From NCBI GenBank assembly GCA_017429765.1, contig JAFROJ010000064.1, positions 1 to 63,325 on the forward strand: a DNA stretch of 63,325 nt, read 5' to 3'. The position numbers and the translations under genes are program-made. Shown here piece after piece: positions 1 through 63,325 of the stretch; the stretch's first letter is position 1; each line of letters starts with the position of its first letter. This DNA comes from Bacteroidales bacterium (GTDB lineage Bacteria; Bacteroidota; Bacteroidia; Bacteroidales; UBA932). The notes below the pieces were generated by a model. It ran no database searches. It saw only the letters and a program-made list of their open reading frames with translations, and was not told the origin of the DNA.

Positions 1-690
1 AACTACTTCGTGGACAGGGACAAGACACCGCTGGACGAGGACGGCAAGCTGGATTTCGAGTCGCTGAGGGCGATGGACCTTGACCTTCTCAACAGCCAGT
101 TGAACGACTTGCTGGAGGGGAAGGAGGTCGAGATCCCGAAATACGATTTCAAGATCGGCCGCAGGGTCTATGTGGGCAACAAACTACGCCTTGAGGAAAA
201 GGATCTCCTGATCATGGAGGGGATCCACGCCCTCAACCCCGAGATGACTTCAGCCGTGGACAACTCCAGGATATTCAGGGTGTACGCCTCGGCCTTGACA
301 TCCCTCAACATCGACGAGAACGTTAACCTCTCGACTTCCGACAACAGGCTTCTGCGAAGAATGGTCAGGGACAACAGGGTCAGGGGTTTGAGCCCTGAGA
401 AGACCATACTGATGTGGGACAGCGTCAGGCGCGGGGAGACAAAGAACATATTCCCGTACCAGGAGAACGCCGACGCCCTGTTCAACTCCGCGCTGATCTT
501 CGAGCTCCCGACCCTTAAGTATTACGCCGAGCCGCTTCTGAGGCGTATCTCGCCCTGCTCCCCTGCCTACACCGAGGCTGTCCGCCTCCTTAAGTTCCTC
601 GACTACATAGTCGCCCTGCAGCCATCCGAGATAGCCGCGATCCCCCCGACCTCGATCATGCGCGAGTTCATTGGGGGACAAACCCTGTAA
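1..690 (+). CDS. Nucleoside (uridine) kinase, C-terminal part
   Basis: The reading frame is open from the first base, so the gene begins upstream of the window; about 229 residues of its C-terminal part are visible. The segment reads like the phosphoribulokinase/uridine kinase fold: it carries a YxxDRDKTP-type phrase at the edge and the MEGIHALNP strand typical of uridine kinase-like proteins. In Bacteroidales this family is usually a protein of about 550 residues with an N-terminal TGS-like region and a C-terminal kinase domain that phosphorylates a nucleoside with ATP; only the kinase half is seen here. The P-loop lies outside the window. It converges on the bat operon with a 15-base gap. 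Substrate specificity is inferred from the family. Confidence 0.8.
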   Translation, partial: NYFVDRDKTPLDEDGKLDFESLRAMDLDLLNSQLNDLLEGKEVEIPKYDFKIGRRVYVGNKLRLEEKDLLIMEGIHALNPEMTSAVDNSRIFRVYASALTSLNIDENVNLSTSDNRLLRRMVRDNRVRGLSPEKTILMWDSVRRGETKNIFPYQENADALFNSALIFELPTLKYYAEPLLRRISPCSPAYTEAVRLLKFLDYIVALQPSEIAAIPPTSIMREFIGGQTL

Positions 691-705
691 AAGATTATCC
701 CTGAA

Positions 706-3438
706 TCAGATGACCTCGATGGCGCCGGACTCTATCCAGCCCTGGCGACCGTCGGCGAGGGATATATTAAGCCAGTCCCCTACATTGTCGAGGATCTTGA
801 CCTTGGTCCCCTCATGGATGATGAAGAGGTCCTTCCCGCTCGATGGCGAGCTCTTCACCGAGGAGACCGGCATCATGACTATGGCGCTGTCCCGCTTAGA
901 GTAATCCCGTTTCTGCCAAGTGGAGAAATCAAGGCAGAGCAACGACAGGAACAGGAAGGCGAGTCCGCAATAGAAACCCGCTCGACGACGTCCTGTCGTG
1001 GAGGAAAGGAGGAACACCAGCCCGCCCCCCAGGGCGAGAGCGAGAAGGACAAGGAACAGAACGGTCCATGTGTCCGAGCTAAGGGTGTAACACATCTTCC
1101 TGCCCACGCTCTCGATGATGAACTCAGGCACCGCCTCGATCCTGTCCTGGGTGAAACCCTGGGCGAACTCGAGGTTGTATCTGGCGTCGGAGAACGATGG
1201 ATCCAGCCTCAAGGCCCTCTCGTAGTTCAAGATGGCCTTGGGGTAATCGGCGAGTTTGAACCAGGCGTCTCCGATGTTGCAATACAGCTCCGGAGAGGCC
1301 TCTCCCGAGGACAGGATAGCCTCCCACGCGGTGATGGCGTCTTTATATCTTGTGTCAGAATACGCCGCGACTCCCCGCTCCCAGAGGCCGGCGGCGTCCG
1401 ACGGCCCGGCGGCCTCGACATCATTCCCGGCGGAGACAGCGGTCGTGTCCGACGGGACGACCACCAGCTGGTCATTCTGGGCGCCGAGATTGGCCGGGAT
1501 CCCGAGCGACAGAAGGATCAGGATCGCTGCGGAGACTCCCTTGGATCTGGACTTCACGGCCTTCAGGCTTGAGTCGATCGCGGTTATCGCCTTCACGGCG
1601 CTCTCGTAATGGGCGTTCATGGCCTCGTGACCGGCGTCGGGGGAATACCTCGCGAACTCACAAGCGTCGAGAAGAGCGGTGAAGGAGCCGGTGTCTTCAC
1701 TGGAGACTCCTCCGGCGAGCAAGGCCGACTCTATGTTATCCCTGCTGATGTCTGTCATGTCCATGTTGAGTTTATCCGAGATGAAACCGATCAGAGCCTT
1801 GTGAAGCTCCTCATAGAAAGCCGTGTAGAGATTCTTGTCGAGGAAGTCACCGGCCTGCCTCAGCCGCGCCTTGGCCATCTTGGTGGCCCGGCGGTTCTTT
1901 GTCTTGGCAACATCAGCCCTCATCGCAGCGACCTCGCGGGTGGCGAGCCAGGTGACGAGCGCGGCGGCGAGAATTATCCCGAGAAGGATCCAGAACAAGG
2001 CCGATCCGACAAGGAAGGCTCCTTCCCTTGAGAACGAGGGCTTCTTGGTCGTGATGAAACGGATGTCGTCGCCGAGACTCTTCACGTCCCTTCTCTCCAC
2101 TCCCGGGGAGGTCACTGTCACCGGACCGGAAGTCTCGGAACCCTTGCCCTTGGAGACCTTGACTTTCAGTGGCTCGGTACGGAGGGTCACATACTTGCCG
2201 GTGTTTATGTCGTAGTAGGAATATTCCACGGGCGGGATGGTGAAATCACCGGCGCTGCGGGGAATGAAAGGGAACTCGAACGACTTGCTCCCCGAGGTGC
2301 CACCGTTGCTCTTGTCGGTGTTTTCCGTCGACTTGGTGTCATAGACCTCGAAATCCGGGGGAAAACTGACCTTGGGCTGCTCGAGCAGGGAAACATTTCC
2401 CCTTCCTGAGACAGTCACTACAAGGGAGCCGGCGTCGTGGGTCTTAAGCTCCCCGGAGGAGAGGCGGGCGGATATCCCGAAACTGCCGACACCACCGCCG
2501 AAAGAGGCTGGCTGGCCGGCGGGGAGAGGATTGACCTTGACCCTCACCGAGGGGGTCGTCACCCTCTTCCTGATAGTCCTGTACTCGTCCTGGAAGAAGC
2601 TGTCGAAAATGCTGTTGGAAGTCGATGAGTTGACTCTCACGTTGACCAGGCACACGAGCTCGGCGGGGTCGACCGTGATCACTCCGGACTGCTGCGGGAT
2701 CAAGACGTAGGATCTCAGGACAGCGGTGTTGTAGATCTTGTCGTCGAAACTCTCCCTCTTGAACTCGATGTTCGTCGGGGAATAAGTCTCCTGACTCCAG
2801 AAGCCGTTGAATGTCGGGAACTTGGCGTTCTCGAACCCGGCTATATTCACCCTCTGGTAGAGTTTCAGAGTGGCGGTCAGAGGCTCCCCGAGTACAACCT
2901 CGGAACGGCTGAGGGAAAGCTTCAGGAACAGGTCCTCGGACGGGATCTCACCTTTGGCCGCCTTCTGGGTGGAGCCTCCGGACCCGTCGCCGGCGGAGTC
3001 CCTGTCCTGGCCCTGGCCGCCCTGTCCTCCCCGCTGGGATGACGCGTCTGTCACGACCTGGATGGAGACTGGTGAGGAAGATATCTTCTCTCCGGAGACC
3101 GTCGCCGTGGCCGGCTGGATCTGGAAAGAGCCCGTGGCTTTCGGAAGGAGGATGTAGGTGTAGGTGGTCTGGTGGGACGACGTCCTCTTGCCGTTTATCA
3201 CGCTGACTCTTGTTGAGGTTCCTTTCTGAGGCCCCCAGACAAGCTGGAAATCATCGCCTTGTGACCAGGAGAAGTCGGAGGCGCCCTTCTCCCCCTCAAT
3301 GATGAACGTGACATTGAACTGCTCGTCGGCGCCGACCACATTGGGGGCCTCCACCTTGATGGAACTCTGGGCCATGACCCCGACAGCGGCCGCCAAAGAC
3401 AAGACCGCGAAAGCGAATATGTGTTTGAGTGCTCTCAT
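706..3438 (-). CDS. batD: BatD-BatE fusion protein (aerotolerance operon)
   Basis: A 910-residue protein that joins two proteins often encoded separately. Residues 1-24 form a signal peptide; about 25-475 are the BatD-type beta-sandwich region; a membrane segment lies near 474-498 and a helical cytoplasmic stretch follows. At about 634-654 there is a hydrophobic segment ending Gly-Ala-Gln that looks like a relict signal peptide of BatE. TPR repeats (about 687-762), two membrane helices (about 791-839) and a C-terminal SH3-like domain (about 852-910) follow. I prefer the ATG at 3438 over the TTG 9 bases upstream, because it lies 2 bases after the batC stop. It is the last gene of the moxR-bat operon. 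Family role: BatD/BatE are envelope proteins linked to oxygen and stress tolerance; the mechanism is not settled. Confidence 0.85.
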   Translation of the reverse strand: MRALKHIFAFAVLSLAAAVGVMAQSSIKVEAPNVVGADEQFNVTFIIEGEKGASDFSWSQGDDFQLVWGPQKGTSTRVSVINGKRTSSHQTTYTYILLPKATGSFQIQPATATVSGEKISSSPVSIQVVTDASSQRGGQGGQGQDRDSAGDGSGGSTQKAAKGEIPSEDLFLKLSLSRSEVVLGEPLTATLKLYQRVNIAGFENAKFPTFNGFWSQETYSPTNIEFKRESFDDKIYNTAVLRSYVLIPQQSGVITVDPAELVCLVNVRVNSSTSNSIFDSFFQDEYRTIRKRVTTPSVRVKVNPLPAGQPASFGGGVGSFGISARLSSGELKTHDAGSLVVTVSGRGNVSLLEQPKVSFPPDFEVYDTKSTENTDKSNGGTSGSKSFEFPFIPRSAGDFTIPPVEYSYYDINTGKYVTLRTEPLKVKVSKGKGSETSGPVTVTSPGVERRDVKSLGDDIRFITTKKPSFSREGAFLVGSALFWILLGIILAAALVTWLATREVAAMRADVAKTKNRRATKMAKARLRQAGDFLDKNLYTAFYEELHKALIGFISDKLNMDMTDISRDNIESALLAGGVSSEDTGSFTALLDACEFARYSPDAGHEAMNAHYESAVKAITAIDSSLKAVKSRSKGVSAAILILLSLGIPANLGAQNDQLVVVPSDTTAVSAGNDVEAAGPSDAAGLWERGVAAYSDTRYKDAITAWEAILSSGEASPELYCNIGDAWFKLADYPKAILNYERALRLDPSFSDARYNLEFAQGFTQDRIEAVPEFIIESVGRKMCYTLSSDTWTVLFLVLLALALGGGLVFLLSSTTGRRRAGFYCGLAFLFLSLLCLDFSTWQKRDYSKRDSAIVMMPVSSVKSSPSSGKDLFIIHEGTKVKILDNVGDWLNISLADGRQGWIESGAIEVI

Positions 3439-3440
3439 CG

Positions 3441-4172
3441 TTACCAATTCTTTTCCTTCTGGCGGGATTTCAACACCGCCGCCTTCTCTTTCCCGACCTT
3501 GTCCTGGGTCTCCTTCTCTCGGGCCTGGATAGCGTTCAGCATCTGCTGGGCCTGCTGAGGGGAGATTCTCGGCTCAGGCTGGTTCTGGTCCTGATTCTGA
3601 TCTTTATTCTGGTCCTGATTTTGATCCTGGTTCTGATCCTGGTTCTGATCCTGGCTCTGATCCTGATCCTGATTCTGGTCCTGATCCTGGTTCTGGTCCT
3701 GGTTCTGGTCGTCTCCGCCGCCACCGCCGCCGTCTTTCTGGAGCATCAGCTTGGCGTAGGCGTAGTTCTCCTTGGCGTCAAGGTCGTCCGGCCTGCGCAG
3801 AAGGGACTGCTTGTAGGCCTCCACCGCGGCTCCCCAGTCCTTCTTTTGTACCGCCACATTCCCGAGATTGTAGTAATAATCGGCCGCGTCCGGGCTGTCA
3901 GGGGCGACCTCTTTCAGCCTGTCCAGAGACTTACCCGCCTCCTCGAAATTGTCCTGACGATAAAGGGAACCGGCCAGGTTGTAGGCTCCGGCGAACGACG
4001 CCGTGTCCTTGACAAGGGCCTTGCGGTAGTCGATCTCGCTCTCCTGCCAGTTACCCTTCGCGAACTTGCGGTTGCCTGAGCGCACCTCCTTACGGTCCAC
4101 CTGGGCGTGGAGGCCGAGGCAAACAAGCATGGAGAGCGATAGGGTGAGAATATGTTTTAACTTGACTGTCAT
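3441..4172 (-). CDS. batC: BatC, TPR protein with Asp-Gln-Asn repeat tract
   Basis: A 243-residue secreted TPR protein. Residues 1-23 are a signal peptide ending at Ala-Gln. TPR helices run from about 28 to 145. A run of six glycines (148-153) precedes a low-complexity tract of repeating Asp-Gln-Asn-Gln (about 154-198), followed by a charged C-terminal helix with a Pro-Glu-Pro linker. The start codon overlaps the batB stop by four bases (ATGA), and batD begins two bases after its stop, so translation is probably coupled. The TPR part likely scaffolds the other Bat proteins in the periplasm. The position between batB and batD and the TPR content support the BatC name. Confidence 0.82.
   Translation of the reverse strand: MTVKLKHILTLSLSMLVCLGLHAQVDRKEVRSGNRKFAKGNWQESEIDYRKALVKDTASFAGAYNLAGSLYRQDNFEEAGKSLDRLKEVAPDSPDAADYYYNLGNVAVQKKDWGAAVEAYKQSLLRRPDDLDAKENYAYAKLMLQKDGGGGGGDDQNQDQNQDQDQNQDQDQSQDQNQDQNQDQNQDQNKDQNQDQNQPEPRISPQQAQQMLNAIQAREKETQDKVGKEKAAVLKSRQKEKNW
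3573..3712 (-). repeat. Short tandem repeats encoding DQNQ in batC
   Basis: Degenerate 6- and 12-base units (sense strand GAYCAGAAYCAG) are repeated through this stretch. Every unit is a multiple of three, so changes in copy number would alter length and not frame. Confidence 0.85.
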
Positions 4173-5176
4173 CTCTTGTCGAACAAACGCCTGCGGGAAC
4201 GTCTCTCCCCTATTATCCCCTCAAGGGCGAACAGGGCGAGGGCTATGCCCAGAAAATACATGAACTGCTCGTCATATTCCTCGAAGACCACGGAGTTGAA
4301 CTCCTCCTCCCGCATCTTCTTGATGTCGTCGATAATGGGATTCAGGCCGAACTCGTCGTTCCCCGCGCGGACATATGCCCCGCCCCCGGCGGAAGCTATC
4401 TCTTTAAGGGCCTCCTCGTCGAGCCTGGTCACCACGATATTCCCTTCCTTATCCTTGAGTAGTCCTCCGTCCATCGGGATGGGCTGGCCGTCCGGGGATC
4501 CGACTCCGATCGTGTAGACCTTCACGCCAGACTCGGCGGCGAGGGTCGCGGCGGCAACGGCGTCGTCCTCGTGATTCTCACCGTCGGTGATCACGATGAT
4601 CGCGCGGCTGTTCTCGCTCTGTGCGCTGAAACTCTTGACAGCCGTCGTGATGGCGTCACCGATGGCGGTCCCCTGGATGGGGATGGACTCTGTCGAGATA
4701 TTGCCCAGGAACATCTTGGCGCTGATGTAATCGGATGTGATCGGCAGCTGCACGAAAGAGCTTCCTGCGAAAATAATCAGGCCGATCCTGTCTCCCTGCA
4801 ACTTGTCGGTGATCCTGGAGATGGCCAGTTTGGCCCTTTCCAGACGGTTCGGGGAATAGTCCCGCGCGAGCATCGAGTTGGACACGTCCAGGACGACCAT
4901 GATCTCGGCGCCTTTGACCTTATATTCCTTAAGTTTGGCCCCTATCTGGGGGCGGGAGAGCCCGATCACGAAAAAGAAGAACGCCAAAGCGTAGAGGACA
5001 GCCCTGACCCACCTCTTGGACCGGGACCAGGACGGCATCAGCTCCCTGACAAGATCCTCGTCGCCGAACTTACGCAGACGGCGGCGCCTGATCCTCATCC
5101 AAAGGCCGAGACCCAGAAAGAAGAACGGGATCAGCAAGAGCAGGAGCAGATATTGAGGTTGAGCGAATATGATCAT
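4169..5176 (-). CDS. batB: BatB, membrane-anchored VWA-domain protein
   Basis: A 335-residue protein with two N-terminal membrane segments (about 7-27 and 57-74) and a von Willebrand factor A domain (about 88-290). The MIDAS metal site DVSNS is at 97-101. A C-terminal hydrophobic segment (about 309-323) would anchor it again. It overlaps batA upstream and batC downstream by four bases each, the usual layout of the bat operon. VWA domains bind divalent metal and mediate protein contacts; in the family BatA and BatB are thought to form envelope complexes with TPR partners. Its order after batA supports the name. Confidence 0.88.
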   Translation of the reverse strand: MIIFAQPQYLLLLLLIPFFFLGLGLWMRIRRRRLRKFGDEDLVRELMPSWSRSKRWVRAVLYALAFFFFVIGLSRPQIGAKLKEYKVKGAEIMVVLDVSNSMLARDYSPNRLERAKLAISRITDKLQGDRIGLIIFAGSSFVQLPITSDYISAKMFLGNISTESIPIQGTAIGDAITTAVKSFSAQSENSRAIIVITDGENHEDDAVAAATLAAESGVKVYTIGVGSPDGQPIPMDGGLLKDKEGNIVVTRLDEEALKEIASAGGGAYVRAGNDEFGLNPIIDDIKKMREEEFNSVVFEEYDEQFMYFLGIALALFALEGIIGERRSRRRLFDKR

Positions 5177-6159
5177 GGCAACTTCCTCAATATTAATATC
5201 TTGACCAACATCTCAAAGAGGAGGCACAACAGGGCGGCGAGGGCGTATCCCCCGAACAGCTCCTTATAGACCGGGAAACTGTCCACGGTCACCCGGGCTT
5301 TCTCCATCTTATTGATCTCCGAATAAATCTCCGAGAGCTTGGTGTTGTCGGTCGCCCTGAAATAACGGCCACCGGTGAGGGTGGCGATGTTCTCAAGCAG
5401 TTTCTCGTCGATCTCGACCTTCATGTTCTGGACCTGGACGCCCCAGGGGGTCATCACCGGATAGGGGGCTTCCCCGTTGGCCCCGACACCGATTGTGTAG
5501 ACCCTGACACCGTAGGTCTTGGCGATGTCGGCGGCTGTCTCAGGAGCCACCTCGCCGCTGTTGTTGACCCCGTCTGTCAGTAGGATCACCACCCGGCTCT
5601 TCGCATCGGAGTCCTTGATCCGGGCCACGGCGGTCGCGAGGCCATTGCCTATGGCAGTGCCGTCCTCGATGAGGTCGGTGGAGATGTCCTTCATCAGGTT
5701 GATCAGGGTGGCCCTGTCAGTGGTCAGGGGACACTGAGTGTAACTCTCGCCGGCGAAAACCACTATTCCCATCCGGTCTGTGGGCCTCTGGGAGATGAAC
5801 TCGATGGCTATGTCCTTGGCGGCGCTGATCCTGTCCGGGGTGAAGTCCCTGGCGAGCATACTGGTGGAGACATCCATGGCCAGCACTATGTCGATTCCCT
5901 CAGTGTCCACCCTGTCGACCTTGGTCGAGGAACGGGGACGGGCGATAGCCACCACGATGAGACAGAGGGCGGCGGTCCGCAGGATGAAGGGGAGATGCCT
6001 CAATAGTCCCAGGACAGATCCACCCCCGATTTTCCAAGGAGTGGCCTTGGAGACACGCAGATGGGGCCTTCGGTCGCGGATCTCGATGTAGAGATAGCGC
6101 AGGACCAGAAGGAACGGGACCAGCAGGAGCCAGAGGAGTTTGGGATACTCGAAAAACAT
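5173..6159 (-). CDS. batA: BatA, membrane-anchored VWA-domain protein
   Basis: A 328-residue paralogue of the next gene. Membrane segments lie near 7-22, 54-75 and 308-324, and the VWA domain between them has an intact MIDAS motif DVSTS at 96-100. The start codon overlaps the upstream gene's stop by one base (TGATG) and the end overlaps batB by four bases. Family knowledge: BatA contributes to aerotolerance in Bacteroides fragilis. Confidence in the fold is high; the A versus B designation rests on gene order. Confidence 0.88.
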   Translation of the reverse strand: MFFEYPKLLWLLLVPFLLVLRYLYIEIRDRRPHLRVSKATPWKIGGGSVLGLLRHLPFILRTAALCLIVVAIARPRSSTKVDRVDTEGIDIVLAMDVSTSMLARDFTPDRISAAKDIAIEFISQRPTDRMGIVVFAGESYTQCPLTTDRATLINLMKDISTDLIEDGTAIGNGLATAVARIKDSDAKSRVVILLTDGVNNSGEVAPETAADIAKTYGVRVYTIGVGANGEAPYPVMTPWGVQVQNMKVEIDEKLLENIATLTGGRYFRATDNTKLSEIYSEINKMEKARVTVDSFPVYKELFGGYALAALLCLLFEMLVKILILRKLP

Positions 6160-7223
6160 CAGTCGGTCCCTCCCTCGTTAACGTTATGGCCGGACAGCGG
6201 CCCGGCTGGTGAGCTTGTCGCACCATCGGCAGGCTCAGGGACAATGTCCTTGGCAGGCTCAGGGGCCGTCTGGTAAGTGGATGTCACGAAACGGACGGCG
6301 AGGGGAACGGCGTCGGCGTTCGTCTCGTCGGAGGCGAAAGCCTTCGCGAACTTCACGAGATCAGCGGTCTCGAAGAGCCTCCTCATCTCGACAAACAGGT
6401 CGGCCGGCACATCGGTCTTCCCGAGGCTGTCAAACAGCTCGCCGGTCGTCATCTCAGGGGCGTCGATGCCGTAGTGGGCGTCGATGTACTCCCTTAGGGC
6501 GCCGGTGACCCCCGAATAAAAAGCCTTCTGCCTTTCCGGGGCCCAATACTTGTCGCTCCTGTATTTCTCGAGCTCGCGGAGGGCGATGATGTAAGGCGGA
6601 TCGTTTGAGACGGACTCCCCGGATCCCTTCCTCCGGCGCGAAATGACGAAGGCCCTGATAAGAACCGCCAGCAGGATAAGGGCAAGAAGGGCCAGGATGT
6701 AAGGAAGGACCTCCTCGAAGGTCACAGGATACTTTATCTGCCCCTTGATGTCATGGATGACATAGGTGGCGGTGTCAACCGGCATCGTGAAGACCTCCAG
6801 GTCCCTGGACTCGAACACGATCGTGTCCCTGTCGCCGTTTGGATATTCCTTGACCACCGAGAGAGGGGGGAGATGGTATCTCCCTTCCTCGAATGAGGTT
6901 ATCACCACCGAGAAGTCGATGTCCCGGGACTCGGGGGCCTTCTTCCCGCCATAGACTTTCAAAGTGTCGGCTGTCCAGGGACGGACCACCTCGACGCTGT
7001 CACCCTGCATGAATCCCTTGGTGAGATCCGGAAGGGCGATGGAAATGTCCGAGGGCAGCCTTCTCATGTGGAACCCGTAGCGGAACTGATCCCCGATCAG
7101 GACGGAGTCCCGCTTCTGGAGAGCCTCAAGGAAAGAGTCCCCCGACTGGACAAGCCTTCCCTGCCCGGCGGCCACGAGCCACGGGAACAGGGCGAATATT
7201 AAGAATATCAATGACTTCCTCAT
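6159..7223 (-). CDS. BatI-like envelope protein of the moxR-bat operon
   Basis: A 354-residue protein with a signal peptide (1-20), a beta-rich periplasmic part (about 21-165), one membrane helix (about 174-192) and a cytoplasmic helical part (about 200-320). It has no VWA motif. Bat operons of Bacteroides carry a comparable protein between the DUF58 and batA genes, called BatI; I assign likeness from position and topology. The last 35 residues are rich in Pro, Ala and Glu and are encoded by a stretch holding two copies of a 13-base repeat (see 6205-6264), so the tail may be an acquired extension. Its start lies 1 base after the DUF58 stop. Confidence 0.65.
   Translation of the reverse strand: MRKSLIFLIFALFPWLVAAGQGRLVQSGDSFLEALQKRDSVLIGDQFRYGFHMRRLPSDISIALPDLTKGFMQGDSVEVVRPWTADTLKVYGGKKAPESRDIDFSVVITSFEEGRYHLPPLSVVKEYPNGDRDTIVFESRDLEVFTMPVDTATYVIHDIKGQIKYPVTFEEVLPYILALLALILLAVLIRAFVISRRRKGSGESVSNDPPYIIALRELEKYRSDKYWAPERQKAFYSGVTGALREYIDAHYGIDAPEMTTGELFDSLGKTDVPADLFVEMRRLFETADLVKFAKAFASDETNADAVPLAVRFVTSTYQTAPEPAKDIVPEPADGATSSPAGPLSGHNVNEGGTD
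6205..6264 (-). repeat. Repeat-derived tail containing two copies of GGCAGGCTCAGGG
   Basis: The 13-mer GGCAGGCTCAGGG occurs at 6228-6240 and again at 6252-6264 on the plus strand, with a nearby GGTGAGCTTGTCGCACCAT stretch that resembles dispersed palindromic repeats of many bacteria. The same 13-mer occurs inverted in ssb at 25032-25044. All copies lie in frame in coding sequence for low-complexity protein. Confidence 0.6.
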
Positions 7224-7224
7224 C

Positions 7225-8118
7225 TTATCTCCTCCCGAAGAAGGCCATCAGGCCTTTGACATAGTCATCGTTGGTGGCTATCTCCACCGAATCTATCTGG
7301 TAGCGGTTGAAAAGCTTCCTCTCGCTCTCGTCCACCTTCCCGAACCAACGGGCGTAGTCGGCCCGCACCTTCTTGCTGGAAGTGTTCACCCAGGCCGACT
7401 CTCCAGTCTCCGAATCCTTGACATGGACAAGGCCGATCGAAGGGATGGTCCTCTCCCTGGGATCATAGACCTTGATCACCGAGATGTCGTGCCTTCCCCG
7501 GGCGATCTTTAGGGCGTCCTCGTAACGCGGGTCCCCGTCCCGGGTGACATCGAGCATGTCGGAGAGCAGGAAGGCTGTGCATTTCTTCTTGATGGCGTTG
7601 GTGAGATAACGGAGAGCCTCTCCCACATCGGTCCCGTCGGACTCGGGTTTCAACTCGATTATCTCGCGGATGATGTGGAGAAGATGGCCGCGGCCCTTCT
7701 TGGGCGGGATGAACTTCTCGACCTTGTCGCTGAAGAACAGGGCCCCGACCTTGTCGTTGTTGATCACCGCCGAGAAACTCAGCACGGCGGCGATCTCGGC
7801 GATCAGGTCCCTCTTGGTCCTTTCCACCGTCCCGAAGAGCCCGGAACGGCTGATGTCGATCAGAAGGACCACCGTCATCTCCCTCTCCTCCTCGTAGACC
7901 TTGACGTAGGGGGCCCTCAGGCGGGCCGTCACGTTCCAGTCCATGGAACGGGGGTCGTCGCCGTACTGGTACTCACGCACCTCGCTGAAAGCCATACCCC
8001 GGCCCTTGAAGGCGCTGTGGTACTCCCCTGCGAATATCTGGTGGGAAAGAGCCCTGGTGCGGATCTCGATCTTCCGTACCTTCTTGAGAAGCTCGTTAGC
8101 TGACGGATTGGACGGCAT
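7225..8118 (-). CDS. DUF58 family protein, MoxR partner
   Basis: A 297-residue cytoplasmic protein of the DUF58 family. The signature region (about 45-66, containing EYQYGDDPRSMDWNVTAR) is clear, and a VWA-like domain follows with DISRS at 88-92. Such proteins are almost always encoded next to a MoxR ATPase, as here: moxR ends 15 bases upstream. They are thought to be clients or adaptors of MoxR. No membrane segment is seen. The product is the second gene of the moxR-bat operon. Confidence 0.9.
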   Translation of the reverse strand: MPSNPSANELLKKVRKIEIRTRALSHQIFAGEYHSAFKGRGMAFSEVREYQYGDDPRSMDWNVTARLRAPYVKVYEEEREMTVVLLIDISRSGLFGTVERTKRDLIAEIAAVLSFSAVINNDKVGALFFSDKVEKFIPPKKGRGHLLHIIREIIELKPESDGTDVGEALRYLTNAIKKKCTAFLLSDMLDVTRDGDPRYEDALKIARGRHDISVIKVYDPRERTIPSIGLVHVKDSETGESAWVNTSSKKVRADYARWFGKVDESERKLFNRYQIDSVEIATNDDYVKGLMAFFGRR

Positions 8119-8133
8119 TCCTTGAATATGTTA

Positions 8134-9126
8134 TTAAGGAACCTGCACGGCGTTGATCACCTCGGAGATGATCTCCTCGGTGGTGACATTCTCGGCCTCG
8201 GCCTCGTAGGTCAGGCCGATACGGTGACGCAGGACCTCGTCGCAGACGGCCCTGACATCCTCGGGGATCACATATCCCCTTCTCTTTATGAAAGCGAAAG
8301 CCTTGGCGGCCATGGCGAGGGAGATGCTGGCTCGGGGAGAGCCTCCGAAGGAGATCAGGTCCTTGAGCTTGCCCAGGCCATATTCCTCGGGGGTCCTGGT
8401 GGCGTAGACAATGTCGACAATGTACCTCTCGATCTTCTCGTCCATGTAGACATCCCTGACGACCTCGCGGGCCCTGACGATGTCCTCGGGCCTCACGACC
8501 GGGGAGGCCTTGGGGAACTCGCCGGTGTTGTTCATCCTGATGATCAGTTTCTCCTCATCCTTCTTGGGATAGCTCACGACCACCTTCAGCATGAAACGGT
8601 CAACCTGAGCCTCAGGAAGGGGATATGTACCCTCCTGCTCGATTGGGTTCTGGGTCGCCATCACGAGGAAAGGCTCAGGAAGCTTGAAGGTCTCGTCGCC
8701 GATGGTCACCTGACGCTCCTGCATGGCCTCCAGAAGAGCCGACTGGACCTTCGCCGGGGAACGGTTGATCTCATCCGCCAGCACGAAGTTGGCGAAGACG
8801 GGGCCCTTGTGGACCTCGAACCTCTCGTCTTTCTGAGAGTAGATCATGGTGCCGACAAGGTCGGCGGGAAGGAGGTCCGGTGTGAACTGGATACGACTGA
8901 ACCTGGCGTCGATAGCCTGGGACAATGTGCTGATGGCCAATGTCTTGGCAAGGCCGGGGACTCCCTCGAGGAGGATGTGGCCGTTGGCCAGGAGGCCGAT
9001 CAGGAGATTCTCCACGAGCCGCTTCTGCCCGACTATCACCTTCCCCATCTCAAGAGACAGCATGTCGACAAAGGCGCTCTCCCGTTGGATCCTGTCGTTC
9101 AATTCTTTAATGTTCACGCTTTCCAT
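8134..9126 (-). CDS. MoxR family AAA+ ATPase
   Basis: A 330-residue AAA+ ATPase. Walker A GVPGLAKT is at 55-62, Walker B with LADEINR at 116-122, and the ATQNPIEQEGTYPLPEAQ sensor region near 147-164. The C-terminal lid follows. MoxR proteins act as chaperones that assemble or insert metal into partner complexes, commonly VWA proteins, which is exactly what lies downstream. It is the first gene of the operon; its start codon lies 27 bases from the divergent truA start, so its promoter must overlap the truA start region. Confidence 0.93.
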   Translation of the reverse strand: MESVNIKELNDRIQRESAFVDMLSLEMGKVIVGQKRLVENLLIGLLANGHILLEGVPGLAKTLAISTLSQAIDARFSRIQFTPDLLPADLVGTMIYSQKDERFEVHKGPVFANFVLADEINRSPAKVQSALLEAMQERQVTIGDETFKLPEPFLVMATQNPIEQEGTYPLPEAQVDRFMLKVVVSYPKKDEEKLIIRMNNTGEFPKASPVVRPEDIVRAREVVRDVYMDEKIERYIVDIVYATRTPEEYGLGKLKDLISFGGSPRASISLAMAAKAFAFIKRRGYVIPEDVRAVCDEVLRHRIGLTYEAEAENVTTEEIISEVINAVQVP

Positions 9127-9142
9127 TTTATGTGTTTATTTA

Positions 9143-9150
9143 TATTTTCG
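9143..9150 (+). promoter_or_regulatory. Candidate -7 box just before truA
   Basis: TATTTTCG fits the Bacteroidota -7 consensus TAnnTTTG with one change and ends 3 bases before the truA ATG. A TTTC 19 bases upstream (9120-9123) could serve as the -33 box. This predicts a leaderless or nearly leaderless mRNA. Confidence 0.4.
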
Positions 9151-9153
9151 CGT

Positions 9154-9924
9154 ATGCGCTTCAAGATCACCCTCTCATATGACGGTTCCGGATTCTGCGG
9201 CTGGCAGATCCAGAACAACGCGAAGACCATCCAAGAGTGTCTCCAGGAAGCCCTGTCCACTCTCTTGAAAGAGGAAATCGCTGTCACAGGGGCCGGAAGG
9301 ACGGATTCTCAGGTCAACGCCATCAACTATGTGGCGCATTTTGACACGTCCTCCGGGAACCTTGACGCGTCAGATTTAGGCTACAAAATAAATGCCATCC
9401 TACCCCATGGGATCAAGGTTCACGGCATTGTCCCGGCCGCGCCCGGGTTCCACGCCCGGTTCGACGCCAGGCAGAGGGAATACAAGTATTTCATCCACCG
9501 GTCAAAAGACCCGTTCGCCCTCGGTTATTCCTATCTGTACACCTTCCCGCTAGATGTCGGGAAGATGAACAGGGCCGCCGCCAAGCTGCTCGGCACCCAC
9601 GACTTCAGCTGCTTCGAGAAGGTGGGCGGGAACAACAAGACCTCCATCTGCACTGTCAGCCTGGCCCGTTGGGAGACATATTCCCCGGACCACGTCAGGA
9701 TGATGGGCTACCCGGCCGTGGAGGATGACTATCTAGTGTTCACCATCAGGGCCGACAGGTTCTTAAGGAATATGGTCCGGGCGGTAGTCGGCACCCTCCT
9801 GGAGATAGGCAGGGGACGCCGCGGCGAGGACTGGATTGACGATCTGCTCCGGGGCGGCTCCAGAAGCGACGCCGGCGAGTCGGTCCCCGGCCACGCTTTG
9901 TTCCTCAGCAAGGTTGAATATTAA
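9154..9924 (+). CDS. truA: tRNA pseudouridine(38-40) synthase TruA
   Basis: A 256-residue enzyme that isomerises uridines 38-40 in the anticodon arm of tRNAs. The catalytic aspartate is D51 in GAGRTDS, and the fold is recognisable from FKITLSYDGSGFCGWQ at the start to FLRNMVRAVVGTLLEIGRG near the end. The frame is open far upstream, but that part is antisense to moxR, so I place the start at the ATG at 9154, where homology begins; an in-frame ATG at 9130 is less likely. It is transcribed divergently from moxR. Confidence 0.93.
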   Translation: MRFKITLSYDGSGFCGWQIQNNAKTIQECLQEALSTLLKEEIAVTGAGRTDSQVNAINYVAHFDTSSGNLDASDLGYKINAILPHGIKVHGIVPAAPGFHARFDARQREYKYFIHRSKDPFALGYSYLYTFPLDVGKMNRAAAKLLGTHDFSCFEKVGGNNKTSICTVSLARWETYSPDHVRMMGYPAVEDDYLVFTIRADRFLRNMVRAVVGTLLEIGRGRRGEDWIDDLLRGGSRSDAGESVPGHALFLSKVEY

Positions 9925-9945
9925 GGAAAAGTCGTATTTTTTCAC

Positions 9946-9953
9946 TAACTTCG
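9946..9953 (+). promoter_or_regulatory. Candidate -7 box upstream of exbB
   Basis: TAACTTCG followed by CGG resembles the Bacteroidota -7 consensus. The same TAACTTCGCGG string recurs upstream of the NUDIX gene (59416) and, on the minus strand, of the M13 peptidase. A clear -33 box is not seen. It would give a leader of about 70 bases. Confidence 0.45.
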
Positions 9954-10025
9954 CGGTTTGGTGGCGTGATATGTGCAGTTCGCGTCATGTTTGGTCGCGA
10001 TAATCAATAAACGTACGTTATAATT

Positions 10026-10775
10026 ATGTTGTTCCATCTTTTACAGTCTGGCCTCGACTCCGTCGCGACGGGTGTGGCCGAAGCGATAGCGAACACCGCC
10101 GAGCCCATGGCTCAGGCCGCTCCCCAGCAAGTCGAGCAGTCGTTCTCTTTGATCCAGATGGCCGCCAAGGGCGGATGGCTGATGATAATCCTCGCCATCC
10201 TCTCCGTGATCGCCATCTACATCTTCGGGAAGAAGTGGTGGATGATCCACAAGGCCCAGCAGGTCGACAGGAATTTCATGAGGGACATCCGTGACTACAT
10301 CCACGAGGGTAAGGTCAAGAGCGCCCTCGCCCTCTGCGAGAAATACGACTCCCCCATCGCCCGTCTTGTCGAGAAGGGGATCGAGAGGATCGGAAGGCCC
10401 CTCACCGACATCCAGACGGCTGTCGAGAACATGGGTAATGTCGAGATCGCCAGGCTTGAGAAGGGTCTCGCGACTCTCGCCACCATCTCCGGAGGCGCCC
10501 CGATGATCGGATTCCTCGGCACCGTCCTCGGAATGGTCCAGGCTTTCTTCAACATGGCCAACGCCGGCAACAACATCGACATCACCCTCCTCTCGAGCGG
10601 AATCTACACCGCCATGATCACCACGGTCGGCGGTCTGATCGTCGGTATCCTCGCCTACTTCGGCTACAACTACCTCACGGCCCAGATCTCCAACCTCATG
10701 TTCAAGATGGAGACCGCGACCATCGACTTCATGGACCTCCTGCACGAGCCCGCGGATAAAGAAGAGGAGAGATAA
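10026..10775 (+). CDS. exbB: MotA/TolQ/ExbB proton channel family protein
   Basis: A 249-residue inner-membrane protein with three hydrophobic segments (about 46-66, 155-178 and 190-215) and the family motif GFLGTVLGMVQAF. It forms the pentameric proton channel that, with the next gene, powers a TonB/TolA-type transducer. It is followed within 3 bases by exbD and then a TonB-like gene, so the three form one operon. Whether it serves TonB-dependent transport (ExbB) or envelope constriction (TolQ) cannot be decided from sequence; the TonB-like neighbour favours ExbB. Confidence 0.88.
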   Translation: MLFHLLQSGLDSVATGVAEAIANTAEPMAQAAPQQVEQSFSLIQMAAKGGWLMIILAILSVIAIYIFGKKWWMIHKAQQVDRNFMRDIRDYIHEGKVKSALALCEKYDSPIARLVEKGIERIGRPLTDIQTAVENMGNVEIARLEKGLATLATISGGAPMIGFLGTVLGMVQAFFNMANAGNNIDITLLSSGIYTAMITTVGGLIVGILAYFGYNYLTAQISNLMFKMETATIDFMDLLHEPADKEEER

Positions 10776-10778
10776 CAA

Positions 10779-11189
10779 ATGGCTTTCAAGAGATCCACAA
10801 AGGTGATTTCGGACTTGGCCATGTCCTCGATGACTGACCTGGTGTTCCTGCTGCTGATCTTCTTCCTGGTCACCTCGACACTGGTCAACCCGAACGCCCT
10901 GAAGCTCCTGCTCCCGAAGAGCACGGGCCAGGTGAGCGCCAAGCCCACAGTGAGCGTGTCCATCAAGGACTGGGGCGGCGAGACCTACACCTACCACCTC
11001 AACGGTGACGAGAACCCCACTCAGTTCTCCGACCTGGAGGACGGCATAGTCGGTCTCCTGCAGGAAGAGGAAGACCCGACCTTCTCCATCTACTCAGACG
11101 AGAGCGTGCCCATCAAGGAGATAGTCTCCCTGATGAATATCGCCAAGAGGAACCACTACAAAGTGATTTTGGCCACACAGCCCGAATAA
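10779..11189 (+). CDS. exbD: ExbD/TolR biopolymer transport protein
   Basis: A 136-residue protein with one N-terminal membrane helix. The proton-relay aspartate is in SSMTDLVFLLLIFF (about 14-29), typical of ExbD/TolR. The rest is the periplasmic domain. Only one exbD is present here, whereas some Bacteroidota have two in tandem. Its stop codon overlaps the start of the TonB-like gene by one base. Confidence 0.88.
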   Translation: MAFKRSTKVISDLAMSSMTDLVFLLLIFFLVTSTLVNPNALKLLLPKSTGQVSAKPTVSVSIKDWGGETYTYHLNGDENPTQFSDLEDGIVGLLQEEEDPTFSIYSDESVPIKEIVSLMNIAKRNHYKVILATQPE

Positions 11190-11959
11190 TGAAACAGTAC
11201 CTTCGCGAAAGAGAGAGGGAGGCTAAAGTCTCCACCACGACGGGGATCGTCTTGACGGTCGCCGTCCACCTGGTGGTGCTGTTCTCCTGCGCTTTCACTG
11301 GTCTTAAATACATCTACCCTCCTCCCCAGGAGCAGACCTTCCTCATCGACTTCGAGGAGGAGAGACCTGATCCCGTGAGAAGGCAGAGACAGGGAAGGCA
11401 GCCCCAGGCGGAGGATGTGGACAAGACCAAGCCTGTCGAGCTGATCCAGAGGAGCGAGTCACCTGTCAAGTCTGACAGGCCCAACAAGACCGCCGAGGCC
11501 AAGCCGGACGACTTCGGAGACGTCGAGGTTCCGGCGCCGAAAGAGGAGATCAACCAGAACGCCTTGTTCCCCGGAATGAGCAAGAAGGATTCCTCTCTGG
11601 CCCCTCACGGGTCAACCGACCCTTCCAACGAGTTCAAGGCTGGTCATCCTAAGGGGAACACATCGACAGGGAAGACAGACGGCGTCCCTAACGCCCACCT
11701 GAAGGGACGCAATGTGCTCGGCGCCCTTCCGCGCCCGGACTACTCGGTCCAGGACGAGGGAAAGGTTGTCGTCGATATTTGGGTGGACAACTATGGAAAC
11801 GTGACAAAAGCTATCGCGGGAGGGCAAGGCACCACGGTGAGCAACCAGGCACTGTGGGCGGCGGCGCGGGCCGCGGCGATGAAGGCGCACTTCAACCAGA
11901 GCGCCGACGCGCCCGCTCTCCAGCAAGGGACAATAACTTATATTTTCAAACTCAAGTAA
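11189..11959 (+). CDS. TonB-like energy transducer
   Basis: A 256-residue protein with a single membrane anchor (about 20-40) after a charged cytoplasmic start, then a Pro/Glu/Lys-rich periplasmic spacer (about 45-165) and a C-terminal domain with VVVDIWVDNYGNV and a final GTITYIFKLK strand, as in TonB C-terminal domains. It would transmit energy from ExbB/ExbD to outer-membrane receptors. The C-terminal domain lacks the YP of classical TonB, so TolA-like use is possible. It ends about 48 bases before the next gene. Confidence 0.75.
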   Translation: MKQYLREREREAKVSTTTGIVLTVAVHLVVLFSCAFTGLKYIYPPPQEQTFLIDFEEERPDPVRRQRQGRQPQAEDVDKTKPVELIQRSESPVKSDRPNKTAEAKPDDFGDVEVPAPKEEINQNALFPGMSKKDSSLAPHGSTDPSNEFKAGHPKGNTSTGKTDGVPNAHLKGRNVLGALPRPDYSVQDEGKVVVDIWVDNYGNVTKAIAGGQGTTVSNQALWAAARAAAMKAHFNQSADAPALQQGTITYIFKLK

Positions 11960-12007
11960 GAGTAACAAACCTATTAATCAAAAAGTGGCGTGAGGCCACA
12001 TTTAGAC

Positions 12008-13441
12008 ATGGAAGAAAAATTCAACGGTGGTTTTGAGAACCACGAGGAGCGTAGGGATTACGCGAGGAATGATGGCCCTAGAGGAGACTATTCCGCCGAA
12101 GGACGCAAATTAAGACCCAGAAGGAAAGTCGGATCATACAGCGGCGATAATCACAGGAACTATACGGAGGATAACGGCAGGCGTCCTTATGGACAGAGCC
12201 GTCCCAGATTCGGCGAGGGACGCCCCGAGCGCGGGGAGGAAAGGCCCCGCTACGGCGAGGGAAAGCCTCATTACGGCGAGAGCAAACCCCGCTACGGCGA
12301 GAGCAAACCCCGCTACGGCGAGGGCAAACCCCATTATGGCGAGAGCAAACCCCGCTACGGCGAGGGGAAGCCTCATTACGGCCAGGACCGCCCGCGCCGC
12401 GATGACAGCCGCCCTAGATTCAACGAGGATCGGCCCCGCTACGGGGAGGGTCGTCCCGGACGCGACGACGAGCGCCCAAGATTCAGCGGCAACCGCCCGA
12501 GATTCAACGAGGACCGTCCGCGCTACGGTGAGGACCGTCCGCGCGAGGAGCGGCGCAAGTCGTTCTCCGGCTCAAGGCCGGCCCCCAGAAAGCCCGGGTT
12601 CAAGAGCGGCCCCCGATTCAACTCGAACGACGAGTCCGGCATCAACCAGATGCTTTCCAGGAAGCCCATGGTGGACAACACCGCTTTCTCTGACAACGAC
12701 ACCGTCCCCACACCGATCAAGGAGGAGATCCGTCTCAACAAGTTCATAGCCAACTCCGGCGTGTGTTCCCGCAGGGAGGCCGACACCCTGATCCAGACAG
12801 GTGTCGTCACTGTCAACGGTGAGATCGTGACAGAACTCGGCACCAAGGTCAACGTCCTTAAGGACGAGGTCCGTTTCAACGGGGAGAGGCTCAAGGGCGA
12901 GGCCAAGGTCTATATCGTGATGAACAAGCCCAAGGGTTTTGTCACCAGCGCCAGCGACCCGCATGCGGAAAAGACCGTCATGGACCTGATCAAGAGCTGC
13001 AAGGTCAGGGTTTTCCCGGTCGGAAGGCTCGACAAGAACACCACCGGTGTCCTCATGTTCACCAATGACGGAGAGATCGCCGAGCAGCTGACCCATCCTT
13101 CCTACAACAAGAAGAAGATCTACCAGGTCGTCCTCGACAAGGATCTTGACGAGTCCGACAAGGAGAAGATCCTCGTGGAGGGCCTCGAGTTGACCGACGG
13201 CGTCATCAAGGCCGACGAGCTTGAGTACATCGACGCCGAGGACCACCGCAAACTCGGGATCGAGATCCACTCCGGAAAGAACCGCATAGTCCGCAGGATA
13301 TTCGAGAGCCTTGGCTACACCGTGAAGGCTCTTGACAGGGTTTACTTCGCCGGCCTCACCAAGAAGGGACTGAAGAAGGGTGAGTGGAGATACCTCAGCG
13401 AGGGCGAGGTCAATATCCTCAAGATGGGGGCTTATGTCTGA
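12008..13441 (+). CDS. rluB: RsuA/RluB family pseudouridine synthase with repeat-rich N-terminus
   Basis: A 477-residue protein. Residues from about 235 to the end form the S4 RNA-binding domain (RLNKFIANSGVCSRREADTLI) and the RsuA-type catalytic domain with the active-site phrase GRLDKNTTG. The first 230 residues are a disordered, highly charged extension with about 16 heptapeptide repeats of the form GExKPRY. The catalytic half likely makes a pseudouridine in 23S or 16S rRNA. I start at the ATG at 12008; an in-frame GTG lies 18 bases earlier. It overlaps era by 8 bases. The exact target (RluB or RsuA type) is inferred. Confidence 0.85.
   Translation: MEEKFNGGFENHEERRDYARNDGPRGDYSAEGRKLRPRRKVGSYSGDNHRNYTEDNGRRPYGQSRPRFGEGRPERGEERPRYGEGKPHYGESKPRYGESKPRYGEGKPHYGESKPRYGEGKPHYGQDRPRRDDSRPRFNEDRPRYGEGRPGRDDERPRFSGNRPRFNEDRPRYGEDRPREERRKSFSGSRPAPRKPGFKSGPRFNSNDESGINQMLSRKPMVDNTAFSDNDTVPTPIKEEIRLNKFIANSGVCSRREADTLIQTGVVTVNGEIVTELGTKVNVLKDEVRFNGERLKGEAKVYIVMNKPKGFVTSASDPHAEKTVMDLIKSCKVRVFPVGRLDKNTTGVLMFTNDGEIAEQLTHPSYNKKKIYQVVLDKDLDESDKEKILVEGLELTDGVIKADELEYIDAEDHRKLGIEIHSGKNRIVRRIFESLGYTVKALDRVYFAGLTKKGLKKGEWRYLSEGEVNILKMGAYV
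12205..12552 (+). repeat. 21-base tandem repeats encoding GE(S/G/D)(K/R)PRY
   Basis: About 16 imperfect 21-base units (CGCTACGGCGAGRGCAAACC type) encode a heptapeptide array rich in Arg, Lys, Gly, Tyr and acidic residues. The central units around 12280-12380 are nearly identical, which suggests recent duplication or gene conversion. Confidence 0.88.
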
Positions 13442-14345
13442 TATGACGAAAGACCGGGCGCAAATGGGACACAGGGCTGGATTTGTCAATATCGTCGGTA
13501 ACCCGAACGTCGGCAAATCCACCCTGATGAACGCCCTTGTCGGCGAGAAGCTCTCGATCGTCACCGCCAAGGCCCAGACGACCCGGCACAGGATCATGGG
13601 GATAGTCAACACGGACGATTACCAGATCGTCTATTCCGACACCCCCGGCATGCTGAAGCCGAATTACCGCCTGCAGGAGGACATGATGAGGTTCGTGGAC
13701 GCCGCGATCGGCGACGCCGACATCATCCTCTATGTGACGGATGTCGTGGAGAAAAGCGACAAGAACCAGGAATACATCCAGAAGCTCCAGAAGGTGGAGT
13801 GTCCTGTCGTGGTGGTCATCAACAAGATCGACATCAGCGACCAGGCCAAGGTCCTCGGACTGATCTCGTACTGGGAGGAGACCATCCCCGAGGCGGTTGT
13901 CATTCCTGTCTCCGCCAAGGAGAGATTCAACCTGGAGAGCGTTCTGGAGGCGGTCGTCAGCAAGCTTCCGGTCTCCCCTCCCTGGTTCGACAAAGACCAG
14001 TTCACCGACAGGAACCTTCGTTTCTTCGCCTCCGAGATCATCAGGGAGAAGATTCTGGAAAACTATTCACAGGAGGTTCCCTACAGCTGCGAGGTGGTCG
14101 TCGAGCGGTTCAAGGAAGGCAGGGAGAGATACGAGATAGGCGCCGTGATCCTCGTCACCAGGGACTCCCAGAAGGGGATCATCATCGGCAAGGGAGGAGC
14201 CGCGCTGAAAAAGACCGGAACCGAGGCGAGGCTTGAGATGGAGGATTTCTTCCAGAAGAAAGTGTTCCTCGAGCTATTCGTCAAGGTCGACGCGGACTGG
14301 AGGGACAATCGCAAGGAGTTGCGCAGGTTCGGTTACGAGGAATAA
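13434..14345 (+). CDS. era: GTPase Era
   Basis: A 303-residue GTPase needed for 30S ribosome maturation. G1 GNPNVGKS is at 22-29, G3 DTPG at 69-72, G4 NKID near 130, and the C-terminal KH domain has GIIIGKGGAALKK. I take the ATG at 13434, which overlaps the pseudouridine synthase stop by 8 bases and has a G-rich stretch upstream; ATG codons at 13443 and 13464 are also possible, and homology starts at about GFVNI. Confidence 0.93.
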   Translation: MSDMTKDRAQMGHRAGFVNIVGNPNVGKSTLMNALVGEKLSIVTAKAQTTRHRIMGIVNTDDYQIVYSDTPGMLKPNYRLQEDMMRFVDAAIGDADIILYVTDVVEKSDKNQEYIQKLQKVECPVVVVINKIDISDQAKVLGLISYWEETIPEAVVIPVSAKERFNLESVLEAVVSKLPVSPPWFDKDQFTDRNLRFFASEIIREKILENYSQEVPYSCEVVVERFKEGRERYEIGAVILVTRDSQKGIIIGKGGAALKKTGTEARLEMEDFFQKKVFLELFVKVDADWRDNRKELRRFGYEE

Positions 14346-14348
14346 TTT

Positions 14349-14354
14349 AAGGAG
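14349..14354 (+). promoter_or_regulatory. Ribosome binding site of parC
   Basis: AAGGAG lies 8 bases before the ATG at 14363. It is one of the few good Shine-Dalgarno sequences in the window and decides the start against the GTG it overlaps. Confidence 0.6.
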
Positions 14355-14362
14355 TGAAGGAC

Positions 14363-17044
14363 ATGGCTACGGAAGACCAGTGGGAAGAAATCCAGGAACC
14401 CGGGAATAAGGAAGAGGGGAAATACGACAAGCTGCTCAGCTCGGACAGCCGGAAGTACAAGCTTTCCGGCATGTTCAAGGAGTGGTTCCTCGACTATTCG
14501 TCATATGTGATCCTCCAAAGGGCGGTGCCTCATATCGTGGACGGCCTCAAGCCTGTCCAGAGGCGAGTCCTCCACGCCATGTACAGGATGGACGACGGCA
14601 GCTACACGAAAGTGGCTAACATAGTCGGCCAGGCCATGCAATACCACCCCCACGGAGACGCCTCGATCCTCGGGGCCCTCGTCCAGCTCGGCCAGAAAGG
14701 CTTTCTGATCGACTGTCAGGGAAACTGGGGGAATATTCTCACAGGCGACAGCAACGCCGCCCCCAGGTACATCGAGGCCCGCCTGAGCAAGTTCGCCAAG
14801 GAGGTGCTCTTCGATCCCAAGGTCACCAATTGGATGACCTCGTACGACGGGCGTAACCAGGAGCCTGTCGAGCTTCCGGTCCGCTTTCCTCTCCTGCTCG
14901 CCCAGGGCACCGAGGGTATCGCGGTCGGTATGGCCTCCAAGATACTCCCACACAATTTCAACGAGCTTCTGGACGCCTCCGTGAATATCCTCGAGGGCAA
15001 GGATTTCACCATCTATCCTGACTTCCCGACCGGGGGCAGCGCCGATTGCAGCAACTACAAGGACGGGGCCCGCGGCGGAAGCGTCAAGGTCCGCGCCAAG
15101 ATCGAGAAGATCGACAAGAACACCATAGCGATCACCGAGATCCCCTACGGCAAGACATCCGAGGTCATCAAGGACTCTATTGTCAAGGCGAAGGAGAAGG
15201 GCAAGATCAAGATAAAGAAGATCGAGGACATGACCACGGACAAGGTCGAGATCGTCATCCACCTCCCGAACGACGTGTCCCCGGACAAGACCATCGACGC
15301 CCTTTACGCCTTCACCGACTGCGAGTGCAACATCGCCCCGAACGCCTGCGTGATCGTGGACAACAAGCCTCAGTTCCTGAGTGTCAAGGATATTCTCATC
15401 TACGACACCAACCACACCAGGGACTTGCTGGAGTGGCAGTTGAGGATCCGGCTCGACGAGCTTGAGGACGCCTGGCACTACGACTCCCTCGAGAGGATAT
15501 TCTTCGAGAACAGGGTCTACAAGATCCTTGAGCAGGACCAGAAGAGCTGGGAGAAGCAGCTCGACGACGTTTTCGCCGAGATGAGGAACTACCAGGATCT
15601 CCTCCGAAGGGAGATAGTCATGGAAGACATCCTCAAGCTCGTGGAGAAGCCTGTCAGGAAGATCTCCAAGTTCGACACAAAGGCCATGGACGAGAAGATC
15701 GCCGCTGTCGAGGCAGAGATGGAGCAGGTCAAGGACAACATCGAGCACATCACGGAGTACACGATCGCCTGGTTCAAGGGCCTCAAGGCCAAGTACGGCA
15801 AGCAGTTCAAGCGCCAGACCGAGATCTCGGCCTTCGAGAGCATCGCTGTCACCAAGGTCGTGAGCAACAACGCCAAACTCTACGCCAACTACCAGGAGGG
15901 CTTCGTCGGGCTGAACCTCAAGAAGGACGACAACGGTGTCTTCGTCAGCGACTGCTCCGACCTCTCGGAGATCCTCGTGATCGCGAAGGACGGGAAGTAC
16001 CGTATCACCAAGGTCACGGACAAGGCCTTCTTCTGGAAGGATCTCCTCTATGTCGGGGTGTTCAACCGGGGTGACGAGAGAACCATCTACAACGTTATCT
16101 ACCGCGACGGCAAGACCACCGTCTCCTACGCCAAGAGATTCGCCATCACGAGCGTCACCAGGGACAAGGACTACGACATCACGACCGGCAAGGAAGGATC
16201 CAAGATCCTCTGGTTCACCGTCAACAACAACGGCGAGGCCGAGATCGTGAAGATCTACCTCCGTCCCCGGCCGAAACTCAAGAAGACCCAGATGGAATAC
16301 GACTTCTCGACCCTCGGCATCAAGGGCAAGACATCGAGAGGCAACCTGGTCTCCAAGTTCACCATCTCCAGGATCCAGCTGAAGAGCAAGGGTGTCTCCA
16401 CCATCGGCGGCAAGGACATCTGGTTCGACGCCGACATCCAGAAGCTCAACGACGAGCAGAGGGGAATGTACCTGGGCGAGTTCGGGCCTGAGGACAAGGT
16501 CCTGGCGATATTCAAGGACGGCACTTTCTACACCACCTCCTTCGACGTCTCCAACCGCTACCAGGGGAATATCCTCAAGATCGAGAAGTTCGACCCTGAG
16601 AAGACCTACACCGCCCTCTATTACGACGCTGCGGCCAAGTCATTCTATGTCAAGAGGTTCAGCTTTGTCCTGAGCGACAACACCCCGCAGTCGTTCATCG
16701 CCCCCGGGGCGAAGTCGTACCTGGTCGAGCTCACAGACGACCTCCATCCCCAGTTCCAGGTCATCTTCGGCAAGAAGTACGAGCACAGGGAGCCGGAGAA
16801 CATCGACGCCGAGGAATATATCGCCAAGAAAGGTTTCACGGCCAAGGGCAAGAAGTGCCATCAGTATGATGTCAAGAAGGTTAGGTTCATCGAACCCCTT
16901 GACAAGCCCGAGCCGCTGGAGAACCTGAAGCCTGACGAGGAGGACACCCCTATCGACATCATGCCGGAAGAGCCGGCGGGAGGCCTTCCGGACATCGACG
17001 ACCTTCCGGCTGAGGGCGAGTTCTTCGAGCCTACCCTGTTCTAG
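14363..17044 (+). CDS. parC: DNA topoisomerase IV subunit A (gyrase A-like)
   Basis: An 893-residue type IIA topoisomerase subunit. The catalytic tyrosine is about Y136 in APRYIEARL, and the QYHPHGDAS and GNWGN phrases are intact. The C-terminal half is a beta-pinwheel with an acidic tail, and I see no canonical GyrA box, which favours ParC over GyrA. It decatenates chromosomes together with ParE, which is not in the window. The start at 14363 is chosen because AAGGAG lies 8 bases upstream, a rare Shine-Dalgarno site for this genome; a GTG at 14354 is less likely. Confidence 0.88.
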   Translation: MATEDQWEEIQEPGNKEEGKYDKLLSSDSRKYKLSGMFKEWFLDYSSYVILQRAVPHIVDGLKPVQRRVLHAMYRMDDGSYTKVANIVGQAMQYHPHGDASILGALVQLGQKGFLIDCQGNWGNILTGDSNAAPRYIEARLSKFAKEVLFDPKVTNWMTSYDGRNQEPVELPVRFPLLLAQGTEGIAVGMASKILPHNFNELLDASVNILEGKDFTIYPDFPTGGSADCSNYKDGARGGSVKVRAKIEKIDKNTIAITEIPYGKTSEVIKDSIVKAKEKGKIKIKKIEDMTTDKVEIVIHLPNDVSPDKTIDALYAFTDCECNIAPNACVIVDNKPQFLSVKDILIYDTNHTRDLLEWQLRIRLDELEDAWHYDSLERIFFENRVYKILEQDQKSWEKQLDDVFAEMRNYQDLLRREIVMEDILKLVEKPVRKISKFDTKAMDEKIAAVEAEMEQVKDNIEHITEYTIAWFKGLKAKYGKQFKRQTEISAFESIAVTKVVSNNAKLYANYQEGFVGLNLKKDDNGVFVSDCSDLSEILVIAKDGKYRITKVTDKAFFWKDLLYVGVFNRGDERTIYNVIYRDGKTTVSYAKRFAITSVTRDKDYDITTGKEGSKILWFTVNNNGEAEIVKIYLRPRPKLKKTQMEYDFSTLGIKGKTSRGNLVSKFTISRIQLKSKGVSTIGGKDIWFDADIQKLNDEQRGMYLGEFGPEDKVLAIFKDGTFYTTSFDVSNRYQGNILKIEKFDPEKTYTALYYDAAAKSFYVKRFSFVLSDNTPQSFIAPGAKSYLVELTDDLHPQFQVIFGKKYEHREPENIDAEEYIAKKGFTAKGKKCHQYDVKKVRFIEPLDKPEPLENLKPDEEDTPIDIMPEEPAGGLPDIDDLPAEGEFFEPTLF

Positions 17045-17046
17045 CC

Positions 17047-17571
17047 ATGGCTGACATTTCCCTCATAGGCTTCATGGGATGCGGGAAGAGCAGTGTCGGG
17101 AAAGAACTCTCGAAGCTTCTCCCATCCATGGAATACATCGACCTCGACTCGTACATCGAGGCAATGACAGGGAGGACTATCCCGGAAATATTTGACTCAG
17201 AGGGGGAAGAGGCTTTCAGGAATATGGAGAAGGCCGCCCTTGAGGACATATTCATGACCGGCGGGCTGACCGGGACCTCACATATCCTCTCTCTCGGGGG
17301 CGGGACTGTCATGACCGACGCCTGCCGCAGGATGATCCGGAGGAACACCACTTGTTTTTACCTCAAGGCTTCTGTCGACACCCTTGTCCGCAACCTCGAG
17401 ACCTGGCCGGGCGACCGACCGATGCTCAAGTCCGGGAAGAGCCTCCGCTCCAGGGTCGAGGAGCTTATGGCCGTCCGAGGCCCCGTCTATGAGAAGACCG
17501 CCCATCACACCATCAACGTCGACGGCGACGATTATCTCGCCGCCGCCGTCGATATCGTCACGATGATATGA
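17047..17571 (+). CDS. aroK: Shikimate kinase
   Basis: A 174-residue kinase that phosphorylates shikimate with ATP in the chorismate pathway. Walker A GFMGCGKSS is at 8-16, the DLDSYIE shikimate-binding phrase at 35-41, and LGGGTV near 81-86. It begins 2 bases after the parC stop, so it is likely cotranscribed. It converges on recJ with a 9-base gap. An AroE homologue lies about 4.3 kb downstream. Confidence 0.93.
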   Translation: MADISLIGFMGCGKSSVGKELSKLLPSMEYIDLDSYIEAMTGRTIPEIFDSEGEEAFRNMEKAALEDIFMTGGLTGTSHILSLGGGTVMTDACRRMIRRNTTCFYLKASVDTLVRNLETWPGDRPMLKSGKSLRSRVEELMAVRGPVYEKTAHHTINVDGDDYLAAAVDIVTMI

Positions 17572-17580
17572 TCCTTCCCC

Positions 17581-19314
17581 TTAAATGAATTCCTCCCTCT
17601 CCTTGATGTCCTTGATGCGGAGCTGGAGGGTGGAGTTGCCGCGATAGTAGTTCTCGACTATCGAGTAGCAGATGTCGAAGGGATTGCCGGCCTTGATGTA
17701 CTCGAAGAACTCGGCCATGTTGAAGGCGATCGCGGGAATCTGGTGGAAGGGCTGCTTCTCGTCGATTAGATCCAGTTTCATGTGGACTCCGCCGGCGCCC
17801 ACTTTCCTGCCGTTGCCACCGTCCGACACGCTCTCGGTCAGGAACACGGGATTACCGTTCCCGGGGCCGAAAGGCTGGAACTGCTTCAGTAGCCTGAAGA
17901 ACTTGGGAGTTATCTGGCTGAACTCCAGCTTGGCGTCGATGTCAGTCACCGGGGTCAGCATCTCGTCGGTGATTTTCTCCCCGATGAACTTGTCGATCCT
18001 GCGGACGAACTCGTCCAGATTGCTCTCCCTCATGGTAAGGCCTGCGGCGTAGACATGGCCGCCGAAGTTCTCCAGAAGGTCTGAGCAGCTCTCGATCGAC
18101 TCGTAGAGGTCGAAGCCGGCCACGCTCCTGGCGGAGCCGGTGATGAAGCCGTTGGACTTGGTCAGGACTATCGTGGGCTTGTAGAAAGCCTCGACGAGAC
18201 GGGAGGCTACTATCCCGACCACTCCCTTGTTCCATGTCGGGTTGTAGACAATCGTGGCCGCGCCGGATGAGAGCGCCCGGCCGTCCTGGACCATCATCAA
18301 CGCCTCCTGGGTGATCTCCCGGTCTATTCCCTTGCGCTCGTTGTTGTTGTCGTTGATCCTCTCGCCCACGATGTTGGCGATGTGGTCGTCGGCCGCGGTC
18401 AGAAGCTCCACGGCGAGACGCCCCGTCTCCATACGGCCGGCGGCGTTGATCCTCGGGCCGATCTTGAAGACTATGTCGTCGATTGTCAGATGGCCCGGCT
18501 CCAGCTTGGAGAGGGTGGCCATGGCAAGGAGTCCCTTGCGGGGGTTCTCGTTCAGTTGCTTCAAGCCGAAATGGGCCAGGATCCTGTTCTCTCCCACCAT
18601 TGTGACCAGGTCTGAGGAAATGCTGACCACGAGTAGGTCCAAAAGAGGGATCAGGGTCTCGAACGGGATGCCGTACTTCTTGGAATACGCCTGGACGAGT
18701 TTGAAGCCGACCCCGCAACCGGAAAGGTCGTCGAAAGGATAATTGTCGTCCTCTCTCTTGGGGTCGAGAACGGCCACCGCGGCCGGGAGTGTCTCCTCCG
18801 GAAGATGGTGGTCGCAGATGATGACATCTATTCCCTTCCCCTTGGCGTACTCGACCTTCTCGTTGGCCTTGATGCCGCAGTCCAGGGTGATGATGAGCCC
18901 GAACCCTCCGTCGCTCGCCCAGTCTATCCCCTTGAAGGACAGGCCGTAGCCCTCGTCGTAACGGTCGGGAATATAGAAGTCGACTTTCTGGGAATATCTT
19001 CTCAGGAACGAGTACACAAGGGCGACGGCGGTGGTCCCGTCCACGTCGTAGTCGCCATAGACAAGGATCTTCTCCTCGGAGGTTATAGCCTTGCGCACCC
19101 TCTCCACGGCCGCGTCCATGTCCTTCATCAGGAAGGGGTCGTGGAGGTTGTCCAGACTCGGGCGGAAGAAAGAGCGGGCCTGCTCGAAGGTCTCAACTCC
19201 CCTTTTAACAAGGAGTTCCGCCAGGACACGGTCAATGCCGAGCTCGGCGGAAAGTCTTCCCACCTTCTCCGGATCAGCCGGTTCCTTGATAATCCATTTG
19301 CGCTCTTTCGCCAT
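17581..19314 (-). CDS. recJ: Single-stranded-DNA-specific exonuclease RecJ
   Basis: A 577-residue DHH-superfamily nuclease that degrades single-stranded DNA 5' to 3' in recombination and repair. YGDYDVDG is at 86-93, DHH at 158-160, and the DHHA1 region contains GGHVYAAGL. The frame extends to a TTG 9 bases upstream, but that TTG lies inside a good -7 promoter box, so the ATG at 19314 is the start. It is divergent from lysS. Confidence 0.93.
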   Translation of the reverse strand: MAKERKWIIKEPADPEKVGRLSAELGIDRVLAELLVKRGVETFEQARSFFRPSLDNLHDPFLMKDMDAAVERVRKAITSEEKILVYGDYDVDGTTAVALVYSFLRRYSQKVDFYIPDRYDEGYGLSFKGIDWASDGGFGLIITLDCGIKANEKVEYAKGKGIDVIICDHHLPEETLPAAVAVLDPKREDDNYPFDDLSGCGVGFKLVQAYSKKYGIPFETLIPLLDLLVVSISSDLVTMVGENRILAHFGLKQLNENPRKGLLAMATLSKLEPGHLTIDDIVFKIGPRINAAGRMETGRLAVELLTAADDHIANIVGERINDNNNERKGIDREITQEALMMVQDGRALSSGAATIVYNPTWNKGVVGIVASRLVEAFYKPTIVLTKSNGFITGSARSVAGFDLYESIESCSDLLENFGGHVYAAGLTMRESNLDEFVRRIDKFIGEKITDEMLTPVTDIDAKLEFSQITPKFFRLLKQFQPFGPGNGNPVFLTESVSDGGNGRKVGAGGVHMKLDLIDEKQPFHQIPAIAFNMAEFFEYIKAGNPFDICYSIVENYYRGNSTLQLRIKDIKEREEFI

Positions 19315-19320
19315 ATTATA

Positions 19321-19328
19321 CAAAGATA
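19321..19328 (-). promoter_or_regulatory. Candidate -7 box just before recJ
   Basis: On the minus strand TATCTTTG matches TAnnTTTG exactly, with an ATTG 20 bases further upstream as a possible -33 box. It ends 6 bases before the recJ ATG, which predicts a leaderless or nearly leaderless transcript. Confidence 0.6.
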
Positions 19329-19375
19329 ATGACTTTATTCAAGAATAACAATTTCGGTTTATAGATTAAAAGTCG

Positions 19376-19383
19376 TATTTTTG
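19376..19383 (+). promoter_or_regulatory. lysS promoter, -7 box
   Basis: TATTTTTG matches the Bacteroidota -7 consensus exactly. TTTC at 19352-19355 lies 20 bases upstream and could be the -33 box. The lysS ATG follows 21 bases after the box. Confidence 0.6.
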
Positions 19384-19404
19384 TGATTCAACTAAGCTAA
19401 AGAT

Positions 19405-20937
19405 ATGGCAAACATCGAACTCAGCGAGCAGGAAGTCATCCGCAGGGAGTCTCTCGCCAAATTAAGGGAACTCGGCATAAATCCTTATCCGGCGGCGCTT
19501 TACCCGGTCAACACCAGCGCGAAGGAAATTGAGGCGGGCTACGATCCGGAGAAAGGTAATTTCCAGGAGGTCTGCCTCGGGGGAAGGATCATGTCCCGCA
19601 GGATAATGGGAGCCGCCTCTTTCGGCGAGCTCCAGGACGCGTCCGGAAGGATCCAGATCTACGTCAAAAGGGACGAGATCTGCCCCGGAGAGGACAAGAC
19701 GATGTACAACACCGTGTGGAAGAAGCTCCTCGACATCGGCGACATCATCGGTGTCAAGGGTTTCGCGTTCATCACCCAGACCGGGCAGCTGAGCGTTCAT
19801 GTCAAGGAGCTCACCGTCCTGAGCAAGTCCCTGAGGGTACTCCCCATCGTCAAGACTGACGCCGACGGCAAGGTCTACGACGGCTTCGCCGACCCGGAGC
19901 TCCGCTACCGCCAGAGATATGTGGACCTGATCGTCAACCCCCAGGTGAAGGATGTCTTCATCCAGAGGGCAAAGATCGTGGCCACGATGAGGGAATATTT
20001 CAACGAGGCCGGCTGCCTTGAGGTCGAGACGCCTATCCTTCAGTCTATTCCCGGAGGAGCCACGGCCCGCCCGTTCATCACCCACCACAACGCGCTCGAC
20101 ATCGACCTCTACATGCGCATCGCCAACGAGCTCTATCTCAAGAGGCTCATCGTGGGCGGGTACAACGGTGTGTACGAGTTCGCCAAGGACTTCCGCAACG
20201 AGGGCATGGACAAGACCCACAACCCGGAGTTCACCTGCATGGAGATCTACGTGGCCTACAAGGACTACATCTGGATGATGGAGTTCGTCGAGAAGATGCT
20301 CGAGAAGATCGCGCTCAACCTCCACGGGACCACCAAGGTCAAGATCGGTGAGAACGAGGTCGATTTCAAGGCTGGCTACCGCCGTCTTCCCATCCTGGAC
20401 GCCATCAAGGAATACGCCGGTGTGGATCTCGCCGGAATGGGTGTGGACGAGCTCAGGGAGACCTGCAAGAAACTGAATGTCGAGTTTGAGCCGTCAATGG
20501 GCGCCGGGAAGCTGATCGACGCGATCTTCGGGGCCTATTGCGAGGATCATCTCATCGAGCCCACTTTCATCATCGACTATCCTGTCGAGATGTCGCCTCT
20601 TACCAAGAGGCATCGTGAGAATCCCGCCCTCACCGAGCGTTTCGAGCTATTCGTCTGCGGCAAGGAGCTGGCGAACGCCTATTCAGAGCTTAACGATCCT
20701 ATCGACCAGCTGGAGAGGTTCGAGGAGCAGGCCGCCCTCAAGAGCCACGGCGACGACGAGGCCATGTTCATCGACTACGACTTTGTCCGCGCCCTCGAGT
20801 ACGGGATGCCTCCGACCTCGGGTCTCGGGATGGGTATTGACCGCCTGACCATGTTCATGACCGGCCAGACCGCCATCCAGGATGTTCTCTTCTTCCCCCA
20901 GATGCGTCCCGAGAAGGCTCTCAAGAAGGAAGATTAA
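19405..20937 (+). CDS. lysS: Lysyl-tRNA synthetase (class II)
   Basis: A 510-residue class II synthetase that charges tRNA-Lys. The N-terminal OB-fold anticodon-binding domain is followed by the catalytic core with motif 2 [15 protein letters not shown] and motif 3 GLGMGIDRL. Its length is close to that of E. coli LysS. A -7 box 21 bases upstream supports the ATG at 19405. A TrmH-family gene follows 2 bases after the stop. Confidence 0.95.
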
Positions 20938-20939
20938 CA

Positions 20940-21812
20940 TTGGATACCGAACTCATAACCTCGGGCCAGAACCCGAAGATCAAGTCGTTGCTCGAGCTTC
21001 AGGAGAAGTCCCGGGAGCGGAGGCGTCAGGGACTCTTCGTGGTCGAGGGGCGCCGTGAGGTCGGGCACTGCCTCGACGCCGGCTTCGTCCCCGAGGCTTT
21101 CTTCATCTGTCCTGACATCTATGCCCCCTCCGGGGAGGGTATGCCCCCTGAGGGACGTGCCACCCGCGGCACGGTAGCGGGGGTGGGGTCGAGCGAAGCG
21201 AGACTCCTGAAGGGGGCATGGCCCTCCCCGGAAGGGGCGAGAGTCTTCCATGTCAGCAAGGAGGTGTACGGGAAAATAGCCTACAGGGGCGGGACGGAAG
21301 GGATTGTGGCTGAGATGAGATACAAGGAGAGGAAGCTCGAGGACATCAAGCTGGGAGAGAACCCGCTGGTCGTGGTGCTGGAGAGCGTCGAGAAACCTGG
21401 GAACCTCGGGGCGGTGCTGCGGAGCGCCGACGCGGCCGGAGCCGACGCCGTCATCATCTGCGATCCACTGACAGATCTCTACAACCCCAACCTCATCCGC
21501 GCCAGTCTCGGCTCGATATTCACAAGACAAGTCGCCGCGGCAGGGTCTGAAGAGACCGTCGCCTGGTTGAAAGACAACGGCCTGAGGATCCTCACGGCCC
21601 AGCTCCAGGACTCTTCCCTCTATTACGACACACCCATGACCGGCCCCACCGCCATAGTCATGGGAGCCGAATCGACCGGACTCACAGACATCTGGAGAAA
21701 GGCCGCCGACAAACACATAAGCATCCCGATGCTCGGCTCGCTCGACTCGCTGAACGTGTCAGTCTCCGCGGCCATACTCCTCTTCGAGGCTGTCCGACAG
21801 CGGAACCGCTGA
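20940..21812 (+). CDS. TrmH/SpoU family RNA 2'-O-methyltransferase with in-frame palindromic insert
   Basis: A 290-residue SPOUT methyltransferase. The N-terminal substrate-binding domain starts LITSGQNPKIKSL; the catalytic domain has motif 1 ESVEKPGNLGAVLRSADAAG, motif 2 VMGAESTGL and motif 3 IPMLGSLDSLNVSVSAAI. It methylates a ribose 2'-OH in rRNA or tRNA with SAM; the target nucleotide is unknown. About 40 residues (about 61-100) in the N-terminal domain, rich in Gly, Pro and Ser, are encoded by a palindromic repeat element (21122-21237) and look like an insertion between two beta strands. The start is TTG at 20940, since no ATG is suitable; it follows the lysS stop by 2 bases. Confidence 0.87.
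   Translation: MDTELITSGQNPKIKSLLELQEKSRERRRQGLFVVEGRREVGHCLDAGFVPEAFFICPDIYAPSGEGMPPEGRATRGTVAGVGSSEARLLKGAWPSPEGARVFHVSKEVYGKIAYRGGTEGIVAEMRYKERKLEDIKLGENPLVVVLESVEKPGNLGAVLRSADAAGADAVIICDPLTDLYNPNLIRASLGSIFTRQVAAAGSEETVAWLKDNGLRILTAQLQDSSLYYDTPMTGPTAIVMGAESTGLTDIWRKAADKHISIPMLGSLDSLNVSVSAAILLFEAVRQRNR
21122..21237 (+). repeat. Intragenic palindromic repeat element (copy 1)
   Basis: The ends form a long imperfect inverted repeat (GCCCCCTCCGGGGAGGGTAT near 21123 pairs with the CCCTCCCCGGAAGGGG side near 21222-21237). The interior holds a core, TGCCACCCGCGGCACGGTA then GGTGGGGTCGAGCGAAGCGA, shared with the elements at 55797-55946 and 57990-58127. It lies in frame in the TrmH-family gene. Confidence 0.8.
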
Positions 21813-21868
21813 TTCGCCTCGGGAAGGCTGGTACATAAAGATTTGACAATCAGACAATTAAGCATTCA

Positions 21869-21892
21869 GATGGTGGCGAAATAAGCACCATC
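21869..21892 (+). other. Inverted repeat between the TrmH-family gene and aroE
   Basis: GATGGTG (21869-21875) and CACCATC (21886-21892) form a perfect 7-bp stem with a 10-base loop. No T-run follows on either strand, so terminator function is uncertain. Confidence 0.45.
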
Positions 21893-21917
21893 AAATCAAT
21901 TAAAACATTTACTATCA

Positions 21918-22868
21918 ATGGGTTACATACCAGCTCGGAAATACGGACTTATAGGGGATCCGATAGCGACATCGAAAAGCCCGCTTCTGTTCGAGGCCGG
22001 ATACAAAGGTCAGGAACAGCCTGACGGGAGTGTCTATTCTTACGACCTTATCGAAGGCCCGGACTTCGAGGAATCGTTCCGGAAGTTTGAGGAGGAGTAT
22101 CTGGCGATCAACGTGACAGCCCCTTTCAAAGAGGCGGCCTACGCCAAGGTCGAGACACTGGCCGAGTCGGGAAAGGGTGTCATCACAGGCCCGGTGGCCA
22201 GGATCGGGGCCACCAACCTTCTGGTCAAGACCACCGAGGGCATCGCGGCCTACAACTCAGACTTCACGGGAATAATCGTGGCGGTCGCGGAGGCCTATTA
22301 CCCAGGAATAACGCGGGAGTTCATCAATGAGTACCAAGAGAGGTTCTTCATCAAACTCCACCAGTTCTTCATCATGAGTCTCGGGAGGCGTTTCTACCAG
22401 CAGCCTCAAGCCCTTATCGTAGGTTGCGGCGGCGCGGGGAGAGCCGCGGCGGTGGCCGCCGGGGAACTCGGTTTCGGCACTGTCCTGATGAACAGGACCC
22501 TGGAGAAGGCCCAGGCGATCGCCGAGGATATGCCGGAATACGGGTTCATCCCTGACCCCATAAAAGACTTCAAGGAAGCGGTGAAGGAGTGCGACCTCAT
22601 CATCTACACACTCCCGACAGCTCTTCCGGAAATAGAGGAGTTCACGGCTGACGATTTCGCCGGCGAGGGAGCTTGCGAGGGAAAGGTCATTCTCGAGGCT
22701 AATTACAAGAACCCATCGTTCGATGAGGTGGCGAGGGCCAAACTCGCAGCCGCCGACGGAATCTATATTCCAGGAGAGAAATGGCTTCTCTACCAGGCGC
22801 TCACAGGATACCCCTACATGACCGGCCTCACCCCTGACCTCGACGCCATGGAGGCTGTCCTGGGATAG
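21918..22868 (+). CDS. aroE: Shikimate dehydrogenase (AroE) family protein
   Basis: A 316-residue oxidoreductase; members reduce 3-dehydroshikimate with NADPH. The shikimate-site phrase NVTAPFK is near 69-75 and the nucleotide loop GCGGAGRAAA near 169-178. NSDFTG replaces the usual N-T-D-x-x-G, as is common in Bacteroidota. It is longer than most AroE (about 250-290 residues), mainly because of a helical stretch of about 35 residues (about 127-161, ITREFINEYQERFFIKLHQF) between the two domains. It may be a divergent paralogue, so the specificity is inferred; aroK nearby supports the pathway. Confidence 0.75.
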   Translation: MGYIPARKYGLIGDPIATSKSPLLFEAGYKGQEQPDGSVYSYDLIEGPDFEESFRKFEEEYLAINVTAPFKEAAYAKVETLAESGKGVITGPVARIGATNLLVKTTEGIAAYNSDFTGIIVAVAEAYYPGITREFINEYQERFFIKLHQFFIMSLGRRFYQQPQALIVGCGGAGRAAAVAAGELGFGTVLMNRTLEKAQAIAEDMPEYGFIPDPIKDFKEAVKECDLIIYTLPTALPEIEEFTADDFAGEGACEGKVILEANYKNPSFDEVARAKLAAADGIYIPGEKWLLYQALTGYPYMTGLTPDLDAMEAVLG

Positions 22869-22884
22869 TCCCCTGATTATTGGA

Positions 22885-22923
22885 ATGGTTTTTGGTTCCA
22901 TGGGAAGGAGGAACCAAAATCAT
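22885..22923 (+). other. Hairpin upstream of the outer-membrane barrel gene
   Basis: TTTTGGTTCC and GGAACCAAAA pair perfectly, and flanking ATGG and TCAT extend the stem with a bulge. The hairpin ends 7 bases before the ATG at 22931, so it probably lies in the 5' leader or at the 3' end of the aroE message. No T-run follows. Confidence 0.5.
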
Positions 22924-22930
22924 TCGAGCC

Positions 22931-23620
22931 ATGAAAAAGATATTCGCGATTATGACAGCGATGGCCCTGACGGTTTCAGCGGCTGTCGCGCAACCTGGTT
23001 ACGGACGCGGAGGCCACATGGGTGGCCCGGGACATGGAGGGTATGGCAACAGCAGGGGCCATGACAGGATAGGTCGCCACGACAATAACTTGTACGGGGG
23101 CATCAAGTTCGGCTTGGTCGGTTCACACATCAGCGACGGCTCAGGAGACCTCAAAGCCACGGGAGTGAAGTCCGGAATAACCCTCGGAGCGGCCGCCGGC
23201 TTCTCCTTCAGCCCGTCCGCAGCCTTCGAGACAGGACTCTATTATGTCGAGAAGGGCGGTGTCAGCAACGCCACCGGAGGCAAGATCACTTATGACCTCG
23301 ACTACCTCGAACTCCCTTTACTCTTGAAAATCAACATCTTCTCAAGAAACAGGGCCGTCATCCAGCCCTATGCGGGGGGCTACCTCGGACTCGGGGTCGG
23401 AGGCAAGGTCAAGGACTACCGGATCAGCCAGTCGGGCAGTTCCTTCAACGACACGGACTTCCGCCGGGGCGACAGCGGCCTGGCGTTCGGATGCGGAGTG
23501 ACATGGTCATTCCTCTATGCCGGGATAGGTTATGAATATGGACTCGCCGACATCAGCGACTCCGGATTCGGGGAAAGACACAACCGAGCCCTTACCCTAA
23601 CGGTCGGGCTCGCCTTCTAG
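22931..23620 (+). CDS. Outer-membrane beta-barrel (porin family) protein
   Basis: A 229-residue secreted protein with a signal peptide (1-20, ending Val-Ala-Gln), a Gly/His/Arg-rich linker (about 22-52), and a small beta-barrel with alternating strands ending in a terminal phenylalanine (TVGLAF). This fits the outer-membrane beta-barrel family common in Bacteroidota. The upstream frame is open to 22880, but the signal peptide fixes the start at 22931. The His/Gly-rich linker might bind metal; this is speculative. It converges on purA, overlapping it by 4 bases. Confidence 0.75.
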   Translation: MKKIFAIMTAMALTVSAAVAQPGYGRGGHMGGPGHGGYGNSRGHDRIGRHDNNLYGGIKFGLVGSHISDGSGDLKATGVKSGITLGAAAGFSFSPSAAFETGLYYVEKGGVSNATGGKITYDLDYLELPLLLKINIFSRNRAVIQPYAGGYLGLGVGGKVKDYRISQSGSSFNDTDFRRGDSGLAFGCGVTWSFLYAGIGYEYGLADISDSGFGERHNRALTLTVGLAF

Positions 23621-24885
23621 CGCTCAATCGTGGCCTCACGGTCAGGGCCGACCGAGATGACGCTGACAGGGACTCCCATATAATCCTCCATGAACTTCAC
23701 ATAGTCCATGAACTCTTTAGGAAGCTCGCTCTCCGAGCGGGCTCCTGTCAGGTCTTTCTTCCATCCGGGGAACTCGGTGTAGACCGGCTCGATCTCGGCG
23801 GCGATGTCGAAGGGCACCTGGTCTGTCTCGATGCCGTTGACCTTGTAGGAGGTACAGACTTTAATAGTGTCAAAATCGTCCAGACAGTCCGACTTCATCA
23901 TGATGAGGTCAGTCACGCCGTCGATCATCGCGGTGTACTTCAAGGCGACAAGATCCAGCCATCCGCAACGGCGGGGACGGCCCGTGACAGCGCCGTACTC
24001 ATGACCGATCCGGCGAAGTCTCTCCCCAGTCTCGTCAAAGAGCTCAGTCGGGAAGGGACCGCTGCCGACCCTGGTGCAGTAGGCCTTGAATATTCCGAAA
24101 ACCTTGCCTACCCTTGAGGGAGCAAGGCCGAGACCGGTACACACCCCGCCCACGGTTGTCGAGGAGGAGGTCACGAAGGGATAAGAGCCGAAGTCGACGT
24201 CAAGCATCGATCCCTGGGCGCCCTCGGCGAGAATAGGCTTACCGGATTTGAGCAAGCCGTCCACCAGGTACTCACAATCCACCAGCTCGAACTCCTTGAG
24301 GAACTCAATGGCTTCCAGCCACTCAGCCTCTCCCTGGGCCGGGTCATACTCGAAGTCCAGGCTGGCCAGGATTGTCTGGTGGCGGGCTTTCAGTTTAGCG
24401 AAACGGTCCTTGAAATCAGGCGAGAGGATATCCCCGACCCTGAGGCCGTGCCGCCCGACCTTGTCGGTGTAGGTCGGGCCGATGCCCTTAAGGGTCGATC
24501 CGATCTTGCCTTTGCCGGCAGCCGCCTCATAGGCCGCGTCCAGAAGCCTGTGGGTCGGAAGTATCAGATGCGCCTTCTTGGAGATGACCACCTTGCTCTT
24601 GGGATCAACACCCATGGAAAGAACACTGGCGCACTCCTCCTTGAAAGTCACGGGGTCAAGGACGACCCCGCTTCCGATGATGTTGACGGAACCTTCCCGG
24701 AATATTCCGGAGGGAATGCTCCGCACAACGAAACTTTTACCGTCGAAATGAAGGGAATGACCCGCGTTGGGGCCTCCCTGGAATCTCGCCACAGCCGGAT
24801 AACGGGCGGCCAGCGCATCCACGATCTTGCCTTTCCCCTCGTCTCCCCACTGGAGGCCAAGGACAACGTCAAGTTTTGAGCTCAT
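23617..24885 (-). CDS. purA: Adenylosuccinate synthetase
   Basis: A 422-residue enzyme that joins IMP and aspartate with GTP to form adenylosuccinate in AMP synthesis. The P-loop-like GDEGKGK is at 14-20, and the NAGHS, GIGPTY and VGSGPFPTE phrases are intact. It follows ssb on the same strand after about 23 bases. Its stop overlaps the stop of the convergent barrel gene. Confidence 0.96.
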   Translation of the reverse strand: MSSKLDVVLGLQWGDEGKGKIVDALAARYPAVARFQGGPNAGHSLHFDGKSFVVRSIPSGIFREGSVNIIGSGVVLDPVTFKEECASVLSMGVDPKSKVVISKKAHLILPTHRLLDAAYEAAAGKGKIGSTLKGIGPTYTDKVGRHGLRVGDILSPDFKDRFAKLKARHQTILASLDFEYDPAQGEAEWLEAIEFLKEFELVDCEYLVDGLLKSGKPILAEGAQGSMLDVDFGSYPFVTSSSTTVGGVCTGLGLAPSRVGKVFGIFKAYCTRVGSGPFPTELFDETGERLRRIGHEYGAVTGRPRRCGWLDLVALKYTAMIDGVTDLIMMKSDCLDDFDTIKVCTSYKVNGIETDQVPFDIAAEIEPVYTEFPGWKKDLTGARSESELPKEFMDYVKFMEDYMGVPVSVISVGPDREATIER

Positions 24886-24908
24886 GTCTTATAGATTATT
24901 CTTGAATA

Positions 24909-25424
24909 CTAGAACGGAAGGTCATCGGTGGGATTATCCCCGAGGGAGATGTCCATAGGCTGCTCCTGAGGCGCCGGCTTAGGCTGCTGGTACGTCGGCT
25001 GCTGGTACCCAGACTGAGGCTGGTACCCGGTCCCTGAGCCTGCCGAAGGGGTCGAAGGGGCCGAAGGGCCGGAAGGTTCCCTTTTTCCCAGCAACTGAAG
25101 ATTGTCCACAGCCACCTCGGTGGTGTACCTCTTGTTGCCGGTCTGGTCTGTCCAGGACCGCGTGCGGAGCTTGCCCTCGATGTAGACCTGCGTGCCCTTG
25201 CGGATGAATTTCTCAGCCACGTCGGCCGAGTTCCTCCAGGCCACGATGTTGTGCCACTCGGTGTTCTCTCGAAGTTCTCCATTGCGGTCACGATAGCGCT
25301 CAGTCGTGGCGAGGGTGAACTGGGCCACCTTCGTCGCGCCCTGGTTAGGGTTGTTTCCATCAAGGTAACGTACCTCAGGGTCTCTTCCAACGTTACCGAT
25401 CAGCATTACTTTGTTCAGTGACAT
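24909..25424 (-). CDS. ssb: Single-stranded DNA-binding protein
   Basis: A 171-residue SSB with an N-terminal OB fold (about 1-110), a Pro/Gln/Ser/Gly-rich linker and the acidic C-terminal tip DDLPF that binds partner proteins. Part of the linker (about 117-132) is encoded by a GC-rich repeat-like stretch (25032-25075) that carries the same 13-mer as the BatI-like gene tail. Transcription likely starts just below a terminator at 25445-25488. Confidence 0.95.
   Translation of the reverse strand: MSLNKVMLIGNVGRDPEVRYLDGNNPNQGATKVAQFTLATTERYRDRNGELRENTEWHNIVAWRNSADVAEKFIRKGTQVYIEGKLRTRSWTDQTGNKRYTTEVAVDNLQLLGKREPSGPSAPSTPSAGSGTGYQPQSGYQQPTYQQPKPAPQEQPMDISLGDNPTDDLPF
25032..25075 (-). repeat. 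Repeat-like tract in the ssb linker
   Basis: On the plus strand CCCTGAGCCTGCC (25032-25044) is the reverse complement of the 13-mer at 6228 and 6252. It is followed by iterated GAAGGGG/CCGAAGGG units. It encodes Ser/Pro/Ala-rich linker sequence in frame. Confidence 0.55.
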
Positions 25425-25441
25425 GATGTTAGCTGTTTAGA

Positions 25442-25488
25442 TACAAATAAAAAACATAGGCTGGCGGACTGGCCCGCCAAAACCTATG
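25442..25488 (-). terminator. Rho-independent terminator after the ECF sigma operon
   Basis: On the minus strand CATAGG and TGGCGG (arms at 25483-25488 and 25474-25479) pair with CCGCCA and CCTATG (25462-25467 and 25455-25460), followed by TTTTTTATTTGTAT. It lies between the barrel gene at 25531 and ssb. Confidence 0.8.
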
Positions 25489-25530
25489 CAATTTAATGAA
25501 TATTCCCGAAAACGGAAAGACTTGGAGACG

Positions 25531-26325
25531 TTAATTTAGCAGTGACACGGCTACACCTACGGACCAAGTGGTGAACTCAGGCCAGTATTTCTTATCCATC
25601 ACATTCATCGGGGAGTACCTGCCATAGACACTGACATCCCGCAGGTTCAGCTGAACCATGGCATCAACGGTGACCAGGTTACAGTGAGCATACTTGTATT
25701 TGTCCTTCTTCTTGTCCCCGTCGACGGTGTACTTGTTGATGATTGAGCTTGACGTGTTGAGATTCACGACGGGGCCGAGAGTGATCCCGTATCCCCTGCC
25801 AAAGCCAAGGCTGTAGAGTAACGGCATGTTGACACTGAATATCGTCAACCTGGAGATCCTCGGGACAGCGCCGTCCTTGAACCGGCCTATAGTGATGTCT
25901 CCTTCCTCGGTCATGATCATGGCCTTGTTGCCGGTGATGCCGAAATTCTTGAGACCGACACCGGGACCATACGTGAACGAGTGGCGCCCCTTGGTGGTTG
26001 AAATCGGTATGAAACCCCAGAATTCCACTGAGTTCTGCGGGCTGAAGCCCAACGCGCCGCCAGACTCGGAGACCAGCGCTCCAACTCCCACGCTGCCGAC
26101 ATCCGCCGCGCTCGGCCGCCTCACTTTCCTGTAAAAGGGGATATCGAAATCAAGGTGGACATTCCCTTTCTGCCTATCCCGCATCTTGCTGATGACTTCC
26201 CTGAGCGAGTCCGCCTGGGCCATGACACTGTCTCTTTGCGCGATAACCTTTTCTATGGTTTCCTGGGCCGGAAGGGTGGTGGCCGCGACCACGAACGCCA
26301 GGACCGCTATAATTATCTTTCTCAT
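25531..26325 (-). CDS. Secreted outer-membrane barrel-like protein of the ECF operon
   Basis: A 264-residue protein with a signal peptide (1-20), a short coiled-coil-like stretch (about 24-48, QETIEKVIAQRDSVMAQADS) and an antiparallel beta-rich remainder ending in alternating hydrophobics (WSVGVAVSLLN), as in outer-membrane barrels. I do not recognise a named family. It is the last gene of a four-gene unit led by an ECF sigma factor and is followed by a terminator, so it may be a target or sensor of that regulator. Confidence 0.6.
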   Translation of the reverse strand: MRKIIIAVLAFVVAATTLPAQETIEKVIAQRDSVMAQADSLREVISKMRDRQKGNVHLDFDIPFYRKVRRPSAADVGSVGVGALVSESGGALGFSPQNSVEFWGFIPISTTKGRHSFTYGPGVGLKNFGITGNKAMIMTEEGDITIGRFKDGAVPRISRLTIFSVNMPLLYSLGFGRGYGITLGPVVNLNTSSSIINKYTVDGDKKKDKYKYAHCNLVTVDAMVQLNLRDVSVYGRYSPMNVMDKKYWPEFTTWSVGVAVSLLN

Positions 26326-26340
26326 CTTGTTTCCTCCCTG

Positions 26341-26790
26341 TTATCTGTGTTTGAATATTACCTTGAGATCCCTGGAGGTTGCCTTACCTGTCATGTAAAC
26401 GACTGTGACATACTTACTTCCCTCAGAGGACTCCTTGACTTGATAGCCCAGATACCTGTTTTTGCCATTGTTCGAGGCGAAACGTAACAAGGCATAGACA
26501 AGCTCGCCTTTCTCCGAATCCATTTCCTTCTCAACGGCCATCAGGGCATCCCCTTCAAGCCAGGAGACTATCCTGCGTATCTCCCCGTCCGAGGCCTGGA
26601 GCCTGACGCTTCGGAAAAAGTCAAGATTGTAGGGCTTCAGCTCTCTTCCGGTGACAATAGATTCGGTGATCCTTGATTTGGGCACAAAACCGCCGTTGAA
26701 AAGGCTGTCGATCTGCAACCCCTCCTGGGCCCTGGCGCTGAACGACAGGGCCAGCAGGGCGCTTAAGGTTATGAGTAAAAATCTTTTCAT
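26341..26790 (-). CDS. Secreted protein of unknown function in the ECF operon
   Basis: A 149-residue protein with a signal peptide (1-21, ending Ala-Arg-Ala-Gln) and a mixed alpha/beta body including KYVTVVYMTGKATSRDL. It resembles small secreted proteins of unknown function that accompany ECF sigma factors in Bacteroidales (DUF4252 or DUF6108 type); I cannot fix which. The start at 26790 gives the signal peptide directly; the frame is open for 24 more bases upstream. It lies 15 bases ahead of the barrel gene. Confidence 0.6.
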   Translation of the reverse strand: MKRFLLITLSALLALSFSARAQEGLQIDSLFNGGFVPKSRITESIVTGRELKPYNLDFFRSVRLQASDGEIRRIVSWLEGDALMAVEKEMDSEKGELVYALLRFASNNGKNRYLGYQVKESSEGSKYVTVVYMTGKATSRDLKVIFKHR

Positions 26791-26794
26791 GAGA

Positions 26795-27325
26795 TCATCT
26801 GTCAAAAAAATCATTTAGTAGTTCTTCCATGTCAGTACGGTTGGAAAGAAGATCGGCCAGGATGTTGTCGACGTCGTTCATTACAACCTTCTTGTCGGTG
26901 ACTTTCTGTCCGCTCACGTACGAGACACAGACGTTTGTTTTATTATAGAGACTCACCCCGAGGGTGAAGATTAACGCCAGGCTGGCGGCGATGGCGGCTA
27001 CGCGGCGAGCGACCTTCGGCCACCGGGGAGAGATATCCTTCGCTTCGCATAGATCCTTCGCTTCGTATAGATCCTTCGCTTCGGATAGATCCTTCGCTTC
27101 GCTCAGGATGACAGAGGAACGCTTCCTGTCATTCTGAGGGAGCGAACGCGACCGAAGAATCTCCATGGAACGGCCGGCGGCGAAGTAGCCCATGACGGCC
27201 CGGACCTCGTCATATTCGGGAGCCTGGCCCTCCTCAGAGGCCAGGAAAGCCTTAAGAGCTGTTTCTTCCTCTCGTGAGAGAGCCGCCTCAAAATACCTCT
27301 CAATTAATTCAGTTATGCATTCCAT
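26795..27325 (-). CDS. Anti-sigma factor-like membrane protein with in-frame SEAKDL repeats
   Basis: A 176-residue protein. The N-terminal 50 residues (ECITELIERYFEAALSREEE) resemble the sigma-binding helices of anti-sigma factors; a membrane helix is at about 108-126 and a short periplasmic tail follows. It overlaps the ECF sigma gene by 17 bases, which supports an anti-sigma role. Between about 56 and 98 it contains four copies of a six-residue unit, SEAKDL/YEAKDL/CEAKDI, encoded by a palindromic DNA repeat (27031-27162) that has entered the cytoplasmic linker without breaking the frame. Confidence 0.65.
   Translation of the reverse strand: MECITELIERYFEAALSREEETALKAFLASEEGQAPEYDEVRAVMGYFAAGRSMEILRSRSLPQNDRKRSSVILSEAKDLSEAKDLYEAKDLCEAKDISPRWPKVARRVAAIAASLALIFTLGVSLYNKTNVCVSYVSGQKVTDKKVVMNDVDNILADLLSNRTDMEELLNDFFDR
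27031..27162 (-). repeat. Palindromic repeat with 18-base tandem units, inside a gene
   Basis: On the plus strand ATAGATCCTTCGCTTCGN is repeated about four times (27031-27102), then AGATCCTTCGCTTCGCTCAG and GATGACAG, a 10-base spacer, and an imperfect inverted copy (CTGTCATTCTGAG to CCGAAGAATCT, ending 27162). This resembles TCATCCTGAGCGAAGCGAAGGATCT-type repeats dispersed in many genomes. Confidence 0.8.
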
Positions 27326-27776
27326 ATTCCTTCCTGAATTTATCCCTTAACACCTTCCTGGCCCTTGAGGCCTGCATCCTTACCGCGTCGGGCCGCATGC
27401 CCAACTCTTCCGCTATCTCCTCGAATGTCATGTCGTGATACTCATGCATCCGGATTATCTCCTTTTGAAGCCCGGTCAGCTCGCTCTCAAGGGAAGCCTC
27501 AACCTTCCTGAACAGTATTTCCCTCTCCTCGGCGGATGACGGCCGGTCTTCTATCCTCGCGTCCTCCGCGCTCACCCTCCGCCTGTCCCTGGCTTTGCGA
27601 TACTCGTCAATCTCTATGTTCTTCCCCGTCCTGGAGAGCAGCCCGACGGCCTCCTTGAGTGTCGAGACCCTGTATTTCCTTCCCCAAAGCCGACAGAAAG
27701 CCTCCTGCAGGGCGTCCTCCGCCTTCCACCTGTCCACCAAGGATATGTAAGCCTCTGTCAGGAAATCCTCTGCCAT
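27309..27776 (-). CDS. ECF family RNA polymerase sigma factor
   Basis: A 155-residue sigma-70 family protein with region 2 (about 10-70) and region 4 (about 100-150, with MTFEEIAEELGMRPDAVRMQASRARKVLR as the helix-turn-helix). It would direct RNA polymerase to a few promoters and is likely held by the overlapping anti-sigma-like gene. The downstream secreted proteins suggest an envelope-related regulon. It follows the Dcu terminator, so it has its own promoter in the 27777-27846 stretch; I cannot name the box with confidence. Confidence 0.9.
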   Translation of the reverse strand: MAEDFLTEAYISLVDRWKAEDALQEAFCRLWGRKYRVSTLKEAVGLLSRTGKNIEIDEYRKARDRRRVSAEDARIEDRPSSAEEREILFRKVEASLESELTGLQKEIIRMHEYHDMTFEEIAEELGMRPDAVRMQASRARKVLRDKFRKEYGMHN

Positions 27777-27828
27777 CTTGTTCGCTCTCTCACTCTAATA
27801 AACGAAAACCCGCCGAAAATGTGACATG

Positions 27829-27878
27829 TTTTTTTTGTAAAAACAAGACAGACGGTCTCAAGAACAAGACCGTCTGTC
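27829..27878 (-). terminator. Rho-independent terminator of the greA-dcu operon
   Basis: GACAGACGGTCT (27847-27858) and AGACCGTCTGTC (27867-27878) form a perfect 12-bp stem with an 8-base loop. On the minus strand it is followed by TTGTTTTTAC. It lies between the Dcu stop and the sigma factor gene. Confidence 0.85.
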
Positions 27879-27927
27879 CACGTATTTTATTTATAGTCAA
27901 TTACTTACACTCCAATGCTCACGGGGT

Positions 27928-29286
27928 TTAAGCCCCGAAACCGGCGAAATAGCCGGGGAAAAGCACCGTTGTCATAAGATATCCCACAATGGTGGACACG
28001 AATATGCTGATAAGGCCAGGCATCATGAAACTGTGGTTCAGCAGGTACTTGCCGATCACCGTGGTCCCTGTCCTGTCGAAGTTGACCGTGGCGATGTCCG
28101 AAGGGTAGTTGGGGATGAAGAAGTACCCGTACACGCTCGGAAGGACGCCCAGGAGCACAGGGCCGGGAATGCCCAGCTGGTAAGCCAGCGGCAGCATGGC
28201 GACAACGACGGCTCCCTGTGAGTTGATGAGGACGGACACAAGGAAGAAAACCAGGGCGATCGACCAAGGATACTGTGTCACGATACCAGTGAGCATCTCC
28301 TTGATCTGGTCCATGTAGTTGCCGAAATAGGTGTCGGCCATCCAGGCGATACCGTAGATGGCCACGACAGCGACCATTCCGGACTTCCAGACAGAGCCTG
28401 ACACGGCGTTCTTGAGATCGATCTTGCAGAGGATGATCATGAGAGCGGTGGCGCAAAGCATGATGATCTGGATAGCGATATTCATCTTAGGCAGGCGGGC
28501 CAGGGCCTCCTTGCTGAGAACCATCTGGCAGAACGCGAGACCCACGATGACGAGAATGGCTGTGACGAAGATGTAAACAGCGGTCTTGGCCTTCTTGTCG
28601 ATCACCTTGTCGAGGGTGGTGGCGTCGCTTCCGTAGATGTAATTGTGGATCTGCGGATCGGCGATCCTCTTCTGGAACTCGGGATCCTTATCCAAGTCCT
28701 TACCCCTGCGGAAAGAGGCGAGGGCGGCGCAGAGGAGACCGATGAGGCAGGCGGGGATGGTCACCATCAGCACCTGCGGGATCGCGACGTCATAGCCATT
28801 GGCGTTGGAAATGGTAACGAAGGCGACCACGGCCGCGGCGATCGGAGAGCAGGTGATACCGACCTGGGACGCCACCGAGGCGACGGCGCAGGGCCTCTCG
28901 GGACGGATGCCCTTCTTGATGGCGATGTCCACAATGATGGGCATCAAGGTGTAAACCACATGCCCGGTGCCGACAAGCACGGTCAGGAAGAACGTGCAGA
29001 AGGGGGCGAGGATAGTGATGCGGTCGGGATGCTTCCTGAGAAGCTTCTCGGCGAGCTGGATCAGCCAGTCCATACCACCAGAGGCCTGAAGGACACCGGC
29101 GCAGGTGACAGCCGCGATGATGATGTAGATGACATCCGTCGGAGGGGTGCCGGGCTTCATGCCGAAGCCGAAAACGAGAATCGCGAGACCGATTCCGGAG
29201 ATCGCGCCCAAAGCGAGGCTGCCGTATCTGGAACCCACGTACAGGGCCGCCAGCACAATCAGCAGCTGAATGATCATCAGAGTCAT
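27928..29286 (-). CDS. Anaerobic C4-dicarboxylate transporter (DcuA/DcuB family)
   Basis: A 452-residue membrane protein with about 11-12 hydrophobic helices. The phrases TGHVVYTLMPII and SQVGITCSPIAAAVVAF are typical of DcuA/DcuB carriers, which exchange fumarate, aspartate or malate for succinate during anaerobic growth. It starts 32 bases after the lipoprotein gene and ends with a strong terminator. DcuA versus DcuB cannot be told apart by reading alone. It fits a fermentative, fumarate-respiring anaerobe. Confidence 0.9.
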   Translation of the reverse strand: MTLMIIQLLIVLAALYVGSRYGSLALGAISGIGLAILVFGFGMKPGTPPTDVIYIIIAAVTCAGVLQASGGMDWLIQLAEKLLRKHPDRITILAPFCTFFLTVLVGTGHVVYTLMPIIVDIAIKKGIRPERPCAVASVASQVGITCSPIAAAVVAFVTISNANGYDVAIPQVLMVTIPACLIGLLCAALASFRRGKDLDKDPEFQKRIADPQIHNYIYGSDATTLDKVIDKKAKTAVYIFVTAILVIVGLAFCQMVLSKEALARLPKMNIAIQIIMLCATALMIILCKIDLKNAVSGSVWKSGMVAVVAIYGIAWMADTYFGNYMDQIKEMLTGIVTQYPWSIALVFFLVSVLINSQGAVVVAMLPLAYQLGIPGPVLLGVLPSVYGYFFIPNYPSDIATVNFDRTGTTVIGKYLLNHSFMMPGLISIFVSTIVGYLMTTVLFPGYFAGFGA

Positions 29287-29318
29287 GACAGTAGAGTGAT
29301 TATGTGGTTAAAGAGGGA

Positions 29319-30437
29319 TTACTTGAGCTTGGAGGCTATGACTTTCTTGAGCTGGTCTCCGGTGGAAACCGTCGTCGGGTCCAGGTTACCGTCCTCGATT
29401 ATGTACGCCACGGGAAGGCCTTTGGTGATGTTGTAGGTGTACACGATAGGGCTGGCGGCTCCGAGTCCGTCGCATACATTGATCCAAGGCAACTCCTGGC
29501 TCTTGACGGCGCTGGCCCAAGTACCCTTGTCGGTGTCGAGGGACACTGAATATATCTCCAGACCCTTCGGGTGATAGGTCTTGTACAGGGGCAGGAGAAC
29601 ATCCTGATTGAACATCTTCTGGGCGGCGTCCTCAGCCTGCCAGAAATGAACGATGATAACCTTGGAGTCTATGTCACTGATCCTCACTTTCTTCCCATCG
29701 ATGGAAGGGAGCTCGGCGTCAGGGAAGCCGGCCTCGCTGGCGGCGCTCAGCTTCTGCTCCAGGGAAAGAAGGTTGAGCCTTCTCTCAACCTCGTTGCCGA
29801 GGAGGGCGACATATTTCGAGTCAGGATAAACCAAGGACAGAGAGTCGTGGACGCTCCTGAAATGGACCGCGTCTGTGGACTGCCAGAACACGGGGAAATC
29901 GTCGTTGATCTTCTGGAACAGGACAGGGATGGAAGTCAGGGACTTCGAGTTGTCCATGGTGTAGAGGACGCGGGAGCGGTAGTAATCGACATATTTCCTG
30001 GACGCCGCGCGGCTGTCGCCCTCTTCCAGTGAGGCGGCGAAGTCCTGGAGGAACTCCGCGAACTCGCTCTCGACCTTCTGAAGCCTCAGGCTCTCCTCGG
30101 AGCCCTCGACAGTGTAAGTCCCGAGAGTGTCTGAGACCACCTTGACCTTGTCGCCCTTCTCAAGAAGAAGGGAGGCCACCTTGGTGTCGCCGTGGTACAC
30201 GTAGACGTAACGCGGGTCACCCTTCCCTATGTCCAGCTTGTACGAATAGGCGCCCGAGGCGTCGGTCTTCAACGTGTCAAGGACGGTCAAAGAGTTCCCG
30301 TCCAGCCACTTCATGATCACCTGGGTCCCGGGAGCGTCCGTGAGGACACCGTCCACGCGGGCCTTGTCCGAACATGACGAGGCGACAGCCAGGATGGCCG
30401 CCGCCGCGAGGATCAAACTATAATTTCTCATATTCAT
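29319..30437 (-). CDS. Thioredoxin-fold lipoprotein lacking the CXXC motif
   Basis: A 372-residue lipoprotein (lipobox VASSC, lipidated Cys at about 22). The N-terminal DUF4369-like beta domain (about 27-120) and helical middle are followed by a TlpA/AhpC-type thioredoxin fold (about 238-372) with IIVHFWQAEDAAQKM. Where active members have W-C-x-x-C, this one has W-Q-A-E-D-A, so both redox cysteines are missing. A redox role is therefore unlikely; it may act as a binding or scaffold protein. Its ATG lies inside the 3' end of the HIT gene (20-base overlap), which suggests translational coupling. Confidence 0.8.
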   Translation of the reverse strand: MNMRNYSLILAAAAILAVASSCSDKARVDGVLTDAPGTQVIMKWLDGNSLTVLDTLKTDASGAYSYKLDIGKGDPRYVYVYHGDTKVASLLLEKGDKVKVVSDTLGTYTVEGSEESLRLQKVESEFAEFLQDFAASLEEGDSRAASRKYVDYYRSRVLYTMDNSKSLTSIPVLFQKINDDFPVFWQSTDAVHFRSVHDSLSLVYPDSKYVALLGNEVERRLNLLSLEQKLSAASEAGFPDAELPSIDGKKVRISDIDSKVIIVHFWQAEDAAQKMFNQDVLLPLYKTYHPKGLEIYSVSLDTDKGTWASAVKSQELPWINVCDGLGAASPIVYTYNITKGLPVAYIIEDGNLDPTTVSTGDQLKKVIASKLK

Positions 30438-30822
30438 TTAATATTCTTTCAGCGATGGCCTTGTTCTCCTCAGGGGTGAGATGGAGTTTCTCCTTCCGGA
30501 AATCCATGTCAGACTCGCTCTGGAGAGGAATAAGATGGATGTGTGTGTGAGGCACTTCCATCCCGAGGACCGCGACTCCGATCCTCTCGCACGGCACAGC
30601 GGCCTTCAAGGCGACAGCCACCTTGCGGGCGAAGGCCCAAAGCCCCTCGTAAGTCGCGGGGTCAAGGTTGAAGATGTAGTCGTCCTCCACATTTCTCGGG
30701 ATCACGAGAGTGTGGCCCTTGGCCATGGGGTTGATGTCGAGAAAAGCGTAGAAATCCTCGCTCCCGGCGACCTTGTAGGACGGGATCTCGCCCGCCGCTA
30801 TCTTGGAGAAAATCGTTGCCAT
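30418..30822 (-). CDS. HIT family nucleotide-binding hydrolase
   Basis: A 134-residue histidine-triad protein. The triad HTHIH is at 92-96, and DINPMAKGHTLVIPR is conserved. Members hydrolyse nucleoside phosphoramidates or dinucleotides; the cellular substrate is unknown. It begins 3 bases after greA and overlaps the lipoprotein gene by 20 bases. Confidence 0.93.
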   Translation of the reverse strand: MATIFSKIAAGEIPSYKVAGSEDFYAFLDINPMAKGHTLVIPRNVEDDYIFNLDPATYEGLWAFARKVAVALKAAVPCERIGVAVLGMEVPHTHIHLIPLQSESDMDFRKEKLHLTPEENKAIAERILNEYEKL

Positions 30823-30825
30823 TGA

Positions 30826-31296
30826 CTATAACGATATGTCGAGAATCTTGAACTTGATCACTCCGGAGGGGACCTTCGCGTCGACGAGATCGCCTTTCTG
30901 GTGACCCAGAAGGGCCTTGGCGATGGGGGTGGTGGCGGCTAGCTTGCCATGGGCGAAGTCGGCCTCGGTCTCCCCCACGATCGTGAACTCCATGACCTTC
31001 CCCATGGACAGGTTCTCGACCTTGACCTTGTTAAGCATCTGCACCTTGTCGGTACTGACCTGCGACTCGTCTATGACCTTGGCGTTGGCCACGAGGTCCT
31101 TCAGTTTAGCGATGCGCACCTCGAGAAGACCCTGCGCCTCGCGCGCGGCGTCGTACTCCGCGTTCTCGGAGAGGTCGCCCTTCTCCCTGGCCTCCGCTAT
31201 CTGGGCGGAGATGACGGGACGCTGGGCAAGGGCCTCCGAGAGATCCTTCTTGATTTTGTCCAACCCTTCCTGGGTCATGTAATGGATATCTGCCAT
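30826..31296 (-). CDS. greA: Transcription elongation factor GreA
   Basis: A 156-residue factor that rescues backtracked RNA polymerase by stimulating transcript cleavage. The N-terminal coiled coil (about 10-75, including EAREKGDLSENAEYDAAREAQG with the acidic tip) and the C-terminal FKBP-like domain are intact. It heads a four-gene minus-strand unit and is divergent from menA. Confidence 0.95.
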   Translation of the reverse strand: MADIHYMTQEGLDKIKKDLSEALAQRPVISAQIAEAREKGDLSENAEYDAAREAQGLLEVRIAKLKDLVANAKVIDESQVSTDKVQMLNKVKVENLSMGKVMEFTIVGETEADFAHGKLAATTPIAKALLGHQKGDLVDAKVPSGVIKFKILDISL

Positions 31297-31401
31297 AATT
31301 ATCGGTTAATTCACTTCACAAAAACCGAACAGAGTCCCGCCCTTACCTTGGCGGAACCCGGTCCTCTTCTCGCGAATATAGTAAATTATTCAAAAAATCA
31401 C

Positions 31402-31409
31402 TAACTTTG
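31402..31409 (+). promoter_or_regulatory. Candidate -7 box just before menA
   Basis: TAACTTTG matches TAnnTTTG exactly and ends 4 bases before the menA ATG. No convincing -33 box is seen. This predicts a leaderless or nearly leaderless transcript. Confidence 0.55.
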
Positions 31410-31413
31410 AGCC

Positions 31414-32313
31414 ATGAGACACTCTATTAAAGAATGGGTGGCCGTGACCCGTTATTGGTCCTTCCCAGTGTCGGTGATGCCGGTGGTCGCCACTTTCGCC
31501 TGGCTTTTCAGCCGCGACATGCTGCCCTCCGGGCCGCTTCCCTACATCAACCTTATCCTCTCGATCCTCGGCGTGGTTCTCCTGCACTCGGCGGGCAACG
31601 TCATCAGCGACTGGTACGACTATCGTGTCGGGGTGGACAACGAGAAAGCGTTCGCCGTCCCGAATCTTGTCTTCCACAAGTTCGAGCCGAAGGAATACAA
31701 AGCCTTCAGCCTCATCCTCTTCGCCGCCGGCATCGCGGTCGGCCTGGTCATAACCCTGCTCAGCGGCCCTTATCTGCTGATCCTGGGCGCCGTCGGGGTC
31801 CTTCTGACGTACTTGTACTCCTTCCTGAAATACCGCGCACTCGGAGACCTTGACATATTCATAATATTCGGTGTGCTGACAGTCCTGGGCACCACCTACG
31901 CCCTGACCGGGCACTACCAGCCGCAGGCCCTGATCCTGTCGATCCCCATCGGGATCATCACCGTCTCCGTCCTTCACGCCAACAACACCTACGACACCGT
32001 CTCCGACCGTGAGGCCGGCATCAAGACCTTCGGGATGCTGCTCGGTCTCAAGAGATCGGCGAACCTGTACCGCTGCTACATGTTCATCCCCTTCATCTGT
32101 GTGGCTGTCTACATAGCCTGCGGCCTGATGCACCCCTTGGCGGCGCTTTGCTTCCTGGCGGCCATCCCCGCCTGGAAGAACCAGAGACAAGCCGCGACAT
32201 ATCCACAGAACGGACTTGAGGCGATGAAAGGCCTTGACCTGGCCTCCGCGCAGATGCAACTCAAGTTCTCCGGACTTCTCTCCTTGGGACTCTTTATCGC
32301 GGGGCTGTTATGA
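31414..32313 (+). CDS. menA: 1,4-dihydroxy-2-naphthoate polyprenyltransferase (UbiA family)
   Basis: A 299-residue integral membrane prenyltransferase with about 8-9 helices. The two Asp-rich motifs are NVISDWYDYRVGVD (about 64-77) and NNTYDTVSDREAG (about 190-202). It prenylates 1,4-dihydroxy-2-naphthoate in menaquinone synthesis. Its stop overlaps the CPBP gene start by four bases. Other UbiA members are possible, but motif spacing and the anaerobic context favour MenA. Confidence 0.85.
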   Translation: MRHSIKEWVAVTRYWSFPVSVMPVVATFAWLFSRDMLPSGPLPYINLILSILGVVLLHSAGNVISDWYDYRVGVDNEKAFAVPNLVFHKFEPKEYKAFSLILFAAGIAVGLVITLLSGPYLLILGAVGVLLTYLYSFLKYRALGDLDIFIIFGVLTVLGTTYALTGHYQPQALILSIPIGIITVSVLHANNTYDTVSDREAGIKTFGMLLGLKRSANLYRCYMFIPFICVAVYIACGLMHPLAALCFLAAIPAWKNQRQAATYPQNGLEAMKGLDLASAQMQLKFSGLLSLGLFIAGLL

Positions 32314-32954
32314 GACGTGAGCGCACCCACCTGGCCATAGCCGTGGCGACCGCCGCTGTCTTGTGGTTCTACATGTTCAGCCCCTGGACAAAGGGCTGGC
32401 CGGACTTCTGGTTGGTGATGGCGTGCTCCGCTACCATATTGACAACCCTGGGACTCGTTTTCACCCCGGACAGGAAAGCCTTGCTTAAGGTCGAGAGGCC
32501 GGCCCTACAAGTCCTCGCGGGGGTGATCATAGCCTTCGCCCTTTGGGGAGTGTTCTGGGTCGGGGACAAGGTCTCGGCCTGGATGTTCTCCTTCGCGAGA
32601 GGTGAGGTGGACCTGGTCTATTCCATGAGGCAGGGGATCCCCTCCTGGGTGATCGCCGCCCTACTGCTCCTCCTCATCGGACCCGCGGAGGAATTGTTCT
32701 GGAGGGGATATGTCCAGAGGACCCTCAGCCGGACGCTTGGAGGGAAACGGCCGGAGGACAAGGCCTTCGTGATCACGGCCTTGGTCTACGCCCTGGTCCA
32801 CGTCTGGTCCCTCAACTTCATGCTCATAATGGCCGCCCTGGTCGCCGGCTGCGTCTGGGGCCTCATCTACAGGATCCGTCCGGGCATGCTGCCGGCGCTG
32901 ATAGTGAGTCACGCCTTGTGGGATGTTCTAGTGTTCATCGTTCTTCCAATTTAA
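32310..32954 (+). CDS. CPBP family intramembrane metalloprotease
   Basis: A 214-residue membrane protein with about 6 helices. The CPBP motif 1 is GPAEELFWRGYVQR (about 125-138), motif 2 contains HVWSL (about 168-172), and a C-terminal SHALWD supplies a further histidine, so the metal site looks complete. Its substrate is unknown. It is coupled to menA by a four-base overlap and followed after 14 bases by a TPR gene. Confidence 0.85.
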   Translation: MRRERTHLAIAVATAAVLWFYMFSPWTKGWPDFWLVMACSATILTTLGLVFTPDRKALLKVERPALQVLAGVIIAFALWGVFWVGDKVSAWMFSFARGEVDLVYSMRQGIPSWVIAALLLLLIGPAEELFWRGYVQRTLSRTLGGKRPEDKAFVITALVYALVHVWSLNFMLIMAALVAGCVWGLIYRIRPGMLPALIVSHALWDVLVFIVLPI

Positions 32955-32968
32955 ACGAGCAAGCGATC

Positions 32969-34282
32969 ATGAACCCCTTGATAAAGATTCTCGCTCTAGC
33001 CTCGGTTCTCGTCCCCTTCGCGACGGCGAGAGCGCAAGACACCGACTTCCGCCAGGCCGCCAGAGAGGCCATGGCGAGGTATGAGTATTCAAAAGCCATC
33101 GAGTTTCTGGACCAGGCGTCGGAAGGCGTGGAGGATGTCGCGACGCTCCGCGACATAGCGTTGCAGAAGGCCCGCTGCCAGAAGAAGTTACTTCGCTTCG
33201 ACGCCGCTTCCGAGACCCTGGCTTCAGTGATGGGGCCCGGGATGCTGGACGTGGAGGTGGCAGGGGAACTCGCCGACTGCCACGTCAACTCCGGGAAACT
33301 AGGAGACGCTCTGATCCTTTATTCCCTGCTCTCGATGCAGCATCCGGACAACCTCTATCTCTCTATCCAGAAAGCCTCGCTGCTGTTCAAGGTCGGGGAC
33401 TTCGAAGGCTGCCTCGACGAGGGGAAGGCTATCTGCGACAAGGAGCCGATCCCATCGATCTATTCGCTAATCGGGGCGAGCGCCCTGAAACTCGGTCAGG
33501 TGGACTCCTCCTTGGTATATTACCGGAAGTCACTGGAACTCAATCCGCTCAACGCCGGAACCGTGACCAGTATCTCGAACATTCTGCTGGGCAAGAAAGA
33601 CTACGACGGGATCATCTCGATGGCGAAGGACTTCATTGAGAAAGTGCCGGACAATCTCGGGATCGGCCAGATCCTCGGGGTGGCGTATTACCTGAAAGAC
33701 GATCAGGATGAGGCCTACGAGGTGTTCAAGCAACTGAGGAAAGACGGTGACGACTCTTACGGGACTATGTATTACTCCGGACTCAACGCCCTATCCCTCA
33801 ATAGGTTCCAGGTAGCTCGAGATTGTTTCGACTCCGCTTGGCAGACAGACTCGACAGACGCCAAGCTTGCTGTCAACTACGCCACCGCCTTAGTCAACGG
33901 ACCGATAACCTACAAGAAAGACGACGTCGTCCACATCACGCCGAAAGAGGCCGAATACCTCTACAACAAAGCCTTAGAGCTGTCCGAACCCGATCCCGGC
34001 GTGATGTACAAGACCCATAAAGGCCTCGGACAGTTGTATTACCAGGGCATGCAGGATATGAACAAGGCCCTGCCCCACTACGAGGCCGCCTACAAGTATA
34101 ACCCGGACGACATCTCCCTGCTGGTCTCGATCGGTTACTGCCATGAGGTCCGCAAGGAATACAAACAGGCCCTGCAGTACTATGAGAAGTACATGAAAGT
34201 GGGCAAGGAAGGCACCAAAAACTTCGACTTCGCCAAGCAGTCGTCCATCAACTGCCGGGCTGAGCTGCACATGCAGGAATAA
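32969..34282 (+). CDS. Secreted TPR-repeat protein
   Basis: A 437-residue protein with a signal peptide (about 1-23, ending Ala-Arg-Ala-Gln) and about nine TPR-like helical pairs across the rest. It probably acts as a periplasmic scaffold; no catalytic domain is seen. I choose the ATG at 32969 because the signal peptide starts there; the frame opens at 32918 inside the CPBP gene. It is the third gene of the menA unit and converges on ribF with a 6-base gap. Confidence 0.8.
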   Translation: MNPLIKILALASVLVPFATARAQDTDFRQAAREAMARYEYSKAIEFLDQASEGVEDVATLRDIALQKARCQKKLLRFDAASETLASVMGPGMLDVEVAGELADCHVNSGKLGDALILYSLLSMQHPDNLYLSIQKASLLFKVGDFEGCLDEGKAICDKEPIPSIYSLIGASALKLGQVDSSLVYYRKSLELNPLNAGTVTSISNILLGKKDYDGIISMAKDFIEKVPDNLGIGQILGVAYYLKDDQDEAYEVFKQLRKDGDDSYGTMYYSGLNALSLNRFQVARDCFDSAWQTDSTDAKLAVNYATALVNGPITYKKDDVVHITPKEAEYLYNKALELSEPDPGVMYKTHKGLGQLYYQGMQDMNKALPHYEAAYKYNPDDISLLVSIGYCHEVRKEYKQALQYYEKYMKVGKEGTKNFDFAKQSSINCRAELHMQE

Positions 34283-34288
34283 TCAGTA

Positions 34289-35170
34289 CTATTTAAAAGT
34301 CAGGCAGTTCTCCCGGTCGGCCGCAAGCTGGGCCTTCAATGCGTCGAGCGACTCGAAACGGCGCTCGTCGCGGATCTTTCTCATGAAAGTGACTCTCAGG
34401 TCGAGACCGTAGATGTCCTCGACGAAATCGAATATGTGAGTCTCCACCGTCCTGTCGCTTCCGGCGTTGACGGTCGGTCTCGTGCCGATGTTGCACATAC
34501 CCGTGAAATGACGGCCGAGCGACTCGACCTTGACATGGTACACCCCGTTGCCGGGCAGCATCTTCAGCGGCTCGTACAGCCTCATGTTGGCCGTGGGGAA
34601 ACCTATCTTCCTTCCGAGGTGGTTCCCGGCCACAACAACTCCCAGCAATGAATAATCGTACCCGAGCATCCCCGCGGCCGAGACGACATCGCCAGCGGTA
34701 AGGGCCTCCCTGATCTTTGTGGAACTCACGACCACCCCTTCCGGAGTGCCGAGACTGTCGGTCCTGATGACGTCAAGGCCAGCCTCCCTGGCCACTATCT
34801 CTATCTCGTCAGGCCCCAGCATGTCGCCACCGATCCTGTTGTCGTAACCGATCAGGATGGCCTTGCCGCCGAAACGGTCCTTCACATATTCATCGAGATA
34901 CTCCTTTGTGGTCAGACGGCTGAAAGCCTTTGTGAAAGGCAGAACCTCCACCCGGTCAACACCGATCCCCTGGATCAGCTCTTTCTTCTCGGAGAGAGTG
35001 GTGAGCAGCCGCAGGTTCCTCGCGTCGTCCTGCAGGACATTGCGGGGATGAGGCCAGAATGTGACCACCAGACTCTCTTCCCCGCGGTCGCGGGAGGCGG
35101 CCACAAGCCTCTCAAGAACAAGCCGGTGCCCGATGTGGACACCGTCGAAAAAACCGGTCGCTACAACCAT
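34289..35170 (-). CDS. ribF: Bifunctional riboflavin kinase/FAD synthetase
   Basis: A 293-residue enzyme that phosphorylates riboflavin to FMN and adenylylates FMN to FAD. The N-terminal nucleotidyltransferase has FFDGVHIGH and VVSSTKIREAL; the C-terminal kinase has GFPTANM and GMCNIGTRPTV. It overlaps the glycogen synthase-phosphorylase fusion gene by 10 bases, so it is probably expressed from the glycogen operon. The start lacks a longer upstream part seen in some homologues, yet the catalytic core is complete. Confidence 0.93.
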   Translation of the reverse strand: MVVATGFFDGVHIGHRLVLERLVAASRDRGEESLVVTFWPHPRNVLQDDARNLRLLTTLSEKKELIQGIGVDRVEVLPFTKAFSRLTTKEYLDEYVKDRFGGKAILIGYDNRIGGDMLGPDEIEIVAREAGLDVIRTDSLGTPEGVVVSSTKIREALTAGDVVSAAGMLGYDYSLLGVVVAGNHLGRKIGFPTANMRLYEPLKMLPGNGVYHVKVESLGRHFTGMCNIGTRPTVNAGSDRTVETHIFDFVEDIYGLDLRVTFMRKIRDERRFESLDALKAQLAADRENCLTFK

Positions 35171-38100
35171 TTCACCAGCTCGAAGTCCTGTCTGTGCGGC
35201 ATCAGCGGATTCTTGGCGTACATCCTCGTGGCCACCTGATACATACCGGTCTTGTCCGGCACGATCTCGGTCTGGTACTTGGCTATCCCGTCGGAGAACT
35301 CGACCACCTCGAACTCGTGCTTCTCCTGGATGTGGAGGCGGCGCTTGTTGTCCATAGAGGCGAAGATGATCTCCACGCCGATGTCATCGGGATCGAGGTC
35401 GCCGATATTCAGGACCACCTCAACCTTCATGCTGTTGCTCATGGACAGGGTGTACGAAGAGTCAGGCTGGGTCTGTGAGACCACCTCGATGTTCTTCCAC
35501 TCTCGGCGGACCTTCTTCTTCCAAGCGGAAAGTTTCCTCGCGAGGCGATAGTCATCGGCGATGACCTCCTCGGCCCTCTTGGCCTGAGGAATATAATACT
35601 GGTCGCAATAGTCCGTCAGCATCCTGTTGGTGGTGAAGTTGCTGGCGACCTTGGCGACAGTGTTCTTGATGAAGCCGACCCACTTGGTCGAGAGGCCGAG
35701 ACTCTTGTCCACATCGTAATACGCGGGAGCGATCTCATTCTCGATGATGGTGTAGATGGTCGCCGAGTCGAGCTCGTCCTGATACCTCTGGTCGTCATAG
35801 GCGCGCTCCTGGGGAAGGGCCCAGCCGGCGCCCTCCTTGTAACCTTCAACCCACCAGCCGTCGAGCACGGAGAAGTGCATGACACCGTTCATGGAAGCCT
35901 TCTCCCCGGAGGTTCCGGAAGCCTCCTGCGGCCTTGTGGGATTATTCATCCAGACATCCACACCCTGGACGAGCCTCTTGGCGAGACGGATGTCGTAGCC
36001 GGGCACGAACACTATCTTGCCGAGGAAACGGTCCTGCTTCGAGATCTCGATGATTCTCTTGATGAGATCCTGCCCGGCCTTGTCGGCGGGGTGGGCCTTG
36101 CCGGCGAAGAGGAACTGCACCGGATGCTCGGGATCGTTGACGATGGCGGCCAGACGGTCGAGGTCAGTGAAGAGGAGGGTTCCCCTCTTATAGGTCGCGA
36201 AGCGGCGGGCGAAGCCGATGGTGAGCACGTCGTCACGGAGATTCTCCTTGATGGCCACAATCTGGCTCGGGGAGTAATGGTTGCAGAGAGCGGGATCGGA
36301 TATTCTTTCCTTGACAATCTGTATCAACCTCTCTTTCAAGACCTTCCTGGTCTCCCAAATCTCCTGGTCGGGAATATTGTAAATGCCGTTGAAACAAGAC
36401 TTGTCATAGTGATGGGTCGCGAACTCTGGACCGAAGACCCTGGCGTGGATCTTCTGCCACTCGGCCGCCGTCCATGTGGGGTAATGGACACCGTTCGTGA
36501 CATAGCTGATGAAAGACTCCTCCGGAAGGTAACCGGGGTACATCCTGCTGAATATTCCTTTGCTGACCTCACCGTGGAGCCAAGAGACACCGTTCACATT
36601 CTGAGAGAGGCTCGAGGCCAGGAAGCTCATCGAGAACTTCTCCATCTGGTCGAACCCGTTCGGCTTGCCGAGGGACATCATTGTCTCCCAATCAATCTTC
36701 AGGCGCTGGGGATAATGACCGATGTACTTCCTGAGCAGGCCCTCGTCGAACGAGTCGTGGCCCGCGGGGACGGGAGTGTGGGTGGTGAACAAGGAAGAGG
36801 CCTTGACCACCTCCAGAGCCTCGCCGAAGTCAAGGTTGTCCTCCTGGATGTATTCCCTCAACCTCTCCAGGCCGGTGAAAGCGGCGTGGCCCTCGTTGCA
36901 GTGATAGACCTGAGGGTTGAGACCGAGCTTCCTGAGAGCCCTGATTCCGCCGACACCGAGGAGTAGCTCCTGCTTCAGGCGGTTCTCCCAGTCGCCTCCG
37001 TAGAGGTAATAGGTGACCTGACGGTCCTCGGGGATATTAGCCTCGTAATCCGTGTCAAGCAGATAGAGATCGGTGCGTCCGACAGCGACTTTCCATATCC
37101 TGGCGGTGATATTCCTACCGGGGAAGGCCACGCTGGTGGTCATCCAGCTGCCGTTGGAGTCAAGAACGGGCTCGGCGGGGATCTTGGTGAAATCCTGGGC
37201 GTCATAGCGGGCGACCTGCTCTCCCTGCCCGGTGAGGACCTGGGTGAAATACCCGTACCTGTAAAGGAAGCCCACGGCCACTAGGTTGACGTTCATGTCG
37301 CTGGTCTCCTTGAGGTAGTCGCCGGCCAGGATGCCGAGACCGCCGGAATAGATCTTGAGCGAGGAGTCCAGACCGTACTCCATGCAGAAATATCCCACCG
37401 AAGGCTCGGAGCGCTCCGACTTCAATGCCATGTACTCGTTGAACTCTTTCATCACGGAGCCGAGATTGGCCACGAAAGCCTCATCCTTGGCCAAAGCCTT
37501 GAATCTCTTGAGACTGACGATGTCCAGCAAGGCCATCGGATTGTGGCGGGTATCATGCCAGACCTTAGGGTCAATTGATTTGAACAGGGCCTTCGCCGAC
37601 TCGTTCCAGCACCACCACAGGTTCTTGGACAGAGTCTCGAGTCCGGCGAGAGCGTCCGGCAGGTGACGGGTCACCATGACGCTCTTCCAGGCGGGCGCGT
37701 TTATTTCTATCTTGTTATATGCCATTGGTTTATCTTTGTTAAGTTCATCAGGGTAAGCTCCCTGGGCGGCGATCACCTTGGAGAGGGCGATCGAATAAGC
37801 CTGCTTGTAATATTTTATCTGGTTTTCCCAGAGGGCTATCTTCGAGACATCCCTGGCGGAGCCCATGAACCTCTTCCTGCCCTCGTCATCCAGCGCGGCG
37901 ATCTCCTTGACCCTGGCGACCACGCCATCAACCACCTTGAAGTAGTTCGAGTCGTCCCTGTCGAGGACGGTGATGCCGGGATGGTTCGGGCCATAGTGGG
38001 TCCTGACCCAGACACCGAAGCCGGAGAGGTCGGTTGTGAGGGACGGGATCCTGAAAGCGAGGCTCTCAAGAGGGGTGTATCCCCAAGGCTCGTAGTAGGA

Positions 38101-39402
38101 GGGGAAGAGAGTGAGATCCAGACCGACGAGAAGGTCGTAGTAAGACTTCCCGAACACCCCGTCGTTGCCATTGAGATAGGAGGGCACGAAGTAGACCTTC
38201 ACCCTGCTCCCCCTGGCGTTGTTGAAACCGAGCTCCCTGAAACGGCGAGTGATGACATCAGCCCATGGATCCATGAGGTAATGGGAAGTCTGGGTGGTGT
38301 AATCCGGCGAGCCGGTCCCGGCAAGCTTGGCGACAAGATCCTTGTCGGCCCCGTTGTTCCCTGAGGGAATCATGATGAAAGCCTGGATGTCCCTGCCCAC
38401 AGGGTCGGTGTCGGAGAGTTTCTTCAAGGCGTCGATGAACACGTCTATACCCTTGTTGCGGTACTCGTAACGTCCTCCTATTCCGATCAGTATGGCGTCC
38501 TTGGAGACAGCCTCGCCTGACATGGCGGCGGCGACCTCGATCAGCCTTGCCCTGGCCACCTTGCGCTTCTCCTCGAATAGCTCGTCCGTGGCGGGGGTGA
38601 AACTGTTCTCGAAGCCGTTGGGGGTGACCACGTCCACCTTCCTTCCGAGGAAGCGCTCGCACTCTTTGGCCGTGATCTCGCTGACGGTGGTGAAAGCGTC
38701 GGCGTGTTGGGCGGATATCTTCTCTATCGAGTGACGGGCCATGACCCCGAACTGGCGGGCCTTCTGGTCGCCGTCGTACAGCGCCATGGAGTCGTACAAC
38801 GGGAGGTTGTTACCTGCCAGGCAGCGCCCCATGACAGTGGCGTGGGTCGTGAACACGGTCGCGACAGGGATCTTGATATCCTTCAGGTACAACAGTCCCG
38901 AGCCGGTCTGCCACTCGTGGAACTGGGCCACCACCTTGTCGGAGGCGCTCAGGTTGAACTTATAGAAGCTCTCTATCACATGTCCCGCGGCGTAGCCGAA
39001 CAGCACGTTCTCCTTGTAATCCCAGTTGCCGGTGATGGAGTCCACCCCGAAACGCTTCCAGTACTCGGAGAGAATGTCGTTCTGCCTGGTGAGATATTGC
39101 TTGAAATCCACCAGGATGGCGATAGGACGTCCGGGCACGTTCCAATTACCGACACGGACCCTGAGTCCCTCGGAAGCGGCCTGAGCCTTCCATTGTGTGT
39201 AGAGATGGTTGTCTTCTATGAAATCGGGATTGCTTTCGGTATCCATCCAGACATCCGGTCCGATCAGGATGTGGTGCTTGTGAAGCTGGCTCTTAAGGTA
39301 GAGCGACTTCGTCGCGATCACGGTGTAGATGCCTCCTACCTTGTTACATACTTCCCAGCTGACTTCGAACAGGTAGTCCGGATTGATCATTTCTTTAGCC
39401 AT
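35161..39402 (-). CDS. Glycogen synthase (GT3) - alpha-glucan phosphorylase (GT35) fusion
   Basis: A 1413-residue fusion. Residues 1 to about 555 are a GT3-type synthase like the eukaryotic enzyme (FEVSWEVCNKVGGIYTVI at the N-terminus, FPSYYEPWGYTPLES near 450), which adds glucose from a nucleotide sugar to glycogen. From about 570 to the end is a GT35 phosphorylase of the short Thermotoga/Mycobacterium type (LWWCWN, then CNEGHAAF, then EASGTSGEKASMNG), which releases glucose 1-phosphate. The pyridoxal phosphate lysine is K1168. The gene lies in a tight operon, directly after the GH57 gene. Opposing synthesis and breakdown in one chain is unusual, though such architectures are known in Bacteroidales. 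Confidence 0.9.
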   Translation of the reverse strand: MAKEMINPDYLFEVSWEVCNKVGGIYTVIATKSLYLKSQLHKHHILIGPDVWMDTESNPDFIEDNHLYTQWKAQAASEGLRVRVGNWNVPGRPIAILVDFKQYLTRQNDILSEYWKRFGVDSITGNWDYKENVLFGYAAGHVIESFYKFNLSASDKVVAQFHEWQTGSGLLYLKDIKIPVATVFTTHATVMGRCLAGNNLPLYDSMALYDGDQKARQFGVMARHSIEKISAQHADAFTTVSEITAKECERFLGRKVDVVTPNGFENSFTPATDELFEEKRKVARARLIEVAAAMSGEAVSKDAILIGIGGRYEYRNKGIDVFIDALKKLSDTDPVGRDIQAFIMIPSGNNGADKDLVAKLAGTGSPDYTTQTSHYLMDPWADVITRRFRELGFNNARGSRVKVYFVPSYLNGNDGVFGKSYYDLLVGLDLTLFPSYYEPWGYTPLESLAFRIPSLTTDLSGFGVWVRTHYGPNHPGITVLDRDDSNYFKVVDGVVARVKEIAALDDEGRKRFMGSARDVSKIALWENQIKYYKQAYSIALSKVIAAQGAYPDELNKDKPMAYNKIEINAPAWKSVMVTRHLPDALAGLETLSKNLWWCWNESAKALFKSIDPKVWHDTRHNPMALLDIVSLKRFKALAKDEAFVANLGSVMKEFNEYMALKSERSEPSVGYFCMEYGLDSSLKIYSGGLGILAGDYLKETSDMNVNLVAVGFLYRYGYFTQVLTGQGEQVARYDAQDFTKIPAEPVLDSNGSWMTTSVAFPGRNITARIWKVAVGRTDLYLLDTDYEANIPEDRQVTYYLYGGDWENRLKQELLLGVGGIRALRKLGLNPQVYHCNEGHAAFTGLERLREYIQEDNLDFGEALEVVKASSLFTTHTPVPAGHDSFDEGLLRKYIGHYPQRLKIDWETMMSLGKPNGFDQMEKFSMSFLASSLSQNVNGVSWLHGEVSKGIFSRMYPGYLPEESFISYVTNGVHYPTWTAAEWQKIHARVFGPEFATHHYDKSCFNGIYNIPDQEIWETRKVLKERLIQIVKERISDPALCNHYSPSQIVAIKENLRDDVLTIGFARRFATYKRGTLLFTDLDRLAAIVNDPEHPVQFLFAGKAHPADKAGQDLIKRIIEISKQDRFLGKIVFVPGYDIRLAKRLVQGVDVWMNNPTRPQEASGTSGEKASMNGVMHFSVLDGWWVEGYKEGAGWALPQERAYDDQRYQDELDSATIYTIIENEIAPAYYDVDKSLGLSTKWVGFIKNTVAKVASNFTTNRMLTDYCDQYYIPQAKRAEEVIADDYRLARKLSAWKKKVRREWKNIEVVSQTQPDSSYTLSMSNSMKVEVVLNIGDLDPDDIGVEIIFASMDNKRRLHIQEKHEFEVVEFSDGIAKYQTEIVPDKTGMYQVATRMYAKNPLMPHRQDFELVKWL

Positions 39403-40650
39403 TTATCTCTTTTTCTTTTTCTCGGGTTTAGTCTCGACGGGGGCGGGGATTCCCTGGCCGAAAGTGGCGACCGCGTCGTCGATCCTTATGATAAAATCAC
39501 TCAGGGCGTTCATGTAATTGATGAAAGCCTCATAGGGAGTGTTGTAGGGGTTGAAATAACTGTGCACCTCCCCGTCGGAGAAGAACTTGGTGCTCATGTA
39601 GTAGAGGTGGTCGCTCTCCTGAAGATGGCCGAAATCCTCCCAAAGGGCGGCGTTGTTCAGAAGGGCGAGTTTCTCTGACTGCTCGTAGAGCTTGTTGAAA
39701 GCGTCCTGCTGGAGCTCGTTCCCCAGCCAAGCGGTGACGTCTCTCTCCTCGTCGGCCCATGAGATGGGGTCCGGGACATCTATCTCACCGACACTCTTGA
39801 GCTTGCGGGCGGCCAGGGTGGGTGTGGTGAACTCGAACGACCCGTCGCCGAGGACCGCCTCGGGAAGATATCTCATGAAGTCGAATATTCCTGAAGCCTC
39901 CTTCTGGTGCTCGCCGAAGGTCTCGTAGTCCATGAAAAGGTTGACAATGTCACCCTCGGACGCCTTCAGCCAGGAGATGAACTTACCGGCCGTGAGGGGC
40001 CAGTCTTTCCAGCCCTTGTCGGAGAAGCGGAAGGCGATGTCGTCGCTCAGCTGATAGTCCCTGAGGAGAAGCTTGAGTCCGGGCTGGACGGGGTTCGAGT
40101 AGACGAACTGGGGGCTCTTCCAACCGAGGATGTGGCGCGCCCCTTCCGCCAGCATGGTCTTGAAACCGAGGTTATAGACCTGGGCGCCGATGGAGTCGGA
40201 ATAGATGAGCTCGGTGTTCCTGAAGACCTTGGGAGTCACACCGAAATGATCCTCGATGGCCTTGACATGCTTCTCGACCTGATGCTTGAACTCTCCCTCG
40301 TTGGCGAGAGAGGCGAGGGAATGGTAATAGGTCTCGGCGAGGAACTCGACCTGGCCGGTATCGGCCAGCTCCTTGAAACTCCTGACCACCTCGGGCTCGT
40401 ACCTGTCGAACTGCTCAAGAGCTGACCCGGTGATGGAGAAGGTGACCTTGAAGTCCTCCCCGTGCCTCTTGATAAGATCCAGAAGCAACTGGTTCATCGG
40501 GAGATAACACCTCTGGGAGATCCTGTGGAGGATGGTCCTGTCGGTGTAGTCATCGTAATAATGGGAGTCCTTGCCGATATCGAAGAAACGATACAGCCTC
40601 AACCTGGTGGGCTGATGGACCTGGAAATATAGACAGACGCTCTTTTTCAT
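39403..40650 (-). CDS. GH57 family alpha-glucan hydrolase or transferase
   Basis: A 415-residue cytoplasmic GH57 protein. The catalytic nucleophile is E147 in FRNTELIYSD and the acid/base is D241 in FMDYETFGEH; the N-terminal HQP motif is at 12-14. The last 15 residues are Lys/Glu/Pro-rich. GH57 enzymes cleave or transfer alpha-1,4-glucans, and the neighbours point to glycogen. It is next to the synthase-phosphorylase fusion (0-base gap) and 6 bases after the GT4 gene. It could be an alpha-amylase or a 4-alpha-glucanotransferase. Confidence 0.88.
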   Translation of the reverse strand: MKKSVCLYFQVHQPTRLRLYRFFDIGKDSHYYDDYTDRTILHRISQRCYLPMNQLLLDLIKRHGEDFKVTFSITGSALEQFDRYEPEVVRSFKELADTGQVEFLAETYYHSLASLANEGEFKHQVEKHVKAIEDHFGVTPKVFRNTELIYSDSIGAQVYNLGFKTMLAEGARHILGWKSPQFVYSNPVQPGLKLLLRDYQLSDDIAFRFSDKGWKDWPLTAGKFISWLKASEGDIVNLFMDYETFGEHQKEASGIFDFMRYLPEAVLGDGSFEFTTPTLAARKLKSVGEIDVPDPISWADEERDVTAWLGNELQQDAFNKLYEQSEKLALLNNAALWEDFGHLQESDHLYYMSTKFFSDGEVHSYFNPYNTPYEAFINYMNALSDFIIRIDDAVATFGQGIPAPVETKPEKKKKR

Positions 40651-40656
40651 GGCTGG

Positions 40657-41946
40657 TTATTTAATGACAGATTCGTAAACTTTCTTCATCTTGGCCGCCG
40701 CGTGGTTCCACTTCAAGCGGTTGACCTCCTCGTAACCCTCCCTGGCGGCGAAGTCGGCGAGGGCGGGGTAGCTCAGCAGGGCGTAGATGTCGTCCGCCAT
40801 CGCGTCGACATCCCAGAAGTCCACCTTGAAGGCGTATCTCAACACCTCGGCGGCTCCCGACTGGTTGGAGATGATCGAGGGCACGTTGCTCCTCATGGCC
40901 TCCAGAGGGGATATCCCGAAAGGCTCGGAGACGGAAGGCATGATGTACACGTCCGAGAGGGCGAACATCTTCTGGACATCGGCCCCGCGGAGGAAGCCTG
41001 TGAAATGGAAGCGGTCGGAGATGCCGAGGCGGGCGGCGTGACGGATGCAACGGTTCATCATGTCACCGCTGCCGGCCATCACGAAACGCACGCCCGTGGT
41101 TCTCTTCAAGACCTTGGCTGCCGCCTCTATGAAATACTCGGGTCCTTTCTGGAAGGTGATCCTGCCGAGGAAGGTCACGACCTTGTCGCGGACTCCCCTC
41201 TCGACCTGAAGATTCTCCCTGCCGCTGAAATCCACGGCGTTGTGGACGGTGACCACCTTGTCCGGGGAGATCCCGTACTTGTTGATCACAATATTCCTGG
41301 TCAAGTCGCTGACCGCCATGACCTTGTCAGCCGCCTCCATGCCCCTCTTCTCGATCCCGTAGACCCGGGTGTCGATCATGTCCTCGGTGCCACGGTCGTA
41401 AGAGGTGGCGTGGACATGCACCACGAGCGGCTTCCCGGTGAGCTCCTTCGCGGCGATGCCCGCGAGATAAGTGAGCCAGTCGTGGGCGTGGATGACATCG
41501 AACTCATCCTTGTGCTCGACGGCTATCGTGCCGCCCACCATCGCGTAGCGGGCGACCTCCTCCATCAGGTTGGAGCCGTATTTCCCGGAGAAGCGGTACT
41601 TGGTGCCGTAGATCTTGTCCTCGGAAGTCTCCCTGCGCCTCTTCTCGGCCTCGACCAGCTCGAAGAACTCGTCGGGGTTGGTGTAGGGGATCATGTTGGA
41701 GCCGACACGGACGAACCTGACCTTGTCGAGGAACTCGTCGACGGAGGAGGCTACCGACATCACAGGCACATCGCTCGCGTTGATGATCTTGGCGACACTC
41801 CCGTCCTCATCCCCTGAGGCGGAAGGCATCACGAACAGGGTCTCGACCCCGTTCTCCACCAATCCTTTGACTATCCCGTAGCAGGCCGTGCCAAGTCCTC
41901 CGGCGATGTGGGGAGGAAACTCCCAACCGAACATCAGAACTCTCAT
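40657..41946 (-). CDS. GT4 family glycosyltransferase (glycogen synthase-like)
   Basis: A 429-residue GT-B glycosyltransferase. The N-terminal MFGWEFPPHIAGGLG loop binds the acceptor/donor region, and the C-terminal PSVSEPFGISPLEAM holds the E-x7-E motif. In Bacteroidota such genes are found beside a GH57 amylase and a GH133 debranching gene, as here, so a role in glucan synthesis or maltooligosaccharide transfer is likely. It lies 3 bases after the GH133 gene and 6 bases before the GH57 gene. Confidence 0.85.
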   Translation of the reverse strand: MRVLMFGWEFPPHIAGGLGTACYGIVKGLVENGVETLFVMPSASGDEDGSVAKIINASDVPVMSVASSVDEFLDKVRFVRVGSNMIPYTNPDEFFELVEAEKRRRETSEDKIYGTKYRFSGKYGSNLMEEVARYAMVGGTIAVEHKDEFDVIHAHDWLTYLAGIAAKELTGKPLVVHVHATSYDRGTEDMIDTRVYGIEKRGMEAADKVMAVSDLTRNIVINKYGISPDKVVTVHNAVDFSGRENLQVERGVRDKVVTFLGRITFQKGPEYFIEAAAKVLKRTTGVRFVMAGSGDMMNRCIRHAARLGISDRFHFTGFLRGADVQKMFALSDVYIMPSVSEPFGISPLEAMRSNVPSIISNQSGAAEVLRYAFKVDFWDVDAMADDIYALLSYPALADFAAREGYEEVNRLKWNHAAAKMKKVYESVIK

Positions 41947-41949
41947 GGA

Positions 41950-43887
41950 CTAATCCTCCTTGTATTTTGATATGGCGTAATCCGCGATAAGCAAGGCCGA
42001 GGTGCTCAGGGCCGAGGAGATGGCCCCGTGCGGCTCATGGGGCGGATCCCCGTCGTAGAGCTCGGAGAAGGCCCCGACACCGTGCTTGTTCAAATCCTCA
42101 TAGAATCCCTGCACAAGCCACTGGGCCTTGTTCAGGAAGGCGGCCCCCATGAGCCTGAAGGAGACCCAGATGTAAGGGGCGAGAAGGAACACCCTGGTGC
42201 TGCCTCCGTGATAGGCGAGATCCCTGTCTCTCTGGGACCCCTCATACACGCCTTTATAGTCTACACTCCTGGGGGACAGGGTTCGGATCCCCCGTCTTGT
42301 CACGAGCTCGTTCCCGATCACATGGAGAATGGCGCTCGCGACCTCGGGCTCGACAGGCATGTCCTCCTCGACGATGGCGTAGATCATGTTGGGACGCACC
42401 TCCATGTGCTGCCCGGAGTTGTCCACGTAGTCGGCCAGATAACCCGCCCGTGGATTCCAGAACGTGGGCTGGAAATTCTCTTTCACCAGATCCCTGATCC
42501 TGGTCCACTCCCTGACGAAGGGGCCGTCGGGGTCGCCGAACCTTTTCTCCATGTCGAGCGCGAAGGTGATGGAATGGTACCAGAAGGCGTTGGTCTCCAC
42601 CTGGTAACCGGCCCTCTCAGTGACCGGCCTGCCGTCGATGTAGGCGTTCATCCAAGACAAAGCCCATCCCTCGAGCTGCGCCCAGAGGAGCCCGTTCGGC
42701 TGCATCGCGACCTCCGCCCTCCTTCCGGGGAGATAGCTCTCGAGGACGCCCTTGACCACCGAGCCGTATTTGTCCCAGACATGTTTCGGGTCGGCGCCGA
42801 AGGCGACATACTGCCTGAGGGCCAAGGAGAGCCTCAGCGGGGCCTCAACCTGGGTTGTCTTGTGGTAGAGCCTCTCGCTCTCGCGGGCGATAAGGTTGTC
42901 CAGGATATCCTCGAAAGTGGCGGCGTCCCCGTTGGCGTACAGGGTCAGGCCGGGAACCGCCTGCAATGTCTCCCTCAAAAGACCGGTGTACATCCAGGAG
43001 AATCCGGCGGTCACCTGCTTGCTGCCGTTCCTGTCCTGGATGAGCAGGTCGGCGCAATGGAGAAGCTGGTCGTGGTAAGAGGTGATCCTCGGGGCCTTCT
43101 CCCACAAGGTGTCGAAATGGCGCTTCAAACCCGCCGGGTTGACCTCCGAGACGGAGGCTGAGAAGACGATGGACTCGCCTTCCCTCATCATTCCCTCGAA
43201 ATGGCCGGGGACATAGAGATCCTCACGGCAGTCGAACCCGCGCCTGTACTCGTCCGAGTAAGTCACACCCTTGTACCAGCAAGGGGCGGACACGAAGCCG
43301 ACCTCCTTGGTGTTGAACTGGAGGTTCAGGTCCGGGAAGCCGTCATAGAGGTTCCAAGCCATGCCGTTGGCTATCTCCCATCCCTCCTTGCGGGCGGAGG
43401 GATTCTCCTGGGTCAGAGCGTGAATATCCCTGAACGCGAGGAAAGGAGTCAGCATGAGCTTGATCTTCCCCGGCGCGTTGAGAAGGTCGTAACGGATCAT
43501 GACCTGGTCGGCGTCAGGCACGAGAAGGATGGTCTTGGTGAAGACTATCCCTCCCACCTTGTAGGTTATCCTCGGCACGGGGTCGGCCTCGAAATCGATG
43601 ATGTACTTGTGTCCCCTGGGCTCATAGATGTCGCCATAGCAGTGGATGCCAAGGTTGAACCTCTTTCCGTTCAGGACAAGGCTCTCGTCCATCGAGGACA
43701 GCATCAGGTGCTTCCTGCCATCGAACTTGTCCACAGGCACAGCCAGGAGACCGTGGTAACGTCTCGTGTTGCAAGTGACTATGGAAGTGTTGCAGTAAGC
43801 CCCGGTCTTGTTGGCGCTGATGATCTCCCTCTTCAAGGAATATGAGAGATTCACCAGCTCGGACTTGTTGAACTTCAAAAAAGCCAT
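41950..43887 (-). CDS. Glycogen debranching enzyme (GH133)
   Basis: A 645-residue protein with an N-terminal beta domain (CNTRRYHGLLAVP, about 39-52) and an alpha/alpha-barrel amylo-alpha-1,6-glucosidase domain (about 270-640, including SWMYTGLLRETLQ and QLEGWALSWMNAY). It removes alpha-1,6 branches of glycogen. It starts 9 bases after glgB in the same operon. Confidence 0.9.
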   Translation of the reverse strand: MAFLKFNKSELVNLSYSLKREIISANKTGAYCNTSIVTCNTRRYHGLLAVPVDKFDGRKHLMLSSMDESLVLNGKRFNLGIHCYGDIYEPRGHKYIIDFEADPVPRITYKVGGIVFTKTILLVPDADQVMIRYDLLNAPGKIKLMLTPFLAFRDIHALTQENPSARKEGWEIANGMAWNLYDGFPDLNLQFNTKEVGFVSAPCWYKGVTYSDEYRRGFDCREDLYVPGHFEGMMREGESIVFSASVSEVNPAGLKRHFDTLWEKAPRITSYHDQLLHCADLLIQDRNGSKQVTAGFSWMYTGLLRETLQAVPGLTLYANGDAATFEDILDNLIARESERLYHKTTQVEAPLRLSLALRQYVAFGADPKHVWDKYGSVVKGVLESYLPGRRAEVAMQPNGLLWAQLEGWALSWMNAYIDGRPVTERAGYQVETNAFWYHSITFALDMEKRFGDPDGPFVREWTRIRDLVKENFQPTFWNPRAGYLADYVDNSGQHMEVRPNMIYAIVEEDMPVEPEVASAILHVIGNELVTRRGIRTLSPRSVDYKGVYEGSQRDRDLAYHGGSTRVFLLAPYIWVSFRLMGAAFLNKAQWLVQGFYEDLNKHGVGAFSELYDGDPPHEPHGAISSALSTSALLIADYAISKYKED

Positions 43888-43896
43888 ATTCTCTTT

Positions 43897-45882
43897 CTAT
43901 TTCTTTTCTTTCGTCAGCACGAGCGCGCATCGGCTCGGCAGATACAATCTCAGTACACCGTCCACGGTGAAGTGGGTCTCGCGGCCTCCCAGGCGGCTGA
44001 ACCCTCCAAATCTGCCCTCATCGGAATCAAGCGTCAGGACATACTTGCCCTCAGGCGCCTCGAAACCATAATCGGCGAACGATTCAACCGGGTTGAAATT
44101 CAGCGCGAAGATAAGGTTTTTGCGGCCAAATATCAATATTTTCTTTTCCTCGTCGGAGCGCAGGAGCACCGGCCTCGAGGAAAGCGCGCCGGAGCGTTTC
44201 ACAAGACTTATCATAGCCTTGTCGAACTCCCGGAGGAAGCCGTATCTAAGAAGGCCGTTGTCAGACAGTGACCAGAGCCTTCGGGCCCGGTCGAAACTCC
44301 AGCCGTTCCCCTCCCGGGGGAAGTCTATCCATTCGGGATGGCCGAACTCGTTCCCCATGAAATTGAGGTACCCGTCCCCGGCAGTGCCGATGGTGGCCAG
44401 GCGGATCAGCTTATGGAGGGCTACCCCGCGGTCCACCAAGGGATTCACCGAATCCTTATTCATGGAGAAATACATCTCCTTGTCAATCAACCTGAATATG
44501 ATGGTCTTGTCGCCCACGAGGGCCTGGTCATGGCACTCGGCGTAGCTGATTGTCTTCTCGTCGGAGCGCTTGTTCGTCAGCTCATGCCATATCTCCCCGG
44601 GGCTCCACTCCTCGTCTTTCCTCTCCTTGATCCACTTGATCCAGTGGTCGGCGATCCCCATGGCCATCCTGAAGTCGAAACCGACGCCGCCCGCCTCGAA
44701 TGGGGCCGCCAGGCCTGCCATCCCGCTCACGTCCTCCGCGATTGTGACAGCCTCCGGCTTGATCTCCTTGACCAGCATGTTGGCGAGGGCAAGATAAGTC
44801 ACGGCGTTCTCGTCCACCCCGGAGTCGAAATAAAGGGCGTAGTCGCCGAAATCCTTCCCGAGCCCGTGATCCCAGTAGATCATGCTCGTCACCCCGTCGA
44901 AGCGGAACCCGTCCAGGTGGTATTCCTCAAGCCAATACTTGCAATTGGAGAGTAGGAACCTCACGACCTCGTCCTTGCCGTAGTCGAAACAACGGGAGCC
45001 CCAAGCCGGATGCCTCCCTCTTTCGCCCTGGTAGAAATACAGGTCCTCTCGCCCGTCAAACAGGCCAAGGCCCTCCGCGACGTTGTCCACGCTGTGGGAG
45101 TGGACTATGTCCATGACAACGGCGATCCCCATCCCGTGGGCGGTGTCGACAAGCTCCTTGAACTCGTCAGGGGTGCCGAAGCGGGAGCTGAGTGCGAAGA
45201 AATTTGAGACCTGGTAGCCAAAGGAGCCGTAATAAGGGTGCTCCTGAAGAGCCATTATCTGGATGGTGTCGTAGCCGAGCTTCTTGACCCTGGGCAGGAC
45301 GTTCTCACGGAACTCGTTGAAAGAGGCTACTTTGGGCTCCTCGGAACTCATGCCGACATGGCACTCGTAAATCAGCGGGTGAGGTCTCTTGAGGATCCTG
45401 TCGTTCTTCCACGTGTAAGGCTCGGCCGGATCCCAGACCTGGGCGCAGAAGACCTTGGTGTCCGGATCCTGGACCAGTCTGCCGCAATAGGCGGGGATTC
45501 TCTCCCCTCCGCCGCCCGGCCACTCGACGAACAACTTGTACAGATCACCGTGAGAGAGGAATAATCCGTCCAGGCGCAGTTCCCAGTTACCTGCGCCGGC
45601 CGGCTTGAACTCATAGGCGTTGGTCCGCCTCCAATTGTTGAACTCGCCGATCAGATAGATCCTCGAGGCGTTGGGGGCCCACTCGCGGAGCACCCATGAG
45701 CCGTCCGGCTCCTTGTGAAGCCCGTAATAGAGATGGTTGTTGACACCCTTTGACAGACCGCCGGATCCGGGCGGGGCTATCTTGTCCCTGGCCTGGAGGA
45801 TCCTCTCGTGACGCGCCTCGATGGCGTCCTTGTACGGCTCAAGCCAAGGGTCGGTCTCGTATATTCTCTTGATTTTTCTCAT
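43897..45882 (-). CDS. glgB: 1,4-alpha-glucan branching enzyme (GH13)
   Basis: A 661-residue branching enzyme. A CBM48 domain (about 55-145) precedes a GH13 barrel with region I VVMDIVHSH, region II GFRFDGVTS, the acid Glu in TIAEDVSG and region IV YAECHDQ, so all catalytic residues are present. It makes alpha-1,6 branches. The frame is open for another 84 codons upstream, but homology and composition support the ATG at 45882. It is the first gene of the glycogen operon and divergent from the porin gene. Confidence 0.93.
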   Translation of the reverse strand: MRKIKRIYETDPWLEPYKDAIEARHERILQARDKIAPPGSGGLSKGVNNHLYYGLHKEPDGSWVLREWAPNASRIYLIGEFNNWRRTNAYEFKPAGAGNWELRLDGLFLSHGDLYKLFVEWPGGGGERIPAYCGRLVQDPDTKVFCAQVWDPAEPYTWKNDRILKRPHPLIYECHVGMSSEEPKVASFNEFRENVLPRVKKLGYDTIQIMALQEHPYYGSFGYQVSNFFALSSRFGTPDEFKELVDTAHGMGIAVVMDIVHSHSVDNVAEGLGLFDGREDLYFYQGERGRHPAWGSRCFDYGKDEVVRFLLSNCKYWLEEYHLDGFRFDGVTSMIYWDHGLGKDFGDYALYFDSGVDENAVTYLALANMLVKEIKPEAVTIAEDVSGMAGLAAPFEAGGVGFDFRMAMGIADHWIKWIKERKDEEWSPGEIWHELTNKRSDEKTISYAECHDQALVGDKTIIFRLIDKEMYFSMNKDSVNPLVDRGVALHKLIRLATIGTAGDGYLNFMGNEFGHPEWIDFPREGNGWSFDRARRLWSLSDNGLLRYGFLREFDKAMISLVKRSGALSSRPVLLRSDEEKKILIFGRKNLIFALNFNPVESFADYGFEAPEGKYVLTLDSDEGRFGGFSRLGGRETHFTVDGVLRLYLPSRCALVLTKEKK

Positions 45883-45896
45883 AGCTTTACAATATA

Positions 45897-45904
45897 CGAA
45901 ATTA
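45897..45904 (-). promoter_or_regulatory. Candidate -7 box of the glycogen operon
   Basis: TAATTTCG on the minus strand fits TAnnTTTG with one change and ends 14 bases before the glgB ATG. The -33 box is unclear. Confidence 0.4.
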
Positions 45905-45933
45905 TTGACGAAGAATATCCCATCGGCTCGGGA

Positions 45934-45965
45934 TTTGTGGGTAAAAGGGAAAAAGATTAAATTTG
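45934..45965 (+). promoter_or_regulatory. Porin gene promoter (-33 and -7 boxes)
   Basis: TTTG (45934-45937), a 20-base spacer and TAAATTTG (45958-45965) match both boxes of the Bacteroidota consensus exactly. The porin ATG follows 23 bases later. This is the best promoter in the window. Confidence 0.75.
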
Positions 45966-45988
45966 TGGGATTATACCTCCCATTTTTG

Positions 45989-48679
45989 ATGAAAGAGGCC
46001 TTGAAAAGAATATGGTTCCCCTTGCTGGTGGTGTGCGTCATCTCGTTCCACGCTATCGGCATGAGTCCCCGTCCCTCGGACGGAGACCCCGGCTTCGGCC
46101 TGGTCTCCGCCCAGAGGCCGCAGAAGCCTGACACGATCCGCTACAAGAACATATTCATAAAATCAGGCCCCGGCAAAAGGGATGGCGCCGGGTATGACAC
46201 CTCGACCTTCCTGGAGCTGTTCGACACCGTCCCGGCGATCACTGCCAGGGACACCATTTTCCCTCCGGACTCCCTGAAAGACATCGACCCGTTCAGATAC
46301 AAGTACTATGTCGCCCTTCTCGACTCGCTGACCCACAGGATCGTCAGCGACTCCCTCAGAGAGGCCGGGGACACCATCGACTGGCCGATTCTCGACTCCC
46401 TCTACATCCTCGACTCGGCCGCGAGGGTCAAAGCCGCCTTCGACGAGTGGTACGCCGGGCTATCCAAGGCGGACAGGAAGAAATACGAGATCGAGCGGAA
46501 AGAGAAGATCAAGCAGCACCTGGCGGACAGCGTCCAGGATGTCAAGGACAGCCTTCGCATGATCCGGGACAGCGTCAAGGAGAGCACGCCGAGGATCCTC
46601 GAGACCTTCGCCGCCCCGGACTCGATGTGGTTCAAGAGGATCATCGAGTGGACCCACGAGAGGGAATTCCACAAGATGGACATCAAGGAGCCTGACACCA
46701 GCGCCAACTTCCGCTTCCACGACTACCCCTTCCTGCGGAAGGATGTCAACGCGGCCTGGCTCGGAGTGGCCGGATCCGCCGTCCAGTACTATAACTTCTT
46801 CAACCGGGTGAGCGAGAACGGGGTCTCCTTCTACGATCCTTACGAGTCATGGAGCCACTCGGCCAAGTCGCTGCCTTTCTACAACACGAAGATGGCTTAC
46901 ACGGAGCTCTCCTACACGGGCACCTTGTTCGCCAACACCCAGAAAGAGTCCGACAACCTCCACATCCTGACTAGCCAGAACATTTTCCCTTCGCTGAACT
47001 ACACCTTTGAATACAACAGGTTCGGCGGTAACGGAATAATGGAGAGCGAGAAGACGGCGAACAAGACGCTGTCTGCCACCGTGAACCACATCGGGAAGAG
47101 ATACCTCATGCACGCTGGCTACATCAACAACAAGATAGTCCGCTCGGAGAACGGTGGAACCACGGACAACTCGATGGTCAGGGACACGACCCTGGACGCC
47201 CGTGAATACCCTATCCACCTCTCCAACGCCTCCAGCACCATCCTCAAGAAGACCTTCTTCCTCGATCAGCAGTACCGTATTCCCTTCACTTTCATCTCGA
47301 GGATCCAGGAGAACAAGAGGGACAAGGCCTATCGTGAAAGGATACTCGCCACCGGCGACTCCTCCCTGATCTCGGCTATCGACAGTCTCGCCCGACTCGC
47401 CGCCGACCAGAGGGCGGCGGCCGACACTCTCGACTCGAACGACATCACCACCGCTTTCATCGGCCACAGCACCGAATATTCAGTGTTCCGGAAGAAATAC
47501 GAGGACCAGATCTCCACGAGCGACGAGATCGGGAGGCTGTTCTACAAGGATTTCTTCTACAACCCCACCAACTCTTACGATTCTGTCAGGGTCTCCAAAC
47601 TGGAGAACAGGGTGTTCCTGCGTCTCCAGCCTTGGGCGGACGACGCGATCGTGTCCAAACTGAACGGCGGGATAGGCAACAGGATCACAAACTGGTACGA
47701 CTTCGACCCCACTTTCCTGCGGGGCAACTCGAACACGGTCTGGAACTCTACCTTTGTCTATGCCGGAGTCGAGGGACAGCTGAGGGATTACATCCATTGG
47801 GACGCCACCGGGGACTACGTTTTCCTCGGGAGCGAGATGAATGACATGTCCTTGAAGGCCAACGCGCTCCTCACACTCCATCCCTTCCGACGCGCGAGGA
47901 CCAGCCCCGTGTCCCTGAAGCTCCATTTCGAGACATCTCTCAAGGAGCAGGAAAGGTACAGCAACCACTTCTTCTCCAATCACTTCAAGTGGGATAACGA
48001 CTTCGGTAAAGCCTCGACCACAAAGCTTCAGGCCAAGCTGGACATCCCAAGGTGGAAGATCGGGGCCGAGGTGGGTTACGCCCTGCTGGACGGCAATGTC
48101 TACTATGACTCGCTCGCCGTCATCAGGCAGAACACCGTCCCGATGAGCGTCCTGAGCGCTGGACTCAGCAAAGACCTCTCTCTCGGGCCGCTGCATTTGG
48201 ACAACAGGCTCTTGTTCCAGGTCTCTTCCAATGAGGACGTGGTGCCCCTGCCCAGGCTGGCCGCCAACTCACGTCTCTACTTGCAGTTCGACATCTCAGG
48301 AGGGGTGCTGAGGCTTCAGCTTGGAGGTGATGTCTGGTACAACACCAAATACCACTTGCCCGGATGGAACCCGGCGGTCGGGGCGTTCTACAACCAGAGA
48401 CAAGACAGCTACACCAGCGGACCGTTCATCGACGCCTTCGTCAACGCTCAGTGGAAACGAGCCTGCATATTCGTGAAAGTCGAGAATGTCGGTCAAGGCT
48501 GGCCGATGGAGAAACACGACTATTTCAGCGCCCACAACTACATCAGGACCCAGAGGGCCCTCAAATTCGGAATATACTGGCCGTTCTATCTTCAGTCATC
48601 CCCTAACCATCAGGTCAACGCCGGGTCGGGCCTCTCCTCGGGAGGCGGCTCCTCCGCCATGAGAGGTTTGGGAAGATGA
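45989..48679 (+). CDS. Putative outer-membrane porin (Porin_10-like)
   Basis: An 896-residue protein with a signal-like N-terminus (about 8-28), a Ser/Asp-rich and Lys-rich periplasmic stretch (about 45-230) and a long beta-barrel (about 240-880) with many aromatic strand ends. This layout matches the large putative porins of Bacteroidota. The passenger is unknown. I start at the ATG at 45989, downstream of a perfect promoter; the open frame before it is antisense to glgB. Its stop overlaps the lytic transglycosylase start by four bases. Confidence 0.8.
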   Translation: MKEALKRIWFPLLVVCVISFHAIGMSPRPSDGDPGFGLVSAQRPQKPDTIRYKNIFIKSGPGKRDGAGYDTSTFLELFDTVPAITARDTIFPPDSLKDIDPFRYKYYVALLDSLTHRIVSDSLREAGDTIDWPILDSLYILDSAARVKAAFDEWYAGLSKADRKKYEIERKEKIKQHLADSVQDVKDSLRMIRDSVKESTPRILETFAAPDSMWFKRIIEWTHEREFHKMDIKEPDTSANFRFHDYPFLRKDVNAAWLGVAGSAVQYYNFFNRVSENGVSFYDPYESWSHSAKSLPFYNTKMAYTELSYTGTLFANTQKESDNLHILTSQNIFPSLNYTFEYNRFGGNGIMESEKTANKTLSATVNHIGKRYLMHAGYINNKIVRSENGGTTDNSMVRDTTLDAREYPIHLSNASSTILKKTFFLDQQYRIPFTFISRIQENKRDKAYRERILATGDSSLISAIDSLARLAADQRAAADTLDSNDITTAFIGHSTEYSVFRKKYEDQISTSDEIGRLFYKDFFYNPTNSYDSVRVSKLENRVFLRLQPWADDAIVSKLNGGIGNRITNWYDFDPTFLRGNSNTVWNSTFVYAGVEGQLRDYIHWDATGDYVFLGSEMNDMSLKANALLTLHPFRRARTSPVSLKLHFETSLKEQERYSNHFFSNHFKWDNDFGKASTTKLQAKLDIPRWKIGAEVGYALLDGNVYYDSLAVIRQNTVPMSVLSAGLSKDLSLGPLHLDNRLLFQVSSNEDVVPLPRLAANSRLYLQFDISGGVLRLQLGGDVWYNTKYHLPGWNPAVGAFYNQRQDSYTSGPFIDAFVNAQWKRACIFVKVENVGQGWPMEKHDYFSAHNYIRTQRALKFGIYWPFYLQSSPNHQVNAGSGLSSGGGSSAMRGLGR

Positions 48680-49596
48680 GACTCCTTCGATTCTTGACGG
48701 CCGGTCTGGCCGCCCTTATGATCCTCCCCGCCCTATTCGACAGGAACGGGAATTCCGGTCGTGCCGGACAGCCCTCGGGCCGTCCGCTCAGATGTGTCAT
48801 CTGTCTCGGGGAATCAGGCGGTTACCTGACCGGGTACAACCACGGGTTGCTGAAAGCCTTCGGCGAGAGCCTTGGAGGCCCTGTCTCGATCATCCTCGGG
48901 GATGAAGGGGCTTCATATTCGGATTCCCTCCTCCTGGACAGCCTTGATGTGGCCGTCATTCCCGCCTCGGCTTTCGATGAGTCGAGGGGTACGGTTCCGG
49001 TGGCGCTCGGGGACACGTCTTTCGTCTGGGAGATGAGGCCAGGGAAAGGGGGCGAGGCCGTCAGGTGGTTCGCCCTTTTCAAAGGGACAGACAGGTTCAA
49101 GGACCTGGATGGCAGGTTCTTCCATAGAGAGCCCTCCGCCATAAGCCCGTACGACGACTTGTTCAGGAAGGCCTCAGGCATCCCTGGCTGGGACTGGAGG
49201 CTTCTCGCCGCCCTGGCATGGAGCGAGTCAAGGTTCAAGGTAGAGGCGAGGTCGCCGAGAGGAGCGTTGGGAATCATGCAGATGATGCCTGTCACAGCCG
49301 GCAAATTCGGCGTGACCGACGCCCTGGACCCGGAGGAGAACATCATGGCCGCGGCCAGGTACCTCTCATTCCTGCAAAAGACACTGAGATCCTACACAGA
49401 CGATCCGGAGACCCTGGTCTGGCTGACCATATCCGCCTACAACAGCGGCGGGGGAAGGGCTTTGCGGGACATCGAGGGAGGGGACATGAGCTCTGCCACA
49501 ACCGCCTACACCAAGGCCACGCTTAACAAGTACGACATGTTCCGTGGACTCCCGCCCCGTTACCAAGAGGATGGGAATGAGACTATTGAGCCCTGA
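48676..49596 (+). CDS. MltF-like lytic transglycosylase
   Basis: A 306-residue secreted protein. After a hydrophobic N-terminus (about 5-20) comes a solute-binding-like domain (about 38-150) and then an SLT domain (about 165-290) with the catalytic Glu in AWSESRF, the GIMQMMP loop and ISAYNSGGGR. It cleaves peptidoglycan to anhydromuropeptides. The domain order is like that of MltF, though the binding domain is short. It is coupled to the porin by an ATGA overlap and converges on the permease gene with a 14-base overlap. Confidence 0.85.
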   Translation: MRLLRFLTAGLAALMILPALFDRNGNSGRAGQPSGRPLRCVICLGESGGYLTGYNHGLLKAFGESLGGPVSIILGDEGASYSDSLLLDSLDVAVIPASAFDESRGTVPVALGDTSFVWEMRPGKGGEAVRWFALFKGTDRFKDLDGRFFHREPSAISPYDDLFRKASGIPGWDWRLLAALAWSESRFKVEARSPRGALGIMQMMPVTAGKFGVTDALDPEENIMAAARYLSFLQKTLRSYTDDPETLVWLTISAYNSGGGRALRDIEGGDMSSATTAYTKATLNKYDMFRGLPPRYQEDGNETIEP

Positions 49597-50758
49597 CAGT
49601 CTGGGCCGGGTCAACCCTGGAGATGAACACGCAGGGAATCAAGAGAAGGAGCATGATCACCAGGAACGACAGGACGTCGGACACAAGGATCATGTGGACA
49701 TTGACATGTACCGGGACAAAGGAGACGAAGTAATTCTCAGGATTAAGCTTAAGGACGCGGGTCCACTTCTGGACAGCGCAGATCAGCAAGGCGGCCAGGT
49801 TTCCGATCGCCATCCCTTTCAACACTATCACTGAGGCCACCTTCAGGAAGACCTTGGCTATGGAGCGGTCGGTCATGCCCAGCGACTTCAGGGTGCCTAT
49901 TGTGGAAATATTCCTGAACAGCATGATCAGCAGGCCCGAGATCATGTTGAACCCGGCCACTATCGTCATCAGGACGAGGATGAAAAGCACGTTGAAATCA
50001 ATCAGGTCCAGCCAGTCGAACAGCTGGGGGTAACGGCTGATCACGGAAGTGGCGACCAAACGTTCCCCTGTCTCTGTGGTCCCGCCCAGGGCTACCACCC
50101 CGATCTTGTCCGCCGCCTCGCGGGTACCGGCGGTGTTCCTGTAGGCCGGAGCCAGGCTTATCTCGAAGGTGGAGACCTCGTCGGCATCCCATCCGTTCAG
50201 CCTTTGGAGATCCGCCATGTCGCAGATAACCACGATATTATCAGTGCCGTCCATAATCCCGTCGTACACCCCGGTCACATTGAAATTACGGACCTTCACC
50301 TTCTCCCCGATGAAATAGGAAAGCATCTTGTCGCCCTCCCCCACGCCGATCAGGTCCTTGAGCCTGGAAGGGATCCTCACACCAAGTTTGACTGTGTCGG
50401 CTTGTCCGGGATCTTTCGGGACTCCCTTGAAAAGGACCCCGTGAATGTTCTCGCCGTTCTTTATGATTCCGGCACGGTACACGGCGGGGACCACCCGGCG
50501 GACCTCAGGCAGATCCTCGATCTCTTTGACGAAACCGGGATCGAGGGTCATCGGGGACTCGTCGTTGATGTAATTCATGTCGGCCGGCATGAGCTGGACA
50601 TCTCCGGTCAGGTCCGAGATCCCGTCGCGGATCTCCTCACGGAAACCGGAGGAGACCGCCACGGCTATGATCATGATGAGGAACGAGACCGCGATGGAGA
50701 CCATCGCGATCTTACCTCCGAAACGGAGGCGTCTCGCTATGAAGCCCGACGCTTCCAA
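49583..50758 (-). CDS. FtsX/LolC-E family ABC transporter permease
   Basis: A 391-residue membrane protein with an N-terminal helix (about 17-37), a periplasmic domain (about 40-240) and three C-terminal helices (about 260-380), as in LolC/LolE. The start EASGFIARRLRFGG matches the family N-terminus and uses TTG at 50758; a nearby ATG is out of frame. It may extract lipoproteins from the inner membrane, with an ATPase encoded elsewhere. It follows the M13 peptidase gene by 9 bases. Confidence 0.82.
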   Translation of the reverse strand: MEASGFIARRLRFGGKIAMVSIAVSFLIMIIAVAVSSGFREEIRDGISDLTGDVQLMPADMNYINDESPMTLDPGFVKEIEDLPEVRRVVPAVYRAGIIKNGENIHGVLFKGVPKDPGQADTVKLGVRIPSRLKDLIGVGEGDKMLSYFIGEKVKVRNFNVTGVYDGIMDGTDNIVVICDMADLQRLNGWDADEVSTFEISLAPAYRNTAGTREAADKIGVVALGGTTETGERLVATSVISRYPQLFDWLDLIDFNVLFILVLMTIVAGFNMISGLLIMLFRNISTIGTLKSLGMTDRSIAKVFLKVASVIVLKGMAIGNLAALLICAVQKWTRVLKLNPENYFVSFVPVHVNVHMILVSDVLSFLVIMLLLLIPCVFISRVDPAQTVRAQ

Positions 50759-50767
50759 AGTGTCATG

Positions 50768-52798
50768 TTACCAAATGTGGGTCCTCTCGCTTTCGGGGCG
50801 CCACATGGGGTCACCCTCCTTGATCCCGAAGGCGTCGAAGAAGGTCTGGAAATTCTTCACGGAGACGTTGACCCTGTTCACGGCGAGTGAGTGGACATCC
50901 TGCCTTGTCCTTCTGGCCTTCTCCTGGTCGGTGATGTTCTGGGCCCAGACAGTGGCGTACGAGAGATAGAACCTCTGGTCGGGGGTGAAACCGTCGATCA
51001 GGCCGGGATCGTTACCCTCGATTGCGTTACGCATGGCGGTGTAGGCGATGCTGAGGCCACCATGGTCGCCGATGTTCTCGCCGAGGCTCAACTCTCCGTT
51101 AGCCATGAGGGCGGGGTTGCCGTCCTTGGCGGGAAGGACCTCCACGGCGTTGAACTGATCCACGAGCACGGCGGCTTTGGCCTTGAATTTCGTGTCGTCC
51201 TCGTCGGTCCACCAGTTTGACATGTTGCCCTTGCTGTCGAAGAGGCGGCCCTGGTCGTCGAAGCCGTGGGACATCTCGTGGCCTATTACCACACCTATTC
51301 CCCCGTAGTTGACGACGTCGTCGGCGTCAGGATTGAAGAACGGGGGCTGGAGGATGGCCGCAGGGAAGCAGATCTCGTTGGTGCTGGGGTTGTAATAGGC
51401 GTTGACGGTCTGGGGAGACATGCCCCACTCGGTCCTGTCCGTGGGTTTGCCGAGCTTGGAAAGGTTGTCGGCTATCCTCCACTTGCTGGCGGCCTTCAGG
51501 TTCTCGTAATAGCTCTTCCCAGGATCGATCTCAAGGTCGGAATAATCCTTCCACTCGTCCGGGTATCCGATCTTCACGGTGAAGTTGTCCAGTTTCTCGT
51601 GGGCCTTGACCTTGGTCTCCGCGCCCATCCAGTCCAGCTCGTCGATGTGCTGGGAGAAAGCCTTCTTGAGATTCTCCACAAGAGTGATCATCTTCTCCTT
51701 GGAGGAGGCAGGGAAATATTTCTCGACATACATCTTGCCGACAGCCTCGCCCAACACACCGTTAGGCACCTGCATCGCCCTCTTCCAACGAGGCTTTGGC
51801 TCCTTGATGCCCGACATCTGGGTGCTGAAGAAGTCGAAGGAGGCGGCGTAGAAGTCATCGCTTAGGTAGTTGGCGGCCCCGCTGATCACACGGGCGGCGA
51901 GATAATCCTTCAGGATCGGAAGATCCTCATTGGCGAAATAGACGCCGAACTTCTCGAAAAAGTCAGGCTCGGCGACCACGACCTTCTCCTGCTCGGGGAT
52001 GCCCCTGGCGGTCAGATATGCCCTCCAGTCGAAGCCGGGGAAAGTTGAGACCATGGTCTCGGTGCTGTAAACATTGTACTGGGCCTCGACATCCCTCTCC
52101 TTGACACTGTCCCAGGAGTTGTTGGCGAGCACATCCTCGACCGCGAGCGCGTTCTCGGAGGCGTTCTTCGGGTTCTCGACCCCGGCGAGGGCGAAAACCT
52201 TCTCAAGGAATGCCCTGTAGCCTTCCTTCATGGCGGCGTTCTCAGGCTTGACATAGTAGTCCCTGTTCCCTATCCCGAGTCCGCCTTGGCCGAAATAGAG
52301 GATCTGGGAGTCGCTGTCGACCATGTCGGACTCCACATAAGAGCCGAAGAAAGGCCTGTCGCCGGTGTTGTGCATCTCGGCCACGAGAGCCACGACGCCG
52401 GCCTTGTCGGAGACCGAATAAATCTTGTCAAGCATGGCCTTGAGAGGGGCGGCGCCTTCCTGGTTGAGCCTGACAGAGTCCAGGCCCTGCTTGTAAAGGT
52501 CGGATATCTTTCTCTCCACGGAGCCTTCCGCGGTCTTCATCTTGGTCATGCCGGCGAAAAGATCGTTGAGACGCTCGACATTGGTCTCGCTCAACTGGTC
52601 GAATGTCCCGAAACGGGCGAACTCGGGGCGGAGAGGGTTTTTCTTCTGCCACCCGCCTGTGGCGTACTGATAGAAATCAACCGCCGGGGAGACGGAGGTG
52701 TCAAAGTTCGTGAGATCGATGGCGGGCACCTTGGCCTGCTCTGGGCCGCACGCGGCGAAAGTTAAAGTAGCGGCCATAATCAGGAAAAACTTTTTCAT
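50768..52798 (-). CDS. pepO: M13 family zinc metallopeptidase (neprilysin-like lipoprotein)
   Basis: A 676-residue secreted peptidase. The N-terminus has a lipobox (TFAAC), so it is probably a lipoprotein. The zinc site HEMSH with the downstream GENIGDHGGL third ligand is intact, as are NAYY and the C-terminal PxxW tip (RPESERTHIW). It hydrolyses small peptides outside the cytoplasm. The leader holds a direct repeat at 52817-52842. Confidence 0.93.
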   Translation of the reverse strand: MKKFFLIMAATLTFAACGPEQAKVPAIDLTNFDTSVSPAVDFYQYATGGWQKKNPLRPEFARFGTFDQLSETNVERLNDLFAGMTKMKTAEGSVERKISDLYKQGLDSVRLNQEGAAPLKAMLDKIYSVSDKAGVVALVAEMHNTGDRPFFGSYVESDMVDSDSQILYFGQGGLGIGNRDYYVKPENAAMKEGYRAFLEKVFALAGVENPKNASENALAVEDVLANNSWDSVKERDVEAQYNVYSTETMVSTFPGFDWRAYLTARGIPEQEKVVVAEPDFFEKFGVYFANEDLPILKDYLAARVISGAANYLSDDFYAASFDFFSTQMSGIKEPKPRWKRAMQVPNGVLGEAVGKMYVEKYFPASSKEKMITLVENLKKAFSQHIDELDWMGAETKVKAHEKLDNFTVKIGYPDEWKDYSDLEIDPGKSYYENLKAASKWRIADNLSKLGKPTDRTEWGMSPQTVNAYYNPSTNEICFPAAILQPPFFNPDADDVVNYGGIGVVIGHEMSHGFDDQGRLFDSKGNMSNWWTDEDDTKFKAKAAVLVDQFNAVEVLPAKDGNPALMANGELSLGENIGDHGGLSIAYTAMRNAIEGNDPGLIDGFTPDQRFYLSYATVWAQNITDQEKARRTRQDVHSLAVNRVNVSVKNFQTFFDAFGIKEGDPMWRPESERTHIW

Positions 52799-52816
52799 TC
52801 TGACTATTTATTATTC

Positions 52817-52842
52817 AATAATATTCAGTAATAATATTCAGT
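52817..52842. repeat. Tandem 13-base repeat in the pepO leader
   Basis: AATAATATTCAGT occurs twice in tandem. It lies between the pepO start and its likely promoter, so it would be in the 5' leader on the minus strand. Confidence 0.6.
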
Positions 52843-52851
52843 GTCAAATCG

Positions 52852-52859
52852 CGAAGTTA
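52852..52859 (-). promoter_or_regulatory. Candidate -7 box of pepO within an inverted repeat
   Basis: TAACTTCG on the minus strand fits the -7 consensus with one change. It overlaps an inverted repeat, ATCGCGAA (52848-52855) and TTCGCGAT (52868-52875), which could be an operator. A TTGG about 21 bases upstream may be the -33 box. Confidence 0.45.
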
Positions 52860-52899
52860 TCATTTATTTCGCGATATTTGCCAATCAAATCCGGAATAG

Positions 52900-53904
52900 A
52901 TGTCGAGAATAGTTGAATTTATCAAGGACTGGATGCTCCCTATCGCCATTGTGGCCGGTATAGCGATCTGTCTGGCCCTTCATCTCATACCTCCTCTCGC
53001 CAAGTCAGCCGAACCCTCGTTCTCGAGATTCGCCAAGGATGTCCAGCCGGTCATGGTGGCCATCATGCTTTTCCTCCAGTTCAACAAGGTCTCCCCCACC
53101 GACCTGCGATTCAGGAAATGGCACTTCCTCGTCCTCGCCTTCCAGATGGGAGCCTTTGTCGCCCTCTCTCTCATCGCCGTGGCCTTGCCGAAAGGAGAGA
53201 CCCGGATCCTGGTTGAATGCGCCATGCTCTGCTTTGTGTGCCCGACCGCCGCGGCCGCCGGAGTGATCACCGACAGACTCGGCGGGAGCCTCTCTGACAC
53301 AGTCACTTATGTTGTCATCATCAACATTGTGGCCGCGTTGGTCATCCCGATGGTCATCCCCATGGTCCACCCGGTTGAAGGGGTCTCTTTCCTGACCAGG
53401 TTCGCGGCGATCTGCGCGAAGGTTTTCCCCTTGCTGGTGTTCCCGCTGCTGCTGGCCTGGCTGGTACGCTACACCATGAAGAGGATTCACAAGAGACTGG
53501 TCGGGATCGCCGGCTGGGCTTTCTATATCTGGGGATTCACCCTTTGCCTGTCGATCTATCTCGCCACCAAGGCCCTGATAGGCAGCGGGATATCCGTCTT
53601 CGCGGGTATCATGATCTGTATTGTCTCACTCCTCTGCACGCTTGCCCAGTTCGCTATGGGCAGGAGAATCGGTAGGAGGACGTGCCGGAATGAGAGGGAG
53701 ACCGTCAAGATGGCGGACTCCATCACCGCCGGCCAGGCTTTCGGCCAGAAGAACAACGGCTTCCTGATCTGGCTGGGCTACACCTGGATGACCCCGGTCA
53801 CCTCCGTCGCCGGCGGCCTCTACAGCGTCTGGCAGAATCTTGTCAACTCTTGGGAACTTTACGAGCAACGACATGCTGTTACAGAAACATCTCATAATAA
53901 ATAG
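52900..53904 (+). CDS. Bile acid:sodium symporter superfamily transporter
   Basis: A 334-residue membrane protein with about 9-10 helices. The paired phrases VMVAIMLFLQF and CFVCPTAAAAGVI are like those of BART-superfamily carriers (bile acid:sodium symporters and relatives). The substrate is unknown. It is divergent from pepO and 14 bases ahead of the SUMF1-sialidase-like gene, which suggests linked expression. Confidence 0.72.
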   Translation: MSRIVEFIKDWMLPIAIVAGIAICLALHLIPPLAKSAEPSFSRFAKDVQPVMVAIMLFLQFNKVSPTDLRFRKWHFLVLAFQMGAFVALSLIAVALPKGETRILVECAMLCFVCPTAAAAGVITDRLGGSLSDTVTYVVIINIVAALVIPMVIPMVHPVEGVSFLTRFAAICAKVFPLLVFPLLLAWLVRYTMKRIHKRLVGIAGWAFYIWGFTLCLSIYLATKALIGSGISVFAGIMICIVSLLCTLAQFAMGRRIGRRTCRNERETVKMADSITAGQAFGQKNNGFLIWLGYTWMTPVTSVAGGLYSVWQNLVNSWELYEQRHAVTETSHNK

Positions 53905-53913
53905 AATAAAAGA

Positions 53914-53944
53914 TTTAATGGTCCGTTTTTCCGGACCATCTAAA
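53914..53944 (+). other. Hairpin covering the presumed start codon of the SUMF1-sialidase gene
   Basis: ATGGTCCG (53918-53925) and CGGACCAT (53932-53939) form a perfect 8-bp stem with a TTTTTC loop, and flanking TTTA/TAAA extends it. The ATG at 53918 is inside the stem. It might regulate translation or end the upstream transcript. Confidence 0.55.
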
Positions 53945-55804
53945 GTCATAAATCGCTCATTATTGGCGATTTGCGCTCCAGCCATTCTCGCCGCTAATAT
54001 CGCGGCCGCACAGGATATGCCGACGATGGTCACCATACCTTCCGGGGAGTTCATCATGGGAAGCGACCTGGGCGGCTTCCACGCCGATGAGGCTCCCCTC
54101 CATAAGGTCAAGATCTCCAGGGTGTTCCGGATGAGCGCGACAGAGATAACCAACCTCCAGTACGAGCGCTTCCGCCCCGGACACAAGGCCTTGAGGGGTA
54201 AGGGCGGTTTCTCGTCGGGTGACAACGAGGCCGTTGTTCTCGTGACTTATGATGACGCCGTCGCCTATTGCGAATGGCTCTCAGCCCGGACAGGGAGAAA
54301 CTTCCGCCTGCCCACCGAGGCCGAGTGGGAATATGCTTGCAGGGCCGGGACGACAACCCCCTTCCACACAGGCGAGACCCTTCCCGAAAGCTCCATGAGG
54401 AACCAGAGGACGGAGAGGGATCTTGTCCCCGTGTCTCTGGAGACCGCCCTTGACGAGCCGAACGCTTTCGGACTCCGCGGGATGCACGGCGGGGTCGAGG
54501 AATGGTGCCTGGACTGGTACGGGGACTATCCCGAAGGGCCGCGGACTGATCCGGCCGGGCCATCTGACGGACTCTACAGGGTCACCAGGGGAGGCAGTCA
54601 TAACACTCCTTTGGAATATCTGCGGAGCGCCTCACGCTCCGCCGCCATCCCCGGAGACTCTAACTGCCAGATCGGATTCAGGGTGGTGGAGACAGACATC
54701 GTCCCGAAGACTCATAAGGCCAAGAGAGCCAAGTTATTGATAGAAAGTGGGGTACGGGGAAGGAAAGCTTCCTGGGACAAGCCCTCGGAGGAGCCTCTTT
54801 GGATCGACCCTGTGCCTTTCGTCATAGCCCCGACCGACGGGTCTCCTTTCTACGGCCACAACCACCAGCCCGCCATCACCTGGTGTCCCAACGGGGATCT
54901 CCTGGCGATCTGGTTCTCGACCGAGGCTGAGAGCGGCAGGGAGATGGTCGTGCTCGGCTCCAGGCTCCGTAAAGGCTCGGACGCCTGGGACCCTGCCTCC
55001 CTGTTCTTCAAAGTCCCGGACAGGAATATGACCGGAAGCTCGCTCCTCACCCTTGAGGACGGTACCATCCTTCACGTCAACGGGGTGGCCGACTCAGGCG
55101 ATTGGAAGAGGCTCTGCATGGTCGTCAGGACCAGCCGCGACAACGGCAAGACATGGTCGAGACCGTCCATAGCCGAGGGCGACCACGACGTGAGGCATCA
55201 AGTCATCGCCGGGCCTGTCATCCTCAGTGACAAGACTATAGTCCAGTGTTGCGACGCCGGACCCGGAGGCGACGACGGCACCTCCTTCCATCTGAGCCGC
55301 GACTGGGGAAAGACCTGGGAAGACACGGGTTCCACCATTCCGGGGATCCACGCCGGTGTGGTCGAGCTGAAGGACGGAAGATTAATGGCATTCGGCAGGG
55401 GGAATTCGATCGACGGGAGGATGCCTGTCAGTTTCTCCTCTGACAAGGGCCGGTCATGGATCAGCCGGGCCAGCGGTTTCCCGCCGATAGGGAGCGGGCA
55501 AAGGTTGGTCCTGAAACGCCTTCAGGAGGGTCCGGTCATGCTCGCGACTTTCCTGGACAATGGTATGAATATATTCCTGTCATTTGACGAGGGGGAGACT
55601 TGGACCTCGGGGAAACCGTTGTCTGACGGCTCCGGAAGGGATATGGCCGGCGGCGCCTGGACCGGTGATTTCACGATGGACTCCACCCACTCCGAGCCGA
55701 AAGGCTATTTCGCCTGCGTCCAGACTCCCGACGGAGTCATCCACCTCATCTCCAGCCGCCTCCACTACCGATTCAACCTCCCCTGGATCCTTCAGCAACG
55801 GTAG
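53918..55804 (+). CDS. SUMF1-like domain fused to a sialidase-like BNR domain
   Basis: A 628-residue secreted fusion. A signal peptide-like segment (about 11-32) is followed by a SUMF1/formylglycine-generating-enzyme-like domain (about 34-260; FRLPTEAEWEYACRAG, RVTRGGSHN, IGFRVV). The catalytic cysteine pair of true FGE is absent. The second half (about 285-628) is a sialidase-type propeller with four Asp boxes: SRDNGKTW, SRDWGKTW, SSDKGRSW and SFDEGETW. I see no classical FRIP motif, so sialidase activity is uncertain. The start at 53918 lies in a hairpin; upstream in-frame starts overlap the transporter. The stop codon lies at the edge of a palindromic element (55797-55946). Confidence 0.75.
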   Translation: MVRFSGPSKVINRSLLAICAPAILAANIAAAQDMPTMVTIPSGEFIMGSDLGGFHADEAPLHKVKISRVFRMSATEITNLQYERFRPGHKALRGKGGFSSGDNEAVVLVTYDDAVAYCEWLSARTGRNFRLPTEAEWEYACRAGTTTPFHTGETLPESSMRNQRTERDLVPVSLETALDEPNAFGLRGMHGGVEEWCLDWYGDYPEGPRTDPAGPSDGLYRVTRGGSHNTPLEYLRSASRSAAIPGDSNCQIGFRVVETDIVPKTHKAKRAKLLIESGVRGRKASWDKPSEEPLWIDPVPFVIAPTDGSPFYGHNHQPAITWCPNGDLLAIWFSTEAESGREMVVLGSRLRKGSDAWDPASLFFKVPDRNMTGSSLLTLEDGTILHVNGVADSGDWKRLCMVVRTSRDNGKTWSRPSIAEGDHDVRHQVIAGPVILSDKTIVQCCDAGPGGDDGTSFHLSRDWGKTWEDTGSTIPGIHAGVVELKDGRLMAFGRGNSIDGRMPVSFSSDKGRSWISRASGFPPIGSGQRLVLKRLQEGPVMLATFLDNGMNIFLSFDEGETWTSGKPLSDGSGRDMAGGAWTGDFTMDSTHSEPKGYFACVQTPDGVIHLISSRLHYRFNLPWILQQR

Positions 55805-55946
55805 CAGACAGTTCCCCCTCCAGAACCGCCGCTTCGCGGCCCCACCGTTCGACTCGCTCACGGCAAGCCGTTCGCTTCGCTCCGGCCCCCCCTCTTAACG
55901 TGCCGAGGGTGGCAGTGGTTCTGGAGGGGGACTGTCTGCTACCGTT
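55797..55946 (-). repeat. Palindromic repeat element at the sialidase-like gene end (copy 2)
   Basis: The ends AACGGTAGCAGACAGT and CCCCCTCCAGAACC pair with their complement at 55917-55946 in a near-perfect inverted repeat of about 30 bases. The core, read on the minus strand, shares 31 bases (55887-55917) with 58018-58048, including CTGCCACCCTCGGCACGTTA, and also has GGTGGGGCCG. It lies between convergent genes and contains the stop codon of the upstream one, so it may also act as a terminator. Confidence 0.85.
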
Positions 55947-55969
55947 ACAAGGTTGAAGGGGGAAAGCCG

Positions 55970-56896
55970 CTACATGGCGGAGAGGCGGGCCTGGGCGGAA
56001 GCCTTCTCCGTCTCGTCCGGCGTGACACGGATCAGCATCGGGAGATACTTCTTCTCCAACTTGACATTCTTGTCCTTCCGCGCCAGAAGCACACAGTTCT
56101 TGATCGTCGCGTAATCGTCCGGACGCTTCTTCAGCACCTTGTTGTACATCTTCAGGGCGTTTTTGCTATCCTTCTTGTAGACAAGGTAATACGACCCGAT
56201 GTTGGTCATGTACTCCAAGGCGTTCGGATAGTACGACAGCATCTTCTCGGAGAGTTCCTTGAACGCCTCGTACGAGGCTGGGGTGCCTATCTGGTAGAAC
56301 GCGAAGCAGCAGTCCTGCATGACGGCCGGGAAAAGAGTCTCGTCTGAGACGAATCCGGGATATTCCCAGGACGGGTGGTTGTGGCCGTCGTAGTCGATGA
56401 GGCCCTTCAGGCCGGCAAGGGCCATGTCCGGGCTGTCCGCCTCGTAGTCAAGCAGGGCGGAAAGCTTGTAGATCCTTAAATCCAGGCGGTTCTGGTTGAG
56501 TTCTATCGCCTTGTCGATGGCCTGGGTTGACTTCCCGAAGAGCTCGTCGTCAAAACTCAAGACAGTGAAATAGTTGACATCCTTGTCCAGGGAGTCCTTC
56601 AAGGAGAGCACCGGGGCGTTGCCCAGATACCTGTTCCCCTCCCTGGGCTCAAGCTTCTCCGACTTGCTCTTGGAATAATAATAGGAGAACTTCCCCAGGA
56701 GCATGTCAATGTCGTCGGGATAGTCCCTCTCCCATTTCTGGAGATGGGTCTCGATGCCGACCCCGGCGGGACCGAGTTTGGAGACAAGAAGGTTGTAGCG
56801 ATCCGCGTACTCCTCAGGCGTGGGTTTAGTCTGGGAGAAGAGGGGAAGGACGACGGAGAAGACCGTCACAAGCGAGAGTAATCTCTTCATAATCAT
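55970..56896 (-). CDS. Secreted TPR-like protein
   Basis: A 308-residue protein with a signal peptide (about 1-22, ending Phe-Ser-Gln) and helical TPR-like repeats, clearest at about 208-285. No catalytic motif is seen. Its start overlaps the NSUN-type gene stop by four bases (ATGA), so the two are coupled. The function is unknown. Confidence 0.7.
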   Translation of the reverse strand: MIMKRLLSLVTVFSVVLPLFSQTKPTPEEYADRYNLLVSKLGPAGVGIETHLQKWERDYPDDIDMLLGKFSYYYSKSKSEKLEPREGNRYLGNAPVLSLKDSLDKDVNYFTVLSFDDELFGKSTQAIDKAIELNQNRLDLRIYKLSALLDYEADSPDMALAGLKGLIDYDGHNHPSWEYPGFVSDETLFPAVMQDCCFAFYQIGTPASYEAFKELSEKMLSYYPNALEYMTNIGSYYLVYKKDSKNALKMYNKVLKKRPDDYATIKNCVLLARKDKNVKLEKKYLPMLIRVTPDETEKASAQARLSAM

Positions 56897-58251
56897 ATAT
56901 CAATTCTAATTCTTCTGTTCAGCGGGTGGAGGTTGTTCCACCGTTTCCCGATATTCTTGACAAAGCCAAGGGGGCAACCCTCGTGACAGACGATGAGATA
57001 GCCTTGAGGCTGGCCCTCGACGAACACGCTGTCGCGGTGGAGGAAACGCAAGGCCGTCGGCCGGTCCAGATCCACGGTCGGGTACTTGTCCAGAGGCGGG
57101 AATATGCTCAAGGCCCAGTCCGGATTCGGTACGAAGTCCCGGCCCTTGACCTCTCCTTCGGCGAGACCGTTCCTCAAAGGGTGGAGACAGTCTATGGCCT
57201 GGCGGGTTCTTCCTGAGGGCGAAGTCTTTTCGAGGACGGACACGAACTGTCCCTCCCCTTCCACGAGACCTGGCATGAGGAGCCCTCCTGTCTTGGTTCG
57301 AATCACTCCGGGAAGTGATTGATATTCATAGCCTGACACTTCGGCCCCAAGTTCCTCCGCGGCCCAGAGTACGTTGCCGTCGTTCTCGGATTCCTCGAAG
57401 GTACAGGTGGAATAGACCAGCAGGCCTCCCTGGCGGAGGGCGGGCCAGACATCAGCCACTATCCTTCTCTGGCGGGCGGCGCAAAGGGCCACATTCTCCT
57501 CGGACCATTCCTCCACGGCCCTGGGGTCTTTGCGGAACATCCCCTCCCCGGAGCACGGCGCGTCAACCACGATGATGTCGAAATACCCCTCCAACTTGGA
57601 GAAGGCCTTCGGGTCGGCGCTGGTCACGACCACATTCGGGTCGCCCCAGACCGCGACGTTGTCTCGAAGGACAAGGGCCCTGTCACGCATTACCTCATTC
57701 GCCACCAGAAGGAAACCATCCCCGAAGCGCTGGCGCAGCGAGACTGAGAGGTCGGTGGTCTTGCCGCCTGGGGCGGCGCAGAGATCCAGCGCTCTCACGG
57801 GGCGGCCAAGGCCGTCGAACCGGTCGAGGAACTCGCGGGTCATGTGACCGACGATCATAGCGGACGAGTCCTGGACGTAATAGCGGCCGGCGTGGAAGAG
57901 AGGATCCAGGACGAACTTAGGCCTCTCCTGAAGCATGAAGCCATACTCGTTCCACGGCACCGGCGTCATCCCCCATCCTTCAGACACTTCCTCCCCGAAG
58001 GGCTTAGTGGGTGAGGACACTGCCACCCTCGGCACGTTAAGAGGGGGGACCGGAGCGGAGCGAAGCGACGCGAGCGGTGGGGCCGAGCGAAGCGAGGCAT
58101 CCGAACCCCTAAGGCCCTTCGGGGAGGAGAATTTAAAAGGGTTGTAGCGGATTGAGACGGAGGGGGGCAGGGAGAAGGCGTCGAAGGCGACACGGGCCTT
58201 CTCCGGCCCGACCGCCCTCTCAAGGATGTCCCTCAAAACCCTGTCCTCCAT
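56893..58251 (-). CDS. NOL1/NOP2/Sun family rRNA m5C methyltransferase with in-frame insert
   Basis: A 452-residue SAM-dependent methyltransferase of the RsmF type. SAM motif I is LCAAPGGKTTDL, motif IV DAPCSGEGMFRKD, and motif VI STCTFEESEN; both catalytic cysteines (PCSG and TCT) are present. A C-terminal RNA-binding domain follows. It likely methylates a cytosine of 16S rRNA. A stretch of about 45 residues (about 42-87) rich in Ser, Pro, Leu and Arg, between the N-terminal strand and VPWNEYGFML, is encoded by a palindromic element (57990-58127) and looks inserted. Confidence 0.88.
   Translation of the reverse strand: MEDRVLRDILERAVGPEKARVAFDAFSLPPSVSIRYNPFKFSSPKGLRGSDASLRSAPPLASLRSAPVPPLNVPRVAVSSPTKPFGEEVSEGWGMTPVPWNEYGFMLQERPKFVLDPLFHAGRYYVQDSSAMIVGHMTREFLDRFDGLGRPVRALDLCAAPGGKTTDLSVSLRQRFGDGFLLVANEVMRDRALVLRDNVAVWGDPNVVVTSADPKAFSKLEGYFDIIVVDAPCSGEGMFRKDPRAVEEWSEENVALCAARQRRIVADVWPALRQGGLLVYSTCTFEESENDGNVLWAAEELGAEVSGYEYQSLPGVIRTKTGGLLMPGLVEGEGQFVSVLEKTSPSGRTRQAIDCLHPLRNGLAEGEVKGRDFVPNPDWALSIFPPLDKYPTVDLDRPTALRFLHRDSVFVEGQPQGYLIVCHEGCPLGFVKNIGKRWNNLHPLNRRIRIDI
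57990..58127 (+). repeat. Intragenic palindromic repeat element (copy 3)
   Basis: CCTCCCCGAAGGGCTTAG (from 57990) and CTAAGGCCCTTCGGGGAGG (ending 58127) are near-perfect inverted ends. The core includes the 31-base block 58018-58048 shared with copy 2 and the GGTGGGGCCGAGCGAAGCGA string at 58076-58095 shared with copy 1. It lies in frame in the NSUN-type gene, in the opposite orientation to copy 1 relative to the gene. Confidence 0.85.
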
Positions 58252-58260
58252 ATTCCGGAC

Positions 58261-58743
58261 CTATTGACCCATCCTCTTCTCGAACTCCTCGCGGGCCTTT
58301 CTCACAGTCTCCTCGTCGAGACCCTCGGGCATCCTGCCCTCGGAGACGGAGACCAGCCCGTCGACCACCTTGTCCATCGCCTCACGGATCTTGCCGGCGA
58401 GCATCATCCTCATCATGAGGTTGAAGTCGGCGTGGAACTCTATGTGGAAGTCGGTGCGGGAGGAACCGTCCGGCACGGCGTCGAAATGAAGCGAGCCGCT
58501 GAAACCGAACGGGGCGCCGTTGTCGATGAACTCTATCCTTGAATATGGCACACGGTCTTTGACCATGACCCCGATCTTGAAGCCCTGGACTGTCATGGAG
58601 ATGGTGTCATAGTCCGCCTCGACTCCCTGGCGCTTGTCCTCGGGGAGCATCTGGAGGAAGTTCCTCATGTCCACGAAAGCCATGTAGAGCTCGAAAGGGG
58701 ATTTCGAGACTATTCCGTGCTTGCTGGTGATATCTGTTGTCAT
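58261..58743 (-). CDS. SRPBCC (START/Bet v1-like) family protein
   Basis: A 160-residue protein with the alpha/beta helix-grip layout of SRPBCC proteins: an N-terminal strand and two helices, a central antiparallel sheet, and a long C-terminal helix (about 115-157). No membrane segment is seen. Bacteroidales often place such a gene beside pyrE, as here; its ligand is unknown. The frame continues upstream into pyrE, but the ATG at 58743 gives the family length. It ends 9 bases before the NSUN-type gene. Confidence 0.72.
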   Translation of the reverse strand: MTTDITSKHGIVSKSPFELYMAFVDMRNFLQMLPEDKRQGVEADYDTISMTVQGFKIGVMVKDRVPYSRIEFIDNGAPFGFSGSLHFDAVPDGSSRTDFHIEFHADFNLMMRMMLAGKIREAMDKVVDGLVSVSEGRMPEGLDEETVRKAREEFEKRMGQ

Positions 58744-58762
58744 ATTCCTATCAATTAATGAA

Positions 58763-59401
58763 TTATCTATTCCATTCCGCGGGGTTGAGGCGCCACTTCC
58801 CGAGCGTCTCGGCCTCGGCGGGACCAACGAGTCCCTCGGCGGTCGCCTCTTCAATAAGCGAGCCATAGTCGGACAAGGTGTCGAGTCGGACCCCAGCCTC
58901 CTTGAACCTCTCCGCGGCGATGTCGAACCCGTAGGTGAATATCGCCACCATCCCGAGCACATCGGCGCCGGCCTCCCTCAGGGCCTCAACAGCCGCCAGG
59001 CTACTCATCCCGGTCGAGACAAGATCCTCAATCACAACCACTTTCGACCCGGCTGGAAGGTTCCCCTCGATCTGGGACTTGGTCCCGTGATCCTTGGGTT
59101 TGGGACGGACATAAACAAAGGGTTTCCCCATCCTGTCGGCCGCGAGGACCCCGTGCGCGATGGCCCCTGTGGCCACCCCGGCCACTATCCCGGCCTCGGG
59201 ATAAAGCTCCGAGGCCTTCATCGCCAGTTCCCCGGCCACGAAAGCGCGGGTCTGGGGATCGGATAGAATCCGCCTGTTGTCGCAATAGATCGGGGAGCGC
59301 CACCCGGACGCCCAGGTGAAGGGTTCCTCAGGCCTCAGAAGCACCGCCCCTATTCCCAGAAGGCGGGCCGCCAGTTTTCTGTCCGTTGATTCCATGTTCA
59401 T
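58763..59401 (-). CDS. pyrE: Orotate phosphoribosyltransferase
   Basis: A 212-residue enzyme that transfers phosphoribose from PRPP to orotate, forming OMP in pyrimidine synthesis. The PRPP loop VVVIEDLVSTGMSS is at about 120-133, and SPIYCDNR and FVYVRPKPKDHGTKS are intact. It could start at ATG 59401 or 59395. It is divergent from the NUDIX gene and leads a four-gene minus-strand unit. Confidence 0.93.
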   Translation of the reverse strand: MNMESTDRKLAARLLGIGAVLLRPEEPFTWASGWRSPIYCDNRRILSDPQTRAFVAGELAMKASELYPEAGIVAGVATGAIAHGVLAADRMGKPFVYVRPKPKDHGTKSQIEGNLPAGSKVVVIEDLVSTGMSSLAAVEALREAGADVLGMVAIFTYGFDIAAERFKEAGVRLDTLSDYGSLIEEATAEGLVGPAEAETLGKWRLNPAEWNR

Positions 59402-59415
59402 TCCAAATGATTTCT

Positions 59416-59443
59416 TAACTTCGCGGCATAGCTTACAAATATA
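59416..59443. promoter_or_regulatory. Divergent promoter boxes of pyrE and the NUDIX gene
   Basis: TAACTTCG (59416-59423, plus strand) faces the NUDIX gene, and TATATTTG (59443 to 59436, minus strand, exact consensus) faces pyrE, 34 bases before its ATG. The two boxes lie 12 bases apart. Confidence 0.5.
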
Positions 59444-59461
59444 GTGAATTTATACCTCAAG

Positions 59462-60094
59462 ATGCGAAAGATCTTCCTGGAAAAGAGATGCATGGTGATC
59501 TGCCCGCACGACGAGCCCGCCCTTTCGGATCCCAACTCCATCGAGTTCCACATCGGTGACGAGAGGGACATCCCGACTCTCGCGGACAGGTTCGAGACCT
59601 CTGCCTCCCTTTCCCGGATCTACATCCCGACATCTGACGTCGAGTCCACCTACCGTTCTTTCCTGTCCTGTTTCAAGGAGGTCAACGCCGCCGGAGGAGT
59701 TGTCTCCAACCGCAGGGGAGACGCCCTGCTGATCCGCAGGAACGGCCTTTGGGATCTCCCGAAGGGGCATCAGGAGCCGGGAGAGGACATCAGCGTCACC
59801 GCCTTGAGGGAAGTCGAGGAGGAGACCGGGATCAGCGATCTCGAGCTGAGAGGCCTTATCTGCGTCACCGACCACTGCTACCGCAGGAACGGGATCTGGC
59901 ACCTCAAGCACACCTGGTGGCACGACATGCTTTTCACAGCCCCGCTGGAACTTACCCCCCAGCTCGAGGAGGACATCACGAAGGCCGCATGGGTGCCGCG
60001 CTCCGGACTTTCCAGTTACTTGAAAGACACCTATCCCTCGATCATGGAAGTGTTTCGTGAGTTGAAACATTTTCCCGGGGAAGGCCGTATATAA
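59462..60094 (+). CDS. NUDIX hydrolase
   Basis: A 210-residue protein. The NUDIX box GHQEPGEDISVTALREVEEETG (about 97-118) is complete, with the E-E-x-x-E metal residues. About 65 residues precede the usual domain start, and AAGGVVSNRRG begins the fold. It would cleave a nucleoside diphosphate linked to another group; the substrate is unknown. I start at the ATG at 59462; a GTG 18 bases upstream is less likely. queA follows after 24 bases. Confidence 0.85.
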   Translation: MRKIFLEKRCMVICPHDEPALSDPNSIEFHIGDERDIPTLADRFETSASLSRIYIPTSDVESTYRSFLSCFKEVNAAGGVVSNRRGDALLIRRNGLWDLPKGHQEPGEDISVTALREVEEETGISDLELRGLICVTDHCYRRNGIWHLKHTWWHDMLFTAPLELTPQLEEDITKAAWVPRSGLSSYLKDTYPSIMEVFRELKHFPGEGRI

Positions 60095-60105
60095 GAAGTA
60101 TCGGA

Positions 60106-60113
60106 TATATTCG
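60106..60113 (+). promoter_or_regulatory. Candidate -7 box just before queA
   Basis: TATATTCG fits TAnnTTTG with one change and ends 5 bases before the queA ATG. No -33 box is clear. It could give a leaderless mRNA separate from the NUDIX transcript. Confidence 0.4.
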
Positions 60114-60118
60114 TACTT

Positions 60119-61168
60119 ATGAAACTTTCCCAATTCCAGTTCCTCCTCCCCAAGGAGCGCGTGGCCCAGGAACCCACAAGGTGGCGTGACGAATGCAAAC
60201 TCATGGTGGTCCACAAGGACACCGGCGAGATCGAGCACAAGCTTTTCAAAGACATCATCGACTATTTCGGTAAAGGCGACACTTTCGTCCTCAACGACAC
60301 GAAGGTGTTCCCCGCCAGGCTCTACGGCAAGAAAGAGAAGACCGGGGCGGACATCATGGTGTTCCTCCTCAGGGAACTCAACCGCGAGCAGCACCTCTGG
60401 GACGTGATCGTGGATCCCGCCAGGAAGATCAGGATCGGGAACAAGTTGTATTTCGGCGACGACCAGAGCCTCGTGGCCGAGGTCATTGACAACACCACCT
60501 CCCGGGGGCGCACCCTCCGTTTCCTCTACGACGGCTCCTACGAGGACTTCAAGCGGTCCCTCTTCAATCTCGGCGAGCTGCCCGTCCCGAAGTGGGTCAA
60601 GAGCTCGGTGACCCCTGAGGACAAGGATAATTACCAGACCATTTTCGCCGCTAAGGAAGGCGCCGTGGCCGTGCCGGCTGCCGGCACACATTTCAGCCGC
60701 GAGCTTTTCAACAGGATGATTCTCAAGGACATAAACAAGGCATTCATCACCGTGCACATGGGCATCGGCCAGTTCCGCAGGGTGGATGTCGAGGATCTTT
60801 CCAAGCACAGGATGGACTCCGAGAGGCTTATGATAGACAAGGAGGCCTGTGAGATCATCAACAAGGCCAAGAACGGCGGGCACAAGGTGGTGGCCGTCGG
60901 CACCACTGTCATGAGGGGACTCGAGACCTACGTCACGACGACCCACGAGGTCAAGCCTTACGACGGGTGGACCAACAAATTCATATTCCCTCCGTACGAG
61001 TTCTCAATCCCGGACGCCATAGTCTCCGGCTTCCATATGCCTGAGTCGACAATGCTCATGGCCGTGGCGGCTTTCGGGGGCTTCGAGCACATCATGAACG
61101 CCTACAAGGTGGCCCTTGACATGGATTACCGCTTCGGCCCCTACGGCGACGCGATGCTGGTTCTCTGA
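60119..61168 (+). CDS. queA: S-adenosylmethionine:tRNA ribosyltransferase-isomerase QueA
   Basis: A 349-residue enzyme that transfers and isomerises the ribose of SAM onto 7-aminomethyl-7-deazaguanine in tRNA to make epoxyqueuosine. The conserved phrases [12 protein letters not shown] (8-19), [11 protein letters not shown] and [11 protein letters not shown] are present. Its size is normal for the family. A 61-base AT-rich gap holding TTTAAACTTAACCGCTTAAA separates it from dprA. Confidence 0.95.
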
Positions 61169-61229
61169 TTCTTTTTATTACTATCACCTTAAACAGATTT
61201 AAACTTAACCGCTTAAACTTCAACGCATT

Positions 61230-62399
61230 ATGAAAAACCTCGAAGAGAGGGCGTGTTATTGCGCCCTCAACAGGATCTTTGGTTTCGAGCCGAGGGTCGG
61301 TGTCGGCCTGGTCGAGACTTTCGGCGGCGCTGCCGCTGTCTTCAAAGCGCCTCCAGGGGACATCTCAGCGTTCCTTGGCTCACAGGCCAGGGCGCGCTAC
61401 GCCTCCCTGATAACCGGGAGCGCCTTCGAGTCCTCCGCCACCGAGTTGGAGAAACTGGAAGCCTCTGGGTGCCGTTTCGTCTGTCACGGGGAGCCGGGCT
61501 ACCCGAAGGCTCTCCTGGAGTGCGAGGATCCCCCTCTGGGCCTCTACTACAGAGGCTCCCTCCCGCCGGAGGAGGTGTTCGACACCCGGCCTCAAATCGC
61601 CGTCATCGGGACAAGGAACCTCTCTTTCTACGGCCGAGACTGGTGCAGGATCATCGTGGAATCTTTCTCAAAGGCCAGAGTCAAACCGATGATAGTCAGC
61701 GGATTGGCTATTGGTGTGGATGTCACCGCCCATAGGGCGGCTCTCGAGTCCGGACTGCCGACCGTGGGGGTGATGGCGACCGGGATAGACGAGATCTATC
61801 CCGCGGCCAACGCCGCTGTCGGGGAGTCGATGGCCTCGACTCCGGGATGCGCCCTGATCACTGACTACCCTCCCGGGACAGGGGCGGCCAGGATCAACTT
61901 CCTCCGGCGGAACAGGATCATAGCCGGACTCTGCCCGGCGACAATCCTCATCGAGTCGAGAATCCATGGGGGAGGGATGATGACGGCCAGGCTCGCTTAT
62001 TCCTACGACAGGGACGTTTACGCTCTTCCCGGCAGGATCGACGATCCCCAGTCCCAAGGGTGCAACATGCTGATACGCGAGAATATAGCCGCCCCGATCG
62101 GGAATATCCCTGACCTTCTGGAGAGGCTAGGGCTCGGGAAGGCCGACATATCCCTTAAAAGCGATTTCAAGGCCGAGGTGGAGGCGCGCTACGCCGGCCT
62201 TGACGAGGGTCTGAGGAGAGACCTCCTGAAAGTGGCGATGACCGTGAAGAGCCATCGCGGGATAGGGATGGACGAGATCCGCGACTCGCTCGGCTGGCCT
62301 TTCAGCAAGGTCAGCCGCCTGGTCAACGAGCTGGAGTGCGACGGCATCATCTCCGTGGATCTCCTGCAGCATTGCTTCGCGAGGACGGTGAAAGTGTGA
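61230..62399 (+). CDS. dprA: DNA processing protein DprA
   Basis: A 389-residue protein that loads RecA on incoming single-stranded DNA during transformation. The Rossmann-fold core has AVIGTRNLSFYG, VSGLAIGVDVTAH and FLRRNRIIAGL; a C-terminal winged helix (about 320-385) is present, and an N-terminal helical region precedes the core. No other competence gene is seen nearby. tatD follows after about 31 bases. Confidence 0.93.
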   Translation: MKNLEERACYCALNRIFGFEPRVGVGLVETFGGAAAVFKAPPGDISAFLGSQARARYASLITGSAFESSATELEKLEASGCRFVCHGEPGYPKALLECEDPPLGLYYRGSLPPEEVFDTRPQIAVIGTRNLSFYGRDWCRIIVESFSKARVKPMIVSGLAIGVDVTAHRAALESGLPTVGVMATGIDEIYPAANAAVGESMASTPGCALITDYPPGTGAARINFLRRNRIIAGLCPATILIESRIHGGGMMTARLAYSYDRDVYALPGRIDDPQSQGCNMLIRENIAAPIGNIPDLLERLGLGKADISLKSDFKAEVEARYAGLDEGLRRDLLKVAMTVKSHRGIGMDEIRDSLGWPFSKVSRLVNELECDGIISVDLLQHCFARTVKV

Positions 62400-62417
62400 A
62401 GGTGAAAGAAAAATGAG

Positions 62418-62425
62418 TATCTTTG
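62418..62425 (+). promoter_or_regulatory. Candidate -7 box just before tatD
   Basis: TATCTTTG matches the consensus exactly and ends 5 bases before the ATG at 62431. A TGTG about 19 bases upstream is a weak -33 candidate. It supports a short or absent leader. Confidence 0.5.
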
Positions 62426-62430
62426 GGATC

Positions 62431-63192
62431 ATGTTTCTCATCGACACTCATTGCCACCTGTCAGACCACGCTTTCTCCGGTGAGGAGGACTCCTACATCG
62501 CCAGGGCCCGTGAGGCGGGGGTGGAGATAATGCTCCAGCCGGATGTGGACAGCTCCGAGCGGAAGGCGATGTTCGACCTCTGCGACCGCCATCCGGGGGT
62601 TCTGCGACCCATGCTCGGGCTCTATCCCGGATCTGTCGGGAAAGACTGGAAGTCCGAGATTGACAAGATGTTGGAATATTCGGACAGGGAGGTTGTCGCG
62701 ATCGGGGAGATCGGCCTCGACTACCACGAGGGCAAGGAGTTCGAGAAGGAGCAGAAAGAGGCCCTGCACTGGCAGCTGGACTACGCCATGGAGAGAGATC
62801 TGCCTGTCAACATCCACATGAGGGACGCCATGGGAGACATCCTGGAAATATTTCGCTGTCACAAGGGGCTACGGGGGAACATGCACGCCTATTCCGGAAG
62901 CTATGAGAGCTTCCTGGAACTGCAAAGACTCGGGGACTGGCGCCTCGGGGTCGGAGGTGTCGTGACATTCAAGAACGCCTCGCTCGCCGAGGTGGTGAGG
63001 AAAGTGCCCCTGGAGCGGATAGTCCTGGAGACGGACGCCCCCTATCTCACCCCCGTCCCCTACAGGGGCAGGAGGAACGAGAGTTCCCTCATCCCTCTCG
63101 TGGCCGGGAGGGTGGCCGAGTTGAAAGGGGTGTCCGTGGAGGAGGTCGCCGAGACGACCACGATGAACGCGAGAAAACTTTTCGGAATATGA
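62431..63192 (+). CDS. tatD: TatD family metal-dependent deoxyribonuclease
   Basis: A 253-residue TIM-barrel hydrolase. The metal-binding sites are IDTHCHL (near 4-10), GEIGLDYH, NIHMRDA and ETDAPYLTP, all intact. It is a 3'-5' nuclease family often listed as YcfH/TatD. An ATG at 62413 is also in frame, but the promoter box lies between the two and the family start MxLIDTHCHL points to 62431. Confidence 0.92.
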   Translation: MFLIDTHCHLSDHAFSGEEDSYIARAREAGVEIMLQPDVDSSERKAMFDLCDRHPGVLRPMLGLYPGSVGKDWKSEIDKMLEYSDREVVAIGEIGLDYHEGKEFEKEQKEALHWQLDYAMERDLPVNIHMRDAMGDILEIFRCHKGLRGNMHAYSGSYESFLELQRLGDWRLGVGGVVTFKNASLAEVVRKVPLERIVLETDAPYLTPVPYRGRRNESSLIPLVAGRVAELKGVSVEEVAETTTMNARKLFGI

Positions 63193-63238
63193 AATCAACA
63201 TGAACTTACCAGTTCGTCCACGAGAATGAAAATAAGAA

Positions 63239-63271
63239 GTGTTACCTTTGGTATCGAACCAAAGCTAACAC
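63239..63271 (+). other. Inverted repeat with a -7-like box, upstream of the transposase start
   Basis: GTGTTACCTTTGGT and ACCAAAGCTAACAC form a 14-bp stem with one C-C mismatch and a 5-base loop. Its left arm contains TACCTTTG (63243-63250), an exact -7 consensus. It lies 5 bases before the putative transposase ATG. Confidence 0.7.
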
Positions 63272-63276
63272 ATCCG

Positions 63277-63325
63277 ATGGACGGAATCGCATTTGACCAA
63301 GTCATCAAACGGGGCTGTGGTATAG
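63277..63325 (+). CDS. Start of a probable IS110-family transposase (partial)
   Basis: Only 16 residues are visible before the window ends: MDGIAFDQVIKRGCGI. The CGI string matches the start of the RuvC-like DEDD domain of IS110-family transposases, which usually continue Asp-Val-His-Lys. The gene continues beyond the window. The call rests on this short match and on the stem-loop just upstream. Confidence 0.5.
   Translation, partial: MDGIAFDQVIKRGCGI

Follow-up and report, generated by a model that had tools for sequence, protein, structure and literature searches.

The question raised by this locus is an old one, already known from the Rickettsia elements: how do selfish palindromes persist inside conserved genes? 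The window, that is, the whole stretch of DNA analysed here, comprises 63,325 nucleotides of a Bacteroidales bacterium and carries three copies of a palindromic element of about 140 letters, which belongs to a real and well-supported new family of coding palindromes. The features on which the argument draws are listed below, where R1 is a covariance model built on 43 copies.

20940..21812, + strand: SpoU/TrmH-family methyltransferase gene housing copy 1 (Pfam)
21123..21238, + strand: copy 1, whole element, inside the SpoU/TrmH-family gene and parallel to it; P3 hairpin absent
21153..21207, + strand: copy 1 core, R1 match of 40.9 bits
55797..55946, - strand: copy 2, whole element, between convergent genes
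55823..55921, - strand: copy 2 core, R1 match of 76.3 bits
56893..58251, - strand: RsmF/NSUN-type rRNA methyltransferase gene housing copy 3 (Pfam)
57989..58128, + strand: copy 3, whole element with arms, inside the RsmF/NSUN-type gene and antiparallel to it
57989..58017, + strand: copy 3 left arm
58014..58103, + strand: copy 3 core, R1 match of 85.5 bits
58021..58034, + strand: copy 3 hairpin P2, TGCC-ACCCTC-GGCA, with the loop CCCTC at 58026-58030
58041..58045, + strand: copy 3 GAGGG, 3′ strand of the putative pseudoknot, pairing with the loop at 58026-58030
58082..58098, + strand: copy 3 tip hairpin P4 of the long type, GCC-GA-GC-GAA-GC-GA-GGC
58100..58128, + strand: copy 3 right arm, inverted relative to the left

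Three elements with a common core had been proposed at 21.1, 55.8 and 58.0 kb, and all of them are present: the core pattern TGCCACCC-N-CGGCACG occurs three times in the window (expected 0.00). The 31-base block common to copies 2 and 3 is exact at 58018-58048 (+) and 55887-55917 (-), and when up to three mismatches are allowed it has two matches in the window and none in 100 shuffles. The shortened core of copy 1 is seen as well, and each copy has its own inverted ends of 17-29 nt (79-95%), namely 57989-58017/58100-58128 in copy 3 (29 nt, 79%), 55797-55817/55926-55946 in copy 2 (21 nt, 95%) and 21123-21139/21222-21238 in copy 1 (17 nt, 94%). The Pfam matches agree with the names that had been given to the two interrupted genes, in which the copies lie in frame. 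In the RsmF/NSUN-type (RsmB/F) protein the insert of copy 3 takes up about residues 42-89 of 452, directly followed by the RsmF_N match (residues 89-128), which starts at profile position 47; in the SpoU/TrmH-family protein the insert of copy 1 covers about residues 62-101. The original prediction placed both intragenic copies antiparallel to their genes, which is correct for the 58.0 kb copy and wrong for the 21.1 kb copy, whose core (21158-21173) and ORF (20940-21812) are both on the + strand. The outer arm of copy 2 extends over the upstream gene's stop codon.

The anatomy of the element was derived from 128 distinct copies and 78 trimmed cores. From its start it consists of a site-specific outer arm, ACC (or AC) plus AC, the hairpin TGCC-ACCCTC-GGCA, CGTTAA and GAGGG, followed by a variable hairpin P3, GGTGGGG or GGGAGGGG, the tip hairpin P4 and the opposite arm; P4 comes in a short form, GCCGCGAAGCGGC, and a long form containing tandem G-A steps, GCCGAGCGAAGCGAGGC. 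Because GAGGG complements the loop CCCTC, the core is predicted to form an H-type pseudoknot. At least four of its five pairs are kept in 54/54 aligned copies, in which the loop types CCCTC, CCCTT, CCCGC, CCCAT and CCCGT each have the matching strand opposite, and the loop CCCGC of copy 1 is able to pair with GCGGG. Over the entire structure, pairing is found in 92.3% of cells versus 79.9% in shuffles, and the covariation score is 0.283 versus 0.110, with 0 of 500 shuffles as high; these statistics are biased toward the structure, since the alignment followed the model. Slid versions of the structure reach 31.6-52.2% pairing.

Eleven of the 128 copies had an arm score below the threshold of 12 and were excluded, and the 117 analysed form 64 site clusters, that is to say, there are fewer sites than copies. 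The arms are 20-35 bases long in 99/117 copies, and 44-117 bases lie between them. Divergent members with the loops CCCGC, CCCGT and CCCAT were seen at L284:1677-1755, L291:1371-1447, L204:1-76 and L248:2119-2207 (L numbers denote stretches, G numbers genomes), and two divergent members adjoin other copies in G278, a genome of another family. Nested or tandem arrangements are found in L161, where a foreign stretch follows CGGCACG (core at 4527), in L282, where at about 1460-1570 an element adjoins a second core start, and in L104, where two cores at 2459 and 2567 are 108 bases apart.

The proposal of a dispersed family is borne out by the host genome (2.36 Mb, 75 contigs), in which the core occurs at well over three places: the core pattern has 28 matches (reversed control, 0) and R1 matches 38 places (E ≤0.01). 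A second covariance model, R2, made from 54 matches, finds the element in 82/121 genomes sampled within the genus (host counted in), which we suspect to be Candidatus Cryptobacteroides, and in 38/54 near-complete ones, with up to 36 copies per genome when at most 39 candidates are scored in each. Under strict filters and with 11 or 12 candidates scored per genome, a sample of the phylum contains the element in 1/395 genomes, the host alone, and R1 matches 4/393 genomes of the order, host included; the three others belong to another genus of the same family (one) and to other families (two), and two further genomes of the same genus are without a match under these filters. The element family is thus centred on one genus and rare beyond it. 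At least 107 stretches with the element lie on named genome contigs, and among the 80 titled matches listed all are from Bacteroidales or Bacteroidia and from uncultured or metagenome assemblies, and wherever a source is written it is yak, water buffalo, roe deer, goat, reindeer or horse. Rfam at curated thresholds gave 0 matches in the window, and at relaxed thresholds nothing credible, with weak overlaps such as mir-6529 on L111 (27.1 bits, cut-off 71). In the open-access literature as covered by titles and abstract openings, with few subscription journals, no description of the element family was recognised.

By itself, GAGCGAAGCGA is a weak probe (57 matches versus 19 in the reversed control, partly other repeats), and a lone exact GAGCGAAGCGA at 27094-27104 (-) of the window has no model match nearby. 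Other palindromic repeats, of the forms CATCCTGA...GAGCGAAGCGA...GAAGGATC and CTTGTCGAAGG, were seen at the TrmH site of G096 (L225), in L252 at about 2150, in L326 and in L328, and pieces of them lie near some Y1 transposase places.

For the comparison of empty sites 12 genomes were searched and 20 stretches fetched. Empty orthologous sites, which had been named as support for mobility, were found in 4/4 of the fetched stretches for L103, 3/3 for L088 and 4/5 for L093, the fifth of which holds a different copy in the opposite direction. At the site of copy 2, five relatives have both neighbours; four of these are empty, and an element in reverse orientation is present in the fifth, G066. As for the two genes, close relatives and outgroups all carrying the insert had been named as an outcome that would speak against a mobile family; close relatives mostly do carry it, with the insert in 6/6 at the NSUN site (L192-L197) and the element family in 5/6 at the TrmH site, the sixth carrying another repeat, but more distant orthologues are free of it at both genes (NSUN: L198, L199; TrmH: L228, L235, L237, L250). 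Since orthologous sites are empty, copies come and go. Moreover, a relative at the L113 site (L300) has arms and no core, and at the L137 site (L303, G017) a partial arm remains without a core; this remnant could stem from a deletion that joined short direct repeats of the arms, or could represent the state before insertion. As targets, pre-existing terminators were considered and found unsupported at L103, L088 and copy 2: in the empty relatives the convergent stops are separated by between a few and about 30 bases, with no such hairpin seen. For target-site duplication there is one candidate, CTAG at L126, which is itself palindromic.

Another explanation, which we regard as doubtful, is that the element is REP-like and is moved by a Y1 (REP-associated) transposase. 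Among 121 genomes, 72 have both the element and Y1_Tnp, 10 the element only, 17 Y1 only and 22 neither (p = 1e-6); the hand-taken counts for near-complete genomes are 36, 2, 6 and 10 in the same order (p = 1.7e-5), and Y1_Tnp occurs in 34/36 genomes with at least 10 copies. This association ignores kinship, and assembly quality is addressed by the near-complete subset alone. Against the explanation stands the absence of any match to the element model in the stretches around 23 Y1 places (3 in the host, 20 selected), whose positions rest on other searches, a motif check having placed the Y1 gene in 0/23. When the 2615 ORFs from element loci were clustered in search of a parent element, no transposase was recognised by eye among the top 40 clusters.

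In the ends and the direction of the copies lie two points that the original prediction had missed, namely that the ends are not shared terminal repeats and that the element is found inverted in place. Among 149 elements the orthologous pairs, which are not independent, comprise 62 in the same and 72 in opposite orientation; with flank identity of at least 90% the numbers are 3 and 4, and both orientations occur in 23/33 site clusters, all these comparisons being between species-level genomes. The clearest case is L115 versus L192 in the RsmF/NSUN-type gene, where flank identity is 95% and 89% and arm similarity 0.88 and 0.96. Aligned unaltered, the two stretches (234 and 243 bases) are identical in 181/256 columns; after the L115 element has been inverted computationally, 219/243 columns are identical to L192. 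In addition, the extra base of one arm switches sides, that is, the arm asymmetry is swapped, and the same swap is seen in L117/L165 and in L085 or L123 versus L107 or L089. From such alignments, inversion in place between species can be regarded as demonstrated in at least one gene and as indicated widely.

Opposite orientations could also arise at hot spots, tolerant sites struck repeatedly by independent insertions in either direction and with no inversion. Different arms and core subtypes at one place in L093/L309 and L082/L312, the different repeat family of one relative at the TrmH site (L225) and the unlike arms at the NSUN site in G033 and G096 are in keeping with this. Some opposite pairs do have unlike arms, for example L056/L167, and therefore some may be separate events, not inversions. 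As a general account it is unlikely, since several opposite pairs have near-identical arms (besides L115/L192, L117/L165 with 0.88 + 0.88 and L087/L103 with 0.81 + 0.89) and the small arm asymmetries swap sides, as inversion predicts.

It is far less probable that hairpins were simply mis-oriented in metagenome assemblies. This would fit the origin of all 80 titled matches listed and the fact that 6/38 host copies are 150 bases or less from the end of a contig (0.36 expected), an excess that could reflect mixtures of orientations or simply repeats breaking the assembly. In opposition to such an artefact, the arms are short, the coding frame is kept in both directions, the direction differs between records of different projects (L115 from RUG579; L192 from the genome of RGIG7537) and the inverted copy has its own substitutions. 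Contig-end copies were observed in G000 on C21 (both ends), C51, C54, C60 and C62.

The arms themselves are near-perfect inverted repeats, different at each site, and there are no family-wide terminal repeats; similar arms occur only in subsets of copies, some of which also share wider flanks. In 42 orthologous pairs of the same orientation, mutually non-independent, 221 of 1035 arm positions changed on both sides and 130 on one, and 179 of the 221 double changes are exactly compensatory; by hand arithmetic about 79 double changes are expected if the sides are independent and the one-sided changes evenly split. Furthermore, the final eight bases of the gene upstream of copy 2 recur inverted in the far arm, and at L050 seven bases of the host gene recur inverted in the arm, bases that the empty relatives lack on that side; therefore, arms can grow outward. 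The idea that arms do no more than repeat the flank in inverted form has partial support: it fits copy 2 and L050 versus L173, and fails at L137/L171, L056/L151 and L162/L112, whose empty sites lack the arms. Between convergent genes a TAG...CTA at the edges of the arms is a palindrome by nature, and it was left uncounted. Transposition of the element together with its arms was considered for the similar arms of the G278 and RUG14092 copies, which partly share wider flanks and may therefore be larger duplications.

Paired change of this kind is what selection on a transcribed RNA would also leave, be it a terminator, a stabiliser or a processing site whose fold is maintained. The covariation is strong in core and arms, 23/78 intergenic copies lie between convergent genes and many are within about ten bases of a called gene end. 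In each of the three groups G-T slightly exceeds A-C among the arm mismatches (intergenic 47/35, with the gene 13/11, against the gene 5/3), but the total of 65 versus 49 (65/114) is not significant (p = 0.16), so that it is neither a clear sign of selection at the RNA level nor proof against it. Orientation is random between orthologues, Rfam offers no family at curated and none credible at relaxed thresholds, and the covariation can arise from template switching itself; taken as the main explanation, an RNA element is improbable.

With regard to the coding copies, a simple codon-usage gene caller placed 39/117 copies inside genes and 78/117 between them; hence the notion of a family that lives inside genes holds for the in-frame intragenic copies, but most copies are intergenic. 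Inside genes, the tip hairpin is long in 37/37 classed copies (2/117 copies remained unclassed), and the intergenic copies divide into 16 long and 62 short (p = 8e-18); when site clusters are counted, long and short tips number 18/0 inside and 12/37 outside genes (p = 9e-9). Copies parallel to the gene read a single frame (TTATLGTLRGGTGAERSEASGGAERSEAVE-like) in 25/27 cases and antiparallel copies another (STASLRSAPPLASLRSAPVPPLNVPRVAVVS-like) in 12/12, which amounts to one frame per strand in 37/39 copies, a count that still includes the out-of-frame copies L074 and L190, perhaps misplaced by the gene caller. A second frame is also open through the core on each strand (hand reading). In copy 3 the used frame runs through the element from end to end without a stop on either strand, and the two readings have their first six and last four residues in common; three of the other four frames have stops, and the fourth has a net charge of +11.

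The length of the core could be read by pattern in 33/39 intragenic and 72/78 intergenic copies. For the 33 intragenic cores it is 2 mod 3 without exception; for the intergenic ones it is 2 in 17, 1 in 36 and 0 in 19. By hand arithmetic, only length class 2 maps the mild frame onto the mild frame upon inversion, and frequent inversion would select this class. The class could also be a founder effect, because the coding copies share the long tip hairpin. Ten of the 17 intragenic hosts with coordinates were scanned with Pfam. The insert lies between the lipoyl and E3-binding domains of a 2-oxoacid dehydrogenase acyltransferase (98-150) and between the N- and C-terminal domains of a family 3 glycosidase (422-461), and the further hosts include GARS (purine synthesis), LytB, ribosomal RNA adenine dimethylase, an aminotransferase, UvrA-type, GHMP kinase, MatE and periplasmic binding proteins.

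One may go further and suppose that the coding copies are a flip-flopping protein cassette, inverting so often that both orientations occur among sister cells, with core length and frame tuned by selection so that both work. This stronger reading is a possibility that we hold tentatively, with the balance against it. If it were true, housekeeping proteins, among them RsmF- and TrmH-type methyltransferases and the linker of the 2-oxoacid dehydrogenase acyltransferase, would exist in two in-frame versions carrying unrelated inserted peptides.

The reading that we favour, with moderate confidence, is that of a palindromic family that lives like the Rickettsia palindromic elements (RPEs), its arms homogenised and its body flipped, probably by template switching in replication. 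The polymerase would switch template inside the hairpin at the replication fork. A switch within one strand would copy one arm onto the other, which would keep the arms paired and at the same time let them diverge fast and extend into the flank; a switch between strands would invert the body between the arms. Insertions surviving in genes would be those that add whole codons, are read in the mild frame and have a core length of 2 mod 3, and a flip of such a core would alter the peptide and bring neither a stop nor a strongly basic frame. In yeast, a template switch from one inverted repeat to the other is reported both to make the arms alike and to turn the spacer round, recurrently and also in coding DNA (PMC8604942). 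The inverted spacers given there are of 2-5 bases and short spacers favour the switch (PMC8604942), so that the 44-117 bases between the arms of the element count against template switching.

The family bears on the question of persistence, since the rule that holds over many copies and species, a single frame on each strand and a single length class, corresponds to the needs of a repeatedly inverted insert. Its many sites also document in nature how arms are homogenised, how they grow and how elements invert, and the family may supply protein variation without a recombinase.

Among known systems, the intragenic DNA inversions (invertons) of Chanin et al. in 2024 are reportedly inversions within a gene that alter the protein. 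The element resembles them in having its body in both orientations at one locus, between species in 23/33 clusters, and differs in that its arms are different at each site, though the shared core could be a recombination site. REP sequences and MITEs (Correia/NEMIS) are described in part of the sources as small, dispersed and structured, often between convergent genes, and the Neisseria repeats as having intragenic and intergenic size classes (PMC3733652, PMC2229807); unlike them, the element has no conserved terminal repeats, and no transposase was seen adjoining its copies. In relation to REP with RAYT, the element co-occurs with Y1 transposases across genomes (kinship ignored) but flanks none of the 23 places. 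In plastid genomes, small stem-loop inversions are common between near relatives and often parallel or reversed, but the seven reported in the relevant part of that source are all non-coding and form no dispersed family (PMC9887819). Template switching in yeast is alike in arm homogenisation and spacer inversion, whereas, in the portion of the paper concerned, it acts on chance repeats with 2-5-base spacers (PMC8604942), and here it would act on a dispersed family with 44-117 bases between the arms. The closest likeness, already proposed in the original prediction and supported here, is to the RPE and WPE, palindromes of about 100-150 bp that, in the sections of the sources treating them, lie in genes with the frame intact and at solvent-exposed places, orthologues sharing sites or holding different groups there (PMC3767692, PMC2229807). 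Like the Rickettsia palindromic element, the present element is a palindrome of this size class inserted in frame in genes; compared by description, it is distinguished by its different lineage, by arms that are not family-wide, by its predicted pseudoknot core and by copies inverted in place.
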